Assembly (NCBI GenBank): GCA_013820875.1 | Contig: JACDHS010000019.1 | Span: 1-48,400, forward strand | Direction of reading: 5' to 3' | Source of the DNA: Verrucomicrobiota bacterium | Lineage (GTDB): Bacteria; Verrucomicrobiota; Verrucomicrobiia; Limisphaerales; JACDHS01 | DNA: 48,400 bases | Shown here: in pieces, positions 1 through 48,400 of the stretch | How positions within the stretch are numbered: the first letter of the stretch is position 1 | How the letters are laid out: the number at the start of each line of letters is the position of its first letter | Notes under the pieces: model-generated | Seen by the model: the letters and a program-made list of their open reading frames with translations, nothing else | Told to the model about the DNA's origin: nothing | The model's database searches: none | Made by a program: the position numbers and the translations under genes

Positions 1-167
1 TGGTTCCAAAATTATGGGCGAAGGTTTTTAAGCTCCTTTTTTGGATGCAAAATTATTTTTGGAAGTTTTTAAGCTTCTTTTCTGGACGCAAAATTAATTT
101 TAGAAGTTTTTAAGGTCCATTTTTCGCCCCAAAATTAATTTTGGAACTTTTTAAGGAGCTTAAAAAC
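1..167. repeat. 41-bp tandem repeat, about four degenerate units
   Basis: An AT-rich unit repeats every 41 bp; the marker GTTTTTAAG recurs with its T-run starting at 25, 66, 107 and 148 (C replaces the first G in the last). The last unit holds a perfect 16-bp palindrome at 129-144. The block is closed by GGAGCTTAAAAAC (155-167), the reverse complement of GTTTTTAAGCTCC at 24-36. The period is not a multiple of three, so it is not coding. The array may extend left of the window. Confidence 0.8.
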
Positions 168-252
168 ATTCAAAACACGTCACAAGCCGCTTTTAATCAG
201 ATACTTACCCGGATCTGCGTGGTTTCGCTGTTTTTCAGTGAAATTGAAAGGG

Positions 253-434
253 CTGCCATTTAGTTAAGGTGTTGTTGATCCGGGAATCGGAACTCGGGAC
301 TGGAAAGTCCCGGGAACTGGCACGCTGGAAAGCGTGCCACTACGTAGTGGCAGGTTTTCCAACCTGCCAGTTCGGGCCACTTTCCAGTGGCCAGTTCGCG
401 GTCCCGATTCCCTACCTTCTTGACTAAATGGCAG
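253..434. repeat. 182-bp nested inverted-repeat element with GGAA/TTCC tetraloop hairpins
   Basis: The ends are a perfect 12-bp inverted repeat (253-264 with 423-434). Inside lies a second perfect stem (282-290 with 404-412). Within that are four hairpins whose loop is always GGAA or TTCC while the stems differ: 295-312, 319-338, 349-368 and 375-392, plus a 14-bp palindrome at 337-350. GAACTGGC (314-321) also pairs with GCCAGTTC (366-373). The layout resembles a non-autonomous mobile element or REP cluster. No gene lies in it; the minus-strand open frame over it is a by-product of the repeats. Confidence 0.8.
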
Positions 435-738
435 TGGGCCGGTCGCCTGAGCTGGGGGATGGCGCACCTTTGGCTGTTCGGGCGAGCTCATTTTTAATCC
501 ATGCGATCTCACCCAAAACGGCACCTCTTTTTGACGGCTCAATAAAAAAATCTTTCCGGAATTTTTGTGAATTCATACGACGAAAACTGCTTCAGTAATT
601 GGGGTGCTGCTCTGCGTAACAGGTCAATTCCACTGAAAACAGCGAGGAACCCTGGAGCGGGTGAAAAATGGACGCGATGAAGGTCTTCCAAACTATTTTG
701 GAGTGCGGAACCTCCCATGGAAAGTGTCTGTAAAAATC
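435..738. other. Gene-free stretch after the repeat element
   Basis: No convincing coding sequence, RNA gene or repeat was seen between the palindromic element and the promoter-like site ahead of the secreted protein gene at 787. Confidence 0.5.
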
Positions 739-767
739 TTCGACACTGTGCGGATTAACGATAGAAT
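739..767 (+). promoter_or_regulatory. Candidate sigma70-type promoter for the gene at 787
   Basis: TTCGAC (739-744) and TAGAAT (762-767) are separated by exactly 17 bp. Transcription would start near 774, giving a very short leader before the ATG at 787. No clear Shine-Dalgarno sequence precedes that ATG. Pattern match only. Confidence 0.35.
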
Positions 768-786
768 TTAATAGTTTATTTGACTT

Positions 787-3657
787 ATGCGTTGTGGCCT
801 TGATGTCTTTCCAAAGTTTCTATTGATCCTCCTCTTTGGTGGTTTTTTTTCGCTCTACAGGCCAGCGGTTTTTGCGCAAGCCAACTTCAATATTACACCG
901 CTTGGCAATCATCGTCCGCTCAGTGGCAAGGATTATGGAGATGTTTGGGGCGAAGATAATATTGCCTGCCTTGGAATCTGGCTTGGCTACAGTTCGAGTT
1001 CTACTCCTTATGGCGTTGGAATTTACGACATTAGTGACCCAACTGAACCAACCCTCTTGTCCACGTATCTTGCGGCGAGTGCGTCCCATAACCAATTTGA
1101 GCAAGGAGTGGTGCGCAATAAGATTGGATATTTTGCCAGTTGGAGCGGCGGCGGGGTTCACATTGTTTCTTTGACGAATCCATCAAGCCCACAAACTTTA
1201 TCCATCATCAACACGGCTTCGAATGGTTTCAGCAGGGTTCATACGATGTTTTTGGAAAGAGATTTCCTCTATGAAGCGGCTCACGTGAACAACGAGCAGA
1301 GAGTGAAAATCTTCGACGTTTCCAATCCATTTGCTCCAATTTTTCTTCAGGATGTTGTCACCACAAATACTTACAAAGTTCATCAAATCACTGCCGCTCA
1401 GAAGGGTGCAAATACCATTTTGTATACTTCTGGATGGGGGAATGGTGGTTCGCTTCTTGGGCAGACTGACATGTGGGACGTAACCAATGTCGGCACCGAA
1501 CCCGCACAATGGTTGGGCCGCATCTTTTCTGGTTTCAGTTCACACAGTAGTTGGCCGACGCCCGATGGAAATTCTTTGGTGGTTTGCCGCGAAACAACCG
1601 GTGGTGAGGTTAGAATTTATGACATCTCAAATCCTGCAGCGCCGACGTTGCAATCGGAAATTTCTCCGGCGAGCATGGGATTGGAAGCCGACCTGCCACA
1701 TAATCCAGTCATTGTCGGTAATCTCCTGTTTGTGAGCTGGTTTCAGAAAGGTATCCAAATTTTCGACATCACCGACAGGACCAAGCCCGTGCGAATTGGT
1801 TCTTACGATACGTATCCGAACCCAAGGAGTGCTAATTTTCAAGGCAACTGGGGCGTATACCCTCTTCTCGGGCTCAACAAAGTTTTGCTAAGCGACATTC
1901 AAACCGGGCTGTGGGTGGTTGATGCTTCGGGTATTCTAACCGGCACCAATAATTACGCGCCATTGCTGGTGCAAAGTCCTGCCGGACAAACGGTCGCTCA
2001 AGGAACTAGCGTTACGTTTACGCCCGTAATCACTGGATCATTGCTAAATTATCAATGGAAATTGAATGGCACGAACGTTTCAGGCGCCACGGCAAGCAGC
2101 TATACGATCCCTTTTGCGCAGCCGTTTCACTCCGGTAATTACACTGTGGCGGCCACAAACGCTTCGGGTGCGGTGACCAGTGTTTCGGCATCTCTCAGCG
2201 TTTCGGTCCATGCTTCTGCGCCGGTGATCACAGCTCAGCCCGATCCAGTATCGGTTTACCCGGAACAATCTGCAAACTTCTCCGTGGCAATCAGTGGCGA
2301 AGCACCATTCTTCTATCAATGGCGTTTCCAAGGGACCGACATACCTAACGAGACCAATGCCACTTTTATCATCCCGTCTGTTCAAACAACTCAGGTGGGA
2401 AATTATTCCGTCCTGGTCACCAACAGTTTCGGCGGAGTCACAAGCTCGAACGCGCTGCTCTCGATTATTGATTCGCCTTACATCAGCGCCGTTGTCGCAC
2501 ATCCCGGTTTGCAGAGCGCGATCATTTCCTGGAACACAACTCTGCCGACGGATGCGAAAGTTGACTTTGGGCCTATGGAGCAAGGGAGCATCACAGGAAC
2601 GTCGCCGAGAGATACTGTGCTTTCGACAAATCATTCCGTGCTCTTAACCGGTTTGCAGCCTGGGACAACTTACAATTACCAGGTAGTATCCCGAGCTGGC
2701 GGAACAAACTTTTTGTCCGGAGTCTATCAATTCACGACCTTTTCAGCGGAACCGATCATTGTGGATAATGCTGATATTACGAAGGTAAGCTTCGTTGGGA
2801 GTTGGACATCCTCCACAAACGTTAAGACTTACTACGGCAGTAATTATCGGTGGGCGAGCACCATATCCGTTGCGCTGCCACCTGATCGGACCGCCACTTT
2901 CACTCCTCATTTACCAGTTTCTGGCAACTATGATGTCGATGCCTGGTATGCTGCGTCTCCAGATGATCGAGCCACAAACGCTCCTTTCACAATCTCGTAC
3001 AATGGCGGAAACACTGTTGTAAGAATGAATCAGAAAATCAACGGAGGGCAATGGAACTCATTGGCGACACAACTTCCCTTTTCTTCCGGCACAAGTGGAT
3101 TTGTGCAATTAGGTAATAATGCATTTGGCGGCAACGTCGTCATCGCCGACGCCGTCCGTTTTACCTACACACCTAATCAGGAGTTTCCAAGCAATGGCAC
3201 TGTCCCAGCCTGGTGGTCCGAATTTTATTTTGAAACCCCGATTGATCCCAGCATTGACCACGACGGCGACGGATTCACCACCGGACAGGAATACATTCTG
3301 GGAACATCGCCAACTTCCACGAATCATGGGCTGAACGTCCGGGTCTTTCGCAGCGGCGGCACGGCGAATGTAATATTCCATCCGATGCATGCAGACCGCA
3401 CTTACACCCTTCAGCAGCGTTCCGATCTAACCGGTTCAACGTGGCAAACGGTCGAGATCGAATCGAGCCCGGCAGGTCCGGATGGCGATGGTGTTTTCAG
3501 TCTCGAACTGAACAGTGCGACGCAGAATTTCTATCGCATCTCGGTTGAACTAAGCCCCACTTCTCCCGCGCACAACCGCACGTCAGGAGAGAGGCGCATG
3601 TTCGTCGGTGCTTTTGAAGAACCAGGTTGCGGGCCGACTCGCATTTACGCGCAATAA
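787..3657 (+). CDS. Secreted multidomain protein: LVIVD-type propeller, two Ig-like domains, FN3, golvesin-like domain
   Basis: The 956-residue product starts with a Sec signal peptide (hydrophobic core about 10-28, likely cut after AVFA). Residues about 35-395 carry repeats of the type VKIFDVSNPFAP, VRIYDISNPAAP and IQIFDITDRTKP, typical of LVIVD-repeat beta-propellers. Two Ig-like domains follow (about 395-480 and 480-565; YQWKLNGT, YQWRFQGT), then an FN3 domain (about 570-655, LQPGTTYNYQV). A golvesin C-terminal-like domain (about 660-800) contains MNQKINGGQWNSL. A calcium-loop-like DHDGDGFTTGQEY and a terminal TYTLQQ...NFYRISV module close the canonical part. A further 34-residue tail follows that module. 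It is probably an extracellular or surface binding protein; no catalytic site was recognised. Confidence 0.85.
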   Translation: MRCGLDVFPKFLLILLFGGFFSLYRPAVFAQANFNITPLGNHRPLSGKDYGDVWGEDNIACLGIWLGYSSSSTPYGVGIYDISDPTEPTLLSTYLAASASHNQFEQGVVRNKIGYFASWSGGGVHIVSLTNPSSPQTLSIINTASNGFSRVHTMFLERDFLYEAAHVNNEQRVKIFDVSNPFAPIFLQDVVTTNTYKVHQITAAQKGANTILYTSGWGNGGSLLGQTDMWDVTNVGTEPAQWLGRIFSGFSSHSSWPTPDGNSLVVCRETTGGEVRIYDISNPAAPTLQSEISPASMGLEADLPHNPVIVGNLLFVSWFQKGIQIFDITDRTKPVRIGSYDTYPNPRSANFQGNWGVYPLLGLNKVLLSDIQTGLWVVDASGILTGTNNYAPLLVQSPAGQTVAQGTSVTFTPVITGSLLNYQWKLNGTNVSGATASSYTIPFAQPFHSGNYTVAATNASGAVTSVSASLSVSVHASAPVITAQPDPVSVYPEQSANFSVAISGEAPFFYQWRFQGTDIPNETNATFIIPSVQTTQVGNYSVLVTNSFGGVTSSNALLSIIDSPYISAVVAHPGLQSAIISWNTTLPTDAKVDFGPMEQGSITGTSPRDTVLSTNHSVLLTGLQPGTTYNYQVVSRAGGTNFLSGVYQFTTFSAEPIIVDNADITKVSFVGSWTSSTNVKTYYGSNYRWASTISVALPPDRTATFTPHLPVSGNYDVDAWYAASPDDRATNAPFTISYNGGNTVVRMNQKINGGQWNSLATQLPFSSGTSGFVQLGNNAFGGNVVIADAVRFTYTPNQEFPSNGTVPAWWSEFYFETPIDPSIDHDGDGFTTGQEYILGTSPTSTNHGLNVRVFRSGGTANVIFHPMHADRTYTLQQRSDLTGSTWQTVEIESSPAGPDGDGVFSLELNSATQNFYRISVELSPTSPAHNRTSGERRMFVGAFEEPGCGPTRIYAQ

Positions 3658-3660
3658 AAG

Positions 3661-4497
3661 ATGTTCCGCGTCGAACCGATTGTTTCCCTTGATGATCCAC
3701 GCTTGCAGCCGTACAAAGAAATGCGGCAGCAATACGATCTTTATCGCCAGGAAATTTTCATTGCGGAGGGAGAGAAAGTGTTGCGCCGGGTGTTATTGCA
3801 ACGCGAGGTGCAAATCAACTCCGTGCTCCTGCTCCCCAAATGGCTGGAAGAGTTCGGGGCACTCTTTGCCGACCGCACCGAACAGATCGAGGTGTTCACT
3901 GCCGACCGCGCCATCCTGGAACAACTCATCGGTTACAAACATTACCAGGGACTCCTTGCGGTTTGCCGGGTTCCCTGCCCGACTCCTTTGGAGCAGATTT
4001 TGCGGCAATCTCCTCGTCCCTATTTCTTCGTAGCCACAGACGAACTGAACAATGCGGAGAATTTGGGAGTGCTGGTTCGTAATGCCACGGCCCTTGGAGC
4101 ACAAGCATTGATCAATAGCGAAACTTCCTGTTCGCCTTATCTCCGCCGCAGCGTCCGAAGTTCGATGGGAAACATCTTTAGATTGCCATTCGTGCAGTCG
4201 TCGAAATTTGTCGTGACGCTGGGAGACTTGCGCTCCCACGGCATTCGTTGCGTCGCGGCGCATCCGCATACGGATCAACGCACGATTTACCAAGCCGATT
4301 TCACTGGGGACTGCTGCATTGTGTTCGGCAGTGAAGGCATCGGTATTTCAAAAGCGGTGTTGGAGGCTTGTGATGAATGCGTTGCAATTCCTATGCAAAA
4401 TGATGTGGATTCCCTAAACGTCGGAAGTGCCTCCGCCGCGTTTTTGTTCGAAGTTAATCGGCAAAGGCAGAACGGGAATTCCGTTCACACCGCTTGA
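3661..4497 (+). CDS. SpoU/TrmH-family RNA 2'-O-ribose methyltransferase
   Basis: The 278-residue product has an N-terminal substrate-binding part (FIAEGEKVLRRVL, as in SpoU_sub_bind) and a C-terminal SPOUT knot domain. The SAM-binding motifs are visible: NAENLGVLVRNATALG (motif 1), VFGSEGIGIS (motif 2) and AIPMQNDVDSLNVGSASAA (motif 3). The family transfers a methyl group from SAM to the ribose 2'-OH of rRNA or tRNA; which nucleotide cannot be told from sequence. It starts only 3 bp after the stop of the secreted-protein gene, so the two may be cotranscribed although they look functionally unrelated. Confidence 0.9.
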   Translation: MFRVEPIVSLDDPRLQPYKEMRQQYDLYRQEIFIAEGEKVLRRVLLQREVQINSVLLLPKWLEEFGALFADRTEQIEVFTADRAILEQLIGYKHYQGLLAVCRVPCPTPLEQILRQSPRPYFFVATDELNNAENLGVLVRNATALGAQALINSETSCSPYLRRSVRSSMGNIFRLPFVQSSKFVVTLGDLRSHGIRCVAAHPHTDQRTIYQADFTGDCCIVFGSEGIGISKAVLEACDECVAIPMQNDVDSLNVGSASAAFLFEVNRQRQNGNSVHTA

Positions 4498-4528
4498 ACC
4501 GAAACGATTGGAAACAGAACGTTTCGGT
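4498..4528. terminator. Hairpin between convergent genes
   Basis: A perfect 9-bp stem (4498-4506, ACCGAAACG, with 4520-4528) and a 13-nt loop begin directly after the stop of the methyltransferase gene. No long T-run follows, so a classical rho-independent terminator is uncertain, but the position between convergent genes suits transcript-end formation. Confidence 0.5.
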
Positions 4529-4577
4529 CGCTCCTTTCCCAGTCGTGAAAATGCCAGCAATTCGTGTTTAACTCCCC

Positions 4578-5558
4578 TCACTTCTCGAGCGTCACATCAC
4601 CACCGATGATTCGTTCGAGGTGGCCGTGCTGAGTTCTTACGAGCAGGGCGCCGTCTGTATCCAATGCTTCAGCATGGCCGTAAACCGTGCGATCACCCAC
4701 GCGAATGCAGACATTATGTCCAAGCGTGCTGCATTGCTGCTCCCATTGTTCAGCTACTTTCTCGAATTGGCCGGCGCAGATCCGACCGTAATCAATATCG
4801 AATTCTCGCAGAATGGCCGTGGCCAGATCGGCGCGATTTACATGCCGACGGCTTTCCACCTGGAGTGAAGTGGCGATGTTTCGCACCTCTGGAGGAAAGT
4901 CGCTGTTTTGAAGATTCACATCCACGCCGATGCCGATGATCACATATTTCACAGAATCAATTTCCGCACTGAGCTCAGTAAGAATGCCCGCAACCTTTTT
5001 TCCGCAAATCAGAATGTCATTCGGCCACTTGATCTCTGCCTGCACACCGGTTTGGGAACGAATCGCCCGGACCAGCGCTGTCGCCGAAGCCACCGTCAAC
5101 TGGGTGGTGCAGAGCGGATGAAAATTCGGACGCAACAACACCGAGAACCAAAGTCCTTTACCGGGAGGCGATACCCATTTGCGACCGAGTCGCCCCCTGC
5201 CCTTGCTCTGTGATTCGGCGAAAACCACGGCGCCTTCTTTCACACCGTCACGAGCCAGTTTCTCAACCACGTCGTTGGTGGAAGTGGTTTCCTGGAAAAC
5301 GCGAATGTCGCGTCCGACCACCTTCACATCCTGCAATCGGGAACGCAGATCATCGGCATGCAATACGTCCGGAATGCTCACCAACTTGTAACCGACATGT
5401 GGACTGGCTTGAATGTCATAACCGAGAGCGCGTAGTTCCTCGATCCGCGCCCAAACGGCGGCGCGACTGATACCGAGTTTCTCAGAAAGATCCGCGCCGG
5501 AAACGCCGCCGTTTTTAGCAGAACGGAGAGCCATCAAAATTTGTGCGTCAATTGACAT
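4578..5558 (-). CDS. birA: Biotin--[acetyl-CoA-carboxylase] ligase with N-terminal HTH (BirA)
   Basis: BirA makes biotinyl-5'-AMP and transfers biotin to the carrier lysine of acetyl-CoA carboxylase; with an HTH it also represses biotin genes. From the start chosen here (MSIDAQILM) residues 1-65 form a winged helix (ISRAAVWARIEELRALG). The catalytic domain shows ETTSTNDV, the biotinyl-AMP loop GRGRLGRKW and KWPNDILICGKKVAGIL, and a C-terminal SH3-like segment follows. The ATG at 5558 lies one base after the nadC stop; an ATG 12 codons upstream would overlap nadC. Translational coupling with nadC is likely. Confidence 0.93.
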   Translation of the reverse strand: MSIDAQILMALRSAKNGGVSGADLSEKLGISRAAVWARIEELRALGYDIQASPHVGYKLVSIPDVLHADDLRSRLQDVKVVGRDIRVFQETTSTNDVVEKLARDGVKEGAVVFAESQSKGRGRLGRKWVSPPGKGLWFSVLLRPNFHPLCTTQLTVASATALVRAIRSQTGVQAEIKWPNDILICGKKVAGILTELSAEIDSVKYVIIGIGVDVNLQNSDFPPEVRNIATSLQVESRRHVNRADLATAILREFDIDYGRICAGQFEKVAEQWEQQCSTLGHNVCIRVGDRTVYGHAEALDTDGALLVRTQHGHLERIIGGDVTLEK

Positions 5559-5559
5559 T

Positions 5560-6414
5560 TCAAAAATGAAAATCCAGGGCGATGTCCATGGCACGAGCGG
5601 AATGGGTTAAAGCGCCGACCGAAATGTAATCGACACCGGTCTCGGCAATGCCTCGCACCGTTTGCAGATTCACACCTCCACTTGCTTCCAGTTTGGCGCG
5701 CCCATTGTTTTGTTTTACCGCGGCCCGCAATTCTTCGAGTGTCATGTTGTCCAGGAGCACGATGTCTGCGCCGGCGTCCAACGCCTGCGCAAACTGTTCC
5801 AGGGTATCCGCCTCCACTTCCACTTTGAGATCAGGAAACTTTTCCCGTGCCCGGCGAACCGCCGCCGCAATCGCATTCGGTTTTTCGTCCCGCACGGCAA
5901 CGAGATGATTGTCCTTGATCAGCACCATGTCGAAGAGGCCGATCCGATGATTTTTTCCATCGCCGCAAGCGACGGCATATTTTTCGAGCAAGCGAAGACC
6001 GGGAGTGGTTTTGCGGGTGTCGAGAATGGCAGCGTTGGTCCCGCGCACGGCATCAACGAAGAGTGAAGTCATCGTGGCCACACCCGAAAGGCGTTGCACA
6101 AAATTGAGGGCGACACGTTCGCCGGTGAGAATGGCACGAGCAGAGCCTTCGATCTCCATCAGGACGGCGCCTTCAGAGGCGCGCGTGCCATCCTTTTCCA
6201 GAAGGCGAACCTGTAGTTCGGGTAAAATTTCGTGAAAAACAGTTCCGGCAACTTCCAGCCCGGAAATGATTAATGGCTCCCTGGCGACCATCAAAGCTTT
6301 GGCGGTCACATCCTCCGGAATCGTAGCGAGACTTGTTGCGTCCCCTGAACCCACGTCTTCCCCAAGCGCCAGGCGCACGATCCGTTTTATCTCATCCATT
6401 GGAACGCGTTTCAT
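5560..6414 (-). CDS. nadC: Nicotinate-nucleotide pyrophosphorylase (carboxylating), quinolinate phosphoribosyltransferase
   Basis: NadC converts quinolinate and PRPP into nicotinate mononucleotide, CO2 and PPi in de novo NAD synthesis. Visible family motifs are LGEDVGSGD near the N-terminus, RVALNFVQRLSGVAT, DTRKTTPGLR, the KDNH motif in MVLIKDNHL, and the C-terminal LEASGGVNLQTV...GVDYISVGALTHS. The length (about 285 residues) is normal. The start is uncertain: ATGs lie at 6435, 6426, 6414 and 6399; MKRVPMDEIKR (6414) was chosen because NadC normally begins a few residues before this helix. birA follows 1 bp downstream. Confidence 0.93.
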   Translation of the reverse strand: MKRVPMDEIKRIVRLALGEDVGSGDATSLATIPEDVTAKALMVAREPLIISGLEVAGTVFHEILPELQVRLLEKDGTRASEGAVLMEIEGSARAILTGERVALNFVQRLSGVATMTSLFVDAVRGTNAAILDTRKTTPGLRLLEKYAVACGDGKNHRIGLFDMVLIKDNHLVAVRDEKPNAIAAAVRRAREKFPDLKVEVEADTLEQFAQALDAGADIVLLDNMTLEELRAAVKQNNGRAKLEASGGVNLQTVRGIAETGVDYISVGALTHSARAMDIALDFHF

Positions 6415-6563
6415 GAAGGAAATCATTCTACACAATAGAATAGAAGAAAGGAAAATTCTGCAGGCAACTTTATCCAGAAAATGGCACGGATTTACACAGA
6501 TTTCTGAAAAAGTGAAAGGTAGGCAGCAGAACCCAAACAGCTCATTGCCGCCTGATTACAGGT

Positions 6564-7694
6564 TTACACGAGATTCTTGTATTCCTTCATGGCGGCGAGC
6601 TTCTTGACCATTTCTTTGACTTTTTGTGCCTGGCTTTTGTGGGCGAGCATCACTGCGTCATCGGTTTGAACAAGGATAGAATCTCGAAGTCCGACCACTG
6701 CAATTGGGGTGCGGTTTTTTGTGCGGGCGTCAAAGATGATATTGCGAGCAGCATCCACGTGAATGAAATCTCCAACTGCACAATTGCCTTCTGCATCCGG
6801 CTTGATGTGACGCGCGAGGGCCGTCCATGAGCCGAGGTCGTCCCACTCGAAACTACCGTCAGCCACCACGACGTTTTGCGCTTTTTCCAACAACGCGTAA
6901 TCGATGGAAACCTTCTTGATCTCCGGATATTCCTTTGCAAGCACCTTGTTAAGTTTCACCGGGTTTTTAGCGGCTGCAAACCAGCGCTGGCAAGCGGCAG
7001 CCATCTCTGGTTGATGCTTTTCCAAGCTTTCTGTCACGGTCACAAATGACCAAATGAACATCCCGGCGTTCCAGCGGTAATCCCCACTCTTGAGATATTG
7101 TTCGGCTGTTTCGTAGTTCGGTTTTTCAACGAACTGTTCGGCTTTGAAGAATGTTGTTTTGTACTTTTTAGCGCCTTGTGGCGGCGGCAAAATCTTTCCG
7201 GTGCGGATGTATCCATAACCGGTCGCTGGTTCCGTCGGCTTTATACCAATCGTCACAATAACCTGGCCGCGACTCGCCAGGTCGAATGAGTCGGCAAGCA
7301 CTTGCTGAAATTTCTTTTCTTCGGGAATGACATGATCAGCAGCCAGCACAGCCATAACCCCACTGATGGAACGTTGCCCAACAATGGCAGCCCCCAACGT
7401 CACCGCTGCGCATGTGTCGCGACCTACCGGTTCTGCGATGACGTTTTCTTTCGGCAATTTAGGAAGCTGTTTTCTAACCTCGGGCGCCTGGACTGCGTTC
7501 GTGATGATAATGATGTTCTTCAACGGCACGACGGGAAGAATACGATCCACGGTTTGCTGAAGAAATGAACGTTTACCTAGCAGTGTGATGAGTTGCTTTG
7601 GCGTTTTCTCGCGGCTAACCGGCCAGAAACGCTCGCCACGTCCACCCGCCATGATGATGACAAAACGGTCTTTGTTGTCGGATTTGGTTTTCAT
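6564..7694 (-). CDS. manC: Mannose-1-phosphate guanylyltransferase
   Basis: The enzyme forms GDP-mannose from mannose 1-phosphate and GTP, feeding surface polysaccharide synthesis. The 376-residue protein has the nucleotidyltransferase signature AGGRGERFWPVSREKTPKQ at residues 16-34, ADHVI, the FVEKP motif, YRWNAGMFIW and VSIDYALLEKA...FEWDDLGSW, as in single-domain GDP-mannose pyrophosphorylases. There is no C-terminal phosphomannose isomerase domain. The start ATG overlaps the trpA stop in an ATGA junction, so the two are translationally coupled despite different pathways. About 150 bp separate it from nadC. Confidence 0.9.
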   Translation of the reverse strand: MKTKSDNKDRFVIIMAGGRGERFWPVSREKTPKQLITLLGKRSFLQQTVDRILPVVPLKNIIIITNAVQAPEVRKQLPKLPKENVIAEPVGRDTCAAVTLGAAIVGQRSISGVMAVLAADHVIPEEKKFQQVLADSFDLASRGQVIVTIGIKPTEPATGYGYIRTGKILPPPQGAKKYKTTFFKAEQFVEKPNYETAEQYLKSGDYRWNAGMFIWSFVTVTESLEKHQPEMAAACQRWFAAAKNPVKLNKVLAKEYPEIKKVSIDYALLEKAQNVVVADGSFEWDDLGSWTALARHIKPDAEGNCAVGDFIHVDAARNIIFDARTKNRTPIAVVGLRDSILVQTDDAVMLAHKSQAQKVKEMVKKLAAMKEYKNLV

Positions 7695-8488
7695 TGTTTC
7701 ACTGCTTCCACCAACGGCTTTACAAATTCAGTTACGCGCTGCACCAGGTCGGAACCTTTTCCATGTTGAGCAATCTGGTTTACAACCGCGCTGCCCACAA
7801 CGATCGCTTCTGCTTTCTCCGCGACTGCTCGCGCCTGCTCCGGATTGGATATTCCGAAACCGACAGCAATCGGTAAATCAGTGTGCTTTCTAATCTTCGC
7901 CGTCATATCGGAAATCGTTTCTGAAACCTTGGTTTGCATGCCGGTGACCCCTTCACGTGAAACGTAGTAAATGAAACCGGTCCCGCGTTTGACGATGTAT
8001 TCCATGCGCTCTTCGGGAGTCGTCGGCGCGATCAGATAAATAACGCACACACCAGCGTCGCGCATCAAGGTTTCGTAGTTCTCTGATTCTTCTGGCGGCA
8101 AATCGAGCACCAGCAATCCATCCACGCCCGCGCTGGCGGCATCACAGATGAACTTCTGCAGACCGTATTTGTGCAGAATGTTGAAATAGACGTAGAAAAC
8201 AATTGGAACCTGTGAATCCTTCCGGATCTCCGCCACGGTTTGCAATAGCTTGGCCGGAGTGGTGCCGGATTCCAAGCCGCGTTGGGCGGCCAGTTGATTC
8301 ACCAAACCATCAGCGAGAGGATCGCTAAACGGGACGCCGAGTTCCACCACATCCACGCCAGCCTTGTCAAACGCAAGTGCGAGTTGACGGGTCGCTTCGA
8401 GATTGGGATCCCCTGCCCCGATATAAATGACAAAACCTTTCTGACCTTCTTTCTTCAGGCGAGCGAAACGTTCAACGATGCGATTCAT
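7691..8488 (-). CDS. trpA: Tryptophan synthase alpha chain
   Basis: TrpA cleaves indole-3-glycerol phosphate to indole and glyceraldehyde 3-phosphate, passing indole to TrpB. The product (about 265 residues from MNRIVERFARLKKEG) is a TIM barrel with the catalytic Glu and Asp in VELGVPFSDPLADG, then LVLDLPPEES, the substrate loop YYVSREGVTGMQ and IAVGFGISNPEQA. The usual ADGPVIQ is ADGLVNQ here, a mild divergence. The open frame extends 39 codons upstream, but family alignment favours the ATG at 8488. No trpB or trpF is in the window; neighbours are coaX (40 bp upstream) and manC (4-bp overlap). Confidence 0.92.
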   Translation of the reverse strand: MNRIVERFARLKKEGQKGFVIYIGAGDPNLEATRQLALAFDKAGVDVVELGVPFSDPLADGLVNQLAAQRGLESGTTPAKLLQTVAEIRKDSQVPIVFYVYFNILHKYGLQKFICDAASAGVDGLLVLDLPPEESENYETLMRDAGVCVIYLIAPTTPEERMEYIVKRGTGFIYYVSREGVTGMQTKVSETISDMTAKIRKHTDLPIAVGFGISNPEQARAVAEKAEAIVVGSAVVNQIAQHGKGSDLVQRVTEFVKPLVEAVKQ

Positions 8489-8528
8489 AAACGGGCAGAA
8501 TGACAATTTTATTTTTGAGTGTCGAGGT

Positions 8529-9332
8529 TCAGAAATCCGTATCAGCGATGTAACACACTTTTTCGCCGCCAACTTTCGAAGCGCCTTGATGCGCCAGCCA
8601 AACAATGCGCAACCCGTCGAGTGTCAACAACGGAGAAACGGCGGTAATCTCAGGCAGCTTCGCACAAATGAGCTTTGCATATCCACCGGTGGCCACCACC
8701 GGCAGTTTACGCGTTTTTAATTCACGTTTCAGTTCGGCAATCAGTTCACGGATCAAACCACGGTAGCCATGCACTGCGCCAATCAACATCGCCTGCTCCG
8801 TGTTCTTTCCGATGATTGCGTTTATCTCGCGGATTTTTATCTTCGGCAGTAGAGCCGTTTTGTCGTGCAGATAATCGGTCATGGCAGCAAGTCCCGGCGC
8901 GATAATCCCGCCCACGTAATTGCCTTTGGCATTTACGACATCGAATGTCACGGCAGTGCCGAAATCCACGACAAGGGACGGTGCGCCGAAATGGGTTTGG
9001 GCTGCGACGGCATTTGCCAGGCGATCCGGGCCAATAGTTTGCGGTTGTGGATAATCAATCCCGATCCCGCGAATGGTTTTGTTCGTCAGTTCAAAGCAAT
9101 CCACACTGCAAAGCTTCCCCGCAGTTTTGCGAACGAGCGGAGTAACACGCGGAACAACGCTACAGACGGCGGCTCCTTTTACGGTCCGCTTTCCGAGAAA
9201 CGCCTGGAGCAGCGGCAGCGCCTTTCCGTTTTTCCAAAATGCAGTCGGGATGTCGGTCTGGCGCAGGACACGTTTGTCGTTGGCGAGACCGATATGAGTG
9301 TTCGTATTGCCAATGTCGAAAAGCAGCAACAT
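8529..9332 (-). CDS. coaX: Type III pantothenate kinase
   Basis: CoaX phosphorylates pantothenate, the first step of CoA synthesis. From MLLLFDIGNTNT (start 9332) the product is 267 residues, typical of type III kinases. It shows the ASKHA phosphate loop DIGNTNT, GIDYPQPQTIGPDRLANA, the VVDFGTAVTFDVV segment with its catalytic Asp, and GGIIAPGL. The open frame continues 65 codons further upstream, but that extension is unlike the family and is left out. It heads a minus-strand run with trpA and manC and diverges from pdxH across about 200 bp. Confidence 0.92.
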   Translation of the reverse strand: MLLLFDIGNTNTHIGLANDKRVLRQTDIPTAFWKNGKALPLLQAFLGKRTVKGAAVCSVVPRVTPLVRKTAGKLCSVDCFELTNKTIRGIGIDYPQPQTIGPDRLANAVAAQTHFGAPSLVVDFGTAVTFDVVNAKGNYVGGIIAPGLAAMTDYLHDKTALLPKIKIREINAIIGKNTEQAMLIGAVHGYRGLIRELIAELKRELKTRKLPVVATGGYAKLICAKLPEITAVSPLLTLDGLRIVWLAHQGASKVGGEKVCYIADTDF

Positions 9333-9533
9333 TCCCCAGAGTCTAAGTAGCCATGCGGCAGCTTCAATTGAAAGTTTTGCAAGATTGAGGCAGTTGCGTT
9401 TGCAATGGATGTGATCAAGAGTGAGCGAGAATCTGATTTCCCCCTTTTTCCGGACAGGCGCTATCAGACCCTTTGCAGTTAACTGCATAACTTTTCCCCC
9501 TTGTTTCCCCGCTACATGGTGTTTCAATCTGGA

Positions 9534-10172
9534 ATGACGCTCACGGAGTTCAGAAAGGAATACACGATGTCAGGACTGCGCCGCCGGGATTTGGCCGCGG
9601 ATCCATTCACACAATTTCAAAAGTGGTTTAATGAAGCCGTCGAAGCGCAAGTGCCAGAGCCGACGGCCATGACCCTCGCCACAGCCGACAAGTCAGGGCA
9701 ACCTTCCGCCAGAACCGTCCTGCTGAAGAGTTTCGATGAACGGGGATTCATTTTCTGCACGAATTATCTAAGCCAAAAAGGTCTCGAACTGGAAAATAAT
9801 CCCCACGCCTGCATGGTCTTCTTCTGGAAAGAATTGGAGCGACAGGTGGCAATCCGCGGCACCGTCACCAAAGTTCCCCGTGCTGAATCCGAGCTCTACT
9901 TCCAAGCCAGACCCGTGGGCAGCCGCCTGGGTGCCTGGGTTTCGCAGCAGTCCACTCCCGTCTCGGACCGCGCCTTCCTCGAAGAAAAATTTCGCGAGAT
10001 GGAGCAAAAGTTTCCCGGCGAGAATGTGCCGTGCCCGGAATATTGGGGCGGCTACGTACTCGCGCCGATTACCATCGAGTTTTGGCAAGGTCGCGTGAAT
10101 CGGTTGCACGATCGTTTCCGCTTTACCAAACAGACGGACAAGATGTGGCTGACGGAACGGCTTTCACCGTAA
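9534..10172 (+). CDS. pdxH: Pyridoxamine/pyridoxine 5'-phosphate oxidase
   Basis: PdxH oxidises pyridoxine or pyridoxamine 5'-phosphate to PLP with FMN and O2. The protein (about 212 residues from MTLTEFRKEY) shows the FMN/PLP-binding segments SARTVLLKSFDERGFIFC, YLSQKGLELENNP, WKELERQVAIRG, SRLGAWVSQQS and the C-terminal WQGRVNRLHDRFRF. Family members usually begin close to the MT(L/I)xxxRREY element, so the third in-frame ATG (9534) is preferred over 9501 or 9516. A hypothetical gene follows 57 bp later. Confidence 0.93.
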   Translation: MTLTEFRKEYTMSGLRRRDLAADPFTQFQKWFNEAVEAQVPEPTAMTLATADKSGQPSARTVLLKSFDERGFIFCTNYLSQKGLELENNPHACMVFFWKELERQVAIRGTVTKVPRAESELYFQARPVGSRLGAWVSQQSTPVSDRAFLEEKFREMEQKFPGENVPCPEYWGGYVLAPITIEFWQGRVNRLHDRFRFTKQTDKMWLTERLSP

Positions 10173-10229
10173 CGCAACCGCGCGAAGATTTCAGTTTTCA
10201 AGACCGGCACTCCATGCAAGTTTTGAACC

Positions 10230-10592
10230 ATGAGTTCCGACGCTCAACCTGATAAACTCGCGATGTTGGTGGCCGAAGAGATTCTTCGCACGATCTTTGG
10301 CGATGACCTGCAAGGATGTCCCGTCACGCTGGAACAGATCGCGGCGATCATTCACGAAGCCGTCGAACAGCGAACTGCGCAGGATAAAAACCTGCTGGAT
10401 ACTTTCCAGCAACTCGTCGAAGCCTTTCACCTGCTGTCAACGCCGCCGGAAGCCAGCAAGGTTCCTAACCAGGACGAATTACGCACTCTCCTGACGCAAC
10501 GACTCGACGCCATTCACAACATCACCACCAAGACGATTAAAACCACCGCGCTGCTCGAGGCCCAGCGACGGTTGCGCTCGGAAAACTCGTAG
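10230..10592 (+). CDS. Hypothetical 120-residue helical protein
   Basis: The product was not recognised. It has no signal peptide or membrane segment, is rich in Gln, Glu, Leu and Thr, and reads as a bundle of amphipathic helices (LAMLVAEEILRTIFGDDL; LLDTFQQLVEAFHLL; LLEAQRRLRSENS). It lies in the same orientation 57 bp after pdxH and may share its transcript. A cytosolic adaptor or structural role is possible but nothing in the sequence shows it. Confidence 0.6.
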   Translation: MSSDAQPDKLAMLVAEEILRTIFGDDLQGCPVTLEQIAAIIHEAVEQRTAQDKNLLDTFQQLVEAFHLLSTPPEASKVPNQDELRTLLTQRLDAIHNITTKTIKTTALLEAQRRLRSENS

Positions 10593-10700
10593 AGTTCCCT
10601 TCTGAATTAGGTGCAAAATATCCCTGTTAAAAGGATCAACAAACGCATAGCGAATGATGCTTTCCCGCACTGAAGGCTCAAGCCTGTTCAACCGGAGATT

Positions 10701-11615
10701 TTACTCTCCGACCACCACTCGGAAAAATCCAGTTGTGGCGCCAATAACATTCGTTATCTGAATTGTCCGCTCTTCTGTTGAAGGATAAATGTTGGTAAGC
10801 GAGGTCCATGATGGTGCATTGAGAAGGCTGGCTGTTTCGAACACGTATGATTTATTCGCAAGAGCCAAAAAAGAGACGCGCAATTCTGATACGTTGCGGG
10901 TTAGTTCCAGCAACGGTGGCGGATCAAACTCAAGAAGCAACTGCGGACCGTATTCCAAATCTTCTCGTGAGGCGAAGCGTCGTGCCGTTGTCCTTGTCTC
11001 TTCATCTTCCGCTTTGAGCAACCACCCGTAGTTCGAAGCTGGTTCATCAAGCCACATCTGCACGTCAGCAACCATTTGTGATGAACTCCCGAATTCATAA
11101 GCCAAATTATCGCTTGGCTCCATAAACCTTTCGCCGCTCATTGCAGGAGAAAAGTCCATTCCAGCCAACCCGCCCGGTGCCCCCCATTCATCCACCGTCA
11201 GTGCGTGCCGATGATTCCAGGTTACTTCGCCAATTGTTGCCGTGTCACCACGTCCGGGACCACCGACGCTTATCTTATCCCCTTCTCCCCACGGACGAAG
11301 CACGCGATGCAATCGAAAGTTTGCGCCAGATGGGGGTTCGACTGGGATCCCTACGACCTCAACAACCAGTTGCACGGATTTGATCTTTGAACCAACTGGA
11401 ATCCCTGCAGCGACATCGAAACGAAGCATGCCGCGATTCCGCACACCATGAAAGGTACTCCCCACGTTGAAGAAAACGTGACCTCCCATGTTGTTATCTG
11501 GCATCAACTCGATCAGCGTTGAATCAGCAACCGGTGTCAGCACAACGGAATCAGCACGCACAGTTGCCGCAAACGCCGTAGAAATCAGAACTGCATGAAG
11601 AAGAAGGCGACTCAT
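10701..11615 (-). CDS. Secreted DNRLRE-domain protein
   Basis: The 304-residue product has a signal peptide (1-21, cut near VRA-DS) and a DNRLRE-type domain (about 22-232). Recognisable elements are ADSTLIE at the start, NRGMLRFDV, WGEGDK, ATIGEVTWNHR, MVADVQMWLDEPASNYGWLL and RRFASRED. The C-terminal 70 residues form the SYVFETASLL...SWTSL...GFFRVVVGE module seen in other secreted proteins of this window. Its ATG directly abuts the DUF1501 stop (TAAATG), so it is the last gene of a DUF1800-DUF1501-DNRLRE operon. Role is unknown; presumably a surface or matrix component. Confidence 0.82.
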   Translation of the reverse strand: MSRLLLHAVLISTAFAATVRADSVVLTPVADSTLIELMPDNNMGGHVFFNVGSTFHGVRNRGMLRFDVAAGIPVGSKIKSVQLVVEVVGIPVEPPSGANFRLHRVLRPWGEGDKISVGGPGRGDTATIGEVTWNHRHALTVDEWGAPGGLAGMDFSPAMSGERFMEPSDNLAYEFGSSSQMVADVQMWLDEPASNYGWLLKAEDEETRTTARRFASREDLEYGPQLLLEFDPPPLLELTRNVSELRVSFLALANKSYVFETASLLNAPSWTSLTNIYPSTEERTIQITNVIGATTGFFRVVVGE

Positions 11616-13202
11616 TTAGATCACGTTGACCTCGCCGATGATCGGCGTGCCGTCCAAGGAAGAGGTTCCTCCTGTAAACAAACTTTCCCCGGCATTCGCG
11701 TAGCCCGGAATGATTCTGCCCAATTGACTCTGCGTGGCACCCAAATGTTCCCGGATCAATTCACCCAGGACCGAACGATAATCAATCGCGCGTTTCAGAT
11801 AACGGTTACTCACCCCGAACATCGAACCGGCCTGTCCAGTCAGCCATGGCACCGGATCGCCTGGATGACATCCATAGACCCCGCCGTGGATTCCGCCACC
11901 CGCCACGAACATTGCGCTGGCTTCGGCGTGATCGGTGCCGGCATTGGCGTTTTGAATGGTCGTTCGTCCGAACTCGGAAAGCGTCACGACGACCAGGTTG
12001 TCCCAGGTCGCTTTGTCACCGTTGTTGATAAAATATTTTCGCAGCGCGTACATCGCCCAACCGATCCGGCGCATCAGGTTCGGGTGCGCCCCGGTAGTGC
12101 TGCCCTGGTTGTTATGGGTGTCGAAGCCGCCCAGTTCCGTTCCGGCGATGATCGCATCGGTCTTGTTTAAGATGAGCGCAGCCGCTTTCAGGTTTGTGAA
12201 AAAGGAATAAGCCCCGGTATCAACGACATACTTATCGGAATCATTTCCATGAAGAGTGTAGCCGCCGTTCTTTGCGTTGTTCGTGGGAAACAGATAGTAT
12301 GGCTCAGTGTCACCATCGGTATTCACGTCATCGCGAAATGTATTCCCCGCATCCGTGAATCCGATATCGCCGAAGATCGGCAATGTATCTGTCAGGTTCT
12401 TATATTGGAGCGCGAGAAAATCGCGATTCTTCTTGGCCGGAAATGGAAAAAGATTCGAATCGATCAGCGCCTGTTCCGCTTTCAGATTTCCATCCGTAGT
12501 GTTGGGGACTCCCAACAGATTGTAGCGAGTCGGGTCCGTCAGGTTTGTCATCGCCGCTCCCGATCCCCGGAGAATCAACGGGAGCGCGGATTGAACAGAC
12601 ACACCGGTCAACGGCGCCATTCCAGCAAGCCCTGATTCGATCAATGTGCGATAGAATATCCCATCTTTTAAGATGTTATTGTTCGGGCTGCCATTCTCCC
12701 AATAAATTTGCGAATCAAAATGCGAACGCGATTGTTTCGGATAGCCCACGCGATGCATCACCGCCAATTCCCCCGCGTTGTAAACCGGAGCAAGAAACTT
12801 GAGAGACGGATGCAACGCAGCGAATCCGTTCCCGGTTTTAATTGCCCGGTTATAGTGAAAGGTGGAATAATTCGAGGCTGAAGGATCAGCGGAGCTTACC
12901 GGAAAATCACACTGGCCAGGACTGGAATAGTAACCACCCGATTCCCGCGGAATCAGAATGTCCGGGCGGTTCGTCGCGTTGTAAGCTGAATCTTCAATTG
13001 GAACGACAGTATTCAAACCATCCATTCCGCCGCGCAGGAAAATGAACAAAAGCTTTTTTCCATTCAGGCCGATGTTGCCTTCCGCCAGCGCGCGTTTCAT
13101 CACCAGCGGAATATCCACCAACGTGGAGAGCGCCACGCCAGCGCTGATCTTGAATGAATTACTCAGGAAACCGCGCCTCGTGATGAGATTGATATTTTTC
13201 AT
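11616..13202 (-). CDS. DUF1501 family Tat-exported protein
   Basis: The 528-residue product starts with a twin-arginine signal (TRRGFLSNSFKISAGVALS). DUF1501 proteins adopt a sulfatase/alkaline-phosphatase-like fold; function is not established. Family landmarks visible are LLFIFLRGGMDGLNTVVP, ALHPSLKFL, SRSHFDSQIYWE, TELGGFDTHNNQ, VVTLSEFGRT, GTDHAEASAMFVAGG and HGGVYG. The D-H and GGFDTH segments could form a metal site. Genes of this family are typically paired with DUF1800 genes, as here: its ATG follows the DUF1800 stop without a gap (TAAATG), and the DNRLRE gene follows in the same manner. Confidence 0.92.
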   Translation of the reverse strand: MKNINLITRRGFLSNSFKISAGVALSTLVDIPLVMKRALAEGNIGLNGKKLLFIFLRGGMDGLNTVVPIEDSAYNATNRPDILIPRESGGYYSSPGQCDFPVSSADPSASNYSTFHYNRAIKTGNGFAALHPSLKFLAPVYNAGELAVMHRVGYPKQSRSHFDSQIYWENGSPNNNILKDGIFYRTLIESGLAGMAPLTGVSVQSALPLILRGSGAAMTNLTDPTRYNLLGVPNTTDGNLKAEQALIDSNLFPFPAKKNRDFLALQYKNLTDTLPIFGDIGFTDAGNTFRDDVNTDGDTEPYYLFPTNNAKNGGYTLHGNDSDKYVVDTGAYSFFTNLKAAALILNKTDAIIAGTELGGFDTHNNQGSTTGAHPNLMRRIGWAMYALRKYFINNGDKATWDNLVVVTLSEFGRTTIQNANAGTDHAEASAMFVAGGGIHGGVYGCHPGDPVPWLTGQAGSMFGVSNRYLKRAIDYRSVLGELIREHLGATQSQLGRIIPGYANAGESLFTGGTSSLDGTPIIGEVNVI

Positions 13203-15845
13203 TTACTGCTCCTGAAAACGTTGCATGGACATCAGCATTGCCACCATGCCGCGAACACGATTGTCATACACGTTATTCGCCACACTGCTCACGGTTAAGA
13301 CATTAAAGAGAGAGGGATCGCCAAGATCGGACGTGTTCAGGAATTGCACACCCGCCTGCCGGTAAAGTTCCAGGTTCCCCGCGCCTTCGCCGGGATACAG
13401 GATGCCCAAAAAGAAGTTTACCACCTTGGTTGCATTCCGCCGGTCCGCATCCGAAAGCAACCGCGACTTCATCAACTCAACGGGATTGCTGGTGGAGTTC
13501 CCCGCATCATTGCCGGTGCCGCTCTGCCCTCCGCTATGACCGAACTGCCCGGGTGCAATGCACAGGGACTGCACAAAGCGAATGCGTTCGTTCAATGTCC
13601 CGGCGCTGATCCACCCGGGCGCCCCTTCCGGGTAACCATCGGGATCACCGCGATCGAACAATAGCATTCCGCCCATACGCGAGAGTGGCGTGTTTAACGC
13701 GTAACCCTCTGTATCAGCGGTGAAAGTTCCGGCAGAAAACGTTCCGTTCGTGCTGGAGCGCAAAGCACGAATGGCGCTCACGGTAAATTCCAGCGGTGTC
13801 TTCACTTTCTGCCCTGCGGCTTCCTGGCTGCGGAACAATGGCGAATTGAAGATGGTGCTCACCACCGCGCGAATTTGTCCTTTGGGAGAACCCGCTTCCC
13901 ATGCCGCCATACATTGCCACACCAATTCCTTTTCCGGCGTCCAGGTTCCATCAGCGAAATCATAACCGTGGGTGAATTCATCATGCACAAACAACCGGCA
14001 CAGCTTCACGCTGATGTATTCCTGCGTGAATGGCAGATCAGCCAGATGCCGGATCACATCATATCCATCTTGAATCCCATTCGTCCCCTGCCGAATCGGC
14101 ATCGTGAGCGAATACAAGCCGGGAACAGAATTCGTCCCGTAAGTCTTGCTCGCGTAATAAGGACCAAATCGCGCGGGAACAAACTTGTTTGAGAACAATG
14201 TTGTCGGCGTGTTGGTGTAATGGAATTGCGATTTGTAATTAAACGCCCAGACGCCGAACAAATTCGAAACCGCTGTGAAATTGTTCGTTGCACTCGGCAG
14301 GTTCACTGTCGTGCGTGGCGCGAAAGGATTGAACGCATTTGCCGGATCAACAATTTCCACCCGCCAGCCAGTCCAGGCTCGCGACAAAAGGGTGAGATCA
14401 TTTTGATCGTAACCGTTATCCACTCCCACCGTGAACAGTTCGAGTAGTTCGCGCGCGTAGTTTTCGTTGGGAACATTGCTGCGATCCCCCCGGCTATCCA
14501 CGGTGTCGAGGTAAATGATCATGGCCGGACTTTCCACGCTGATCTTCAGGAGATCATAGAAAGTGCATTGCGGATTCAGCAACGCCGTGCGCCAGCGATC
14601 GATCTCCAGATACTCTGCCTGTGTTGCCAAACGGTTCTCTCGCACGCCACTGTCCCCATTGTAGAAACGACCGAAATAGGTGAAAGATTTCGAATACTGC
14701 GTGACAAAATGATTTTCCCAGAATTGCAGGAGCACTTCCAAAAGCTGTCGTTTCGCCCCGACGGCCCGCAACACATGCCAGGCGCGGAAATCCGCAATAG
14801 CCGCATTCGTGCTGGAGTGAACGTTGTTCGTCGTGACTACTAAAGTATTGGTGTTGGTCGTGTAAGTCTGAGCAAAAGTGTAATCCACCACATCAGTAGG
14901 TCCCGCAAACCGCGGACCAATAATGCCGAAATTAGTGTGCGAACCCGCAACATCCTCCAGCAGCAGTTCGAAATTCAGTTGCTCCTGGATGTAAGCCTCC
15001 GGCCCAATCGGATTTGGCCCGGTCAAAATCCTCTCCAGTTCATCCGGTGTCTGGCCGTAAGCCAGGCGATTCAGCACGGTGGCAGTCAAGGCCTCGTCAC
15101 CGCTGAGCGGTGTGACAGCGATTTTGTAAAAGCTTTGCGGCGCCGTTTGCGTGGCACGCCATTCATAGCCGGCGATCGGATGGGTCTCAACGTCTATCGG
15201 TATGACCGAAGCGAAGCGAATCGCATCCGCCATCACCAGTTGACCTGCATCTGCAAAGGTGTCGGTTATGCGGACATAACCAGTAGTTCCAGCCGCGAAA
15301 TTGAATCTTCCGAGTAAATTCCAAACACCCCCGTTCACCTTCTGATTCACATAGACAGTGCTGCTGCCACCGGCATGAGTAATCACATGAGGCGCACCAG
15401 CAGTGCGGTTTGATCCCGCCGGATGCCACGTATATACATCGTATTCCCCGGCAAAGCTGATCGTTGGTCGAAAATCAAAGTAAGCTACACCGGTTCCCTG
15501 CACTTTGTAGCGGTAGTTGCTTCCGTACTTGTCATTGGAACTGGTTGCCGCAGTCCAACTCCCCGACGAGGTCCCCGCAAGATTATCAAGGATGATTTCA
15601 CCCGCTGAAACCGACACCGTGTTCGTGTCGTAAAACGGTGCGTAAACAAAACTTGGATTGAGAGTGAACGGCTGATTCAGGTTGGTTGTGCTGAGGACGT
15701 CGTAGGATTTAATTGCGGCATCCAGCGGAAAGCGAATGCCCTTTTGTTGACCTGAGCTGTTGAAGTTTGTGATAACCTGCGCGTCGGTTATTGCTGGAAT
15801 CAGACCGACCAACAGCATCCACCCGAACAATATAAACTTCTTCAT
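13203..15845 (-). CDS. DUF1800 family secreted protein with N-terminal golvesin-like domain
   Basis: From MKKFILFGW (start 15845) the protein has about 880 residues. A Sec signal peptide (cut near ITDA-Q) is followed by a golvesin-like domain (about 80-220: YGSNYRYKVQGTG, GEYDVYTWHPAGSNRTAGAP, VNQKVNGGVWNLLGRF). The DUF1800 domain takes the rest, with LNRLAYGQTPDELERI, LLEVLLQFWENHF, NENYARELLELFTVGVDNGY and MGGMLLFDRGDPDGYPEG. The domain's biochemical function is unknown. It is the first gene of a three-gene operon. The frame extends 20 codons upstream but the signal peptide fixes the start at 15845. Confidence 0.9.
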   Translation of the reverse strand: MKKFILFGWMLLVGLIPAITDAQVITNFNSSGQQKGIRFPLDAAIKSYDVLSTTNLNQPFTLNPSFVYAPFYDTNTVSVSAGEIILDNLAGTSSGSWTAATSSNDKYGSNYRYKVQGTGVAYFDFRPTISFAGEYDVYTWHPAGSNRTAGAPHVITHAGGSSTVYVNQKVNGGVWNLLGRFNFAAGTTGYVRITDTFADAGQLVMADAIRFASVIPIDVETHPIAGYEWRATQTAPQSFYKIAVTPLSGDEALTATVLNRLAYGQTPDELERILTGPNPIGPEAYIQEQLNFELLLEDVAGSHTNFGIIGPRFAGPTDVVDYTFAQTYTTNTNTLVVTTNNVHSSTNAAIADFRAWHVLRAVGAKRQLLEVLLQFWENHFVTQYSKSFTYFGRFYNGDSGVRENRLATQAEYLEIDRWRTALLNPQCTFYDLLKISVESPAMIIYLDTVDSRGDRSNVPNENYARELLELFTVGVDNGYDQNDLTLLSRAWTGWRVEIVDPANAFNPFAPRTTVNLPSATNNFTAVSNLFGVWAFNYKSQFHYTNTPTTLFSNKFVPARFGPYYASKTYGTNSVPGLYSLTMPIRQGTNGIQDGYDVIRHLADLPFTQEYISVKLCRLFVHDEFTHGYDFADGTWTPEKELVWQCMAAWEAGSPKGQIRAVVSTIFNSPLFRSQEAAGQKVKTPLEFTVSAIRALRSSTNGTFSAGTFTADTEGYALNTPLSRMGGMLLFDRGDPDGYPEGAPGWISAGTLNERIRFVQSLCIAPGQFGHSGGQSGTGNDAGNSTSNPVELMKSRLLSDADRRNATKVVNFFLGILYPGEGAGNLELYRQAGVQFLNTSDLGDPSLFNVLTVSSVANNVYDNRVRGMVAMLMSMQRFQEQ

Positions 15846-15968
15846 GCAAATCTGGCTTGGCCAGCATCTCGGGATTGAGAATGACCGGATACTATCAGTT
15901 GACATGCCAAAGACAATGAGTGTTTCGCTGAAGCGGGTGCTTAATTAGTTGGCACTCTCGTCAATTGG

Positions 15969-16904
15969 CTATGGTCGCCCGTCCCCTCCAGCACCGCTTC
16001 GCAACCTGACCACCTCACTCAACCCACTCTCCCCACCTTTGTTCACCGCCGAAATCGTAACTTCCACATCTGCATTCGCTGGCAACTCTTCAAACATGAA
16101 ATCCGTATCCGCAGGCGTGCCTACCACTTTTGGTTCTTCATCCACCCCCACCACTTTGATGCTCACACGATAATACTCTGCTCCCGGTGATTTATCCCAC
16201 TGCACCGCCACTGCATTCTCTGCGACCGAAACCACCGCGACATTCGTCGGCGCATCTGGCCGCACCTTTGCACCGGGCTTATTGAAACCAAACGCCGCCC
16301 AACGCTCATCCAACGGGCTGAGTCGAACACTCAATTCTTTAATCAACGCCCGCAACTGCTTGCGAACCTGGGCCGCCCGGAGATCGCGTGCCGTCATGGC
16401 CAACTGCCAGGTAGTCTTCTGGCGGTTCACCGCATTGCGCGCTTCGACCAACTCGTTGTACACCGTGGCGGCGCGTGCTGCCGTTGCCTGCAGTGGCGTG
16501 TTTTCATACTCGGGATGCGCCGTGAGATAAGCTTCTAACGACAACAATCCCGCCGACAGCTTGTCTTCATTGCGCGGCACGCTCAGAGAATGGACAAACC
16601 CGGTTTCATCCCAGGCGGAGGAATATTGTTTGCCCAAATGCGGTTTTAAGACATCGCGCGCCACGAACATATAATCGCGCCCAATCGCCTTGGCTGTCCT
16701 GAACGCCTGCAGTCGCTCCCGCAACTCCGCTTTTGCCTGTTTGGTGGCTTTTTCACCTGCAATCAGACCGGCAAGACTGGTGTTCATCGCGTCCGACGTC
16801 ACCAGGCTCAGGGTGAGTGGCCCCGCATAAAGTTCTACACCGGCAATCGCTGCCGAGAATTGCGCCACTAACGTCCCATAGCTCTTTTGAATATCATTTT
16901 TCAT
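15969..16904 (-). CDS. Protein with helical N-terminal domain and C-terminal fibronectin type III domain
   Basis: From MKNDIQKSYG (16904) the product is 311 residues. Residues 1-210 are predominantly helical and rich in Ala, Arg and Lys, with a long heptad-like stretch (AKAELRERLQAFRTAKAIG; AAQVRKQLRALIKELSVRL). Residues about 215-300 are an FN3 domain (APTNVAVVSVAENAVAVQW, YYRVSIKVV, NADVEVTISAVNKGGES). No signal peptide is visible, so an extracellular place is not shown. It lies upstream of the DUF1800 operon in the same orientation, separated by about 120 bp. Specific function not recognised. Confidence 0.7.
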   Translation of the reverse strand: MKNDIQKSYGTLVAQFSAAIAGVELYAGPLTLSLVTSDAMNTSLAGLIAGEKATKQAKAELRERLQAFRTAKAIGRDYMFVARDVLKPHLGKQYSSAWDETGFVHSLSVPRNEDKLSAGLLSLEAYLTAHPEYENTPLQATAARAATVYNELVEARNAVNRQKTTWQLAMTARDLRAAQVRKQLRALIKELSVRLSPLDERWAAFGFNKPGAKVRPDAPTNVAVVSVAENAVAVQWDKSPGAEYYRVSIKVVGVDEEPKVVGTPADTDFMFEELPANADVEVTISAVNKGGESGLSEVVRLRSGAGGDGRP

Positions 16905-16983
16905 CAGTATTGACTCACATTCTGTTGTCAGAACCGTTCCCGTCCCGAACAAACCATGTTATGCCACAAAGGGACCATTCAAT

Positions 16984-17019
16984 GTACTGGCAAAATTTGT
17001 CCCCAAATTTTGCCAGTAC
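16984..17019. repeat. Perfect 16-bp-stem hairpin
   Basis: Bases 16984-16999 and 17004-17019 are exact reverse complements around a TCCC loop. It lies 80 bp upstream of the FN3 gene, on the edge of a repeat-dense gene-free island. It could be a REP-type element or a regulatory stem; no T-run marks it as a terminator. Confidence 0.75.
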
Positions 17020-17165
17020 TCCGGCCCCCTGATTCTATTGATGATTCTGCATGAAAGATTTTTTATCCTTGACGTCCGAGGAAGAACTTTAACCACGGAA
17101 GACATGGAATTCAGGCAGGAGAAAGGCTCGTCGCTCGCTCAGGCTCCCTGCCCTCTTGTCCTGGA

Positions 17166-17334
17166 GGGACATCTGACACTAGCCCAATGTTTCAACATTG
17201 GGTAAGCCGTTTGGCTTTAACAAGTTCCGAAGGAACGACCGAGGTATTTCAAAGGTTTCAGCCGTCACCTTCGGGACTTATTCGTCGTTGCAAGGTACCC
17301 AATGTTGAAACATTGGGCTAGTGTCAGATGTCCC
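17166..17334. repeat. Inverted-repeat element with identical 39-nt arms
   Basis: Bases 17166-17204 are the exact reverse complement of 17296-17334. Each arm contains its own hairpin built on CCCAATGTT / AACATTGGG. The 91-bp centre has short palindromes (AGCCGTTTGGCT, GTTCCGAAGGAAC) and no coding sequence. Perfect identity of the arms suggests recent origin or maintenance by mobility or conversion. Confidence 0.85.
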
Positions 17335-17347
17335 GCTGGGACAGGGC

Positions 17348-17627
17348 GTCGGAAGGCCACTCGGTCGGACCCGCAGACACACCCTCCAACGTCGGAAGCC
17401 CACTCGGTCGGACCGGCAGATACACCTTCCAACGTCAGAAGGCCACTCGGTCGGACCCGCAGACCCACCTTCCAACGTCAGAAGGCTACTCGGTCGAACC
17501 GACTGACACACCTTCTAACGTCAGAAGATCACTCGGTCGGACCGGCAGACATACCTTCCAACCTCGGAAGGCCACTCGGTCGGACCAGCAGACACACCTT
17601 CCAACGTCGCAAGGTCACTCGGTCACG
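17348..17627. repeat. 43-bp tandem array, about 6.5 units
   Basis: Units begin at 17348, 17391, 17434, 17477, 17520, 17563 and 17606 (last incomplete). The best-kept core is CACTCGGTCGGACC. Across unit borders, CCTTCC-AACGTC-GGAAGG-type stems form, and in the 17477/17520 junction the variant CTTCT-AACGTC-AGAAG is still paired. The period is not a multiple of three and stops are absent by composition, which produces long spurious open frames on both strands. There are no unique spacers, so this is not a CRISPR. Confidence 0.88.
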
Positions 17628-17680
17628 CTAAACACATACGCTTTTCCGATTTCCTGAGGGCCAAAGGGCGCGCATGCGAG

Positions 17681-17880
17681 CGGAGCGCGGCGTAACCGCA
17701 GAGCGGTTCGTCTGGTTTATAGTTCTGGTTTTGCGAAGCATCAGCCGCAATGCGTGAGTTTTGAGAGCGATATTGGGATTTCAAACGCTATAATTTCCAG
17801 TCTCACGCGCTGCGGCTGATGCTTCGCACAAATCAGAACTATAGAAACAACGAACCGCGTCGCGGTTACGCCGCGCTCCG
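17681..17880. mobile_element. 200-bp MITE-like palindromic element, copy 1
   Basis: The outer about 78 nt on each side (17681-17758 and 17801-17880) are long, imperfect inverted repeats beginning CGGAGCGCGGCGTAACCGC and matching over most positions, including TATAGTTCTG and GCGAAGCATCAGCCGCA. The centre (17759-17800) is unrelated. A second, shortened copy lies at 26203-26354. It encodes no protein, as expected for a non-autonomous element. It lies directly upstream of the truncated DUF1877 gene. Confidence 0.75.
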
Positions 17881-17935
17881 ATTCCGCCCAATCGCTCATC
17901 CCATCTAAGTCGTTTAAAATCACACCCTTACGTAA

Positions 17936-18226
17936 GTAAATGGCGGTGAGTATCCGTTGAGTCACGTTGTTCTTGCCGGCGAACCGCTTTACTATATCAT
18001 CAGCCTCAAGACCCCACAGCAGGTCCGCGACATTGCGGCAGCATTGCCCGCGATCACACAAGAAGAGTTTCGGCATCGCTATTTCGCCATTGATCCCAAG
18101 AGCTACGGATTCCCCCTTTCGGAAGAAGATTTCGGTTACACCTGGGACTGGTTTCAGGGCGTTCGCGAGCTTTACCAGCGCGCAGCCAAAGAGGGACGAT
18201 TTGTTTTGTTTACAGCCGACCAATGA
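17936..18226 (+). pseudogene. C-terminal remnant of a YfbM/DUF1877 family protein
   Basis: The open frame after an in-frame stop at 17933-17935 encodes about 96 residues matching only the second half of DUF1877 proteins: EYPLSHVVLAGEPL, then the helical TPQQVRDIAAALPAITQEEF and the C-terminal WFQGVRELYQRAAKEGRFVLF. Full family members are about 160 residues and start with a domain that is absent here. Only a TTG (17957) is available as a start. The upstream flank is the MITE-like element, so the 5' half was probably lost by repeat-associated rearrangement. Function of the family is unknown. Confidence 0.6.
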
Positions 18227-18319
18227 TTACCAAACTTGATCGTATTTAATTAGCAATACCGGTTGATGGAGAACAAAAGGCGAGCTGGACGGCTCCACTG
18301 TTTTGACTAATCTCGCTTC

Positions 18320-19435
18320 GTGGCAGCGAATATTCTCGTCATTCCAGACAAATTTAAAGGCACTCTCTCCGCGCAAGCCGCCGCCGACGCAATCGCCGTC
18401 GGATGGAAAAAAGCTCGCCCCAATGATCTCATTCAACTCCTTCCCATGAGCGATGGGGGTGACGGTTTCGGTGAGATCGTCGCCAGCGCCATCGGAGCGA
18501 GGCCGCAACAGATCAAAACAGTTAACGCAGCCCACGAAAAAATCGAATCCACCTGGTGGTGGGAATCCAGGTCGCAAACCGCCATCATTGAATCGGCCAA
18601 CGTCATTGGGCTGGCCATGTTGCCAACCGGCAAGTTTCATCCGTTCCAACTGGATACCTTCGGACTGGGTAAAACCCTGGAGGCCGCCGCACGCAAAGGA
18701 GCCAGGAGTTGCTATATGGGCATTGGCGGCAGCGCGACAAACGATGCCGGGTTCGGAATGGCCCGCGCACTCGGCTGGAAATTTCTCGATCAAACCGGCG
18801 CAGAGATCACTGATTGGACGAACCTGGCGCAGCTCGAAAAGATCGTCGCTCCAGTTAATCGAATACTTTTCCCTAATTTGATTGTTGCCGTAGATGTGAC
18901 AAACCCGTTGCTCGGCAAGACAGGCTGTTCCCAAATCTACGGACCGCAAAAGGGGTTGCGCCGTGAGGATTGCCCAAAAGCCGAAGCGGCATTGAAACGT
19001 TTGGTGGCCGTTTCCCGGGAAACGTTCAAATGCGATTTTTGCAAAATTCCAGGCGCCGGAGCAGCCGGGGGACTGGGTTTCGGTTTGATGGCGTTCCTTG
19101 ATGCCAGGCCGCAATCCGGTTTTGGGATCTTCGCGCAGAATGCCCGGTTGAAAGAACATCTTCGCAAAGCCGATCTGGTGATTACCGGCGAAGGTGCGCT
19201 CGATCAACAAACTTTGATGGGCAAAGGGGTCGGACAAATCGCCCTTCTCTGCAAAGAATATAAAGTTCGCTGCATTGGGCTTGCTGGAATCGTCACGGAA
19301 CCGGAGAAAGCTAAAAAGCTTTTCGCGCAAACGCGGGGCCTTGTTGAAATCACCTCGGACACAAACGCGAAGAAACAACCGGCTAAATACTTGTGCAAGT
19401 TGGCTGAAGATGTGGCGTCAAACTGGGAAGTCTGA
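18320..19435 (+). CDS. Glycerate 2-kinase (GarK/GlxK family)
   Basis: The family phosphorylates D-glycerate using ATP, linking glyoxylate or hydroxypyruvate metabolism to glycolysis. The 371-residue protein begins with a GTG start, VIPDKFKGTLSAQAAADAI, the characteristic PMSDGGDGF motif, MGIGGSATNDAGFGMARALG, VDVTNPLLG...IYGPQKG, GAGAAGGLGFGL and DLVITGEGALDQQT. All are hallmarks of the GlxK-type glycerate kinase fold. It is followed by a 107-bp inverted repeat and then the ApbE-like gene; whether they are cotranscribed is unclear. Confidence 0.92.
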   Translation: MAANILVIPDKFKGTLSAQAAADAIAVGWKKARPNDLIQLLPMSDGGDGFGEIVASAIGARPQQIKTVNAAHEKIESTWWWESRSQTAIIESANVIGLAMLPTGKFHPFQLDTFGLGKTLEAAARKGARSCYMGIGGSATNDAGFGMARALGWKFLDQTGAEITDWTNLAQLEKIVAPVNRILFPNLIVAVDVTNPLLGKTGCSQIYGPQKGLRREDCPKAEAALKRLVAVSRETFKCDFCKIPGAGAAGGLGFGLMAFLDARPQSGFGIFAQNARLKEHLRKADLVITGEGALDQQTLMGKGVGQIALLCKEYKVRCIGLAGIVTEPEKAKKLFAQTRGLVEITSDTNAKKQPAKYLCKLAEDVASNWEV

Positions 19436-19436
19436 G

Positions 19437-19543
19437 GGTCTCCAGAGTTCAAAGTTTAAGGTTTGAAGTTCAAGGGGTCCCAACTTTGAACTTTGAACTT
19501 TGAACTTTGAACTTTGAACCTTGAACTTTAAACTCTGGAGACC
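19437..19543. repeat. Inverted repeat with five AACTTTG heptamers; right arm contains the RBS of the next gene
   Basis: The 27-nt arms 19437-19463 and 19517-19543 pair with two mismatches and start two bases after the glycerate kinase stop. Between them AACTTTG is repeated five times without error (19482-19516), followed by two variants. The right arm includes GGAG (19537-19540), the likely Shine-Dalgarno of the ATG at 19546, so the folded RNA would mask it. Related AACTTTGAAC-type inverted repeats lie at 23740-23832, and a single arm at about 26922-26940. Confidence 0.75.
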
Positions 19544-19545
19544 GC

Positions 19546-20370
19546 ATGAGTTTTGTTGCATCGCCAATTCTATGCCGCCGCCCCGCGATGAACACGTGGT
19601 TCGAAATTGTCCTTCCTGGCGACGACGCTGAAAATCTCCAGGCAGCCGGAGAAGCCGCCCTCGATGAAATCGAACGCATCGAAAAACTTCTGTCACGCTT
19701 CGATCCGGCCAGCGAAGTCTCCCGCATCAACCGCGATGCCGCCATCTCCCCTGTCCTGCTTGATGTCGAACTCACCGGGATCCTGGAAACCTGTCGCAAA
19801 GCATGGTTGGAAACGGATGGATTCTTCGATATCGCCGTCAACCGGGAAGAGGACGCCAACTTTGGCGCCATCGATTTTGATCCGGACACACGGCTGATTT
19901 TTTTCCGCAACGTCAACGCGCGGCTGGACTTCGGCGGATTCGGCAAAGGTTACGCCCTGGATTGCGCCGCTCGTCTCCTCCGGGAGTGCGGCGTGAAACA
20001 AGCGCTGCTCCACGGTGGCACCAGTTCCGTCCTCGCGATTGGAAACGATGCTAATGAACAGCCCTGGCGAATCGGTTTACGTGATCCATGGAAGGACGAT
20101 GTAGTCCTCCAGCAGGTTGACTTGAGCGACAACGCCCTTTCGACATCGGCCACCGGCAAAACTGTTTCTGACATTCTCGATCCATTCCAGCGCCAACCAC
20201 TTCAAGAAAAGGCTTCCTGCACAGTCATCGCAGAATCCGCAGCGCAGGCTGAAGTGTTCTCCACCGCGTTGCTTTGCATGGGAAAAGACAAGGTGGCCAG
20301 CTTTGTTTCGCCTGAAATAAAAGCGCTTTGGACCGCTGAATCACCCAGCCCGAAAATAATTCTTCTATGA
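19546..20370 (+). CDS. ApbE-like FAD:protein FMN transferase
   Basis: ApbE enzymes attach FMN from FAD to a threonine or serine of target proteins, using Mg2+. The 274-residue product shows the family pattern: MNTWFEIVLPG near the N-terminus, FDIAVN, LDFGGFGKGYALD (usual DLGGIAKGYAVD), LLHGGTSSVLAIG (usual GGN/D), NALSTSATG, and AEVFSTALLCMG. The usual HIIDP is replaced by SDILDP, and there is no signal peptide or lipobox, so this is a divergent, possibly cytosolic member. The SD GGAG lies 5 nt before the ATG inside an inverted-repeat arm. It overlaps the next gene by 4 bp (ATGA). Confidence 0.8.
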   Translation: MSFVASPILCRRPAMNTWFEIVLPGDDAENLQAAGEAALDEIERIEKLLSRFDPASEVSRINRDAAISPVLLDVELTGILETCRKAWLETDGFFDIAVNREEDANFGAIDFDPDTRLIFFRNVNARLDFGGFGKGYALDCAARLLRECGVKQALLHGGTSSVLAIGNDANEQPWRIGLRDPWKDDVVLQQVDLSDNALSTSATGKTVSDILDPFQRQPLQEKASCTVIAESAAQAEVFSTALLCMGKDKVASFVSPEIKALWTAESPSPKIILL

Positions 20371-21662
20371 AATTGCCACATTCACTTTCCACTCGCCGCG
20401 AATTCATCGTCACTGCCGCCGGCGCACTGGCCACCGCAAGCGTCAGTAACGTCTTCGCGCAAGGCGCCGGGAAGATTCGCGTCGCAGTGATTGGCACCGG
20501 TGGCCGCGGCTGCGACCTTGTCCGCAAGCTTAGCACCATTGAGTCGGCGGAGATCGTCGCAGTCTCCGACGACTACGAACCGCACCTGCGCAATGGCGCG
20601 AGGTATGCCGGCAAACAGGCAAAAACATTCTCCGATTATCGTAAGATGTTGGAACAAATTAAACCGGCTGTGGTGGTGGTCGCGGTTCCGCTTTGGCTGC
20701 ATTACCAGGTTTGTTGTGATGCGCTCGACAGCGGAGCCGACGTTTTTTGCGAGAAGACGATGACGCATTCCATCGAAGAAGGAAGGAAGCTTGCCGCCAA
20801 AGTGCGCGGATCAAAACAAGTGTTCCAAGTGGGACTGCAACGTCGCGCCAACCCCATTTATAACCAAGCCCGCGCAATGATCGAAACCGGCATGCTCGGT
20901 CGCATCACCGCAGCCAGGTGCCAATGGCATCGCAATAATAATTGGCGTCGCCCGGTGCCGGTGGAGCGCACTCACGCCAAATGGAACGAGCTGGAGAAAC
21001 GGTTGAACTGGCGTCTTTACCGCAAATTTTCCCAGGGACTGATGGCGGAACTCGGCAGTCACCAAATGGACGTGATCAACTGGATGTTCGATGCCGCCCC
21101 AAGCCGGGTGATGGCGACCGGTGGCGTGGATTATTGGCGCGACGGGCGCGAGGTAGCCGACAATGTGTTTTGCATTTACGAATACACACTGAAGCCAACC
21201 CACGGAGAAGAATCCCGAGATCCCTACACCGTGCGGGTCACCTATTCCTCCCTTTGTAACAATGCCTACGAAGGCGCCTCGGAACTGATCATGGGAACGC
21301 GTGGCACACTTTTTCTCACCGACAAAAAAGGACTGCTGTTCCTGGAGAAAGGGGCGGATGACGTCGGTTGGGTGAAGAAAGATGCCAGCGGCACGAATGC
21401 ATCCATCGTGACTTCCGGCAAGACGCTCGGCCTCACCAACGATCCATGGGCGTTCCGAGGAAAACCGGTTGAGATTGATAATGAGGGCGGCGATGATACC
21501 CGGGAAGAATTGGTGTCATTTCTCCATCACGTCCGCGACCGTGATCTGCAAACCATCTGCGACGTCAACATCGGTCTCCGCAATGCCGCGACAATATTGA
21601 TCGCCAACGAAGCCATTGATGCGCGGAAGACGGTGGAGTTCCCGCGCGATCTGCGGAGTTGA
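20367..21662 (+). CDS. Tat-exported Gfo/Idh/MocA family oxidoreductase
   Basis: The 431-residue product starts with a twin-arginine signal (STRREFIVTAAGALATASVS, likely cut after VFA). A Rossmann NAD(P)-binding domain follows (IRVAVIGTGGRGCDLV, AEIVAVSDDY, VVVVAVPLWLHY) with the family's EK motif in DVFCEKTMTHS. The C-terminal domain contains GLMAELGSHQMDVINWMF. Family members are sugar or alcohol dehydrogenases; exported ones often keep a tightly bound nucleotide. The substrate is unknown. It overlaps the ApbE-like gene by 4 bp and meets the convergent helicase gene 21 bp downstream. Confidence 0.9.
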   Translation: MKLPHSLSTRREFIVTAAGALATASVSNVFAQGAGKIRVAVIGTGGRGCDLVRKLSTIESAEIVAVSDDYEPHLRNGARYAGKQAKTFSDYRKMLEQIKPAVVVVAVPLWLHYQVCCDALDSGADVFCEKTMTHSIEEGRKLAAKVRGSKQVFQVGLQRRANPIYNQARAMIETGMLGRITAARCQWHRNNNWRRPVPVERTHAKWNELEKRLNWRLYRKFSQGLMAELGSHQMDVINWMFDAAPSRVMATGGVDYWRDGREVADNVFCIYEYTLKPTHGEESRDPYTVRVTYSSLCNNAYEGASELIMGTRGTLFLTDKKGLLFLEKGADDVGWVKKDASGTNASIVTSGKTLGLTNDPWAFRGKPVEIDNEGGDDTREELVSFLHHVRDRDLQTICDVNIGLRNAATILIANEAIDARKTVEFPRDLRS

Positions 21663-21683
21663 ACTGCGGAACTTCCGAACAAA

Positions 21684-23708
21684 TTAATCGGCGAGACGTT
21701 TCATTGCCGCGAAAAAGTTCTGCCCCACTTCCTCTGTCACAGGCTTCTTGGCTTTACCGTCATCCAGTTCAACCAAATCCGCCGGCAACTCTTTCAAAAA
21801 TGGCGATGGATGACACGGGAGCATCTGGCCATATTTCTTTCGGCCGATGCAGTAGCTCATAGTCAATGTCACCATGGCGCGAGTAATCGCGACGTAAAAT
21901 AAACGGCGCTCTTCATCCAGGGTATTCTCAACCTTCGACCGCGAGTGCGGCAGCAGGCCATCTTCCATTCCCACAATGTAAACGTGCGGAAATTCCAAAC
22001 CCTTGCAGCTATGCATTGTGATCAGTGTGACGGCGTCTCCCTTATTGTCCTTGTCCTCTTCGCGATCACTGTCGAGCGTCATGTCTTCAAGAAATGTCTG
22101 CAGACGTTCCATTGGATTGGTCGTGGGCACCCCGTTCTCGTCCAGCTTTTCAACCAACTCCTTCAAGTTTCGCACCCGGTTATCGGCAATATCAGGATTT
22201 TTCTCGGAACGTTGTAGCTCCTCGATATAACCGGTATCCGTCAGGAACTTTTCCGCCCAAACTTTAAGCGATAGAGATTGCCCGTCGGACAAAGGCGCGC
22301 GGGTCTCGTCGATAAAGCGGAGGAATTCGATGAGGCTTTCCTTCGTCCGATTCAAACACGACTCCTGCACATCGGTATGACGCATCGCGGCATAGACCGA
22401 ACAATCCCTTTCCTGGCTCGCCGACAGCATCCGTTCCATCGTGACATCGCTCAGACCGCGAGCCGGCACATTCGCAATGCGGAGCAGGCTGATATCATCG
22501 TGGGGATTCAGCAGCATTTTCAAGTAGGCGAGAAAATCTTTGATCTCGCGCCGATCGAAATAGCTCTGCCCACCGATCAAATGATAACGAACGTTCGATT
22601 GGCGCAATGCCGTTTCCAATCCACGCGATTGCTGGTTGGTGCGAAATAAAATTGCCTGGTCCTCCCATGGAACCTGGCTGGCCAGGCGCATGAATTCAAT
22701 CTGCTGCACGATGTGTTTCGATTCTTCTTCATCGTTTTCAAACGTGTGCAGCGTGATTCGTTTCCCCTGCCCTTTATCCGACCAAAGCTGTTTACCACGA
22801 CGCTGCGTGTTGTTTTTGATCACGGCATTCGCTGCCGTCAGAATCGTCGTCGTGGAACGATAGTTCTGCTCGAGTTTCACGACTTTGACTTCTGGAAAAT
22901 GTTTTTCCATGTCGAGCAGGTTGGAGATTTCTGCTCCGCGCCAACCGTAAATGCTTTGGTCATCGTCGCCCACGACACAGATATTGCGATGCTCACTGGA
23001 GAGCGAGTGAACCAGCTTGAATTGCGCGGCGTTGGTATCCTGGTATTCGTCCACCATCACGTAGGTATATTTGTCGCGGCATGCCTGCAACGCATCCGGA
23101 TGTTCCTCAAACAAACGCAGTGTCAGCAAAATGAGATCATCGAAATCCACGGCGTTGCAGGCGCGCAAAGCGGATTCGTATTTCTTGCGAATATGCTGCG
23201 CGAGCGCCGCCACGCTGGGTTCGGCAAACGCCTTGGCTGATTCGCCACCATTCTTGTATTTGCTCAACAGACTGAGAATCGCCGCGGGATCCGTTTTCTC
23301 GCCTTTGGCAGACATGTGACTGAGGATTTTCTTAATGGCGCCGAGTTGCTCCGATTCGCTGTAGATGACAAAATTCTTTTTGTAACCCAGCTTCTCAATG
23401 TGAACACGGAGTATCTTGAGGCAAAGCGAATGGAAGGTACAAATCGTGGGGCGTTCCAGTTTCTCGCCGTTCCGATCCTTTTTCGGAATCAGTTTCGAGA
23501 CGCGTTGTTGCATCTCCCGCGCCGCTTTGTTGGTGAATGTGACGGCCAGTATATTAACGGGCGCAATTCCCCGATCAATCATGTGGGCAATCCGGAAAGT
23601 GATGACTCGCGTCTTTCCTGTGCCCGCTCCTGCCAAGATCAAAACCGGCCCTTTTAAGGTGGCGGCGGCGGTGCGTTGTTGAGGATTAAGCGAAGCAAGA
23701 TTGACCAT
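21684..23708 (-). CDS. UvrD/Rep/PcrA-type superfamily 1 DNA helicase
   Basis: ATP-dependent 3'-5' DNA helicase for replication restart and repair. The 674-residue protein has all SF1A motifs: Q motif (LNPQQRTAA), Walker A AGAGTGKT at 26-33, CTFHSLCLKIL (Ia), VDEYQDTNAAQ (II), VGDDDQSIYGWRGAE (III), QNYRSTTTIL (IV), TLITMHSCKGLEFPHVYI (V) and RRLFYVAITRA (VI). Length and C-terminus (HPSPFLKELP) resemble Rep more than UvrD, which is longer with a Tudor-like tail. A repeat element separates it from the upstream STAS gene. Confidence 0.92.
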   Translation of the reverse strand: MVNLASLNPQQRTAAATLKGPVLILAGAGTGKTRVITFRIAHMIDRGIAPVNILAVTFTNKAAREMQQRVSKLIPKKDRNGEKLERPTICTFHSLCLKILRVHIEKLGYKKNFVIYSESEQLGAIKKILSHMSAKGEKTDPAAILSLLSKYKNGGESAKAFAEPSVAALAQHIRKKYESALRACNAVDFDDLILLTLRLFEEHPDALQACRDKYTYVMVDEYQDTNAAQFKLVHSLSSEHRNICVVGDDDQSIYGWRGAEISNLLDMEKHFPEVKVVKLEQNYRSTTTILTAANAVIKNNTQRRGKQLWSDKGQGKRITLHTFENDEEESKHIVQQIEFMRLASQVPWEDQAILFRTNQQSRGLETALRQSNVRYHLIGGQSYFDRREIKDFLAYLKMLLNPHDDISLLRIANVPARGLSDVTMERMLSASQERDCSVYAAMRHTDVQESCLNRTKESLIEFLRFIDETRAPLSDGQSLSLKVWAEKFLTDTGYIEELQRSEKNPDIADNRVRNLKELVEKLDENGVPTTNPMERLQTFLEDMTLDSDREEDKDNKGDAVTLITMHSCKGLEFPHVYIVGMEDGLLPHSRSKVENTLDEERRLFYVAITRAMVTLTMSYCIGRKKYGQMLPCHPSPFLKELPADLVELDDGKAKKPVTEEVGQNFFAAMKRLAD

Positions 23709-23739
23709 CGGGCGCGGAGTGTATGAGGCGGCAAAAATT

Positions 23740-23832
23740 AGTTCAAGGTTCGAGGTTTAAAGTTCAAAGTTGACCGCCAACGCCAAGTGTCGCCGTGCGC
23801 AACCTTGAACTCTAAACTTTAAACCTTGAACT
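23740..23832. repeat. TTCAAAGTTTAAAG-type inverted repeat, second locus
   Basis: The left arm (about 23740-23774) and right arm (about 23796-23832) are imperfect inverted repeats built from AGTTCAAGGTT and GTTTAAAGTT blocks, with a GC-rich centre. It fills the gap between the STAS gene and the helicase gene and resembles the element at 19437-19543. It may act as a transcript end or processing stem. Confidence 0.65.
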
Positions 23833-23837
23833 TCCTT

Positions 23838-24377
23838 TCAGCCTACTTTGCTCTCTTCGCCTTCGAGTTTCTTCAGGTCTTCGGCGAGGAACTGGGTGAC
23901 ATCCTTGAACTTTCGAACGTTGTCTGGATTCAGCGCCATCAGAACTTGGTGGGCTTCCAGGCAGGTGCGGGTCACTTCGGTGCGGGTTGGCTGTTCTCCA
24001 TCCCCTGTGACCGGCTGGAAAGGTTCAGCGGGAAGCATGCTGACGTCGCACATCGGGAACAGGTGCAAAACCCCAAGGTTCTCCAGTGTATCTTTGATGC
24101 GAGGATTCGGGTTAAAAATTCTTACGCTGCCTTCGCTTGAAGCACCATTGCCTGCGTAGAATTTCAACCCAATGCCGGCGAGCACTCCCAGGAACGTGCT
24201 ATCCATCAATGTGCAGTCCGACAAATCCAGGATAAAATTCTGGTAACCCCGCTCCCAGAGTTCGTACACCACCTTTTTCAGGTCCAGGCTGTTGGTGAAA
24301 TTCGCCCGACCCGAGATTTTCACGCAAACAACTCGGTCGGCCACTGCCACCATTAATGTGCTGGCTGGCTGGTTCAT
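23838..24377 (-). CDS. STAS-domain protein (anti-sigma factor antagonist-like)
   Basis: Residues about 5-110 of the 179-residue product form a STAS domain: VADRVVCVKISGRANFTNS, FILDLSDCTLMDSTFLGVLAG and SVRIFNPNPRIKDTLENLGV. The serine in MDSTFLGVL lies where SpoIIAA-type antagonists are phosphorylated. The remaining 65 residues are an extension (CLEAHQVLMALNPDNVRKF) unlike plain anti-anti-sigma factors. Such proteins act in partner-switching with an anti-sigma kinase and phosphatase; no partner gene is adjacent. Other STAS roles, such as in a stressosome, remain possible. Confidence 0.82.
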   Translation of the reverse strand: MNQPASTLMVAVADRVVCVKISGRANFTNSLDLKKVVYELWERGYQNFILDLSDCTLMDSTFLGVLAGIGLKFYAGNGASSEGSVRIFNPNPRIKDTLENLGVLHLFPMCDVSMLPAEPFQPVTGDGEQPTRTEVTRTCLEAHQVLMALNPDNVRKFKDVTQFLAEDLKKLEGEESKVG

Positions 24378-24486
24378 AGATCAATCACTTCTGTCAAAAC
24401 TATCCGTGCGTCATTCGCGCGAGTCAAGATGTCCTCTTTGGGAAAGTGGGAGGGATTCTGGATTCTGAAAACTGAATGCCCCCGCC

Positions 24487-25623
24487 CTACTTCCCCCTGG
24501 ATCCGACGATCTTAACCAAGGCTTGCTGCAAAACAACGGCTTCATCTGTTCCAGTTGAAATGAACTGCATATTGCATTCCAGCAGCAGTTCCATCGCTCG
24601 AATCAGTTCTTCGCGTGAATAATTTTTCACCTGCGAAAATGCCTGAAAGAGAACGTAAGGATGCATAACCATCGGATTGAACTTCTTGTCCGCGGGCAAT
24701 AAGTCAGTCGGCAACTTCTCCAATTGCGCCTTGAACGCCGCATAATTGCCAGCAGCACTCGTCTTCAGATACCCGGCATCCACAAGTTCCTTCAACACAA
24801 CGAGAACTCGCACCTTCGAAATCAACCCGTAGAGCACCCGCATTTCCGACTTGTCGCGATCATGCTTCGCTTCCCAGAGTTCCTCATCCAGACAACGCAG
24901 CAAAACCGGCAAATTACGATTGCCAAATGCATCTCCCAAAGCAAACGCCCGCGCCTGCTTATTCTTCGTCGAGATCGTGGCAACATCCTCGCTCGTGATC
25001 CGGGAACGATCCCCCACAAACAACGATAGCTTCTCCACTTCACTGCTCAACAACCGCGCATTCGGCCCGATATTCGCCACCAATTCCGATAAAGCAGTAT
25101 CAGCAATCTCCTTCTTCAACTCGCGCAGATTGCGTCGGGCAAACATCTCCGCCTGATCCGCCCAATCCTTGTCATCCACCGACCAACCGGTGAACGATTC
25201 AACTGTGCCCGCCTTATCGATCGTTTTATAGAACGTCTTGCGCTTGTCCACTTTCCCAGCGCTAATAAGCAAACGAACATTCTGCCAGTTGAAAGTTTTT
25301 AGTTCCTGCGCCAATTCACCCAGGTCGGCCGTCACCACCTGCGAACTGGCCGTGCGATCGTCCCCAAAAAAACTGCAGTTCTGGAACCAAACAACCTTTG
25401 CGCCACCAAAAAATGGGAGGGTGTTAATCGCCTCACGGAGTTTAGAAAGGGCTTTCAGTGCCTCGCCGGAATTGCCCACTGCAGCATCAATGGTTTCATG
25501 ATCCATGCCGCCGAGTTCGATGCACCAGGCATGATAAATTTCTTTGGCACGTTGTTTGACGGCAAATTCATCATCGCCGCAAACAAGGACTAAAGGAGCA
25601 GAAGGCTTGGCAGCCGGAGGCAT
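24487..25623 (-). CDS. holA: DNA polymerase III subunit delta
   Basis: HolA is the wrench subunit of the clamp loader that opens the beta clamp. The 378-residue protein shows the family pattern: VCGDDEFAVKQRAKEI at the N-terminus, NTLPFFGGAKVVWFQN, the helical domain with ELVANIGPNARLLSSEVEKLSLF, and a C-terminal collar domain (HPYVLFQAFSQVKNYSREELIRAMELLLECN). Sequence divergence is normal for delta subunits. It starts 3 bp after the DUF151 gene stop, so the two are cotranscribed. Confidence 0.88.
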   Translation of the reverse strand: MPPAAKPSAPLVLVCGDDEFAVKQRAKEIYHAWCIELGGMDHETIDAAVGNSGEALKALSKLREAINTLPFFGGAKVVWFQNCSFFGDDRTASSQVVTADLGELAQELKTFNWQNVRLLISAGKVDKRKTFYKTIDKAGTVESFTGWSVDDKDWADQAEMFARRNLRELKKEIADTALSELVANIGPNARLLSSEVEKLSLFVGDRSRITSEDVATISTKNKQARAFALGDAFGNRNLPVLLRCLDEELWEAKHDRDKSEMRVLYGLISKVRVLVVLKELVDAGYLKTSAAGNYAAFKAQLEKLPTDLLPADKKFNPMVMHPYVLFQAFSQVKNYSREELIRAMELLLECNMQFISTGTDEAVVLQQALVKIVGSRGK

Positions 25624-25626
25624 GGA

Positions 25627-26079
25627 TTATTCAGTTTCCTCACCGTTTTCGTTAATGCGCTCCAACACTTCGGTCATGTCTTCAACCTGGTCGAATAAAG
25701 TGCTGCGGACGAAAATAGGTTTCTTTTGCGCCGTGGCGAGGGCCAGGCAATCACTCGGACGCGCATCAATCTCCACGATCTTTTTCCCAAGCTCATTTTC
25801 CTGCTTGAGCATCAGGCGCGCGAAGTAAGTGGAATTTTTCAGGTCAGTGATGGTGACGCGTTCCACCCGGATATCGAATCCCTTGAACATGCTATTGATC
25901 AAGTCATGCGTCAGCGGACGTTCTTTAGGTGTATCGCGGAGGAACATCCCGATGATAGCGCCCATGTTGTGCTCCACCTGGATGACGAAGACTTTCTCCT
26001 CATTTCCAACGAAAATAGCGCATCCGCTATTGGCAGGAAGAATTCCCCGGATTTCCACAGGCACAACGTCGTTCTTCAT
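25627..26079 (-). CDS. DUF151 bifunctional nuclease family protein
   Basis: The 150-residue protein matches the BFN/DUF151 domain: VPVEIRGILPANSGCAIFVG, NMGAIIGMFLRDTPKERPLTHDL, VTITDLKNSTYFARLML and the hallmark EIDARPSDCLALA. Some family members have DNase and RNase activity; the bacterial role is not settled. It leads a two-gene unit with holA (3-bp gap). A Glu-rich tail (INENGEETE) ends the protein. Upstream lies a degenerate MITE-like element and the divergent heptose-phosphate adenylyltransferase gene. Confidence 0.88.
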   Translation of the reverse strand: MKNDVVPVEIRGILPANSGCAIFVGNEEKVFVIQVEHNMGAIIGMFLRDTPKERPLTHDLINSMFKGFDIRVERVTITDLKNSTYFARLMLKQENELGKKIVEIDARPSDCLALATAQKKPIFVRSTLFDQVEDMTEVLERINENGEETE

Positions 26080-26202
26080 ATATCTACAGTAACTGTATGA
26101 ACTGCCTCTGAAAAAACAAGCCTCAGACCTAACTTCGTTTGCATGAGATCAAATTACTTCTCCCGCCCCTAGCCAGGAAGGAGCCTAAACCACGGATGAT
26201 GT

Positions 26203-26354
26203 AACGCGGCGTAACCGCAGAACGGTTCGTCGTTTCTATAGTTCTGTTTCGTCCGAAGGATCATCCGCAGTGCTCAAGGGTGGAATGCAACAATCTATAA
26301 CACTCGAACAATCTAACGTGCTGCGGCTGATGCTTCGCACACAACCGCGCTCCG
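26203..26354. mobile_element. MITE-like palindromic element, copy 2 (internally deleted)
   Basis: The left arm GCGGCGTAACCGCAGA (from 26206) and CTATAGTTCTG match the left arm of the element at 17681. The right end carries GCGGCTGATGCTTCGCACA (26322-26340) and CGCGCTCCG but lacks about 40 nt of the arm present in copy 1. It lies in the 340-bp divergent gap between the DUF151 gene and the adenylyltransferase gene, which otherwise shows nothing recognisable. Confidence 0.7.
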
Positions 26355-26419
26355 TCTTTACTGAAAATCATGCCAATTGAACGTTGCCATTCCACCTGAA
26401 CTGTTTTCAATTCGGGTCT

Positions 26420-26911
26420 ATGAAGTTCCGCGACAAAGTTCTTTCATCCGAAAACCTGACCCGTTGGCGGGAGGAATTGCGCGGTTCCGGCAGAAAACTG
26501 GTCGTGACCAACGGGGTCTTCGACATCCTGCACGTCGGCCATGCCACCTATCTTGAGGCAGCCCGGAATCTGGGAGACGCTTTACTCGTGGGAATTACCT
26601 GCGACCACGGTGTTCGCGAACTAAAAGGCCCGACACGCCCCCTCAACATCGAAAACGACCGCGCCGCCGTCCTTGCAGCGTTGGAGTCGGTTTCCGCCGT
26701 CTATATCTTCCCGGAAACAACCGCCTTCAATTTCCTGCAACAGGTCCAGCCAGACATCTATGTCAAAGGCGGCGATTACACCATCGACACCATCAACCAG
26801 GACGAACGCCATCTCATCGAACAAATGGGGGGCCGAATCGAAATCCTCCCCGGTGTCGCCGGCAAATCCACTACCGGCCTTGTGGACAAGATTGCCGGGC
26901 ACGGGGTTTAA
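26420..26911 (+). CDS. D-glycero-beta-D-manno-heptose 1-phosphate adenylyltransferase (HldE C-terminal/RfaE2 type)
   Basis: The enzyme activates heptose 1-phosphate with ATP to ADP-heptose for the LPS inner core. From the ATG at 26420 the product is 163 residues and corresponds to the stand-alone C-terminal domain of HldE. The nucleotidyltransferase signature NGVFDILHVGHATYLEAAR carries the HxGH motif. LVGITCDHGVRELKGPTRP, DRAAVLAALESV, PDIYVKGGDY and GKSTTGLVDKI match the family. A TTG 12 codons upstream is a weaker start. It implies a Gram-negative type envelope; the kinase domain partner is not in the window. Confidence 0.92.
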   Translation: MKFRDKVLSSENLTRWREELRGSGRKLVVTNGVFDILHVGHATYLEAARNLGDALLVGITCDHGVRELKGPTRPLNIENDRAAVLAALESVSAVYIFPETTAFNFLQQVQPDIYVKGGDYTIDTINQDERHLIEQMGGRIEILPGVAGKSTTGLVDKIAGHGV

Positions 26912-26971
26912 ATCTCTCAAGAGTTCAAAGTTTAAAGTTGCGCCATCAGAAAAGAAAAGTCCCACAGGCTT

Positions 26972-27448
26972 TTAAAACGGTGAGGGCGCAACGACTGGTG
27001 GCAGATTGGTCGCCGGAACTCCTGGTGGAACTGTAAACACGGGCGTCACGGGAGTTGGGCTGAATCCTGGAACCGGCGCTGGTTCTACGATCACACTGGG
27101 TTGTGGCAACACCGGAGTTGTTGGCGCGGATCCACCGACGGGGTCTGCCATGAAACCGCCCACTGGATTTTGTATAAAGGGAGGGACGGGATTGGCAGTG
27201 GCTGGCGGCGGCACGCTAAATAGTGGACCCGGTTGAGGAGACGTTCTGAATCCAGTGACTGGCTGTTGCGAAAACCCGGTCACTGGCGATGCACTGAAGC
27301 CAGTTACCGGCGCGGGGGTGAAATTCGGCCCTCCCGGTGCTACGGGAGTGACTGGCGCGGGTGGCAGAACAGGCGCAGGCGGCGGCGTTTGCGCAAGAGC
27401 TGTTGCGGCTGTGAAAAGAGTGACGACGAGCAAGTTTCTAAAGATCAT
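26972..27448 (-). CDS. Small secreted Pro-rich protein with PVTGF repeats
   Basis: The 158-residue product has a clear signal peptide (MIFRNLLVVTLFTAATALA, then QTPPP). The mature part is low-complexity, about one third proline, with PAPVTGFSASPVTGFSQQPV-type repeats and variants PVGGF, PVPGF and PVTPVF. No folded domain is recognisable. A strong Shine-Dalgarno (AAGGAGG) supports real translation. It could be an extended cell-wall or periplasmic spacer protein; no function is assigned. Confidence 0.75.
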   Translation of the reverse strand: MIFRNLLVVTLFTAATALAQTPPPAPVLPPAPVTPVAPGGPNFTPAPVTGFSASPVTGFSQQPVTGFRTSPQPGPLFSVPPPATANPVPPFIQNPVGGFMADPVGGSAPTTPVLPQPSVIVEPAPVPGFSPTPVTPVFTVPPGVPATNLPPVVAPSPF

Positions 27449-27452
27449 AAAG

Positions 27453-27459
27453 CCTCCTT
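27453..27459 (-). promoter_or_regulatory. Strong Shine-Dalgarno AAGGAGG
   Basis: The minus strand reads AAGGAGG four bases before the ATG at 27448. It is the clearest ribosome-binding site in the window; most other genes here have weak or none. It confirms the start of the Pro-rich protein gene. Confidence 0.8.
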
Positions 27460-27514
27460 AAATAACTTCGCTTGCGAAGCGGAGGCGTCAACCTGAAAGC
27501 AGGCTCAACCAAGT

Positions 27515-28963
27515 TCACATCCCAATCAACCGTTTGTAAACCTTCTCATAAGCATCCGCGCTGCGTTCCCAGGAAAAATCCGCGCTCATGGCGTTGTGAC
27601 GGTAATGATCGAGCAACTCATGGTCGGCATATAGCACGAGCGCCTTTCGAATGGCCTTGGCCAATGCACGCACAGAATATTCCTGGAACTTTATTCCGTT
27701 CGCTTTGTCCGGGTCTTCCGATACATCGATCACAGAATCGTCCAATCCACCAGTGATTCGAACAATCGGCAGTGTCCCGTATCGCAAGCTGTACATCTGG
27801 TTCAAACCACACGGCTCAAAACGCGACGGCATAAGAAAGAAATCGCAACCGGCTTCAATGCGATGAGACAACCCCTGGTCGAAACCAATCGTGACGGAAA
27901 CTTTGTCGGGATGACGTTCTGCCAACCTTCGATAGCCCCGTTCGAATTCCGGTGAACCGCTGCCGAGTTGGACGAATTGCATGTCCGTGGCGAGCATCTC
28001 TTCAAGTGCGCCGAGTTGGATGTCCACCCCCTTCTGATCCGCCAGCCGTGAGATGTTTCCGAACAGCGGGATGTCCGGATTCACCGGCAAACCGAGTTCC
28101 TTTTGCAGTTCGACTTTATTCAACTCCTTGCCACTGAAATCATCAATGGAGTAAGGATGCTTCAGGTGCGGATTCCCGACGGTTTTCCATTCCTCATAAT
28201 CCACCCCGTTGAGAAGGCCAATGAGCGCATTCTGTCGTCGTCGCAAAACGCCATCCAGGGCACAACCGAACACTTCAGTGGTGATCTCGCGCGCGTAACG
28301 CGGGCTGACGGTCGTAATCAGGTCGGAAAATTCGAGGCCAGCCTTCAGACAATTGAACATCCCAAAAAACTCTGTGCCCGCCGGATGGAAATATTTCTGT
28401 GGCAGATTGGTCAGTTCATAGTGCGTCTTCGGAAAGACCCCTTGATACGCGAGGTTATGGATTGTTAGACAGGTGCGCGGCGGGTCCACCCATCCATCCT
28501 CATCATGCTGATGCTGAATCAGCAGCGGCACGAGGCCGACCTGCCAATCATGCACATGCACGATTTCCGGTTTCCACGCCAGGTGACGCGCCAGGTTCAC
28601 CGCGCATTTTGAGAGGAAGATGAAACGCTCGGAATTATCCGGAAAGGAGATGTGGCGTTCTTCGTAAAGACCGTTGCGGAAATAATACTCCGGCTTGCGA
28701 ACAAAATAGATCGTCAGGTTTTCGGAAACTTCATGCGTCCAGATTTCGCCCTGCACCCACTTGGATCCCATTGGAAGATTAATGCTCCAATCGAACCATT
28801 TGATGTCGGGGAATTTTTCCTCGATACCTTGGTAGAGCGGGGTGACTACGCCCACTCGATGTCCCGCTTTCGCGAGAAACTTTGCGAGCGCCCCCACCAT
28901 GTCGGCAAGACCACCCGTCTTCGAGTAGGGATGCAGTTCGCTGCTCGCGAGTAAGATTTTCAT
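27515..28963 (-). CDS. glgA: Glycogen synthase (ADP-glucose type, GT5)
   Basis: GlgA transfers glucose from ADP-glucose to a growing alpha-1,4-glucan. The 482-residue protein has the ADP-glucose loop KTGGLAD at 15-21, HVHDWQVGLVPLL, TIHNLAYQG, TVSPRYAREI, the second-domain ISRLADQKGVD and the C-terminal MPSRFEPCGLNQMYSLRYG...RITGGLDDSV motif. Length is typical. It lies 62 bp downstream of serS with a terminator-like hairpin between, so it likely has its own promoter. Confidence 0.95.
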   Translation of the reverse strand: MKILLASSELHPYSKTGGLADMVGALAKFLAKAGHRVGVVTPLYQGIEEKFPDIKWFDWSINLPMGSKWVQGEIWTHEVSENLTIYFVRKPEYYFRNGLYEERHISFPDNSERFIFLSKCAVNLARHLAWKPEIVHVHDWQVGLVPLLIQHQHDEDGWVDPPRTCLTIHNLAYQGVFPKTHYELTNLPQKYFHPAGTEFFGMFNCLKAGLEFSDLITTVSPRYAREITTEVFGCALDGVLRRRQNALIGLLNGVDYEEWKTVGNPHLKHPYSIDDFSGKELNKVELQKELGLPVNPDIPLFGNISRLADQKGVDIQLGALEEMLATDMQFVQLGSGSPEFERGYRRLAERHPDKVSVTIGFDQGLSHRIEAGCDFFLMPSRFEPCGLNQMYSLRYGTLPIVRITGGLDDSVIDVSEDPDKANGIKFQEYSVRALAKAIRKALVLYADHELLDHYRHNAMSADFSWERSADAYEKVYKRLIGM

Positions 28964-28982
28964 TATTTAACGGTCAAAGAAA

Positions 28983-29009
28983 CACACGAACTACATCTGT
29001 GTTCGTGTG
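28983..29009 (-). terminator. Rho-independent-type terminator of serS
   Basis: A perfect 9-bp stem (28983-28991 with 29001-29009) with a 9-nt loop is followed on the minus strand by TTTCTTTG. It begins 17 bp after the serS stop and separates serS from glgA. Confidence 0.6.
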
Positions 29010-29025
29010 GTCGCCAGCAACTAAA

Positions 29026-30327
29026 TCACGCACTGATTCGGTCGGTTTTCAAATAGGGCTGGAGAATCGGTGGAATTTTAATGCTCCCATCCGGTTGCTG
29101 ATAGGTTTCAACAAACGCCACGAACAAACGTGCGAGAGCGGTTCCGCTCCCATTCAGAATGTGCGGCATTTTGTTTTCACCAGTTTCAGTTTTGAAACGC
29201 ATGTTCATGCGGCGCGATTGAAAATCTTCGCAGTTCGAGCAACTCGACACTTCGAGGTAGTCCCCCTGCCCCGGCGCCCAGACTTCAATGTCGTAAGTCT
29301 TCGCACTTGCGAACCCCATGTCACCGGTGCAAAGCAACAGCACGCGATAATGCAGGCCGAGCAGTTGCAAAACTTTCTCCGCATTCGCGGTCATTGATTC
29401 AAGTTCAGCGTAGCTGTCTTCCGGCTTCACGATTTTGATCAACTCAACTTTGTCGAATTGATGCACGCGAATCATTCCGCGGGTGCCGACACCAGCCGCC
29501 CCCGCTTCGCCACGAAAGCATGGCGTGTAAGCGCAGTAACGAATCGGTAGTTGCTGAGCGGAAAGAATCTCTTCGCGATGAATGTTCGCGACGGGAGTTT
29601 CAGCGGTCGGGATGAGATAGAGTTTCCCCATGGCGTCGGGCCTATCCCCTTCCACCACGCCATAGTACTGATCTTTGAATTTTGGAAACTGTCCGACGCC
29701 TTCAAGGCAATGTGGACCGACGACATGCGGCGGCGCGACCTCGATATAGCCATGATCAGTCGTATGGAGATCGAGCAGAAATTGAATCAGACTCCGCTCC
29801 AGTTTCGCGCCCCAGTGGGTGTATAAAATAAAACCGCTGCCAGAAAGTTTCGTGGCGCGGGCGAAGTCGAGCATCTTCAAGCTTTCACCAAGTTCGATGT
29901 GGTTCTTTGGCTGGAAATCAAACTTCGGCTTTTCGCCCCAAACGCGAATCTCGGGATTGTCTTCGAAGGATTTCCCGATCGGCACGCTCTCGTGCGGGAG
30001 ATTCGGGAGGCTGATCAAAATGCCATCACGCTTCAACTCCACTTCAGCGACCTGTTTGTCGAGTTCGGCCACGCGATCACCCATGTCGCGCGTTTCCTTC
30101 TTCTTCGCTTCGGCTTCTTCAAGCTTCTTTTGTCCCATCAACGCGCCGATTTCCTTCGAGACTCTATTGCGGGTTGCCTTGAGTTGCTCGACCTCGGCGA
30201 GAAGCTTGCGGCGCTGGTCATCGAGAGAAAGAACTTCATCCACAAACTTTTCCTCGCTGGCATTGCGCGAGGCGAGGCGCTTGCGAACAATATCCACATT
30301 TTCCCGAATCAGTTTTATGTCGAGCAT
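29026..30327 (-). CDS. serS: Seryl-tRNA synthetase
   Basis: Class II aminoacyl-tRNA synthetase charging tRNA-Ser. The 433-residue protein starts with MLDIKLIRENVDIVRKRL, followed by a long antiparallel coiled coil (about 30-110) that contacts the tRNA long arm. The catalytic core shows TAETPVANIHREEIL, motif 2 around CFRGEAGAAGVGTRGMIR, SSCSNCEDFQSRRMN and motif 3 NGSGTALARLFVAFVETY. The length matches the family. No T-box or attenuator was seen upstream. Confidence 0.96.
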   Translation of the reverse strand: MLDIKLIRENVDIVRKRLASRNASEEKFVDEVLSLDDQRRKLLAEVEQLKATRNRVSKEIGALMGQKKLEEAEAKKKETRDMGDRVAELDKQVAEVELKRDGILISLPNLPHESVPIGKSFEDNPEIRVWGEKPKFDFQPKNHIELGESLKMLDFARATKLSGSGFILYTHWGAKLERSLIQFLLDLHTTDHGYIEVAPPHVVGPHCLEGVGQFPKFKDQYYGVVEGDRPDAMGKLYLIPTAETPVANIHREEILSAQQLPIRYCAYTPCFRGEAGAAGVGTRGMIRVHQFDKVELIKIVKPEDSYAELESMTANAEKVLQLLGLHYRVLLLCTGDMGFASAKTYDIEVWAPGQGDYLEVSSCSNCEDFQSRRMNMRFKTETGENKMPHILNGSGTALARLFVAFVETYQQPDGSIKIPPILQPYLKTDRISA

Positions 30328-30541
30328 GGCGCATTATAGAAATGAGCCTCTCTCCGGCAATGAATTTTGAGAACTCTTCGGTCTTTAAAAAGGAAAACGG
30401 CTCTAACAACCATTTTTTAGTCTCCAAAACTTCGTGGTGAGACTTCTCACAACTCCCTTGCACGGCCTGTGGCCGTCGATCAACTGCGACAAAGCGTCTT
30501 AATATGATTGACGCGAAGCCTCGCCAGCGGGACAAGGAAAC

Positions 30542-30622
30542 CATGCGCCTGCTAATTCTCGGTTCCATCCTCCTGCTGGTGACAGGTGAAATCCCTGGAA
30601 AAGGAGTATGCACCCAAAACTA
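30542..30622 (+). CDS. Possible 26-residue hydrophobic leader ORF
   Basis: ATG at 30542, preceded by AAGGA, encodes MRLLILGSILLLVTGEIP and eight more residues, ending inside the start of the DegT-family gene (15-bp overlap). It reads like a signal-peptide-like miniprotein. It may only be a chance frame; overlap with the next start would allow translational coupling. Confidence 0.25.
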
Positions 30623-31924
30623 ACGCGTCGTAAATTTCTCTCCGCCACAGCAGCAGCGGGTATCGGACTGACCCTTGCAAATGCACAGAACGCAACCCAA
30701 CCCAAACCCGCGTTGCTCGGCGGTACTCGTGTTCGCACAGAGCCATTCCCCTCCTGGCCCATCTTCGACCAGTCGGAAGAACAGGCACTTGTTAATTCAT
30801 TGCGAACTGGCAAATGGTTTCGGGGCAGCGGAAAGAATGTAAACGAGTTTGAATCCGCTTATGCGAGGTTGCTCGGCGCAAAGTTCTGCATCGGCACGAA
30901 CAGTGGTACTAATGCATTGATCGCTTCGATGAATGCACTCGGGGTTGGGGCTGGCGACGAAGTGATTCTGCCGCCCTACACATTCGTCGCCTGTGTAAAT
31001 GCCATTCTCATGCTGGGCGCTGTGCCGGTGTTTGTGGATACCGATCTGGAGACATTTCAAATCGATGCGAAGAAGATCGAAGCTGCGATTACCGACCGCA
31101 CCGTTGCGATTATGCCGGTGCATCTTGGCGGGAACGCAGCGGACATGGACGACATCCTGGCCATCGCACGCAAACACAAAATTGCAGTGGTGGAAGATGC
31201 CTGCCAGGCGCATCTAGGCGAATGGCGTGGAAAGAAGGTCGGCACTTTGGGCGACACGGGATGTTTCAGCTTTCAAGCTTCCAAAAATCTTACGGCTGGC
31301 GAAGGCGGCGCGATTCTGACGAACGACGAGCAATTGGCGGAAAAGTGTTTTGCTGCGCAGTCCAACAGCAGCCCGCGCAAGGGTGGCCAGCGGTTCATCC
31401 GCGGCGCAAACCTGCGCATGTCAGAATTCCACGCTTCGCTTCTCCTCACTCAAATGACGCGACTGCCCGACCAGGCCAAAACGCGCGATGAAAATGCTGC
31501 TTACCTGACAAGGATGCTCAGCGAAATTCCCGGAATCCTTCCCGCGCGCACATACGAAGGCTGCACCCGCAGTGGTCATCACCTTTACATGTTTCGGTAC
31601 AAAAAAGAGCAGTTCGCGAATCTTCCCCGCGCGAAATTCCTGAGTGCTCTCGCGGCCGAAGGAATCCGAGGCAGTTCGGGATATGGACCGTTAAACAAAG
31701 AACCGTTCATCGCCGAAACCCTCCGCTCACGCGGCTATCAACGCGTCCTTTCCAAAGAACAATTCGCAGCCTGGACCGAGCGCAACGATTGTCCGGAGAA
31801 TGATCGACTCTGCGAAGAAGGTGCGTGGTTCACCCAGAACATGTTGTTGGCAAACCGCGCTGCAATGGAACAAATCGCCGAGGCTGTTGGTAAAATTCAC
31901 GCCCATGCCTCCGACCTGGCGTAA
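30608..31924 (+). CDS. DegT/DnrJ/EryC1/StrS family PLP protein with Tat signal
   Basis: The 438-residue product is a fold-type I PLP enzyme of the sugar aminotransferase family. Landmarks are GTNSGTNALIASMNALGVG (cofactor phosphate), DEVILPPYTFVACVNAI, VVEDACQAHLG (Asp197) and the Schiff-base lysine in CFSFQASKNLTAGEGG (Lys226). Unusually the N-terminus is a twin-arginine signal (LTRRKFLSATAAAGIGLTLA, cut near ANA-Q), implying export of the folded holoenzyme. The catalytic lysine is intact. AAGGAG precedes the ATG. The substrate is unknown; it might act on glycans or sugar lactones outside the cytosol. Confidence 0.9.
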   Translation: MHPKLTRRKFLSATAAAGIGLTLANAQNATQPKPALLGGTRVRTEPFPSWPIFDQSEEQALVNSLRTGKWFRGSGKNVNEFESAYARLLGAKFCIGTNSGTNALIASMNALGVGAGDEVILPPYTFVACVNAILMLGAVPVFVDTDLETFQIDAKKIEAAITDRTVAIMPVHLGGNAADMDDILAIARKHKIAVVEDACQAHLGEWRGKKVGTLGDTGCFSFQASKNLTAGEGGAILTNDEQLAEKCFAAQSNSSPRKGGQRFIRGANLRMSEFHASLLLTQMTRLPDQAKTRDENAAYLTRMLSEIPGILPARTYEGCTRSGHHLYMFRYKKEQFANLPRAKFLSALAAEGIRGSSGYGPLNKEPFIAETLRSRGYQRVLSKEQFAAWTERNDCPENDRLCEEGAWFTQNMLLANRAAMEQIAEAVGKIHAHASDLA

Positions 31925-31966
31925 AAGTCAGTAAGAACGCGCACCTCTCATGTTCCCGTACGAGAA

Positions 31967-32392
31967 CTATTTCACGTAATAACCCGAAACACGCCACCGA
32001 CCGTCGGAATCCATCATTGGGGTAACCGTTTCCACAGCGTTTTTTTTATTCGCGAAATGAGTTTTGAATTGGATGACGACGTACTCGCCCTTAGGCGTGT
32101 TCGGTAGAGAGGTCATGTATTCGCGCTTAAGAACAGTCCGCGATTCGACCTGTCCGGCTGGGTTGTGACCGGCTTTCAATGTATTCACCCACTGATCCCT
32201 TGTGACTGCCTTCTTAAAAACAGTGGCTGTTTCCTCCCAGCTCTCCGCATAACTCCCCTTGTCCACCAAAGCCAACCAGGAGAGAGCCGCGTCAGTGGCA
32301 GCCTGCTCCTGGGGAGTAGGTGGACCTGATTTACCGCATCCAGCAAAAGCCAGGGAGACAAAGAGCAAAAAAAGAAAGCGATAGGTTTTCAT
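31967..32392 (-). CDS. DUF4019-like lipoprotein
   Basis: From MKTYRFLFL (32392) the product has 141 residues. A lipoprotein signal ends in LAFAGC with the lipid-modified Cys at 19. The mature part fits DUF4019: ALSWLALVDKGSYAESWEE, FKKAVTRDQWVNTL, GQVESRTV, YVVIQFKTHFANKK, and a C-terminal DGRWRVSGYYVK. Function of the family is unknown. It is the last gene of the four-gene SdpR/SdpI-type operon, 16 bp after the PH-domain gene. Confidence 0.8.
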   Translation of the reverse strand: MKTYRFLFLLFVSLAFAGCGKSGPPTPQEQAATDAALSWLALVDKGSYAESWEETATVFKKAVTRDQWVNTLKAGHNPAGQVESRTVLKREYMTSLPNTPKGEYVVIQFKTHFANKKNAVETVTPMMDSDGRWRVSGYYVK

Positions 32393-32408
32393 AGGTGTTC
32401 TTATGGAT

Positions 32409-32957
32409 TCAGATATTCGGAGGGTCCCACGTGTTAAAGGCATCTTTTCTCGTTGCCAGTCGTGCGCTGTTGATCAGATCCACGAACCGTTCTGGATCTT
32501 CGGGCGTCACGACCACGACGCGGTCCGCGAAACGCAGCACAACCGATCGTTTGGGGTCAGTGGCATAAACTAGGAAGCTTCCAAACTTCTCGTTGCTAAA
32601 CAATCCAGACAGCGCAAAAGCCCCGCCGTTGCCGGCGACACGGATCGAGCCCTGCAAGGCGAGCGGGTCAATCTCCACGTCAGTCAACGATGATAGAGCC
32701 AGCCGTGTGAACCAACCTAGTCGATGAATTATCAAACCATCGCCTGTCACAGTGTAAGCGCGCACCATGAACCCAGCGGATGCAGCCAGCACAACCAGCG
32801 GAATCACGACCATGCTCCCAAACGCCACCGGATCACCCGGATCAAGAACAATAACGCCAATTGCAGGTACTCCGATACAGAGCGCGCAGGTCAGGATTGT
32901 CATGAGTCTGAGTTGTCGGCTCCAGGGAGCGCGAAACTTTAAAGTTTTGTCCTTCAT
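32409..32957 (-). CDS. Membrane protein with bacterial PH domain (bPH_5-like)
   Basis: The 182-residue product has two membrane segments (about 18-37 and 44-67) and a cytosolic or external PH-like domain: YTVTGDGLIIHRLGWFTRL, LQGSIRVAGNGGAFALSGLF, GSFLVYATDPKRSVVLRF, VVVTPEDPERFVDLI. This matches the bPH_5 type often found beside SdpI-like proteins. It lies 11 bp after sdpI. The role is unknown; presumably membrane-associated regulation or protection. Confidence 0.8.
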   Translation of the reverse strand: MKDKTLKFRAPWSRQLRLMTILTCALCIGVPAIGVIVLDPGDPVAFGSMVVIPLVVLAASAGFMVRAYTVTGDGLIIHRLGWFTRLALSSLTDVEIDPLALQGSIRVAGNGGAFALSGLFSNEKFGSFLVYATDPKRSVVLRFADRVVVVTPEDPERFVDLINSARLATRKDAFNTWDPPNI

Positions 32958-32968
32958 GCGAAATGGGA

Positions 32969-33652
32969 TTAAGCAGTTCTCTGCTTTCTAAAAAGCAGGT
33001 ATGAATAGAGCATCGGCACCAATGCCAGCAATCCTGAGATCGGCAGAAGCACCCAATAAACGAATTGCTCCAGCGGTACGACGAGAAAAAGGGCGAGCAT
33101 CACAAATCCTCCCAACACCATAAGGCGACCGCCCATCCGATGCGTTTTCATCCAGACCTCTTTCGATTCCAAAGTCCAGGGAGTGCGAATGCCCAGAAAG
33201 TAATTCGGACGCAATTTGGTCATTAAATTACCAAACACAATGAACAGCACCCCGATTCCGGCGTAAATGGTGTAACTGAACTGTTGGCCGCTGCCGAACA
33301 AACCAAGAGCCGCCCCGATTACTGCCAGCGAGACGAGCAAAAAAAAGCTACTCACAAGCAGGCGAATGAATTTCACAGTGCGCCACAGACTCGCCCGCAT
33401 ATCGGGATCAATTTTGTGGAGCTTCGGATCGATCAGTGGAATTAGGCCCATCAGAATTGTGATAAGGACGTTCGTGACAGGTAAAAGAAACGCTCCAAAG
33501 CCTTTTCGAGCGTAATCATCCACTTCACCACGAGCATTCCAATGGATCGGCATCCAATCCGGCAGTTTATCCCAAAGCAGGGCGACGGCGCAGAATGGAA
33601 CGGCCAGAATCAGAATTTGCAGCCACTCGTTTTTTAGACTTTTCAGGTTCAC
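32969..33652 (-). CDS. SdpI family / DUF1648 integral membrane protein
   Basis: The 227-residue protein has about six hydrophobic segments. The N-terminal DUF1648 motif is WDKLPDWMPIHWNARGEVDDY and the C-terminal SdpI domain shows NYFLGIRTPWTLESKEVW and THRMGGRLMVLGGF. In Bacillus subtilis SdpI is immunity protein and signal receptor for the SdpC toxin and sequesters SdpR. Here no sdpC-like gene is visible. The start is a GTG inside the 3' end of the regulator gene, giving an 86-bp overlap. Confidence 0.88.
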   Translation of the reverse strand: MNLKSLKNEWLQILILAVPFCAVALLWDKLPDWMPIHWNARGEVDDYARKGFGAFLLPVTNVLITILMGLIPLIDPKLHKIDPDMRASLWRTVKFIRLLVSSFFLLVSLAVIGAALGLFGSGQQFSYTIYAGIGVLFIVFGNLMTKLRPNYFLGIRTPWTLESKEVWMKTHRMGGRLMVLGGFVMLALFLVVPLEQFVYWVLLPISGLLALVPMLYSYLLFRKQRTA

Positions 33653-33926
33653 GTAGTTTCCCTTTTCGTTTGCGCTTCGCCAGATCCATCATCCATGAGA
33701 GGCATTCATCGAGGACACTCGTGTTTATGGAGTAATTTATGAACTGACCGTTTTTCTCAGAAAGAATCAGATCAGCCTGCTTTAAGAGATCAAGATGATG
33801 GGAGATGCTTGGCTTGCTGATCTGAAAACAATCCGCGATGTCCCCCGCCGTCATGTCCTTCTCCCGCAGCAACTCGAGTATCTTCCGTCGCGTCGGATCA
33901 TTCAATGCTTTGAAAAGCGCATCCAT
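33567..33926 (-). CDS. ArsR/SdpR-type winged-helix repressor
   Basis: From the ATG at 33926 (MDALFKALNDPTRRKILELL) the product has 119 residues. The ArsR-type wHTH is clear: KDMTAGDIADCFQISKPSIS, HHLDLLKQADLI, EKNGQFINYSINTSVLDE. It lacks the metal-binding ELCVCDL motif, and as in SdpR no sensing site is obvious. The tail (KRKRKGKLREPEKSKKR) is basic and encoded over the sdpI start. An inverted repeat just upstream of the ATG overlaps a promoter, which indicates autorepression of the four-gene operon. Confidence 0.88.
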   Translation of the reverse strand: MDALFKALNDPTRRKILELLREKDMTAGDIADCFQISKPSISHHLDLLKQADLILSEKNGQFINYSINTSVLDECLSWMMDLAKRKRKGKLREPEKSKKRVAANSDSGRSILRRRPALG

Positions 33927-33931
33927 TCGAT

Positions 33932-33968
33932 ATTTAGACAAATATCTAAATGTTTAGCGTTTTGTCAA
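33932..33968 (-). promoter_or_regulatory. Promoter with overlapping operator for the sdpR/sdpI-type operon
   Basis: On the minus strand TTGACA (33968-33963) is 17 bp from ATATTT (33945-33940). The perfect inverted repeat ATTTAGA-N6-TCTAAAT occupies 33932-33951 and covers the -10 region. The repressor ATG is at 33926, only five bases beyond, so the mRNA leader is very short and repressor binding would block RNA polymerase. Confidence 0.7.
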
Positions 33969-34040
33969 GTGAGTTTTTCTATGGGGTTCGGATTCGAATG
34001 AAGGTCGTTGAGGAAGGGACAGGCGGGAAGCTCTGTCCTA

Positions 34041-34105
34041 TCCTACTAGGCGGTTTTGCCGCCAAGGTAGGACAGCACATCTTGCCTGACCCGGGCGAAA
34101 AGCGC
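34041..34105. repeat. Two hairpins in the gap between the FAD protein and repressor genes
   Basis: TCCTAC..GGCGG-TTTTG-CCGCC...GTAGGA forms a nested stem at 34041-34072, and GGGCG-AAAAG-CGCCC a second at about 34091-34105, three bases from the FAD-gene stop. They may end the FAD gene transcript or be REP-type sequences. No T-run follows. Confidence 0.55.
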
Positions 34106-34108
34106 CCC

Positions 34109-35761
34109 TTACTTCAAAACAGCTTCCAAAATTTGCCCATCCTTCAGCAAACGTTCGCGCAGTTTTGAATACGGCACATCCTGCACTGTTGTTTTGCCAT
34201 CGATTGCCATGACTGCAGCCGTGGCGGCGGATTGGCCGAGGATCATGAAGACTGGTTCCATCCGGATTGAACCAAAGGCAATGTGTGAACTGGAAACGCA
34301 GATCGGCACAAGCAGGTTGGCGCACTGCCCTTTCTTCGGCACCAACGATCCGTAAGCAATCTCATACGGCCCCTTGGTTTTCACACCGATATCACCTTCG
34401 TTTTGCACGTATCCTTCCGGCGTGATGTAGCGCTGCACATTGTGGGAATCAATTGTGTAAGAGCCCATGCCAACCGAATCCGGAGTTGGCCGGCGTTCCA
34501 ATAATTCGTTCTCCGTCATCACATACAAACCGATCATGCGACGCGCCTCGCGGATATAGAGTTGATGCGACCAGTTGCCATTGTCGGTAAATTCATCCTT
34601 CGGCAATCCCCACTTCTGCATCTCTTCACGGACATCTTTCGGAACGCGCGGATCGTTGGCGATGAAGTAGAGCCACCCTTTCTGGTATGTCTCATGTTCT
34701 GCGATGATCTCGCGGCGACGTTCGTAACTCGCTTCCGGGTAGTCGTAATTGAAACCGATATTATCTGTGCTGAACGGCCCGTGATTATTGCTGTCGGTTT
34801 TGCGGTTCGGAATGGGATCAAATTTCTGGAATGTTTCGCGCCAACCCGCGTTGAAGACCCGGAGCAGCAATTCGTACTGAGCTGGATCATAACCAGCAGG
34901 TTTGGGGAACGGAATGCGGTTCTCCGGATGATCCGTCAGGCACATCCGGAAACAGTAGGCCTGAACTTTATTATCGCCCGCACCGTAATCACCGGGATCT
35001 TCCGCACTGACACGCGGAAGCACGCCACTCTTCGGATCATCCGGCACAACGTACGGACTGATCTTCTTTTTCAAAAAACCAAAGTGATGCCGATGATGCA
35101 ACACTCCCGTTTGCACCCCGTTCCATTCCTCGCCGTAAACCGTTTTCGCTTCGCGGCCAACATGGTAATCCACATCCGCGGCAGCCATGAGATCTCCTTC
35201 GTACGTGGCGTCTATAAACATTTTACCGGCGTACGTTTTTCCGCTCAGCGTCCGAATAGAGGTGATGCGATCACGAGATTTCTTTACTCCCTTGGCGCGA
35301 TCAAGCCACTCGTTTCGATGCACTGGAATGTTGTATTCACGAATGAAATCCTCGAACACTTTCTCGGCGACATACGGTTCAAAAATCCACATCGTACGCT
35401 GTTCCCCATCCATGGCCGGAGTCCCCTGCCCTTTGTTGCCGTATTGATCGCGAGCCTGCCATTTCCAGGTTTCTGGCTTTTGATATTCCATCCAGACGCG
35501 GTGATAGAATTCGCGGGAAAGACCGCCAATGACTGATTTATCTCCTGTATCCGTAAAACCAAGCCCGCCACTGGAAAGTCCACCCAAATGTATATCCGGA
35601 CTGACAATGATCACCGATTTGCCCATCTTTTTGGCCTGCACAGCAGCAGTTACCCCGGCAGAGGTGCCGCCGTAAACGACCACATCATAGGTTTTCGCTT
35701 GTGTGAACGACACCGCACCCCACGTGAGCGAGGCACAAATCAAAAATCCGAAAAGACGCAT
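34109..35761 (-). CDS. Exported FAD-dependent oxidoreductase
   Basis: From MRLFGFLICASL (35761) the product is 550 residues with a signal peptide (to about TQA-K). The Rossmann FAD motif is YDVVVYGGTSAGVTAAVQA with the HLGGLSSGGLGFTD segment, then FIDATYEGDLMAAADVDYHVGREA, as in the FAD_oxidored family (PF12831), and a C-terminal GQSAATAAVMAIDGKTTVQD. Such proteins are abundant in Verrucomicrobiota and Planctomycetota and their substrates are unknown. It is flanked by unrelated genes, without evident operon partners. Confidence 0.88.
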   Translation of the reverse strand: MRLFGFLICASLTWGAVSFTQAKTYDVVVYGGTSAGVTAAVQAKKMGKSVIIVSPDIHLGGLSSGGLGFTDTGDKSVIGGLSREFYHRVWMEYQKPETWKWQARDQYGNKGQGTPAMDGEQRTMWIFEPYVAEKVFEDFIREYNIPVHRNEWLDRAKGVKKSRDRITSIRTLSGKTYAGKMFIDATYEGDLMAAADVDYHVGREAKTVYGEEWNGVQTGVLHHRHHFGFLKKKISPYVVPDDPKSGVLPRVSAEDPGDYGAGDNKVQAYCFRMCLTDHPENRIPFPKPAGYDPAQYELLLRVFNAGWRETFQKFDPIPNRKTDSNNHGPFSTDNIGFNYDYPEASYERRREIIAEHETYQKGWLYFIANDPRVPKDVREEMQKWGLPKDEFTDNGNWSHQLYIREARRMIGLYVMTENELLERRPTPDSVGMGSYTIDSHNVQRYITPEGYVQNEGDIGVKTKGPYEIAYGSLVPKKGQCANLLVPICVSSSHIAFGSIRMEPVFMILGQSAATAAVMAIDGKTTVQDVPYSKLRERLLKDGQILEAVLK

Positions 35762-35798
35762 CCAGATGCTATAACCCCTCCACGGGATCAATGTCGAG

Positions 35799-35814
35799 CG
35801 GAAGGGAGCTTCCG
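35799..35814. repeat. Short hairpin between mgtE and the FAD gene
   Basis: CGGAAG-GGAG-CTTCCG, a 6-bp stem, lies between the mgtE stop and the start of the FAD protein gene. It could mark the mgtE transcript end, but there is no T-run. Confidence 0.3.
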
Positions 35815-35836
35815 GGGCAGTGGAAGTACCCAACCA

Positions 35837-37192
35837 TCAGGTCGGAGCCAAAACTCCCAGGAGCGCCCTGGCTATCGATAGATAAATCAGGACTCCGGAA
35901 ATATCCGCAAGAGAAGTCACCAGCGGCGCGCTTGCGGCGGCCGGATCCATCTTCAACTTGTGCAGCACAAAAGGCAGAGACATTCCAGTCAGGCTGCCTA
36001 TGAAAACGATAATCACCATCGAGATGGAAACAGCTAATGCCACCGGGATTCCCGCCCGCCACCATGCCAGCAGGAACACCGCGCCTGCCATCGTCAACCC
36101 CAGCGCCAGGGCCACCGCAATCTCACGCCACAGCACTCGCAGGTAGTCGGCGATTTTAATCTCGCCAAGGGCCAGGCTGCGAATCACCAGGGTGGCCGCC
36201 TGCGAACCTGAATTCCCGCCGCAATCAATCAGGAGCGGCAGAAAAAAAACCAGCGCCACCACCGAGGCAATCAACTCCTCGAAATAGGCTATCCCGGCGC
36301 CGGAAAAAATATTAATGAAGACCAACAACACGAGCCAGGAGACCCGCCTTCCATACAGAACCCGAAAACGGGTCTTCAAAAAGCTTGTGGTCAGCGGAGT
36401 CACACCGCCGGCTTTATGGATGTCTTCGGTCGTCTCCTCTTCAGCCAGGTCCAGCACGTCATCGACGGTCACAAGCCCAACCAGAACTCCATTCGAGTTC
36501 ACCACCGGCAAACTGGTCCGGTCATACTTCTTGAATGTCGCCACCGCCGTCTCTTGATCGTCGGTGTCTTTCAAAGCGATGAATTGCCGTTCCACGAGGT
36601 CTTTCACAGGGGACGCGAGTTCCGCCGTTACGAGACTGCGCAAACTCAGGACGCCAACCAGCTTCTGGTTTGCATCCACCACGAACAGATTGTGCAAGGT
36701 CTCGCGTTCACGCCCCATTTTTCTCAAGTGAGAGAGCACCTCGGCCACCGTCCATTCCTCCTGGATGGCGATGTACTCCGGCGTCATCCAGCGCCCGATT
36801 GAATCCTCGGGATAACCGAGCAAAGAAACGGCAGTCTTACGTTCCTCGGGAGAAAGCAGCGCCAGTATTTTCTGCGTCATGGACGCTGGCAGTTCTTCAA
36901 GGATCGCCGTCCGGTCATCCGGTTCCATCTCATTCAAAAGCCGGATGACAGCTTCGTCACCGAGCGACCGGAGAAGTTCCTCCTGATCTTCGTGACTGAG
37001 ATATTCGAAAACATCCGCCGCGAGTTGAGCCGGGAGGATGCGCAGAAGAACTGCCCGTTCTGTCGCGCCCAGGTCAACGAGGATTTCCGCGATCTCCGCG
37101 GCTCGAAACTCGCAAAGAACTTCTCGCAAACGCGTGAATTCGCGCCGCTCAATCAAATCCTCCAACTCCGGTTTGAGGATGGTCCCAATCAT
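35837..37192 (-). CDS. mgtE: Magnesium transporter MgtE
   Basis: MgtE is a Mg2+-gated channel for Mg2+ uptake. The 451-residue protein has the MgtE_N superhelical domain (about 1-130: ELPASMTQKILALLSPEERK), two CBS domains (about 135-260; WMTPEYIAIQEEWTVAEVLS, GVLVGLVTVDDVLDLAEEE) and five C-terminal membrane helices with the PF01769 landmarks LIDCGGNSGSQAATLVIRSL and PLVTSLADISGVLIYL. No M-box-like leader was recognised upstream. The gene diverges from the PH-domain pair. Confidence 0.95.
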   Translation of the reverse strand: MIGTILKPELEDLIERREFTRLREVLCEFRAAEIAEILVDLGATERAVLLRILPAQLAADVFEYLSHEDQEELLRSLGDEAVIRLLNEMEPDDRTAILEELPASMTQKILALLSPEERKTAVSLLGYPEDSIGRWMTPEYIAIQEEWTVAEVLSHLRKMGRERETLHNLFVVDANQKLVGVLSLRSLVTAELASPVKDLVERQFIALKDTDDQETAVATFKKYDRTSLPVVNSNGVLVGLVTVDDVLDLAEEETTEDIHKAGGVTPLTTSFLKTRFRVLYGRRVSWLVLLVFINIFSGAGIAYFEELIASVVALVFFLPLLIDCGGNSGSQAATLVIRSLALGEIKIADYLRVLWREIAVALALGLTMAGAVFLLAWWRAGIPVALAVSISMVIIVFIGSLTGMSLPFVLHKLKMDPAAASAPLVTSLADISGVLIYLSIARALLGVLAPT

Positions 37193-37335
37193 CTAAAGGA
37201 CAGTAGCCCGAGTTCCATCGAGGACAAGCCTCCCCGGACGAATGGAGCTGGACAAATTGCGCGATGTGTCGAACCCCCATTGCACCTGAGTATCGACGTG
37301 CGATGGTATTTGTGAAACAGTGCGTCAATATTTAT

Positions 37336-37899
37336 ATGCAAGGCGATCTTCGTTCAGATCAGGGGAGTTCTTCAGCCGACGCGCATCCGGCTGCTCCGCC
37401 ACCCATCATGGCTCAACCCTCCGAAGAGTTTCAGCCACTTGACCGGCGTGTGGTTCGACTATGGCGAATCACGAGAACGATCAGCTCCACCGTGCTCTTG
37501 ATAATCGCCTCCGTCATCCTGACGGGTGTGTCCGCTGGGTTTCCAGGGCTCGCTTTTTTGCTGCCGTATGCGATTGGCGCGCTGTTCGTCCTGCTCGTGT
37601 TCTCTGTGATCTGGTACCCGCCCCGCGCCTACCGTGCCTGGGGCTACAGGATTGATTCCAAAGTTATCGAAGCGCGCTATGGTGTCATTTTCCATTCAAC
37701 GCACTTGCTGCCGTTGAACCGGTTGCAACACGTGGACATTCACCGCGGACCACTCGATCGCGCACATGGACTGTCGTCGCTCCTGCTCCATACCGCGGGG
37801 TCACAGGCAGCAACACTCGTCATTCCCGGACTCGATCAAGGCGAAGCGAAACGGTTGCGAGATCACTTGGTTGAAATCGGAGGCGACGATGCCGTTTGA
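37336..37899 (+). CDS. YdbS-like PH domain membrane protein
   Basis: The product (about 187 residues from MQGDLRSDQG) has an N-terminal Pro-rich cytosolic stretch, two membrane helices (about 50-70 and 78-97) and a bPH_2 domain: WGYRIDSKVIEARYGVIF, HLLPLNRLQHVDIHRGPLDR, SLLLHTAGSQAATLVIPGL. It pairs with the following gene like B. subtilis ydbS-ydbT, implicated in resistance to some antimicrobials. Starts at 37264, 37336 and 37408 are all possible; no good SD separates them. Confidence 0.8.
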   Translation: MQGDLRSDQGSSSADAHPAAPPPIMAQPSEEFQPLDRRVVRLWRITRTISSTVLLIIASVILTGVSAGFPGLAFLLPYAIGALFVLLVFSVIWYPPRAYRAWGYRIDSKVIEARYGVIFHSTHLLPLNRLQHVDIHRGPLDRAHGLSSLLLHTAGSQAATLVIPGLDQGEAKRLRDHLVEIGGDDAV

Positions 37900-39463
37900 A
37901 CCGGAGCCGCCACGATTACCCCCATTGAATGCGCCCGACGTTCCACCTGTGATCGGCGCGGTGCCGCCTCCTCTGCCGCCCGACAGCGACGCCAAACGTC
38001 TGCACCCGATGACGCTGTTCTTTGCCGGTTGGGGCGTTGTCCGGGGATGGCTCATTCCGATTGTTATTTTTCTGTTCGTCGGCCGATACGAGTTGCTGAC
38101 ATTCCTCGCATTCATGGCGGGGCTCCAGATTGTATTTTCCGTAGTCCGTTACTTCACCTTTACCTACCGGATTGCGGGCGCCGAATTGATCACGCGCGAA
38201 GGACTCATACAAAGGCACGAACGAAACATTCCCCTGGATCGTGTGCAGGACATCAAAATCGAACAAGGCGTGCTCCATCGAATGTTGAAAATGGCAGTCG
38301 TCCAGGTCGAAACCGCCGGGGGGAAAGGCGCCGAGGCCACACTGTCCGTGTTGTCGCAACCCGACGCCGAGCAATTGCGCAGGCTGATCTTCGAAAGACG
38401 GGCCATAGTTCGCGGAAAAGGGGCGGAGACGACCGAGCCACAACCGGAGCAACCCGCCGAAATCATTCGCAAGCTCGAATTAAAAGACCTCGTCATGGCC
38501 GGACTCACCTCCAATCGTATGGCTTCAGTGATCGTGTTGTTGGGAGCGGTTTGGGCATTCGCGGATGATGTTCTTGGCGAAAAAGCCTACATCCGGATGC
38601 AACAGGCCATTGAACAGTGGTTCGCACAACTGGCGACCTACGATCTTCAAACCACGATCTTCTTGTTCATCTTTGGGGCGATTGGAATCATCCTGTTCAG
38701 CATGATCATCTCGGTCATTGGCTCAGTCGTTCTGTTCCATGGATTCACTCTCGTTCGACACGGCGAAGATTTGCAACGGAGTTATGGCTTGTTGACGCGA
38801 CGAACGGCAAGTCTGCCCAGGCGCAGAATTCAGGTGCTGCAAATCCAGGAAGGAATTTTGCGGAGATTGTTCGGGTTGGCCGCCGTTCGTGCCGATACCG
38901 CGGGGTCACCTGCCGGCGATGGACAACAGTCCGGCCACGACTCGCTCCTGCCGATCATCCCGAAAGACGAACTCGGCACCCTGATGCCGGTGTTCTTTCC
39001 GAACTTCGACAACGAACAACCCGACTGGCGGCGCGTCTCACGGGTCGCAATTCGTCGCGGCACGCTGAAAGGAAGCCTGCTGCTGCTGACGCTATCTGCA
39101 ATTCTCTCTTTCTTCTATGGGCAGGCTTCACTCTGGGCGCTGATTTTTCTGCCCGCCGTTTATTTGATCAACGTGCTGAACTACCGGCATCTTGGTTACT
39201 CATTGGGAGCCGAGTATTTCCAAACCCGGCGCGGTTGGCTGAAACGATCCACGCATGTCGTCCCGATCCGCAATATCCAATCAGTCGTCCTGCACCAGAA
39301 TCCTTTCGACCGCCGTCACCGCGTTGCGACCTTGATCGTGGACACCGCGGGCCAAACCTACACCGGCGGCGGCCCGCGCATCAGCAACGTTGCCATGAAA
39401 GACGCCGTCCACCTCGCCCGCCTCCTTTCACAACAAGCGTCACAAAGGCGTTTGCAGTGGTAA
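37889..39463 (+). CDS. YdbT-like protein with multiple PH domains
   Basis: From the ATG at 37889, preceded by GGAGG inside the ydbS-like gene, the product has about 524 residues and overlaps that gene by 11 bp. It has a Pro-rich N-terminus and three membrane-anchored bPH_2 units, marked by ERNIPLDRVQDIKIEQGVL, ASLPRRRIQVLQIQEGILRR and THVVPIRNIQSVVLHQNPFD, each followed by a variant of VRADTAGSPAG. Hydrophobic pairs precede each unit. Role inferred only from B. subtilis YdbS/YdbT. Confidence 0.85.
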   Translation: MPFEPEPPRLPPLNAPDVPPVIGAVPPPLPPDSDAKRLHPMTLFFAGWGVVRGWLIPIVIFLFVGRYELLTFLAFMAGLQIVFSVVRYFTFTYRIAGAELITREGLIQRHERNIPLDRVQDIKIEQGVLHRMLKMAVVQVETAGGKGAEATLSVLSQPDAEQLRRLIFERRAIVRGKGAETTEPQPEQPAEIIRKLELKDLVMAGLTSNRMASVIVLLGAVWAFADDVLGEKAYIRMQQAIEQWFAQLATYDLQTTIFLFIFGAIGIILFSMIISVIGSVVLFHGFTLVRHGEDLQRSYGLLTRRTASLPRRRIQVLQIQEGILRRLFGLAAVRADTAGSPAGDGQQSGHDSLLPIIPKDELGTLMPVFFPNFDNEQPDWRRVSRVAIRRGTLKGSLLLLTLSAILSFFYGQASLWALIFLPAVYLINVLNYRHLGYSLGAEYFQTRRGWLKRSTHVVPIRNIQSVVLHQNPFDRRHRVATLIVDTAGQTYTGGGPRISNVAMKDAVHLARLLSQQASQRRLQW

Positions 39464-39493
39464 CCCTAAAAGATTTTAACGCAACGGCGTAGT

Positions 39494-39537
39494 GGAGGCT
39501 TTCCAGCCTGCCAGTTACCCGGGACTTTCCAGTCCCG
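39494..39537. repeat. Two TTCC-tetraloop hairpins, same family as 253-434
   Basis: AGGCT-TTCC-AGCCT (39496-39509, extendable with mismatches) is followed by CGGGACT-TTCC-AGTCCCG (39520-39537). The second is the exact reverse complement of the hairpin at 295-312. They lie 30 bp after the ydbT-like stop. Confidence 0.75.
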
Positions 39538-39573
39538 AGTTTTTTGAGGATCAGCACTACTCTTAGTGCGTCA

Positions 39574-39765
39574 TTAAGAAAAAACCTTGAAAGATCCTTG
39601 AAGCCGGGCAGCCAAATGTTGAATGTGGACTCCGCACACACCGACCTCTTCGGGGCCCTGTCCGACCTGAAATGTGCCGGTTGACTCACAGCTTGAGCCG
39701 CCCTTGGGGCAATCGGAAAAGCAGCACGCATAGCAAACAAACAACTCCTCAACGGGTAAACCCAT
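39574..39765 (-). CDS. Questionable 63-residue Cys-rich ORF in an otherwise gene-free gap
   Basis: The minus strand from the ATG at 39765 encodes five N-terminal cysteines (VCYACCFSDCPKGGSSCEST) and a later GPEEVGVCGVHIQHLAARL. The Cys spacing and GVCG remind one of N-terminal cluster-binding segments of CODH/Hcp enzymes, but the match is short and another frame is also open. Apart from this and the hairpins, the 308-bp gap 39464-39771 holds nothing recognisable. Confidence 0.2.
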   Translation of the reverse strand: MGLPVEELFVCYACCFSDCPKGGSSCESTGTFQVGQGPEEVGVCGVHIQHLAARLQGSFKVFS

Positions 39766-39771
39766 TGTTCC

Positions 39772-42282
39772 ATGAAACAGACACACACATGTAATTATCC
39801 CCGCCTGCGGGCTTTAATGGCCATCGTCCTTTCGATGGCATGCCTGGGAGGATTCACCGCACCCGTCATCGCCGACACAGTGGTGGCCTGGGGCTACAAT
39901 GGTAATGGCCAAACAAACGTGCCCGGCGGTTTAAGCGGCGTGACGGCGATTGCGGGAGGCAGTGAATACAGCCTTGCCTTGAAGAGCGATGGGACGGTGG
40001 TGGCCTGGGGCTACAATGGCTATGGTCAAACAACTGCGCCCGGCGGTTTAAGTGGCGTGACGGCGATTGCGGCAGGCGGTCGTCACAGCCTTGCTCTGAA
40101 GAGCGATAGGACAGTGGTGGCCTGGGGCTACAATGCGCAGGGCCAAACAAATGTGCCCGGTGGTCTAAGCGGCGTGACGGCGATTGCGGCAGGCTATGCT
40201 CATAGCCTTGCCTTGAAGAGCGATGGGACGGTGGTGGCCTGGGGCTGGAATGGTTATGGCCTAACAAATGTGCCCGGCGGTTTAAGCGGCGTGACAGCGA
40301 TTGCAGGAGGCGACAATCACAGTCTGGCCCTCCAGGAGGCGGCATCTCCCACTGACATTCTCCTGAGCAGCACTTCCGTACTGGAAAACCAGCCAGCCGG
40401 AACGGTGGTTGGAATCCTGTCCGCCGTTGACCCCAATCTAGGCGACATCCACACCTTCAGCTTCGTCAGCGGCACGGGCGATGCGGACAACGCCTCTTTC
40501 ACCATTGACGGCACGTCGCTAAAGACTGCGGCGGTGTTCGATTACGAAACCAAGAACAGCTACAGCATCCGCATTCTCGCAACCGACTTTGGCGGATTGA
40601 CCTTCGAGAAAACGTTTACCATCAGCTCCGATGTGAACGAAGCTCCTACTGACATTCTCCTAAGCAGCACTTCCGTACTGGAAAACCAGCCGGCCGGAAT
40701 GATGGTTGGAATCCTGTCCGCCGTTGACCCCAATCTGAGCGACATCCACACCTTCAGCTTCGTCAGCGGCACGGGCGATGCGGACAACGGCTCTTTCACC
40801 ATTGACGGCACGTCGCTGAAGACGGCGGCGGTGTTCGATTACGAAACCAAGAACAGCTACAGCATACGCGTGCGGGTGAGCGATAGCGGCGCGCTGACCT
40901 TTGAGACACAATTCACCATCACTGTAACACCCCTCATCGCTGGCACAGTGGTGGCCTGGGGCTACAATGATAAAGGCCAAACAACTGTGCCCGGTGGTTT
41001 AACCGGCGTGACGGCGATTGCGGGAGGCTTTCTTCACAGCCTTGCCTTGAAGAGCAATTGGACGGTGGTGGCCTGGGGTTGGAATGGTAATGGCCAAACA
41101 ACTGTGCCCGGCGGTTTAAGCGGCGTGACAGCGATTGCGGCAGGCTATGTTCACAGCCTGGCCTTGAAGAGCGATGGGACGGTGGTGGCCTGGGGCTGGA
41201 ATGGTTATGGCCAAACAACTGTGCCCGGCGGTTTAAGCGGCGTGACAGCGATTGCGGCAGGCTATGAACACAACCTTGCCTTGAAGAGCGATGGGACGGT
41301 GGTGGCCTGGGGCTACAATGAATATGGCCAAACAACTGTGCCCGGCGGTTTAAGCGGCGTGACGGCGATTGCGGCAGGCTATGCTCATAGCCTTGCCTTG
41401 AAGAGCGATGGGACGGTGGTGGCCTGGGGCTGGAATGGTAATGGCCAAACAACTGTGCCCGGCGGGTTAAGCGGCGTGACGGCGATTGCGGCAGGCGGTC
41501 GTCACATCGTTGCTCTGAAGAGCGATGGGACGGTGGTGGCCTGGGGCTACAATGAATATGGCCAAACAACTGTGCCCGGCGGTTTAAGCGGCGTGACAGC
41601 GATTGCGGCAGGCGTTGAACACAGCCTTGCCTTGAAGAGCGATGGGACGGTGGTGGCTTGGGGCAGAAACACGGATGGCCAAACAACTGTGCCCGGCAGT
41701 TTAAGCGGCGTGACGGCGATTTCGGGAGGCGGTTCTCACAGTCTAGCCCTCCAAGAGGCGGCATCTCCCACGGACATTCTCCTGAGCAGCGCTTCGGTTC
41801 TGGAAAACCAGTCGGTCGCAACAGTAGTCGGAATTCTGTCCGCCGTTGACCCTAATCTAGGCGATACGCACAGCTTCACGCTGGTCAGCGGCACGGGCGA
41901 TGCGGACAACGGCTCGTTCACCATCGATGGCACGTCGTTCAAGACGGCGGCGGTGTTCGATTTTGAGACCAAAAGCAGCTACAGCATCCGCCTCCGCGCA
42001 ACCGACTCCGGCGGATTGACCTTCGAGAAAATCTTTGTCATCAGCATCGGGGATGTCGAGGAAGGACCGTTTCCCATGGAAATTGTGAATGAAAACGGCA
42101 CGTTTCGGTTGTCGTTTGAAAGCGTCGAGGGCTGGACATATGTGATCCAGTATAAGAACGCGCTCTCCGATGCGACATGGCTTGAACTTGATTCGGTCAC
42201 GGGTAATGGCGAGCCAATGAGCGTGACACCCGACATCAACGGCATCAGCCGTTTTTATCGCCTGCACATCGTGCCGAATTAA
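39772..42282 (+). CDS. Secreted RCC1-like / cadherin-like repeat protein
   Basis: The 836-residue product has a signal peptide (cut near PVIA-DT). Four RCC1-like units of 39 residues (about 36-190; TVVAWGYNGNGQTNVPGGLS, SLALKSDG) are followed by two cadherin-like domains (about 190-288 and 289-388; PTDILLSSTSVLENQPAG, FDYETKNSYSIRI), seven more RCC1-like units (about 391-661), a third cadherin-like domain (about 662-764) and a C-terminal TYVIQYKNAL...SRFYRLHIV module. Seven units suffice for one closed propeller. It is probably a surface adhesin or matrix protein; no catalytic motif was seen. Confidence 0.9.
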   Translation: MKQTHTCNYPRLRALMAIVLSMACLGGFTAPVIADTVVAWGYNGNGQTNVPGGLSGVTAIAGGSEYSLALKSDGTVVAWGYNGYGQTTAPGGLSGVTAIAAGGRHSLALKSDRTVVAWGYNAQGQTNVPGGLSGVTAIAAGYAHSLALKSDGTVVAWGWNGYGLTNVPGGLSGVTAIAGGDNHSLALQEAASPTDILLSSTSVLENQPAGTVVGILSAVDPNLGDIHTFSFVSGTGDADNASFTIDGTSLKTAAVFDYETKNSYSIRILATDFGGLTFEKTFTISSDVNEAPTDILLSSTSVLENQPAGMMVGILSAVDPNLSDIHTFSFVSGTGDADNGSFTIDGTSLKTAAVFDYETKNSYSIRVRVSDSGALTFETQFTITVTPLIAGTVVAWGYNDKGQTTVPGGLTGVTAIAGGFLHSLALKSNWTVVAWGWNGNGQTTVPGGLSGVTAIAAGYVHSLALKSDGTVVAWGWNGYGQTTVPGGLSGVTAIAAGYEHNLALKSDGTVVAWGYNEYGQTTVPGGLSGVTAIAAGYAHSLALKSDGTVVAWGWNGNGQTTVPGGLSGVTAIAAGGRHIVALKSDGTVVAWGYNEYGQTTVPGGLSGVTAIAAGVEHSLALKSDGTVVAWGRNTDGQTTVPGSLSGVTAISGGGSHSLALQEAASPTDILLSSASVLENQSVATVVGILSAVDPNLGDTHSFTLVSGTGDADNGSFTIDGTSFKTAAVFDFETKSSYSIRLRATDSGGLTFEKIFVISIGDVEEGPFPMEIVNENGTFRLSFESVEGWTYVIQYKNALSDATWLELDSVTGNGEPMSVTPDINGISRFYRLHIVPN
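39876..40343 (+). repeat. 117-bp intragenic repeats, first block (four units)
   Basis: In-frame 117-bp units starting near 39876, 39993, 40110 and 40227 are nearly identical in DNA, coding for the 39-residue RCC1-like repeat. High identity implies recent duplication or conversion. Confidence 0.85.
40944..41762 (+). repeat. 117-bp intragenic repeats, second block (seven units)
   Basis: Seven in-frame 117-bp units start near 40944, 41061, 41178, 41295, 41412, 41529 and 41646. Differences cluster in the two short variable stretches around WGxNxxGQ and the GGxxH positions. Confidence 0.85.
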
Positions 42283-42505
42283 GGTCGCTGTTCGTTTGTT
42301 GTGCAGCCATTTTTCTGCGCAAGCAAGTTATACCTGACTCGACCTGCGCTTCCGCCATACAAACACGTTGCCGATGATGGATTCTCTCGGATCGACGCAG
42401 AGGGACAGATCGCCGATGGGCACTTTGATGACGAGTTCGCCTGAACCTTAATTGGGCAGTTGAATTTTAACGTAGAGGCAAAGACGGCAACGGGGCAGTG
42501 ATCGT
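42283..42505. other. Gap after the RCC1 gene; possible decayed coding sequence
   Basis: No intact gene. On the minus strand 42339-42455 reads GSGELVIKVPIGDLSLCVDP and then ESIIGNVFVWRKRRSSQV before a stop, but a stop also precedes it directly. It resembles a protein C-terminus and may be the remnant of a displaced gene; this is weak. Confidence 0.25.
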
Positions 42506-42579
42506 GTCGAGGTGACGGGATTGCGCCCAGCCACCCCTCTCCCACACCACCGGACATGCGGTTTTCCGCATCCGGCGGT
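42506..42579 (-). mobile_element. 3' fragment of a group II intron (domains V and VI)
   Basis: Minus-strand bases 42579-42546 form a 34-nt domain V: a 9-bp lower helix with a CGC triad and central G-U wobble, a 2-nt bulge on the 3' side, a 5-bp upper helix and a 4-nt loop (AAAA rather than GNRA). It is followed by GTGGGAG and a domain VI-like imperfect stem ending CACCTCGAC near 42506, like the 3' ends of bacterial introns. The maturase and domains I-IV are missing, since the oxidase gene ends 20 bp upstream. It must be inactive. Confidence 0.6.
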
Positions 42580-42599
42580 GGCTAGCCAGCTCGCCGGGT

Positions 42600-45263
42600 T
42601 TAGTCGCCGATGAGGCGGAAGAACTGGGCTGCGTTGGTCATGGGCACAAGCAATGTGTTGGTGGGACCTTCCTGCACGGGAGCGGCTGGGTAAGCAAACC
42701 AGGTGTCAAGGTTTGCGCTCCATTGAACCTGCCAGTTGGTGCCAATCCATTGAAACGTGAGTCCTTCGCCGCTCGCGTTGTAGGTCAACTCGGATACCGA
42801 AGTGGGCGGCAGCACTTGAAACTTCCGCATCATGTCCTGATCCTCATGTTCGAGGATATGGCAGTGATACGGATAAATGCCGGTATAGCCGTCGAACCTG
42901 GCGATCACTCGTGTGATATCGAAAGGCATGGCCTGCACGGTGTCTTTCCAACCCGCTTCGTTGGGTGGCGGCGGCATTCGCGGGCCTGTCGGGACGATCT
43001 CCCCGCCAACGATTCCAAACGTTTGCCGATCCAAAATCTGGAACATCACCAGGTGCATGTGCATCGGGTGCGACATTCCGGATTTATTCACGAAACGCCA
43101 GATCTCCGTCGTGCCGAGAATGGGCATTTCTGTTATCGCATCACTCCAGCGCAGACCGTTAATGGTCCAGCGTTCGCCGGTGCAGGCATCGTCCACCTTG
43201 TATAACTCCAACGTGCGTTCGGCGACGACGGCATTTGTTGACAGGGGTATTACAGGAACCAGCGCGACGGGCACCGGAGCGGTAAAGGCGCCGCCACCAC
43301 CCACCACGCTGAATCGCATCACATTCGGGAGAACACCGGTCCCCGGAGTTCCCGGAAAAGGCGCTGGCGCTCCGTTGGTGAGCGTGATCTGGGCACCGAC
43401 GGACTGGCCCTGGAAGTCAACGATGACATCGGCGCGTTCCGCTGGCCCGAGATACAAAACATTCGTGGACACCGGGGCGGAAAGGAATCCGCCATCGGTG
43501 CCGATCTGTTGGAAATTCATTCCATTGCTGAAACCGAGCGCAAGCGTTCGCGCATTGCAACCGTTGAGCAGGCGCAACCGGTATTTACCGCGCCTCACGT
43601 TGTGGTAGGGCCAGACCTTGCCGTTGACCATCATCTTGTCGCCCAGGAAATGCGGCTGCCAGGTGGCGGGGTAAAAGAGCGAGCCGTCTGGCTTGAATGT
43701 CCGGTCCTGGATCACCAGCGGAAGCTCGAATTCGCCGGACGGCAAACCCAGTGCCGCTTCAGCGGCATCGCGGATGAGATAACCGCCCGCCAGTCCCATG
43801 TAAACGTTCATCCGCGTGATGCCATGAGCGTGGTCGTGATACCAAAGCATCGAGGCTGGCTGCTCATTTGGATAAAAATAAGTAACTTCCTCACCGGGCA
43901 TAATGGTGTTTTCCGGGAAGCCATCGCTTTCGGGTGGAACATGACCACCATGGAGATGCACCACCGTGCGCGGTGTGGCGCCGTGATGATCGGGCCCTCC
44001 CAGGCAGGTGTCCACCGGCAGGTAATGATTCGTCCGATAATTGCCGTTCGTGTCGCGCAGGTCGTTTATGTAGCGCACGGTCACCGGTGCGCCGTTTGAG
44101 GCCACGATGGTTGGGCCGGGCGTCACACTGTTATATCCCCAAAAGGTGGTGGCGGGCAGGTCGCGGTGGACCTTGTTCGTGAACTGCTGCATACGGATCT
44201 CGTAGGTTGCCACGCCGCCGATCGTGCCGCTCACGGGAATGGCGATTGGAGGAAGCGGCAACGGGTCAACAAAAGGTGTCAGGATCACGGGACAGAGATT
44301 GGATTCACACGGAACATCAGCGCCTTGAAATGTGCCGCCCAGTCCAGAGCAGATGGATGCCGTCGTGTTGGTGCAATCACCAGAGGGCAGACAACAGGCA
44401 CCGGTGGGCGGTGGACATATTGTGTTGGCGCCGGCCCAGGCGCCACCCAATGCTGCGCATTGATCCGAGGTGAGTGCATTGCATGAGCCATCCGGAAGGG
44501 TGCAGGCGCCAACTGCTGCTGTGGTGGTGTAATCCACGATCAAAACAGGCCGGTTGGCAGTCGTCTTGTTCTCACGACTCGCGAATTGTTTGGTCGTGTG
44601 ATAGTTCGACTCATCGCCGAAAATAATCCAACCGAAGTTGGTGGAAGGATTGTTGACCCACATCTGAACGTCTGCCACAAGGTCGGGGGAAGACCATGTG
44701 TAGAAAAGGTTTTCCCCGCCGACAGTGGTGGTGGCTCGTGCCGTGGAAATGAAATCTCCGCCCGGCGTGGTCCAGGTAATCGTTGGAGCAAAACGCAGAT
44801 ACCAGGTCGCGTCGCCCGGCGTCGCAGTGGTGCCTTTGCCTTCGCCACCGTTCACGTTCGAAGTTCCCTCACCCCAATCCGCCGTCAACCGGTAAAGGCC
44901 AACCGGATACGCGCTCCCCGTGGTCTTGCTGCAATAGAGTCGCAAGGTGACACTGTTAATTGTGGCGCCGACGGGAATCACGTTGTGCAAATTGGTGAAA
45001 GCGATGGGCGAACGACGACGCCAACCGCCCCCGTTGCTGAGGTCAATGCGGCCTGCCGTGAGCGTGTCCCCTGCTCCGTTGCTCAGGTAGTTCGTGTTCC
45101 CGGAAGTTTCATAGATCGTGTTGTCTTTGCTGGGATAATTTGTGATCAGCACCGCACGGGCGGGAAGCGCAAATGCGATGAGACAGGCGATCATCAGGCC
45201 CAGCCGCAGGGTCACCCGACCGGCGGAACAAACGAAGAAATGCGCGAAGTGTTTCATATGCAT
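42600..45263 (-). CDS. Secreted DNRLRE - Cys-rich - multicopper oxidase fusion (CotA/bilirubin oxidase-like)
   Basis: The 887-residue protein has a signal peptide (cut near ARA-V), a DNRLRE domain (about 38-245; DNTIYE, DLVADVQMWVNNPSTNFGWI) and two Cys-rich units (about 250-325; GACTLPDGSCNALTSDQC, GACCLPSGDCTNTTASIC). The multicopper oxidase part shows all copper-ligand motifs: HLHGGHVPPESDG, WYHDHAHGITRMNVY, HPMHMH (about 732) and YHCHILEHEDQDMM (about 799), in the CotA/bilirubin-oxidase order. It probably oxidises phenolics or metals with O2 outside the cell. A C-terminal WQVQWSANLDTW...AQFFRLIGD module ends it. It lies 267 bp downstream of the histidine kinase gene in the same direction. 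Confidence 0.9.
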   Translation of the reverse strand: MHMKHFAHFFVCSAGRVTLRLGLMIACLIAFALPARAVLITNYPSKDNTIYETSGNTNYLSNGAGDTLTAGRIDLSNGGGWRRRSPIAFTNLHNVIPVGATINSVTLRLYCSKTTGSAYPVGLYRLTADWGEGTSNVNGGEGKGTTATPGDATWYLRFAPTITWTTPGGDFISTARATTTVGGENLFYTWSSPDLVADVQMWVNNPSTNFGWIIFGDESNYHTTKQFASRENKTTANRPVLIVDYTTTAAVGACTLPDGSCNALTSDQCAALGGAWAGANTICPPPTGACCLPSGDCTNTTASICSGLGGTFQGADVPCESNLCPVILTPFVDPLPLPPIAIPVSGTIGGVATYEIRMQQFTNKVHRDLPATTFWGYNSVTPGPTIVASNGAPVTVRYINDLRDTNGNYRTNHYLPVDTCLGGPDHHGATPRTVVHLHGGHVPPESDGFPENTIMPGEEVTYFYPNEQPASMLWYHDHAHGITRMNVYMGLAGGYLIRDAAEAALGLPSGEFELPLVIQDRTFKPDGSLFYPATWQPHFLGDKMMVNGKVWPYHNVRRGKYRLRLLNGCNARTLALGFSNGMNFQQIGTDGGFLSAPVSTNVLYLGPAERADVIVDFQGQSVGAQITLTNGAPAPFPGTPGTGVLPNVMRFSVVGGGGAFTAPVPVALVPVIPLSTNAVVAERTLELYKVDDACTGERWTINGLRWSDAITEMPILGTTEIWRFVNKSGMSHPMHMHLVMFQILDRQTFGIVGGEIVPTGPRMPPPPNEAGWKDTVQAMPFDITRVIARFDGYTGIYPYHCHILEHEDQDMMRKFQVLPPTSVSELTYNASGEGLTFQWIGTNWQVQWSANLDTWFAYPAAPVQEGPTNTLLVPMTNAAQFFRLIGD

Positions 45264-45484
45264 AATACCCGGTTTGGTTGCCGTTCAAAGGGACGTTGCC
45301 AGGGAGCGCTTGTTTGGGACGCGCGCCACCAGGCGTGCTGTGAGCGTGAGATGTTTCACAGAAGACGTCCTGCCGTCTTTTGCACTTTGCTGGGTATTTC
45401 TTGGCTCAACGCAAGGTTTTGCGTTCAGCCTCGCAGGGCGTGTCACTCCGTGCGCGCCGCCGGTTGGAACGGCAACTGAATGAT

Positions 45485-45500
45485 GTCCCAGTCCTGGGAC
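45485..45500. terminator. Hairpin downstream of the histidine kinase gene
   Basis: GTCCCAG-TC-CTGGGAC is a perfect 7-bp stem 30 bp after the kinase stop. A further stem AAGACG-TCCTGC-CGTCTT lies at 45362-45379. Either could end the kinase transcript before the oxidase gene. No strong T-run. Confidence 0.35.
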
Positions 45501-45530
45501 GAAGGAGAATTGGGACTATGGCTCATCGCG

Positions 45531-47162
45531 CTACTCGACCACCGGCGGTGCAAGGAGCAGATCCACCCAAAACTTGCTCCCGTGGCCTGCTTCGGATTCT
45601 ACTCCGGCAGTGCCGCGCATGCGTTCGGCGGCTCGTCTGACAATGGCCAACCCGACACCCGTGCCAGGATATTCCTCGGGGGTATGAAGACGTTTGAACA
45701 TGCCGAAAATGTTCTCCTGGTAATGCGACGGTATGCCAATGCCATTGTCCTCCACCCAAAGGCGCACCAATGAACCGCGGGTTTCCGCGTGAATCAAAAT
45801 GTTCGGCACGACTCCAGGGCCAACGAATTTCAGCGCGTTAAGAAGGAGGTTGGACAGAATCTGTTCCATCAAAATCTCGTTACCCGATATTGATGGGATT
45901 GGTTCAGTCACCCGGATGTCGGCGTTGGCCGATTGGATTTCTTTGCACAATTGAGCAAGAACTTCTCCGATCTGAACTTTTAGATCAACGGGGTGAAGGT
46001 GAAATTGCATATGGGTTAATTGACCGTAATCCATCAAATTATCGATAAGTTGGTCCATGCGGTCGGCAGCAAGATGGATTCGGGACGCATAACTTTGCCC
46101 GACGTCATCGAGGGGAACATCTTCCAGCAAAGCGGTCGTAAATCCTTTCATGGCACGAAGCGGAGAACGCAAATCGTGGGCCATGGTGTAGGTCAAGGTT
46201 TCCAATGCTCCAATCGAATCGCGCAACAGAGCGGTCCGTTCCATCACCTTTCCTTCCAGGTCAGCGGCGTACCGACTGAGCTGATCTTGAGCTTTTTCCA
46301 GGGCAATATCGCTGTTCTTTTGTGTGGTGATGTCGGTAAAGAGGACGCCCACTTTGCGGCTTTCTGGCCCACCCAGCCGAAAAGCGTGGGCGTCGAACCA
46401 ACGATTTCCCCACGCATTCGATTCGTTCACGTAGCGGACCGACTCCCCGGTGAGCGCGACTTTGCCGTACATCTCAAACCAGTAATCTTCGTGATTTGGC
46501 GCGAGTTCACGCATCCGTTTCCCGACGGCATTTTGAAGTCCACACTGCTTCTCGAAGCTCGGATTTATTTCCAGGAAGCGGTAATCGATGGGATTTTCAT
46601 GTTCGTCAAAAATAAGTTCAATAACGCAGAAACCCTCATTGATTGAGTTAAACAGATAGTGATAGCGGTTTTCCGTCTCGCGGAGCGCCCGCTCGCGCTC
46701 GTAGATTTCTACACGCGATGGGGAGGCCAATTCATTCGCGGCTTCGGTGTTCATTGTCACCGTTTTTCCATTCACCTTAGCGAGTTCCATTACTTGGATC
46801 GTCACTCCCACAAGGCGTTCATCCGTAAACACCGGCCGAGCTGTATAAGACTTAAAAACCGGATGACCATTGCTGGGCTGTTCCTGTCCGGTGTGGCTTT
46901 CGACCTTTTCGGTCCGAAAAACACGATTGAGCAATCCCACACATCCATCCTCATCCGGCAGCAGTTCGTGAAATGGTTTGCCGGCCAGTTGTTCGAATGG
47001 TTTACCGATCGACTTGCAGAAGGCGGGATTTGCATAGCAAAGAATGTGTGACGGTCCCTCAAACGCTGCTATTGGGAAGGGGGCGCGTTCAGAAAGAGCC
47101 AGGCAAAGACTCGACAGGTTGTTCGGTTGATTTCCAAAGAGTGATGTGGGTTCAGCAGTCAT
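45531..47162 (-). CDS. Soluble PAS-PAS sensor histidine kinase
   Basis: From the ATG at 47162 (MTAEPTSLFGN) the product has 543 residues and no membrane segment. A first PAS domain (about 15-125; PFPIAAFEGPSHILCYANPA) and a second (about 155-285; YHYLFNSINEGFCVIELIF) are linked by a coiled coil to a HisKA domain with the phospho-acceptor His in MAHDLRSPLRAMKGF. The ATPase domain shows ILSNLLLNALKF (N box), VEDNGIGIP (G1), FGMFKRL (F) and GTGVGLAIV (G2). It senses an unknown cytosolic signal. The response regulator diverges 244 bp away. A TTG at 47291 is a less likely start. Confidence 0.9.
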   Translation of the reverse strand: MTAEPTSLFGNQPNNLSSLCLALSERAPFPIAAFEGPSHILCYANPAFCKSIGKPFEQLAGKPFHELLPDEDGCVGLLNRVFRTEKVESHTGQEQPSNGHPVFKSYTARPVFTDERLVGVTIQVMELAKVNGKTVTMNTEAANELASPSRVEIYERERALRETENRYHYLFNSINEGFCVIELIFDEHENPIDYRFLEINPSFEKQCGLQNAVGKRMRELAPNHEDYWFEMYGKVALTGESVRYVNESNAWGNRWFDAHAFRLGGPESRKVGVLFTDITTQKNSDIALEKAQDQLSRYAADLEGKVMERTALLRDSIGALETLTYTMAHDLRSPLRAMKGFTTALLEDVPLDDVGQSYASRIHLAADRMDQLIDNLMDYGQLTHMQFHLHPVDLKVQIGEVLAQLCKEIQSANADIRVTEPIPSISGNEILMEQILSNLLLNALKFVGPGVVPNILIHAETRGSLVRLWVEDNGIGIPSHYQENIFGMFKRLHTPEEYPGTGVGLAIVRRAAERMRGTAGVESEAGHGSKFWVDLLLAPPVVE

Positions 47163-47406
47163 TTGTTCAACATTCCCGAGGTAAGGAGTCACTCCGTGTG
47201 CGTCATTTATAAATCCCTTGGATCGAATTTGTATCCACGTCAACAATCCACGAGACAGACGCTGCCTTTTAAAGGTGCCGACGTATAGCAAATAGTTTTA
47301 AAATTTCAGGGTTTCCAGTATGTGAATCTTGCCGCCATGCTGTATTGGAAAGTGCATGCGGGCGATTATAGACTGCCGCGCACTCAATATATTTCACGCG
47401 ACCAAA

Positions 47407-47862
47407 ATGAATGAGAATATGACCATTTTTCTGGCTGAAGATGAAGGAAACGACGTCTTTCTCATGCAACGTGCGATTCGTAAAATGAATGCGCCGATCA
47501 ACTTGCAGCGAGTCAAGGATGGGGAAGAAGCGATCGAATATCTTTCCGGGCGATATAAGTATGCTGACCGGGAACTTTACCCACTTCCGAATTTGATCCT
47601 GCTGGATATCAACATGCCGCGTAAAACAGGTTTCGATGTATTGGAATGGCTGAAGCAGCAGGTCACACTCAATCACATTCCGGTGATCATGCTTACTTCG
47701 TCCAAAGTTAAAACCGACAAAGATCGAGCACTTGTTCTGGGGGCGAGCGCTTACCTGGTAAAGCCGTTGAGTTTCGACCAACTAAAACAACTGTTCACCT
47801 GCACCGAGCAATTTCTAGCAACTCACATCTCGTGGCAGAGTCAAAACAACCAACTCCATTGA
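47407..47862 (+). CDS. Single-domain response regulator (Rcp1/CheY-like)
   Basis: From MNENMTIFLAEDEGND the product has about 151 residues and only a receiver domain: acidic pocket (AEDE), phospho-acceptor Asp in LILLDINMPRKTGFDVLEWL, the Thr/Ser switch in VIMLTSSK and the Lys in YLVKPLSF. The insertion YLSGRYKYADRELYPLPN is typical of Rcp1-type regulators paired with PAS or phytochrome kinases. There is no output domain, so it acts by protein contact or phosphorelay. It is divergent to the PAS kinase gene, its likely partner. Confidence 0.9.
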   Translation: MNENMTIFLAEDEGNDVFLMQRAIRKMNAPINLQRVKDGEEAIEYLSGRYKYADRELYPLPNLILLDINMPRKTGFDVLEWLKQQVTLNHIPVIMLTSSKVKTDKDRALVLGASAYLVKPLSFDQLKQLFTCTEQFLATHISWQSQNNQLH

Positions 47863-47870
47863 TGGAGTTG
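47851..47870. terminator. Hairpin shared by convergent genes
   Basis: CAACTCCA-TTGA-TGGAGTTG is a perfect 8-bp stem overlapping the response regulator stop and ending two bases before the stop of the convergent regulator gene. A two-way terminator is plausible, without clear T-runs. Confidence 0.5.
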
Positions 47871-47872
47871 AA

Positions 47873-48223
47873 CTACAGCCGCACCATACAAAACCCGAAG
47901 TTAATCACCTGCCCGCTTTCTGTAGTCACGACTGGAATGGCGGGAACCAGTGAATAAAGCTGCCGACGCGCATCGGTCGGATCCGGCTTAACAACCAGCA
48001 AACCTTCGGAGCGCATCGCGATCAAATGTTTTAACGTCGCGTCGAGACTCAATCCGACACAATCCCGGAGCTTCGACGCCGGTTGCGATGCAGTCCTCGC
48101 CAGCGCACAGAGTAAAACGCGACGTTTGGGGTTATATAACGTTCGAAAAACCAGGTCTTGCCACTGCGATGCATTGGCAGGCGACTGCGATGATGGATGT
48201 TTGGCTCCGGACATGCCCGGCAT
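47873..48223 (-). CDS. Winged-helix DNA-binding protein
   Basis: From the ATG at 48223 the product has 116 residues. The central part is a wHTH of ArsR/MarR style: TLYNPKRRVLLCALARTA, SKLRDCVGLSLDATLKHLIAM, EGLLVVKPDPTDARRQLYSL. The C-terminal VINFGFCMVRL is a hydrophobic tail with one Cys. No ligand site is recognised. It is convergent with the response regulator (10-bp gap) and overlaps head-on with the repeat ORF at 48213. The TTG at 48274 is a weaker start. Confidence 0.7.
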   Translation of the reverse strand: MPGMSGAKHPSSQSPANASQWQDLVFRTLYNPKRRVLLCALARTASQPASKLRDCVGLSLDATLKHLIAMRSEGLLVVKPDPTDARRQLYSLVPAIPVVTTESGQVINFGFCMVRL

Positions 48224-48400
48224 CTTTCGAAATAACCCGGCGCTCTGCAAGCAGGCATTTCGCGCTCCCGGCAAGCTGCCCTATTCGGAGAAATACAAGC
48301 CTCGCCCGTCTTACATCGCCCTTGTTTCCGAGAAATACAAGCCTCGCCCTTCTTACATCGCCCTTGTTTCGGAGAAATACAAGCCTCGCCCGTCTTACAT
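48213..48400 (+). CDS. Possible partial ORF encoding a 14-residue repeat; runs off the window
   Basis: An ATG at 48213 opens a frame through the 42-bp array to the window end. It reads SEKYKPRPSYIALV two full times and a third partly. The only two base differences among the units (TCG/TCC and CCG/CCT) are silent in this frame and would change residues in the other two plus frames. The peptide is basic and Pro/Tyr-containing, without a known domain. The overlap with the divergent regulator start argues for caution; it could be non-coding repeat DNA. Confidence 0.35.
   Translation, partial: MPGIFRNNPALCKQAFRAPGKLPYSEKYKPRPSYIALVSEKYKPRPSYIALVSEKYKPRPSY
48286..48400. repeat. 42-bp tandem repeat at window end
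   Basis: Units begin at 48286, 48328 and 48370 with exact 42-bp spacing; two are identical over the visible part and the middle one differs at two bases. The array continues beyond the window. No spacers, so not a CRISPR. Confidence 0.9.

Follow-up and report, generated by a model that had tools for sequence, protein, structure and literature searches.

The stretch of Verrucomicrobiota DNA analysed here (48,400 nucleotides; the window) carries at 290-397 two abutting 54-nt units arranged head to head, which meet in a CTAC/GTAG junction at 340-347. In the 5′ to 3′ direction of its own strand, each unit consists of GTAG, hairpin 1, GTTC, hairpin 2 and a second GTTC; hairpin 1 has a 9 bp stem and hairpin 2 a stem of 7-8 bp, and on the strand that carries GTAG the loop of both is TTCC. 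Unit A (344-397, plus strand) comprises GTAG at 344-347, hairpin 1 at 348-369, GTTC at 370-373, hairpin 2 at 374-393 and GTTC at 394-397, whereas unit B occupies the minus strand (290-343), with GTAG at 343-340, hairpin 1 at 339-318, GTTC at 317-314, hairpin 2 at 313-294 and GTTC at 293-290. An earlier note on this DNA had described four hairpins with a common GGAA/TTCC loop and stems of 7-8 bp. All four are present, with GGAA on the plus strand at 294-313 and 318-339 and TTCC at 348-369 and 374-393, but GGAA is the complement of what the GTAG strand reads, and the stems range from 7 to 9 bp. Compared with dinucleotide shuffles, none of which was equally stable in 200, the strand 245-445 reaches a fold z of -9.5, and each 54-nt half forms its two hairpins when folded alone (z = -7.5 for unit A and -8.8 for unit B).

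Further repeats enclose this core, as had been claimed. A nested inverted repeat spans 282-412 (GGGAATCGG at 282-290 and CCCGATTCCC at 403-412), and a perfect 12-bp terminal repeat stands outside it (CTGCCATTTAGT at 253-264 and ACTAAATGGCAG at 423-434). The latter belongs to the terminal inverted repeats (TIRs) of a MITE-like element, the left one at 251-268 on the plus strand (GGCTGCCATTTAGTTAAG; consensus CACTGCCATTTAGTTAAG) and the right one at 419-436 on the minus strand (CACTGCCATTTAGTCAAG). Just before the element, at window positions 1-155, an A+T-rich 41-bp sequence (GTTTTTAAG...TTTTTGG...CAAAATTA) is repeated in tandem about three and a half times.

A DNA search of the genome returned 39 matches. 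With a covariance model (R1) built from an alignment of eight units (A3), 44 matches were obtained at E ≤ 0.1, of which about 32 have E values under 1e-10; the possibility that the hairpins are confined to this site, which the earlier note had raised against its own reading, thereby falls away. The model recovers unit A with 79.2 bits (E 5.8e-25), unit B with 83.8 bits (E 1.3e-26), and a single unit of the same family elsewhere in the window (39489-39542, plus strand; 61.9 bits, E 1.4e-18; fold z -5.2), which starts 26 bp past the stop of an ORF at 37766-39463. Throughout the genome the units occur singly or as abutting head-to-head pairs (e.g. on C9, C20, C47, C142 and C229), and the pair on C9 adjoins sequence resembling the 403-434 side of the window element. 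Eighteen of 20 copies checked lay outside ORFs of at least 150 aa, compared with 47% of random positions, the gene calls being mechanical ORFs. The GTAG foot stands at a GC-rich palindrome; it is invariant in the eight rows of the model alignment and appears as GTAG, GTGG or GTAA in related loci. About 30-40 units is a modest number for a REP family, as such families usually exceed 100 copies per genome (PMC2817692). The end of C216 (L006, C216:13499-13594) is identical to window positions 350-445 over 96 bp, and further out it stays similar to the flank in the window but with several differences, the pattern of a duplicate that has diverged or of a strain variant.

Changes within the stems are compensated. 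Within the genome, 8 of the 17 pairs have changed on both sides and 97.8% of cells are paired, a result matched by none of 500 shuffles. When 72 distinct units, taken from related genomes as well as this one, were aligned, both-sided changes extended to 15 of the 17 pairs and the covariation score was 0.60, against 0.15 after shuffling and 0.04-0.06 with slid partners, although this alignment leans towards the structure because it was fitted to it. The same hairpins emerge from a separate scan that makes no use of the model. Compensatory changes, whose absence the earlier note would have taken as a refutation, thus occur both among the copies and between genomes and, judged from these comparisons, the hairpin structure is selected.

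Seven Y1_Tnp matches were found in the genome. One is a gene for a protein of 212 aa on C239 (L064:1520-2158, minus strand), which is surrounded by four REP units, in both orientations and on both sides, so that the search for a Y1 transposase gene proposed in the earlier note had a positive outcome. In one of these units (L064:2219-2309) the first loop is enlarged by about 37 nt, and both stems are still paired. The protein passes the NCBIfam model of REP-associated tyrosine transposases (REP_Tyr_transpos, NF047646) with 101.9 bits at a cut-off of 80; assignment as an IS200/IS605 TnpA was rejected, NF033573 giving 24 bits, under its cut-off of 55. Its best solved relative by sequence is 4er8, a TnpA-REP bound to a REP hairpin, and 4er8 is likewise the top fold match of a 71%-identical relative modelled at a mean pLDDT of 84.9. 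The motifs NHVH, WQ and YTTMNP are present, and N125, H126, H128, W165, Q166 and Y186 (of the NH-x-H, WQ and Y...N motifs) are invariant among 24 relatives in an alignment that left out four stop-containing ones. A second RAYT-like gene, on C66 (L062), has inverted flanking two-hairpin units with a GTGG foot at 1313 and 1928; their loops are also equal, ACC in both hairpins.

The association of repeat and transposase gene extends to other genomes. In related RAYT loci, mostly from Verrucomicrobiota MAGs and including Limisphaerales, 54 of 56 model matches lay within 350 nt of the RAYT gene, although this distance covers just 19% of the flanking sequence examined. Matches stood on both sides of the gene in 13 of 21 loci. 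The sole match that the script scored as 'inside' (L154) reflects a one-base overlap with the gene match. In a set of 38 genomes from the same order, the presence of close RAYTs and of at least four REPs coincided (Fisher p 2.9e-4), this being one of eight threshold combinations for which p ranged from 0.23 to 2.9e-4; the association was strong only for close RAYT relatives and absent among the 38 genomes at loose thresholds. Two genomes (G009 and G018) have many model matches and no RAYT match, in assemblies that are incomplete (57% and 89%).

The GTAG foot, the recurrence throughout the genome, the co-variation of the stems and the units that flank the RAYT gene all uphold the link to a REP-type transposase that the earlier note had offered as one of two explanations. 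We are highly confident in reading 290-397 from its sequence as a head-to-head REP dimer (REPIN/BIME), non-autonomous and most likely spread by the RAYT/TnpA-REP encoded on C239 of the same genome. In single-stranded DNA each GTAG-tagged unit would fold into two hairpins; the RAYT would then bind the constant loop and the GTAG foot, its tyrosine would cut nearby, and the repeat would be moved or copied, mobility itself being inferred. Binding and cutting by way of foot and loop are proposed here by analogy with biochemical work on TnpA-REP, which recognizes the single strand in its folded form and cleaves close by; it relies for this on the GTAG foot and, in certain systems, on the loop as well (PMC8266576). 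Since the loop is constant, the stem free to vary and the hairpin doubled, the protein probably reads loop and foot, which we predict to be the features recognized. This agrees with the intolerance to any change seen in vitro at certain positions in the loops of Stenotrophomonas and Marinomonas REPs (PMC8266576). A repeat family is here tied to its own transposase in a little-studied phylum.

The whole of 253-434 might instead be a single MITE belonging to a classical insertion sequence of the DDE type, with the hairpins as its interior. Terminal inverted repeats do stand on both sides, and the same ends recur at many other sites in the genome, paired copies on C47, C76 and C145 showing perfect 10-bp target duplications; on C47 and C9 a REP pair again lies between CACTGCCATTTAGTTAAG-type ends. 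Most REP copies, however, have no such ends nearby, single REP units exist outside TIR elements, and the same ends enclose unrelated interiors in many places, often near contig ends, many contigs stopping just past the TIR. The flanking of RAYT genes by REP units in this and other genomes also speaks against a single MITE, as does the window copy, which has a degenerate left end and in which no target duplication was found. We searched for a matching insertion sequence within the DDE_Tnp_1 family (PF01609); none of the three genes found has the TIR in the flanks examined. As an account of the whole element this explanation is very unlikely: it probably holds for the outer repeat and is contradicted for the hairpins. 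The REP dimer lies between MITE-like ends, so the outer, perfectly matched 12 bp have a different origin: they belong not to the REP but to a distinct MITE-like terminal repeat, other copies of which show the 10-bp target duplications. What had been proposed as a single element at 253-434 is therefore a nested composite. The TIR elements either often receive REP dimers or carry them; REP dimers lodged in longer palindromes have been described in Anabaena variabilis and Halothiobacillus (PMC3733652). On C160 (L211:140-200) and C48 (L220:550-620), MITE-like elements with this TIR contain GTGG-type hairpins of another family, paired head to head and with loops that read TGCC and TTGCCG or similar; no cognate RAYT was identified for them. 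On C157 (L218:60-420, i.e. C157:23360-23720) a tandem array with a unit of roughly 50 bp containing GTGGCCTTGAGACCGTCCAGACGGTTTTGAT adjoins a single TIR copy.

More improbable still is a role mainly at the RNA level, as terminator, mRNA stabilizer or protein-binding element, to which the transposase link would be incidental. The hairpins are stable and extragenic, and REPs in other bacteria do have RNA-level side effects (PMC3733652), but the units occur in both orientations and as exact head-to-head pairs, and they cluster at RAYT genes across genomes. Rfam returned only sub-threshold miRNA-precursor matches to the palindrome and no family at gathering score; the RNA-binding protein that the earlier note had named as the other candidate thus gains no positive evidence. 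An assembly artefact or chance palindrome, suggested by the nearness of the contig start (about 250 bp away) and by the ending of C216 within the identical 96-bp stretch, has virtually no claim left: the stability of the fold (z = -9.5) speaks against it, and many internal copies on other contigs, together with the same repeat class in independent genomes, rule it out.

The number of hairpins per REP is unusual. In the RAYT clade of the C239 protein, here and in related loci, the unit is two direct hairpins rather than the single hairpin of the usual REP. Scanning 72 RAYT loci revealed a foot-plus-hairpin near 47 of them and a second hairpin near 24, as opposed to 0.4 and 0 in base-shuffled flanks. 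Near distant RAYTs (Opitutaceae, Planctomycetota, Verrucomicrobiaceae) mostly a single hairpin is found, often with loop TCC or TCT; because the foot and the TCC-type loop recur in these single-hairpin REPs, whose RAYTs are related, we treat the two-hairpin unit as a REP variant. When the two-hairpin loci were marked by hand on a quickly built RAYT tree, L145 and L201 being borderline, the label required three changes compared with 15.4 in shuffles: among the Verrucomicrobiota transposases, those with two-hairpin REPs group together in one part of the tree. In two loci (L112 and L142) the second hairpin has its own GTAG, which suggests that the two-hairpin unit may have arisen by the joining of two direct REPs.

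The two hairpins of a unit also resemble each other. The pairs that close their loops are in agreement at 18 of 21 loci, where 6.0 would be expected by shuffling (0/100,000 as high), and at 13 of 16 versus 4.7 expected once duplicate loop combinations are removed (2/100,000); the rows, one unit per locus, were picked by hand, and kinship is only partly removed from these counts. That the loops match suggests one and the same protein as the reader of both hairpins, perhaps acting as a dimer. We give slightly less than even weight to the fuller proposition that this Verrucomicrobiota RAYT clade uses a two-site REP, in which two direct hairpins share one GTAG foot, loops and closing pairs change jointly between genomes and stems vary freely. 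If true, one transposase, perhaps a dimer, must read both hairpins, a form of substrate absent from the REP papers searched; that search covered the text of open-access papers, and its negative result is weak evidence. The two-hairpin unit makes monomer versus dimer recognition by RAYTs testable.

Among known systems, bacterial MITEs resemble the outer element in being short, without coding capacity and bounded by 18-bp terminal inverted repeats, and several copies of that element, though not the one in the window, show 10-bp target duplications; the interiors here vary widely among copies. As in IS200/IS605 elements, a hairpin and a 5′ tetranucleotide would be read by a Y1 HUH transposase (TnpA Y1), and IS200/IS605 fold matches follow directly after 4er8; the copies here differ in having spread without the gene. 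The closest likeness is to GTAG REPs and their RAYT/TnpA-REP proteins (REPtrons; REPIN/BIME), whose biology has been described elsewhere (PMC2817692, PMC8266576, PMC6006769). Shared features are a perfect hairpin with GTAG or GTGG as its 5′ foot, the extragenic copies, head-to-head dimers, inverted copies that flank the transposase gene, and a constant loop on a variable, paired stem (PMC2817692, PMC3733652, PMC6006769). Within the phylum, O. terrae is reported to be rich in GTAG repeats, some of them in head-to-head dimers only 1-2 bp apart (PMC3733652). Head-to-tail REP dimers are reported to be absent or rare (PMC3733652). Reported REP hairpins are short, long, long with a bulge, or provided with a double foot (PMC6006769); the units described here differ from these GTAG REP/RAYT systems in having two direct hairpins with equal loops.
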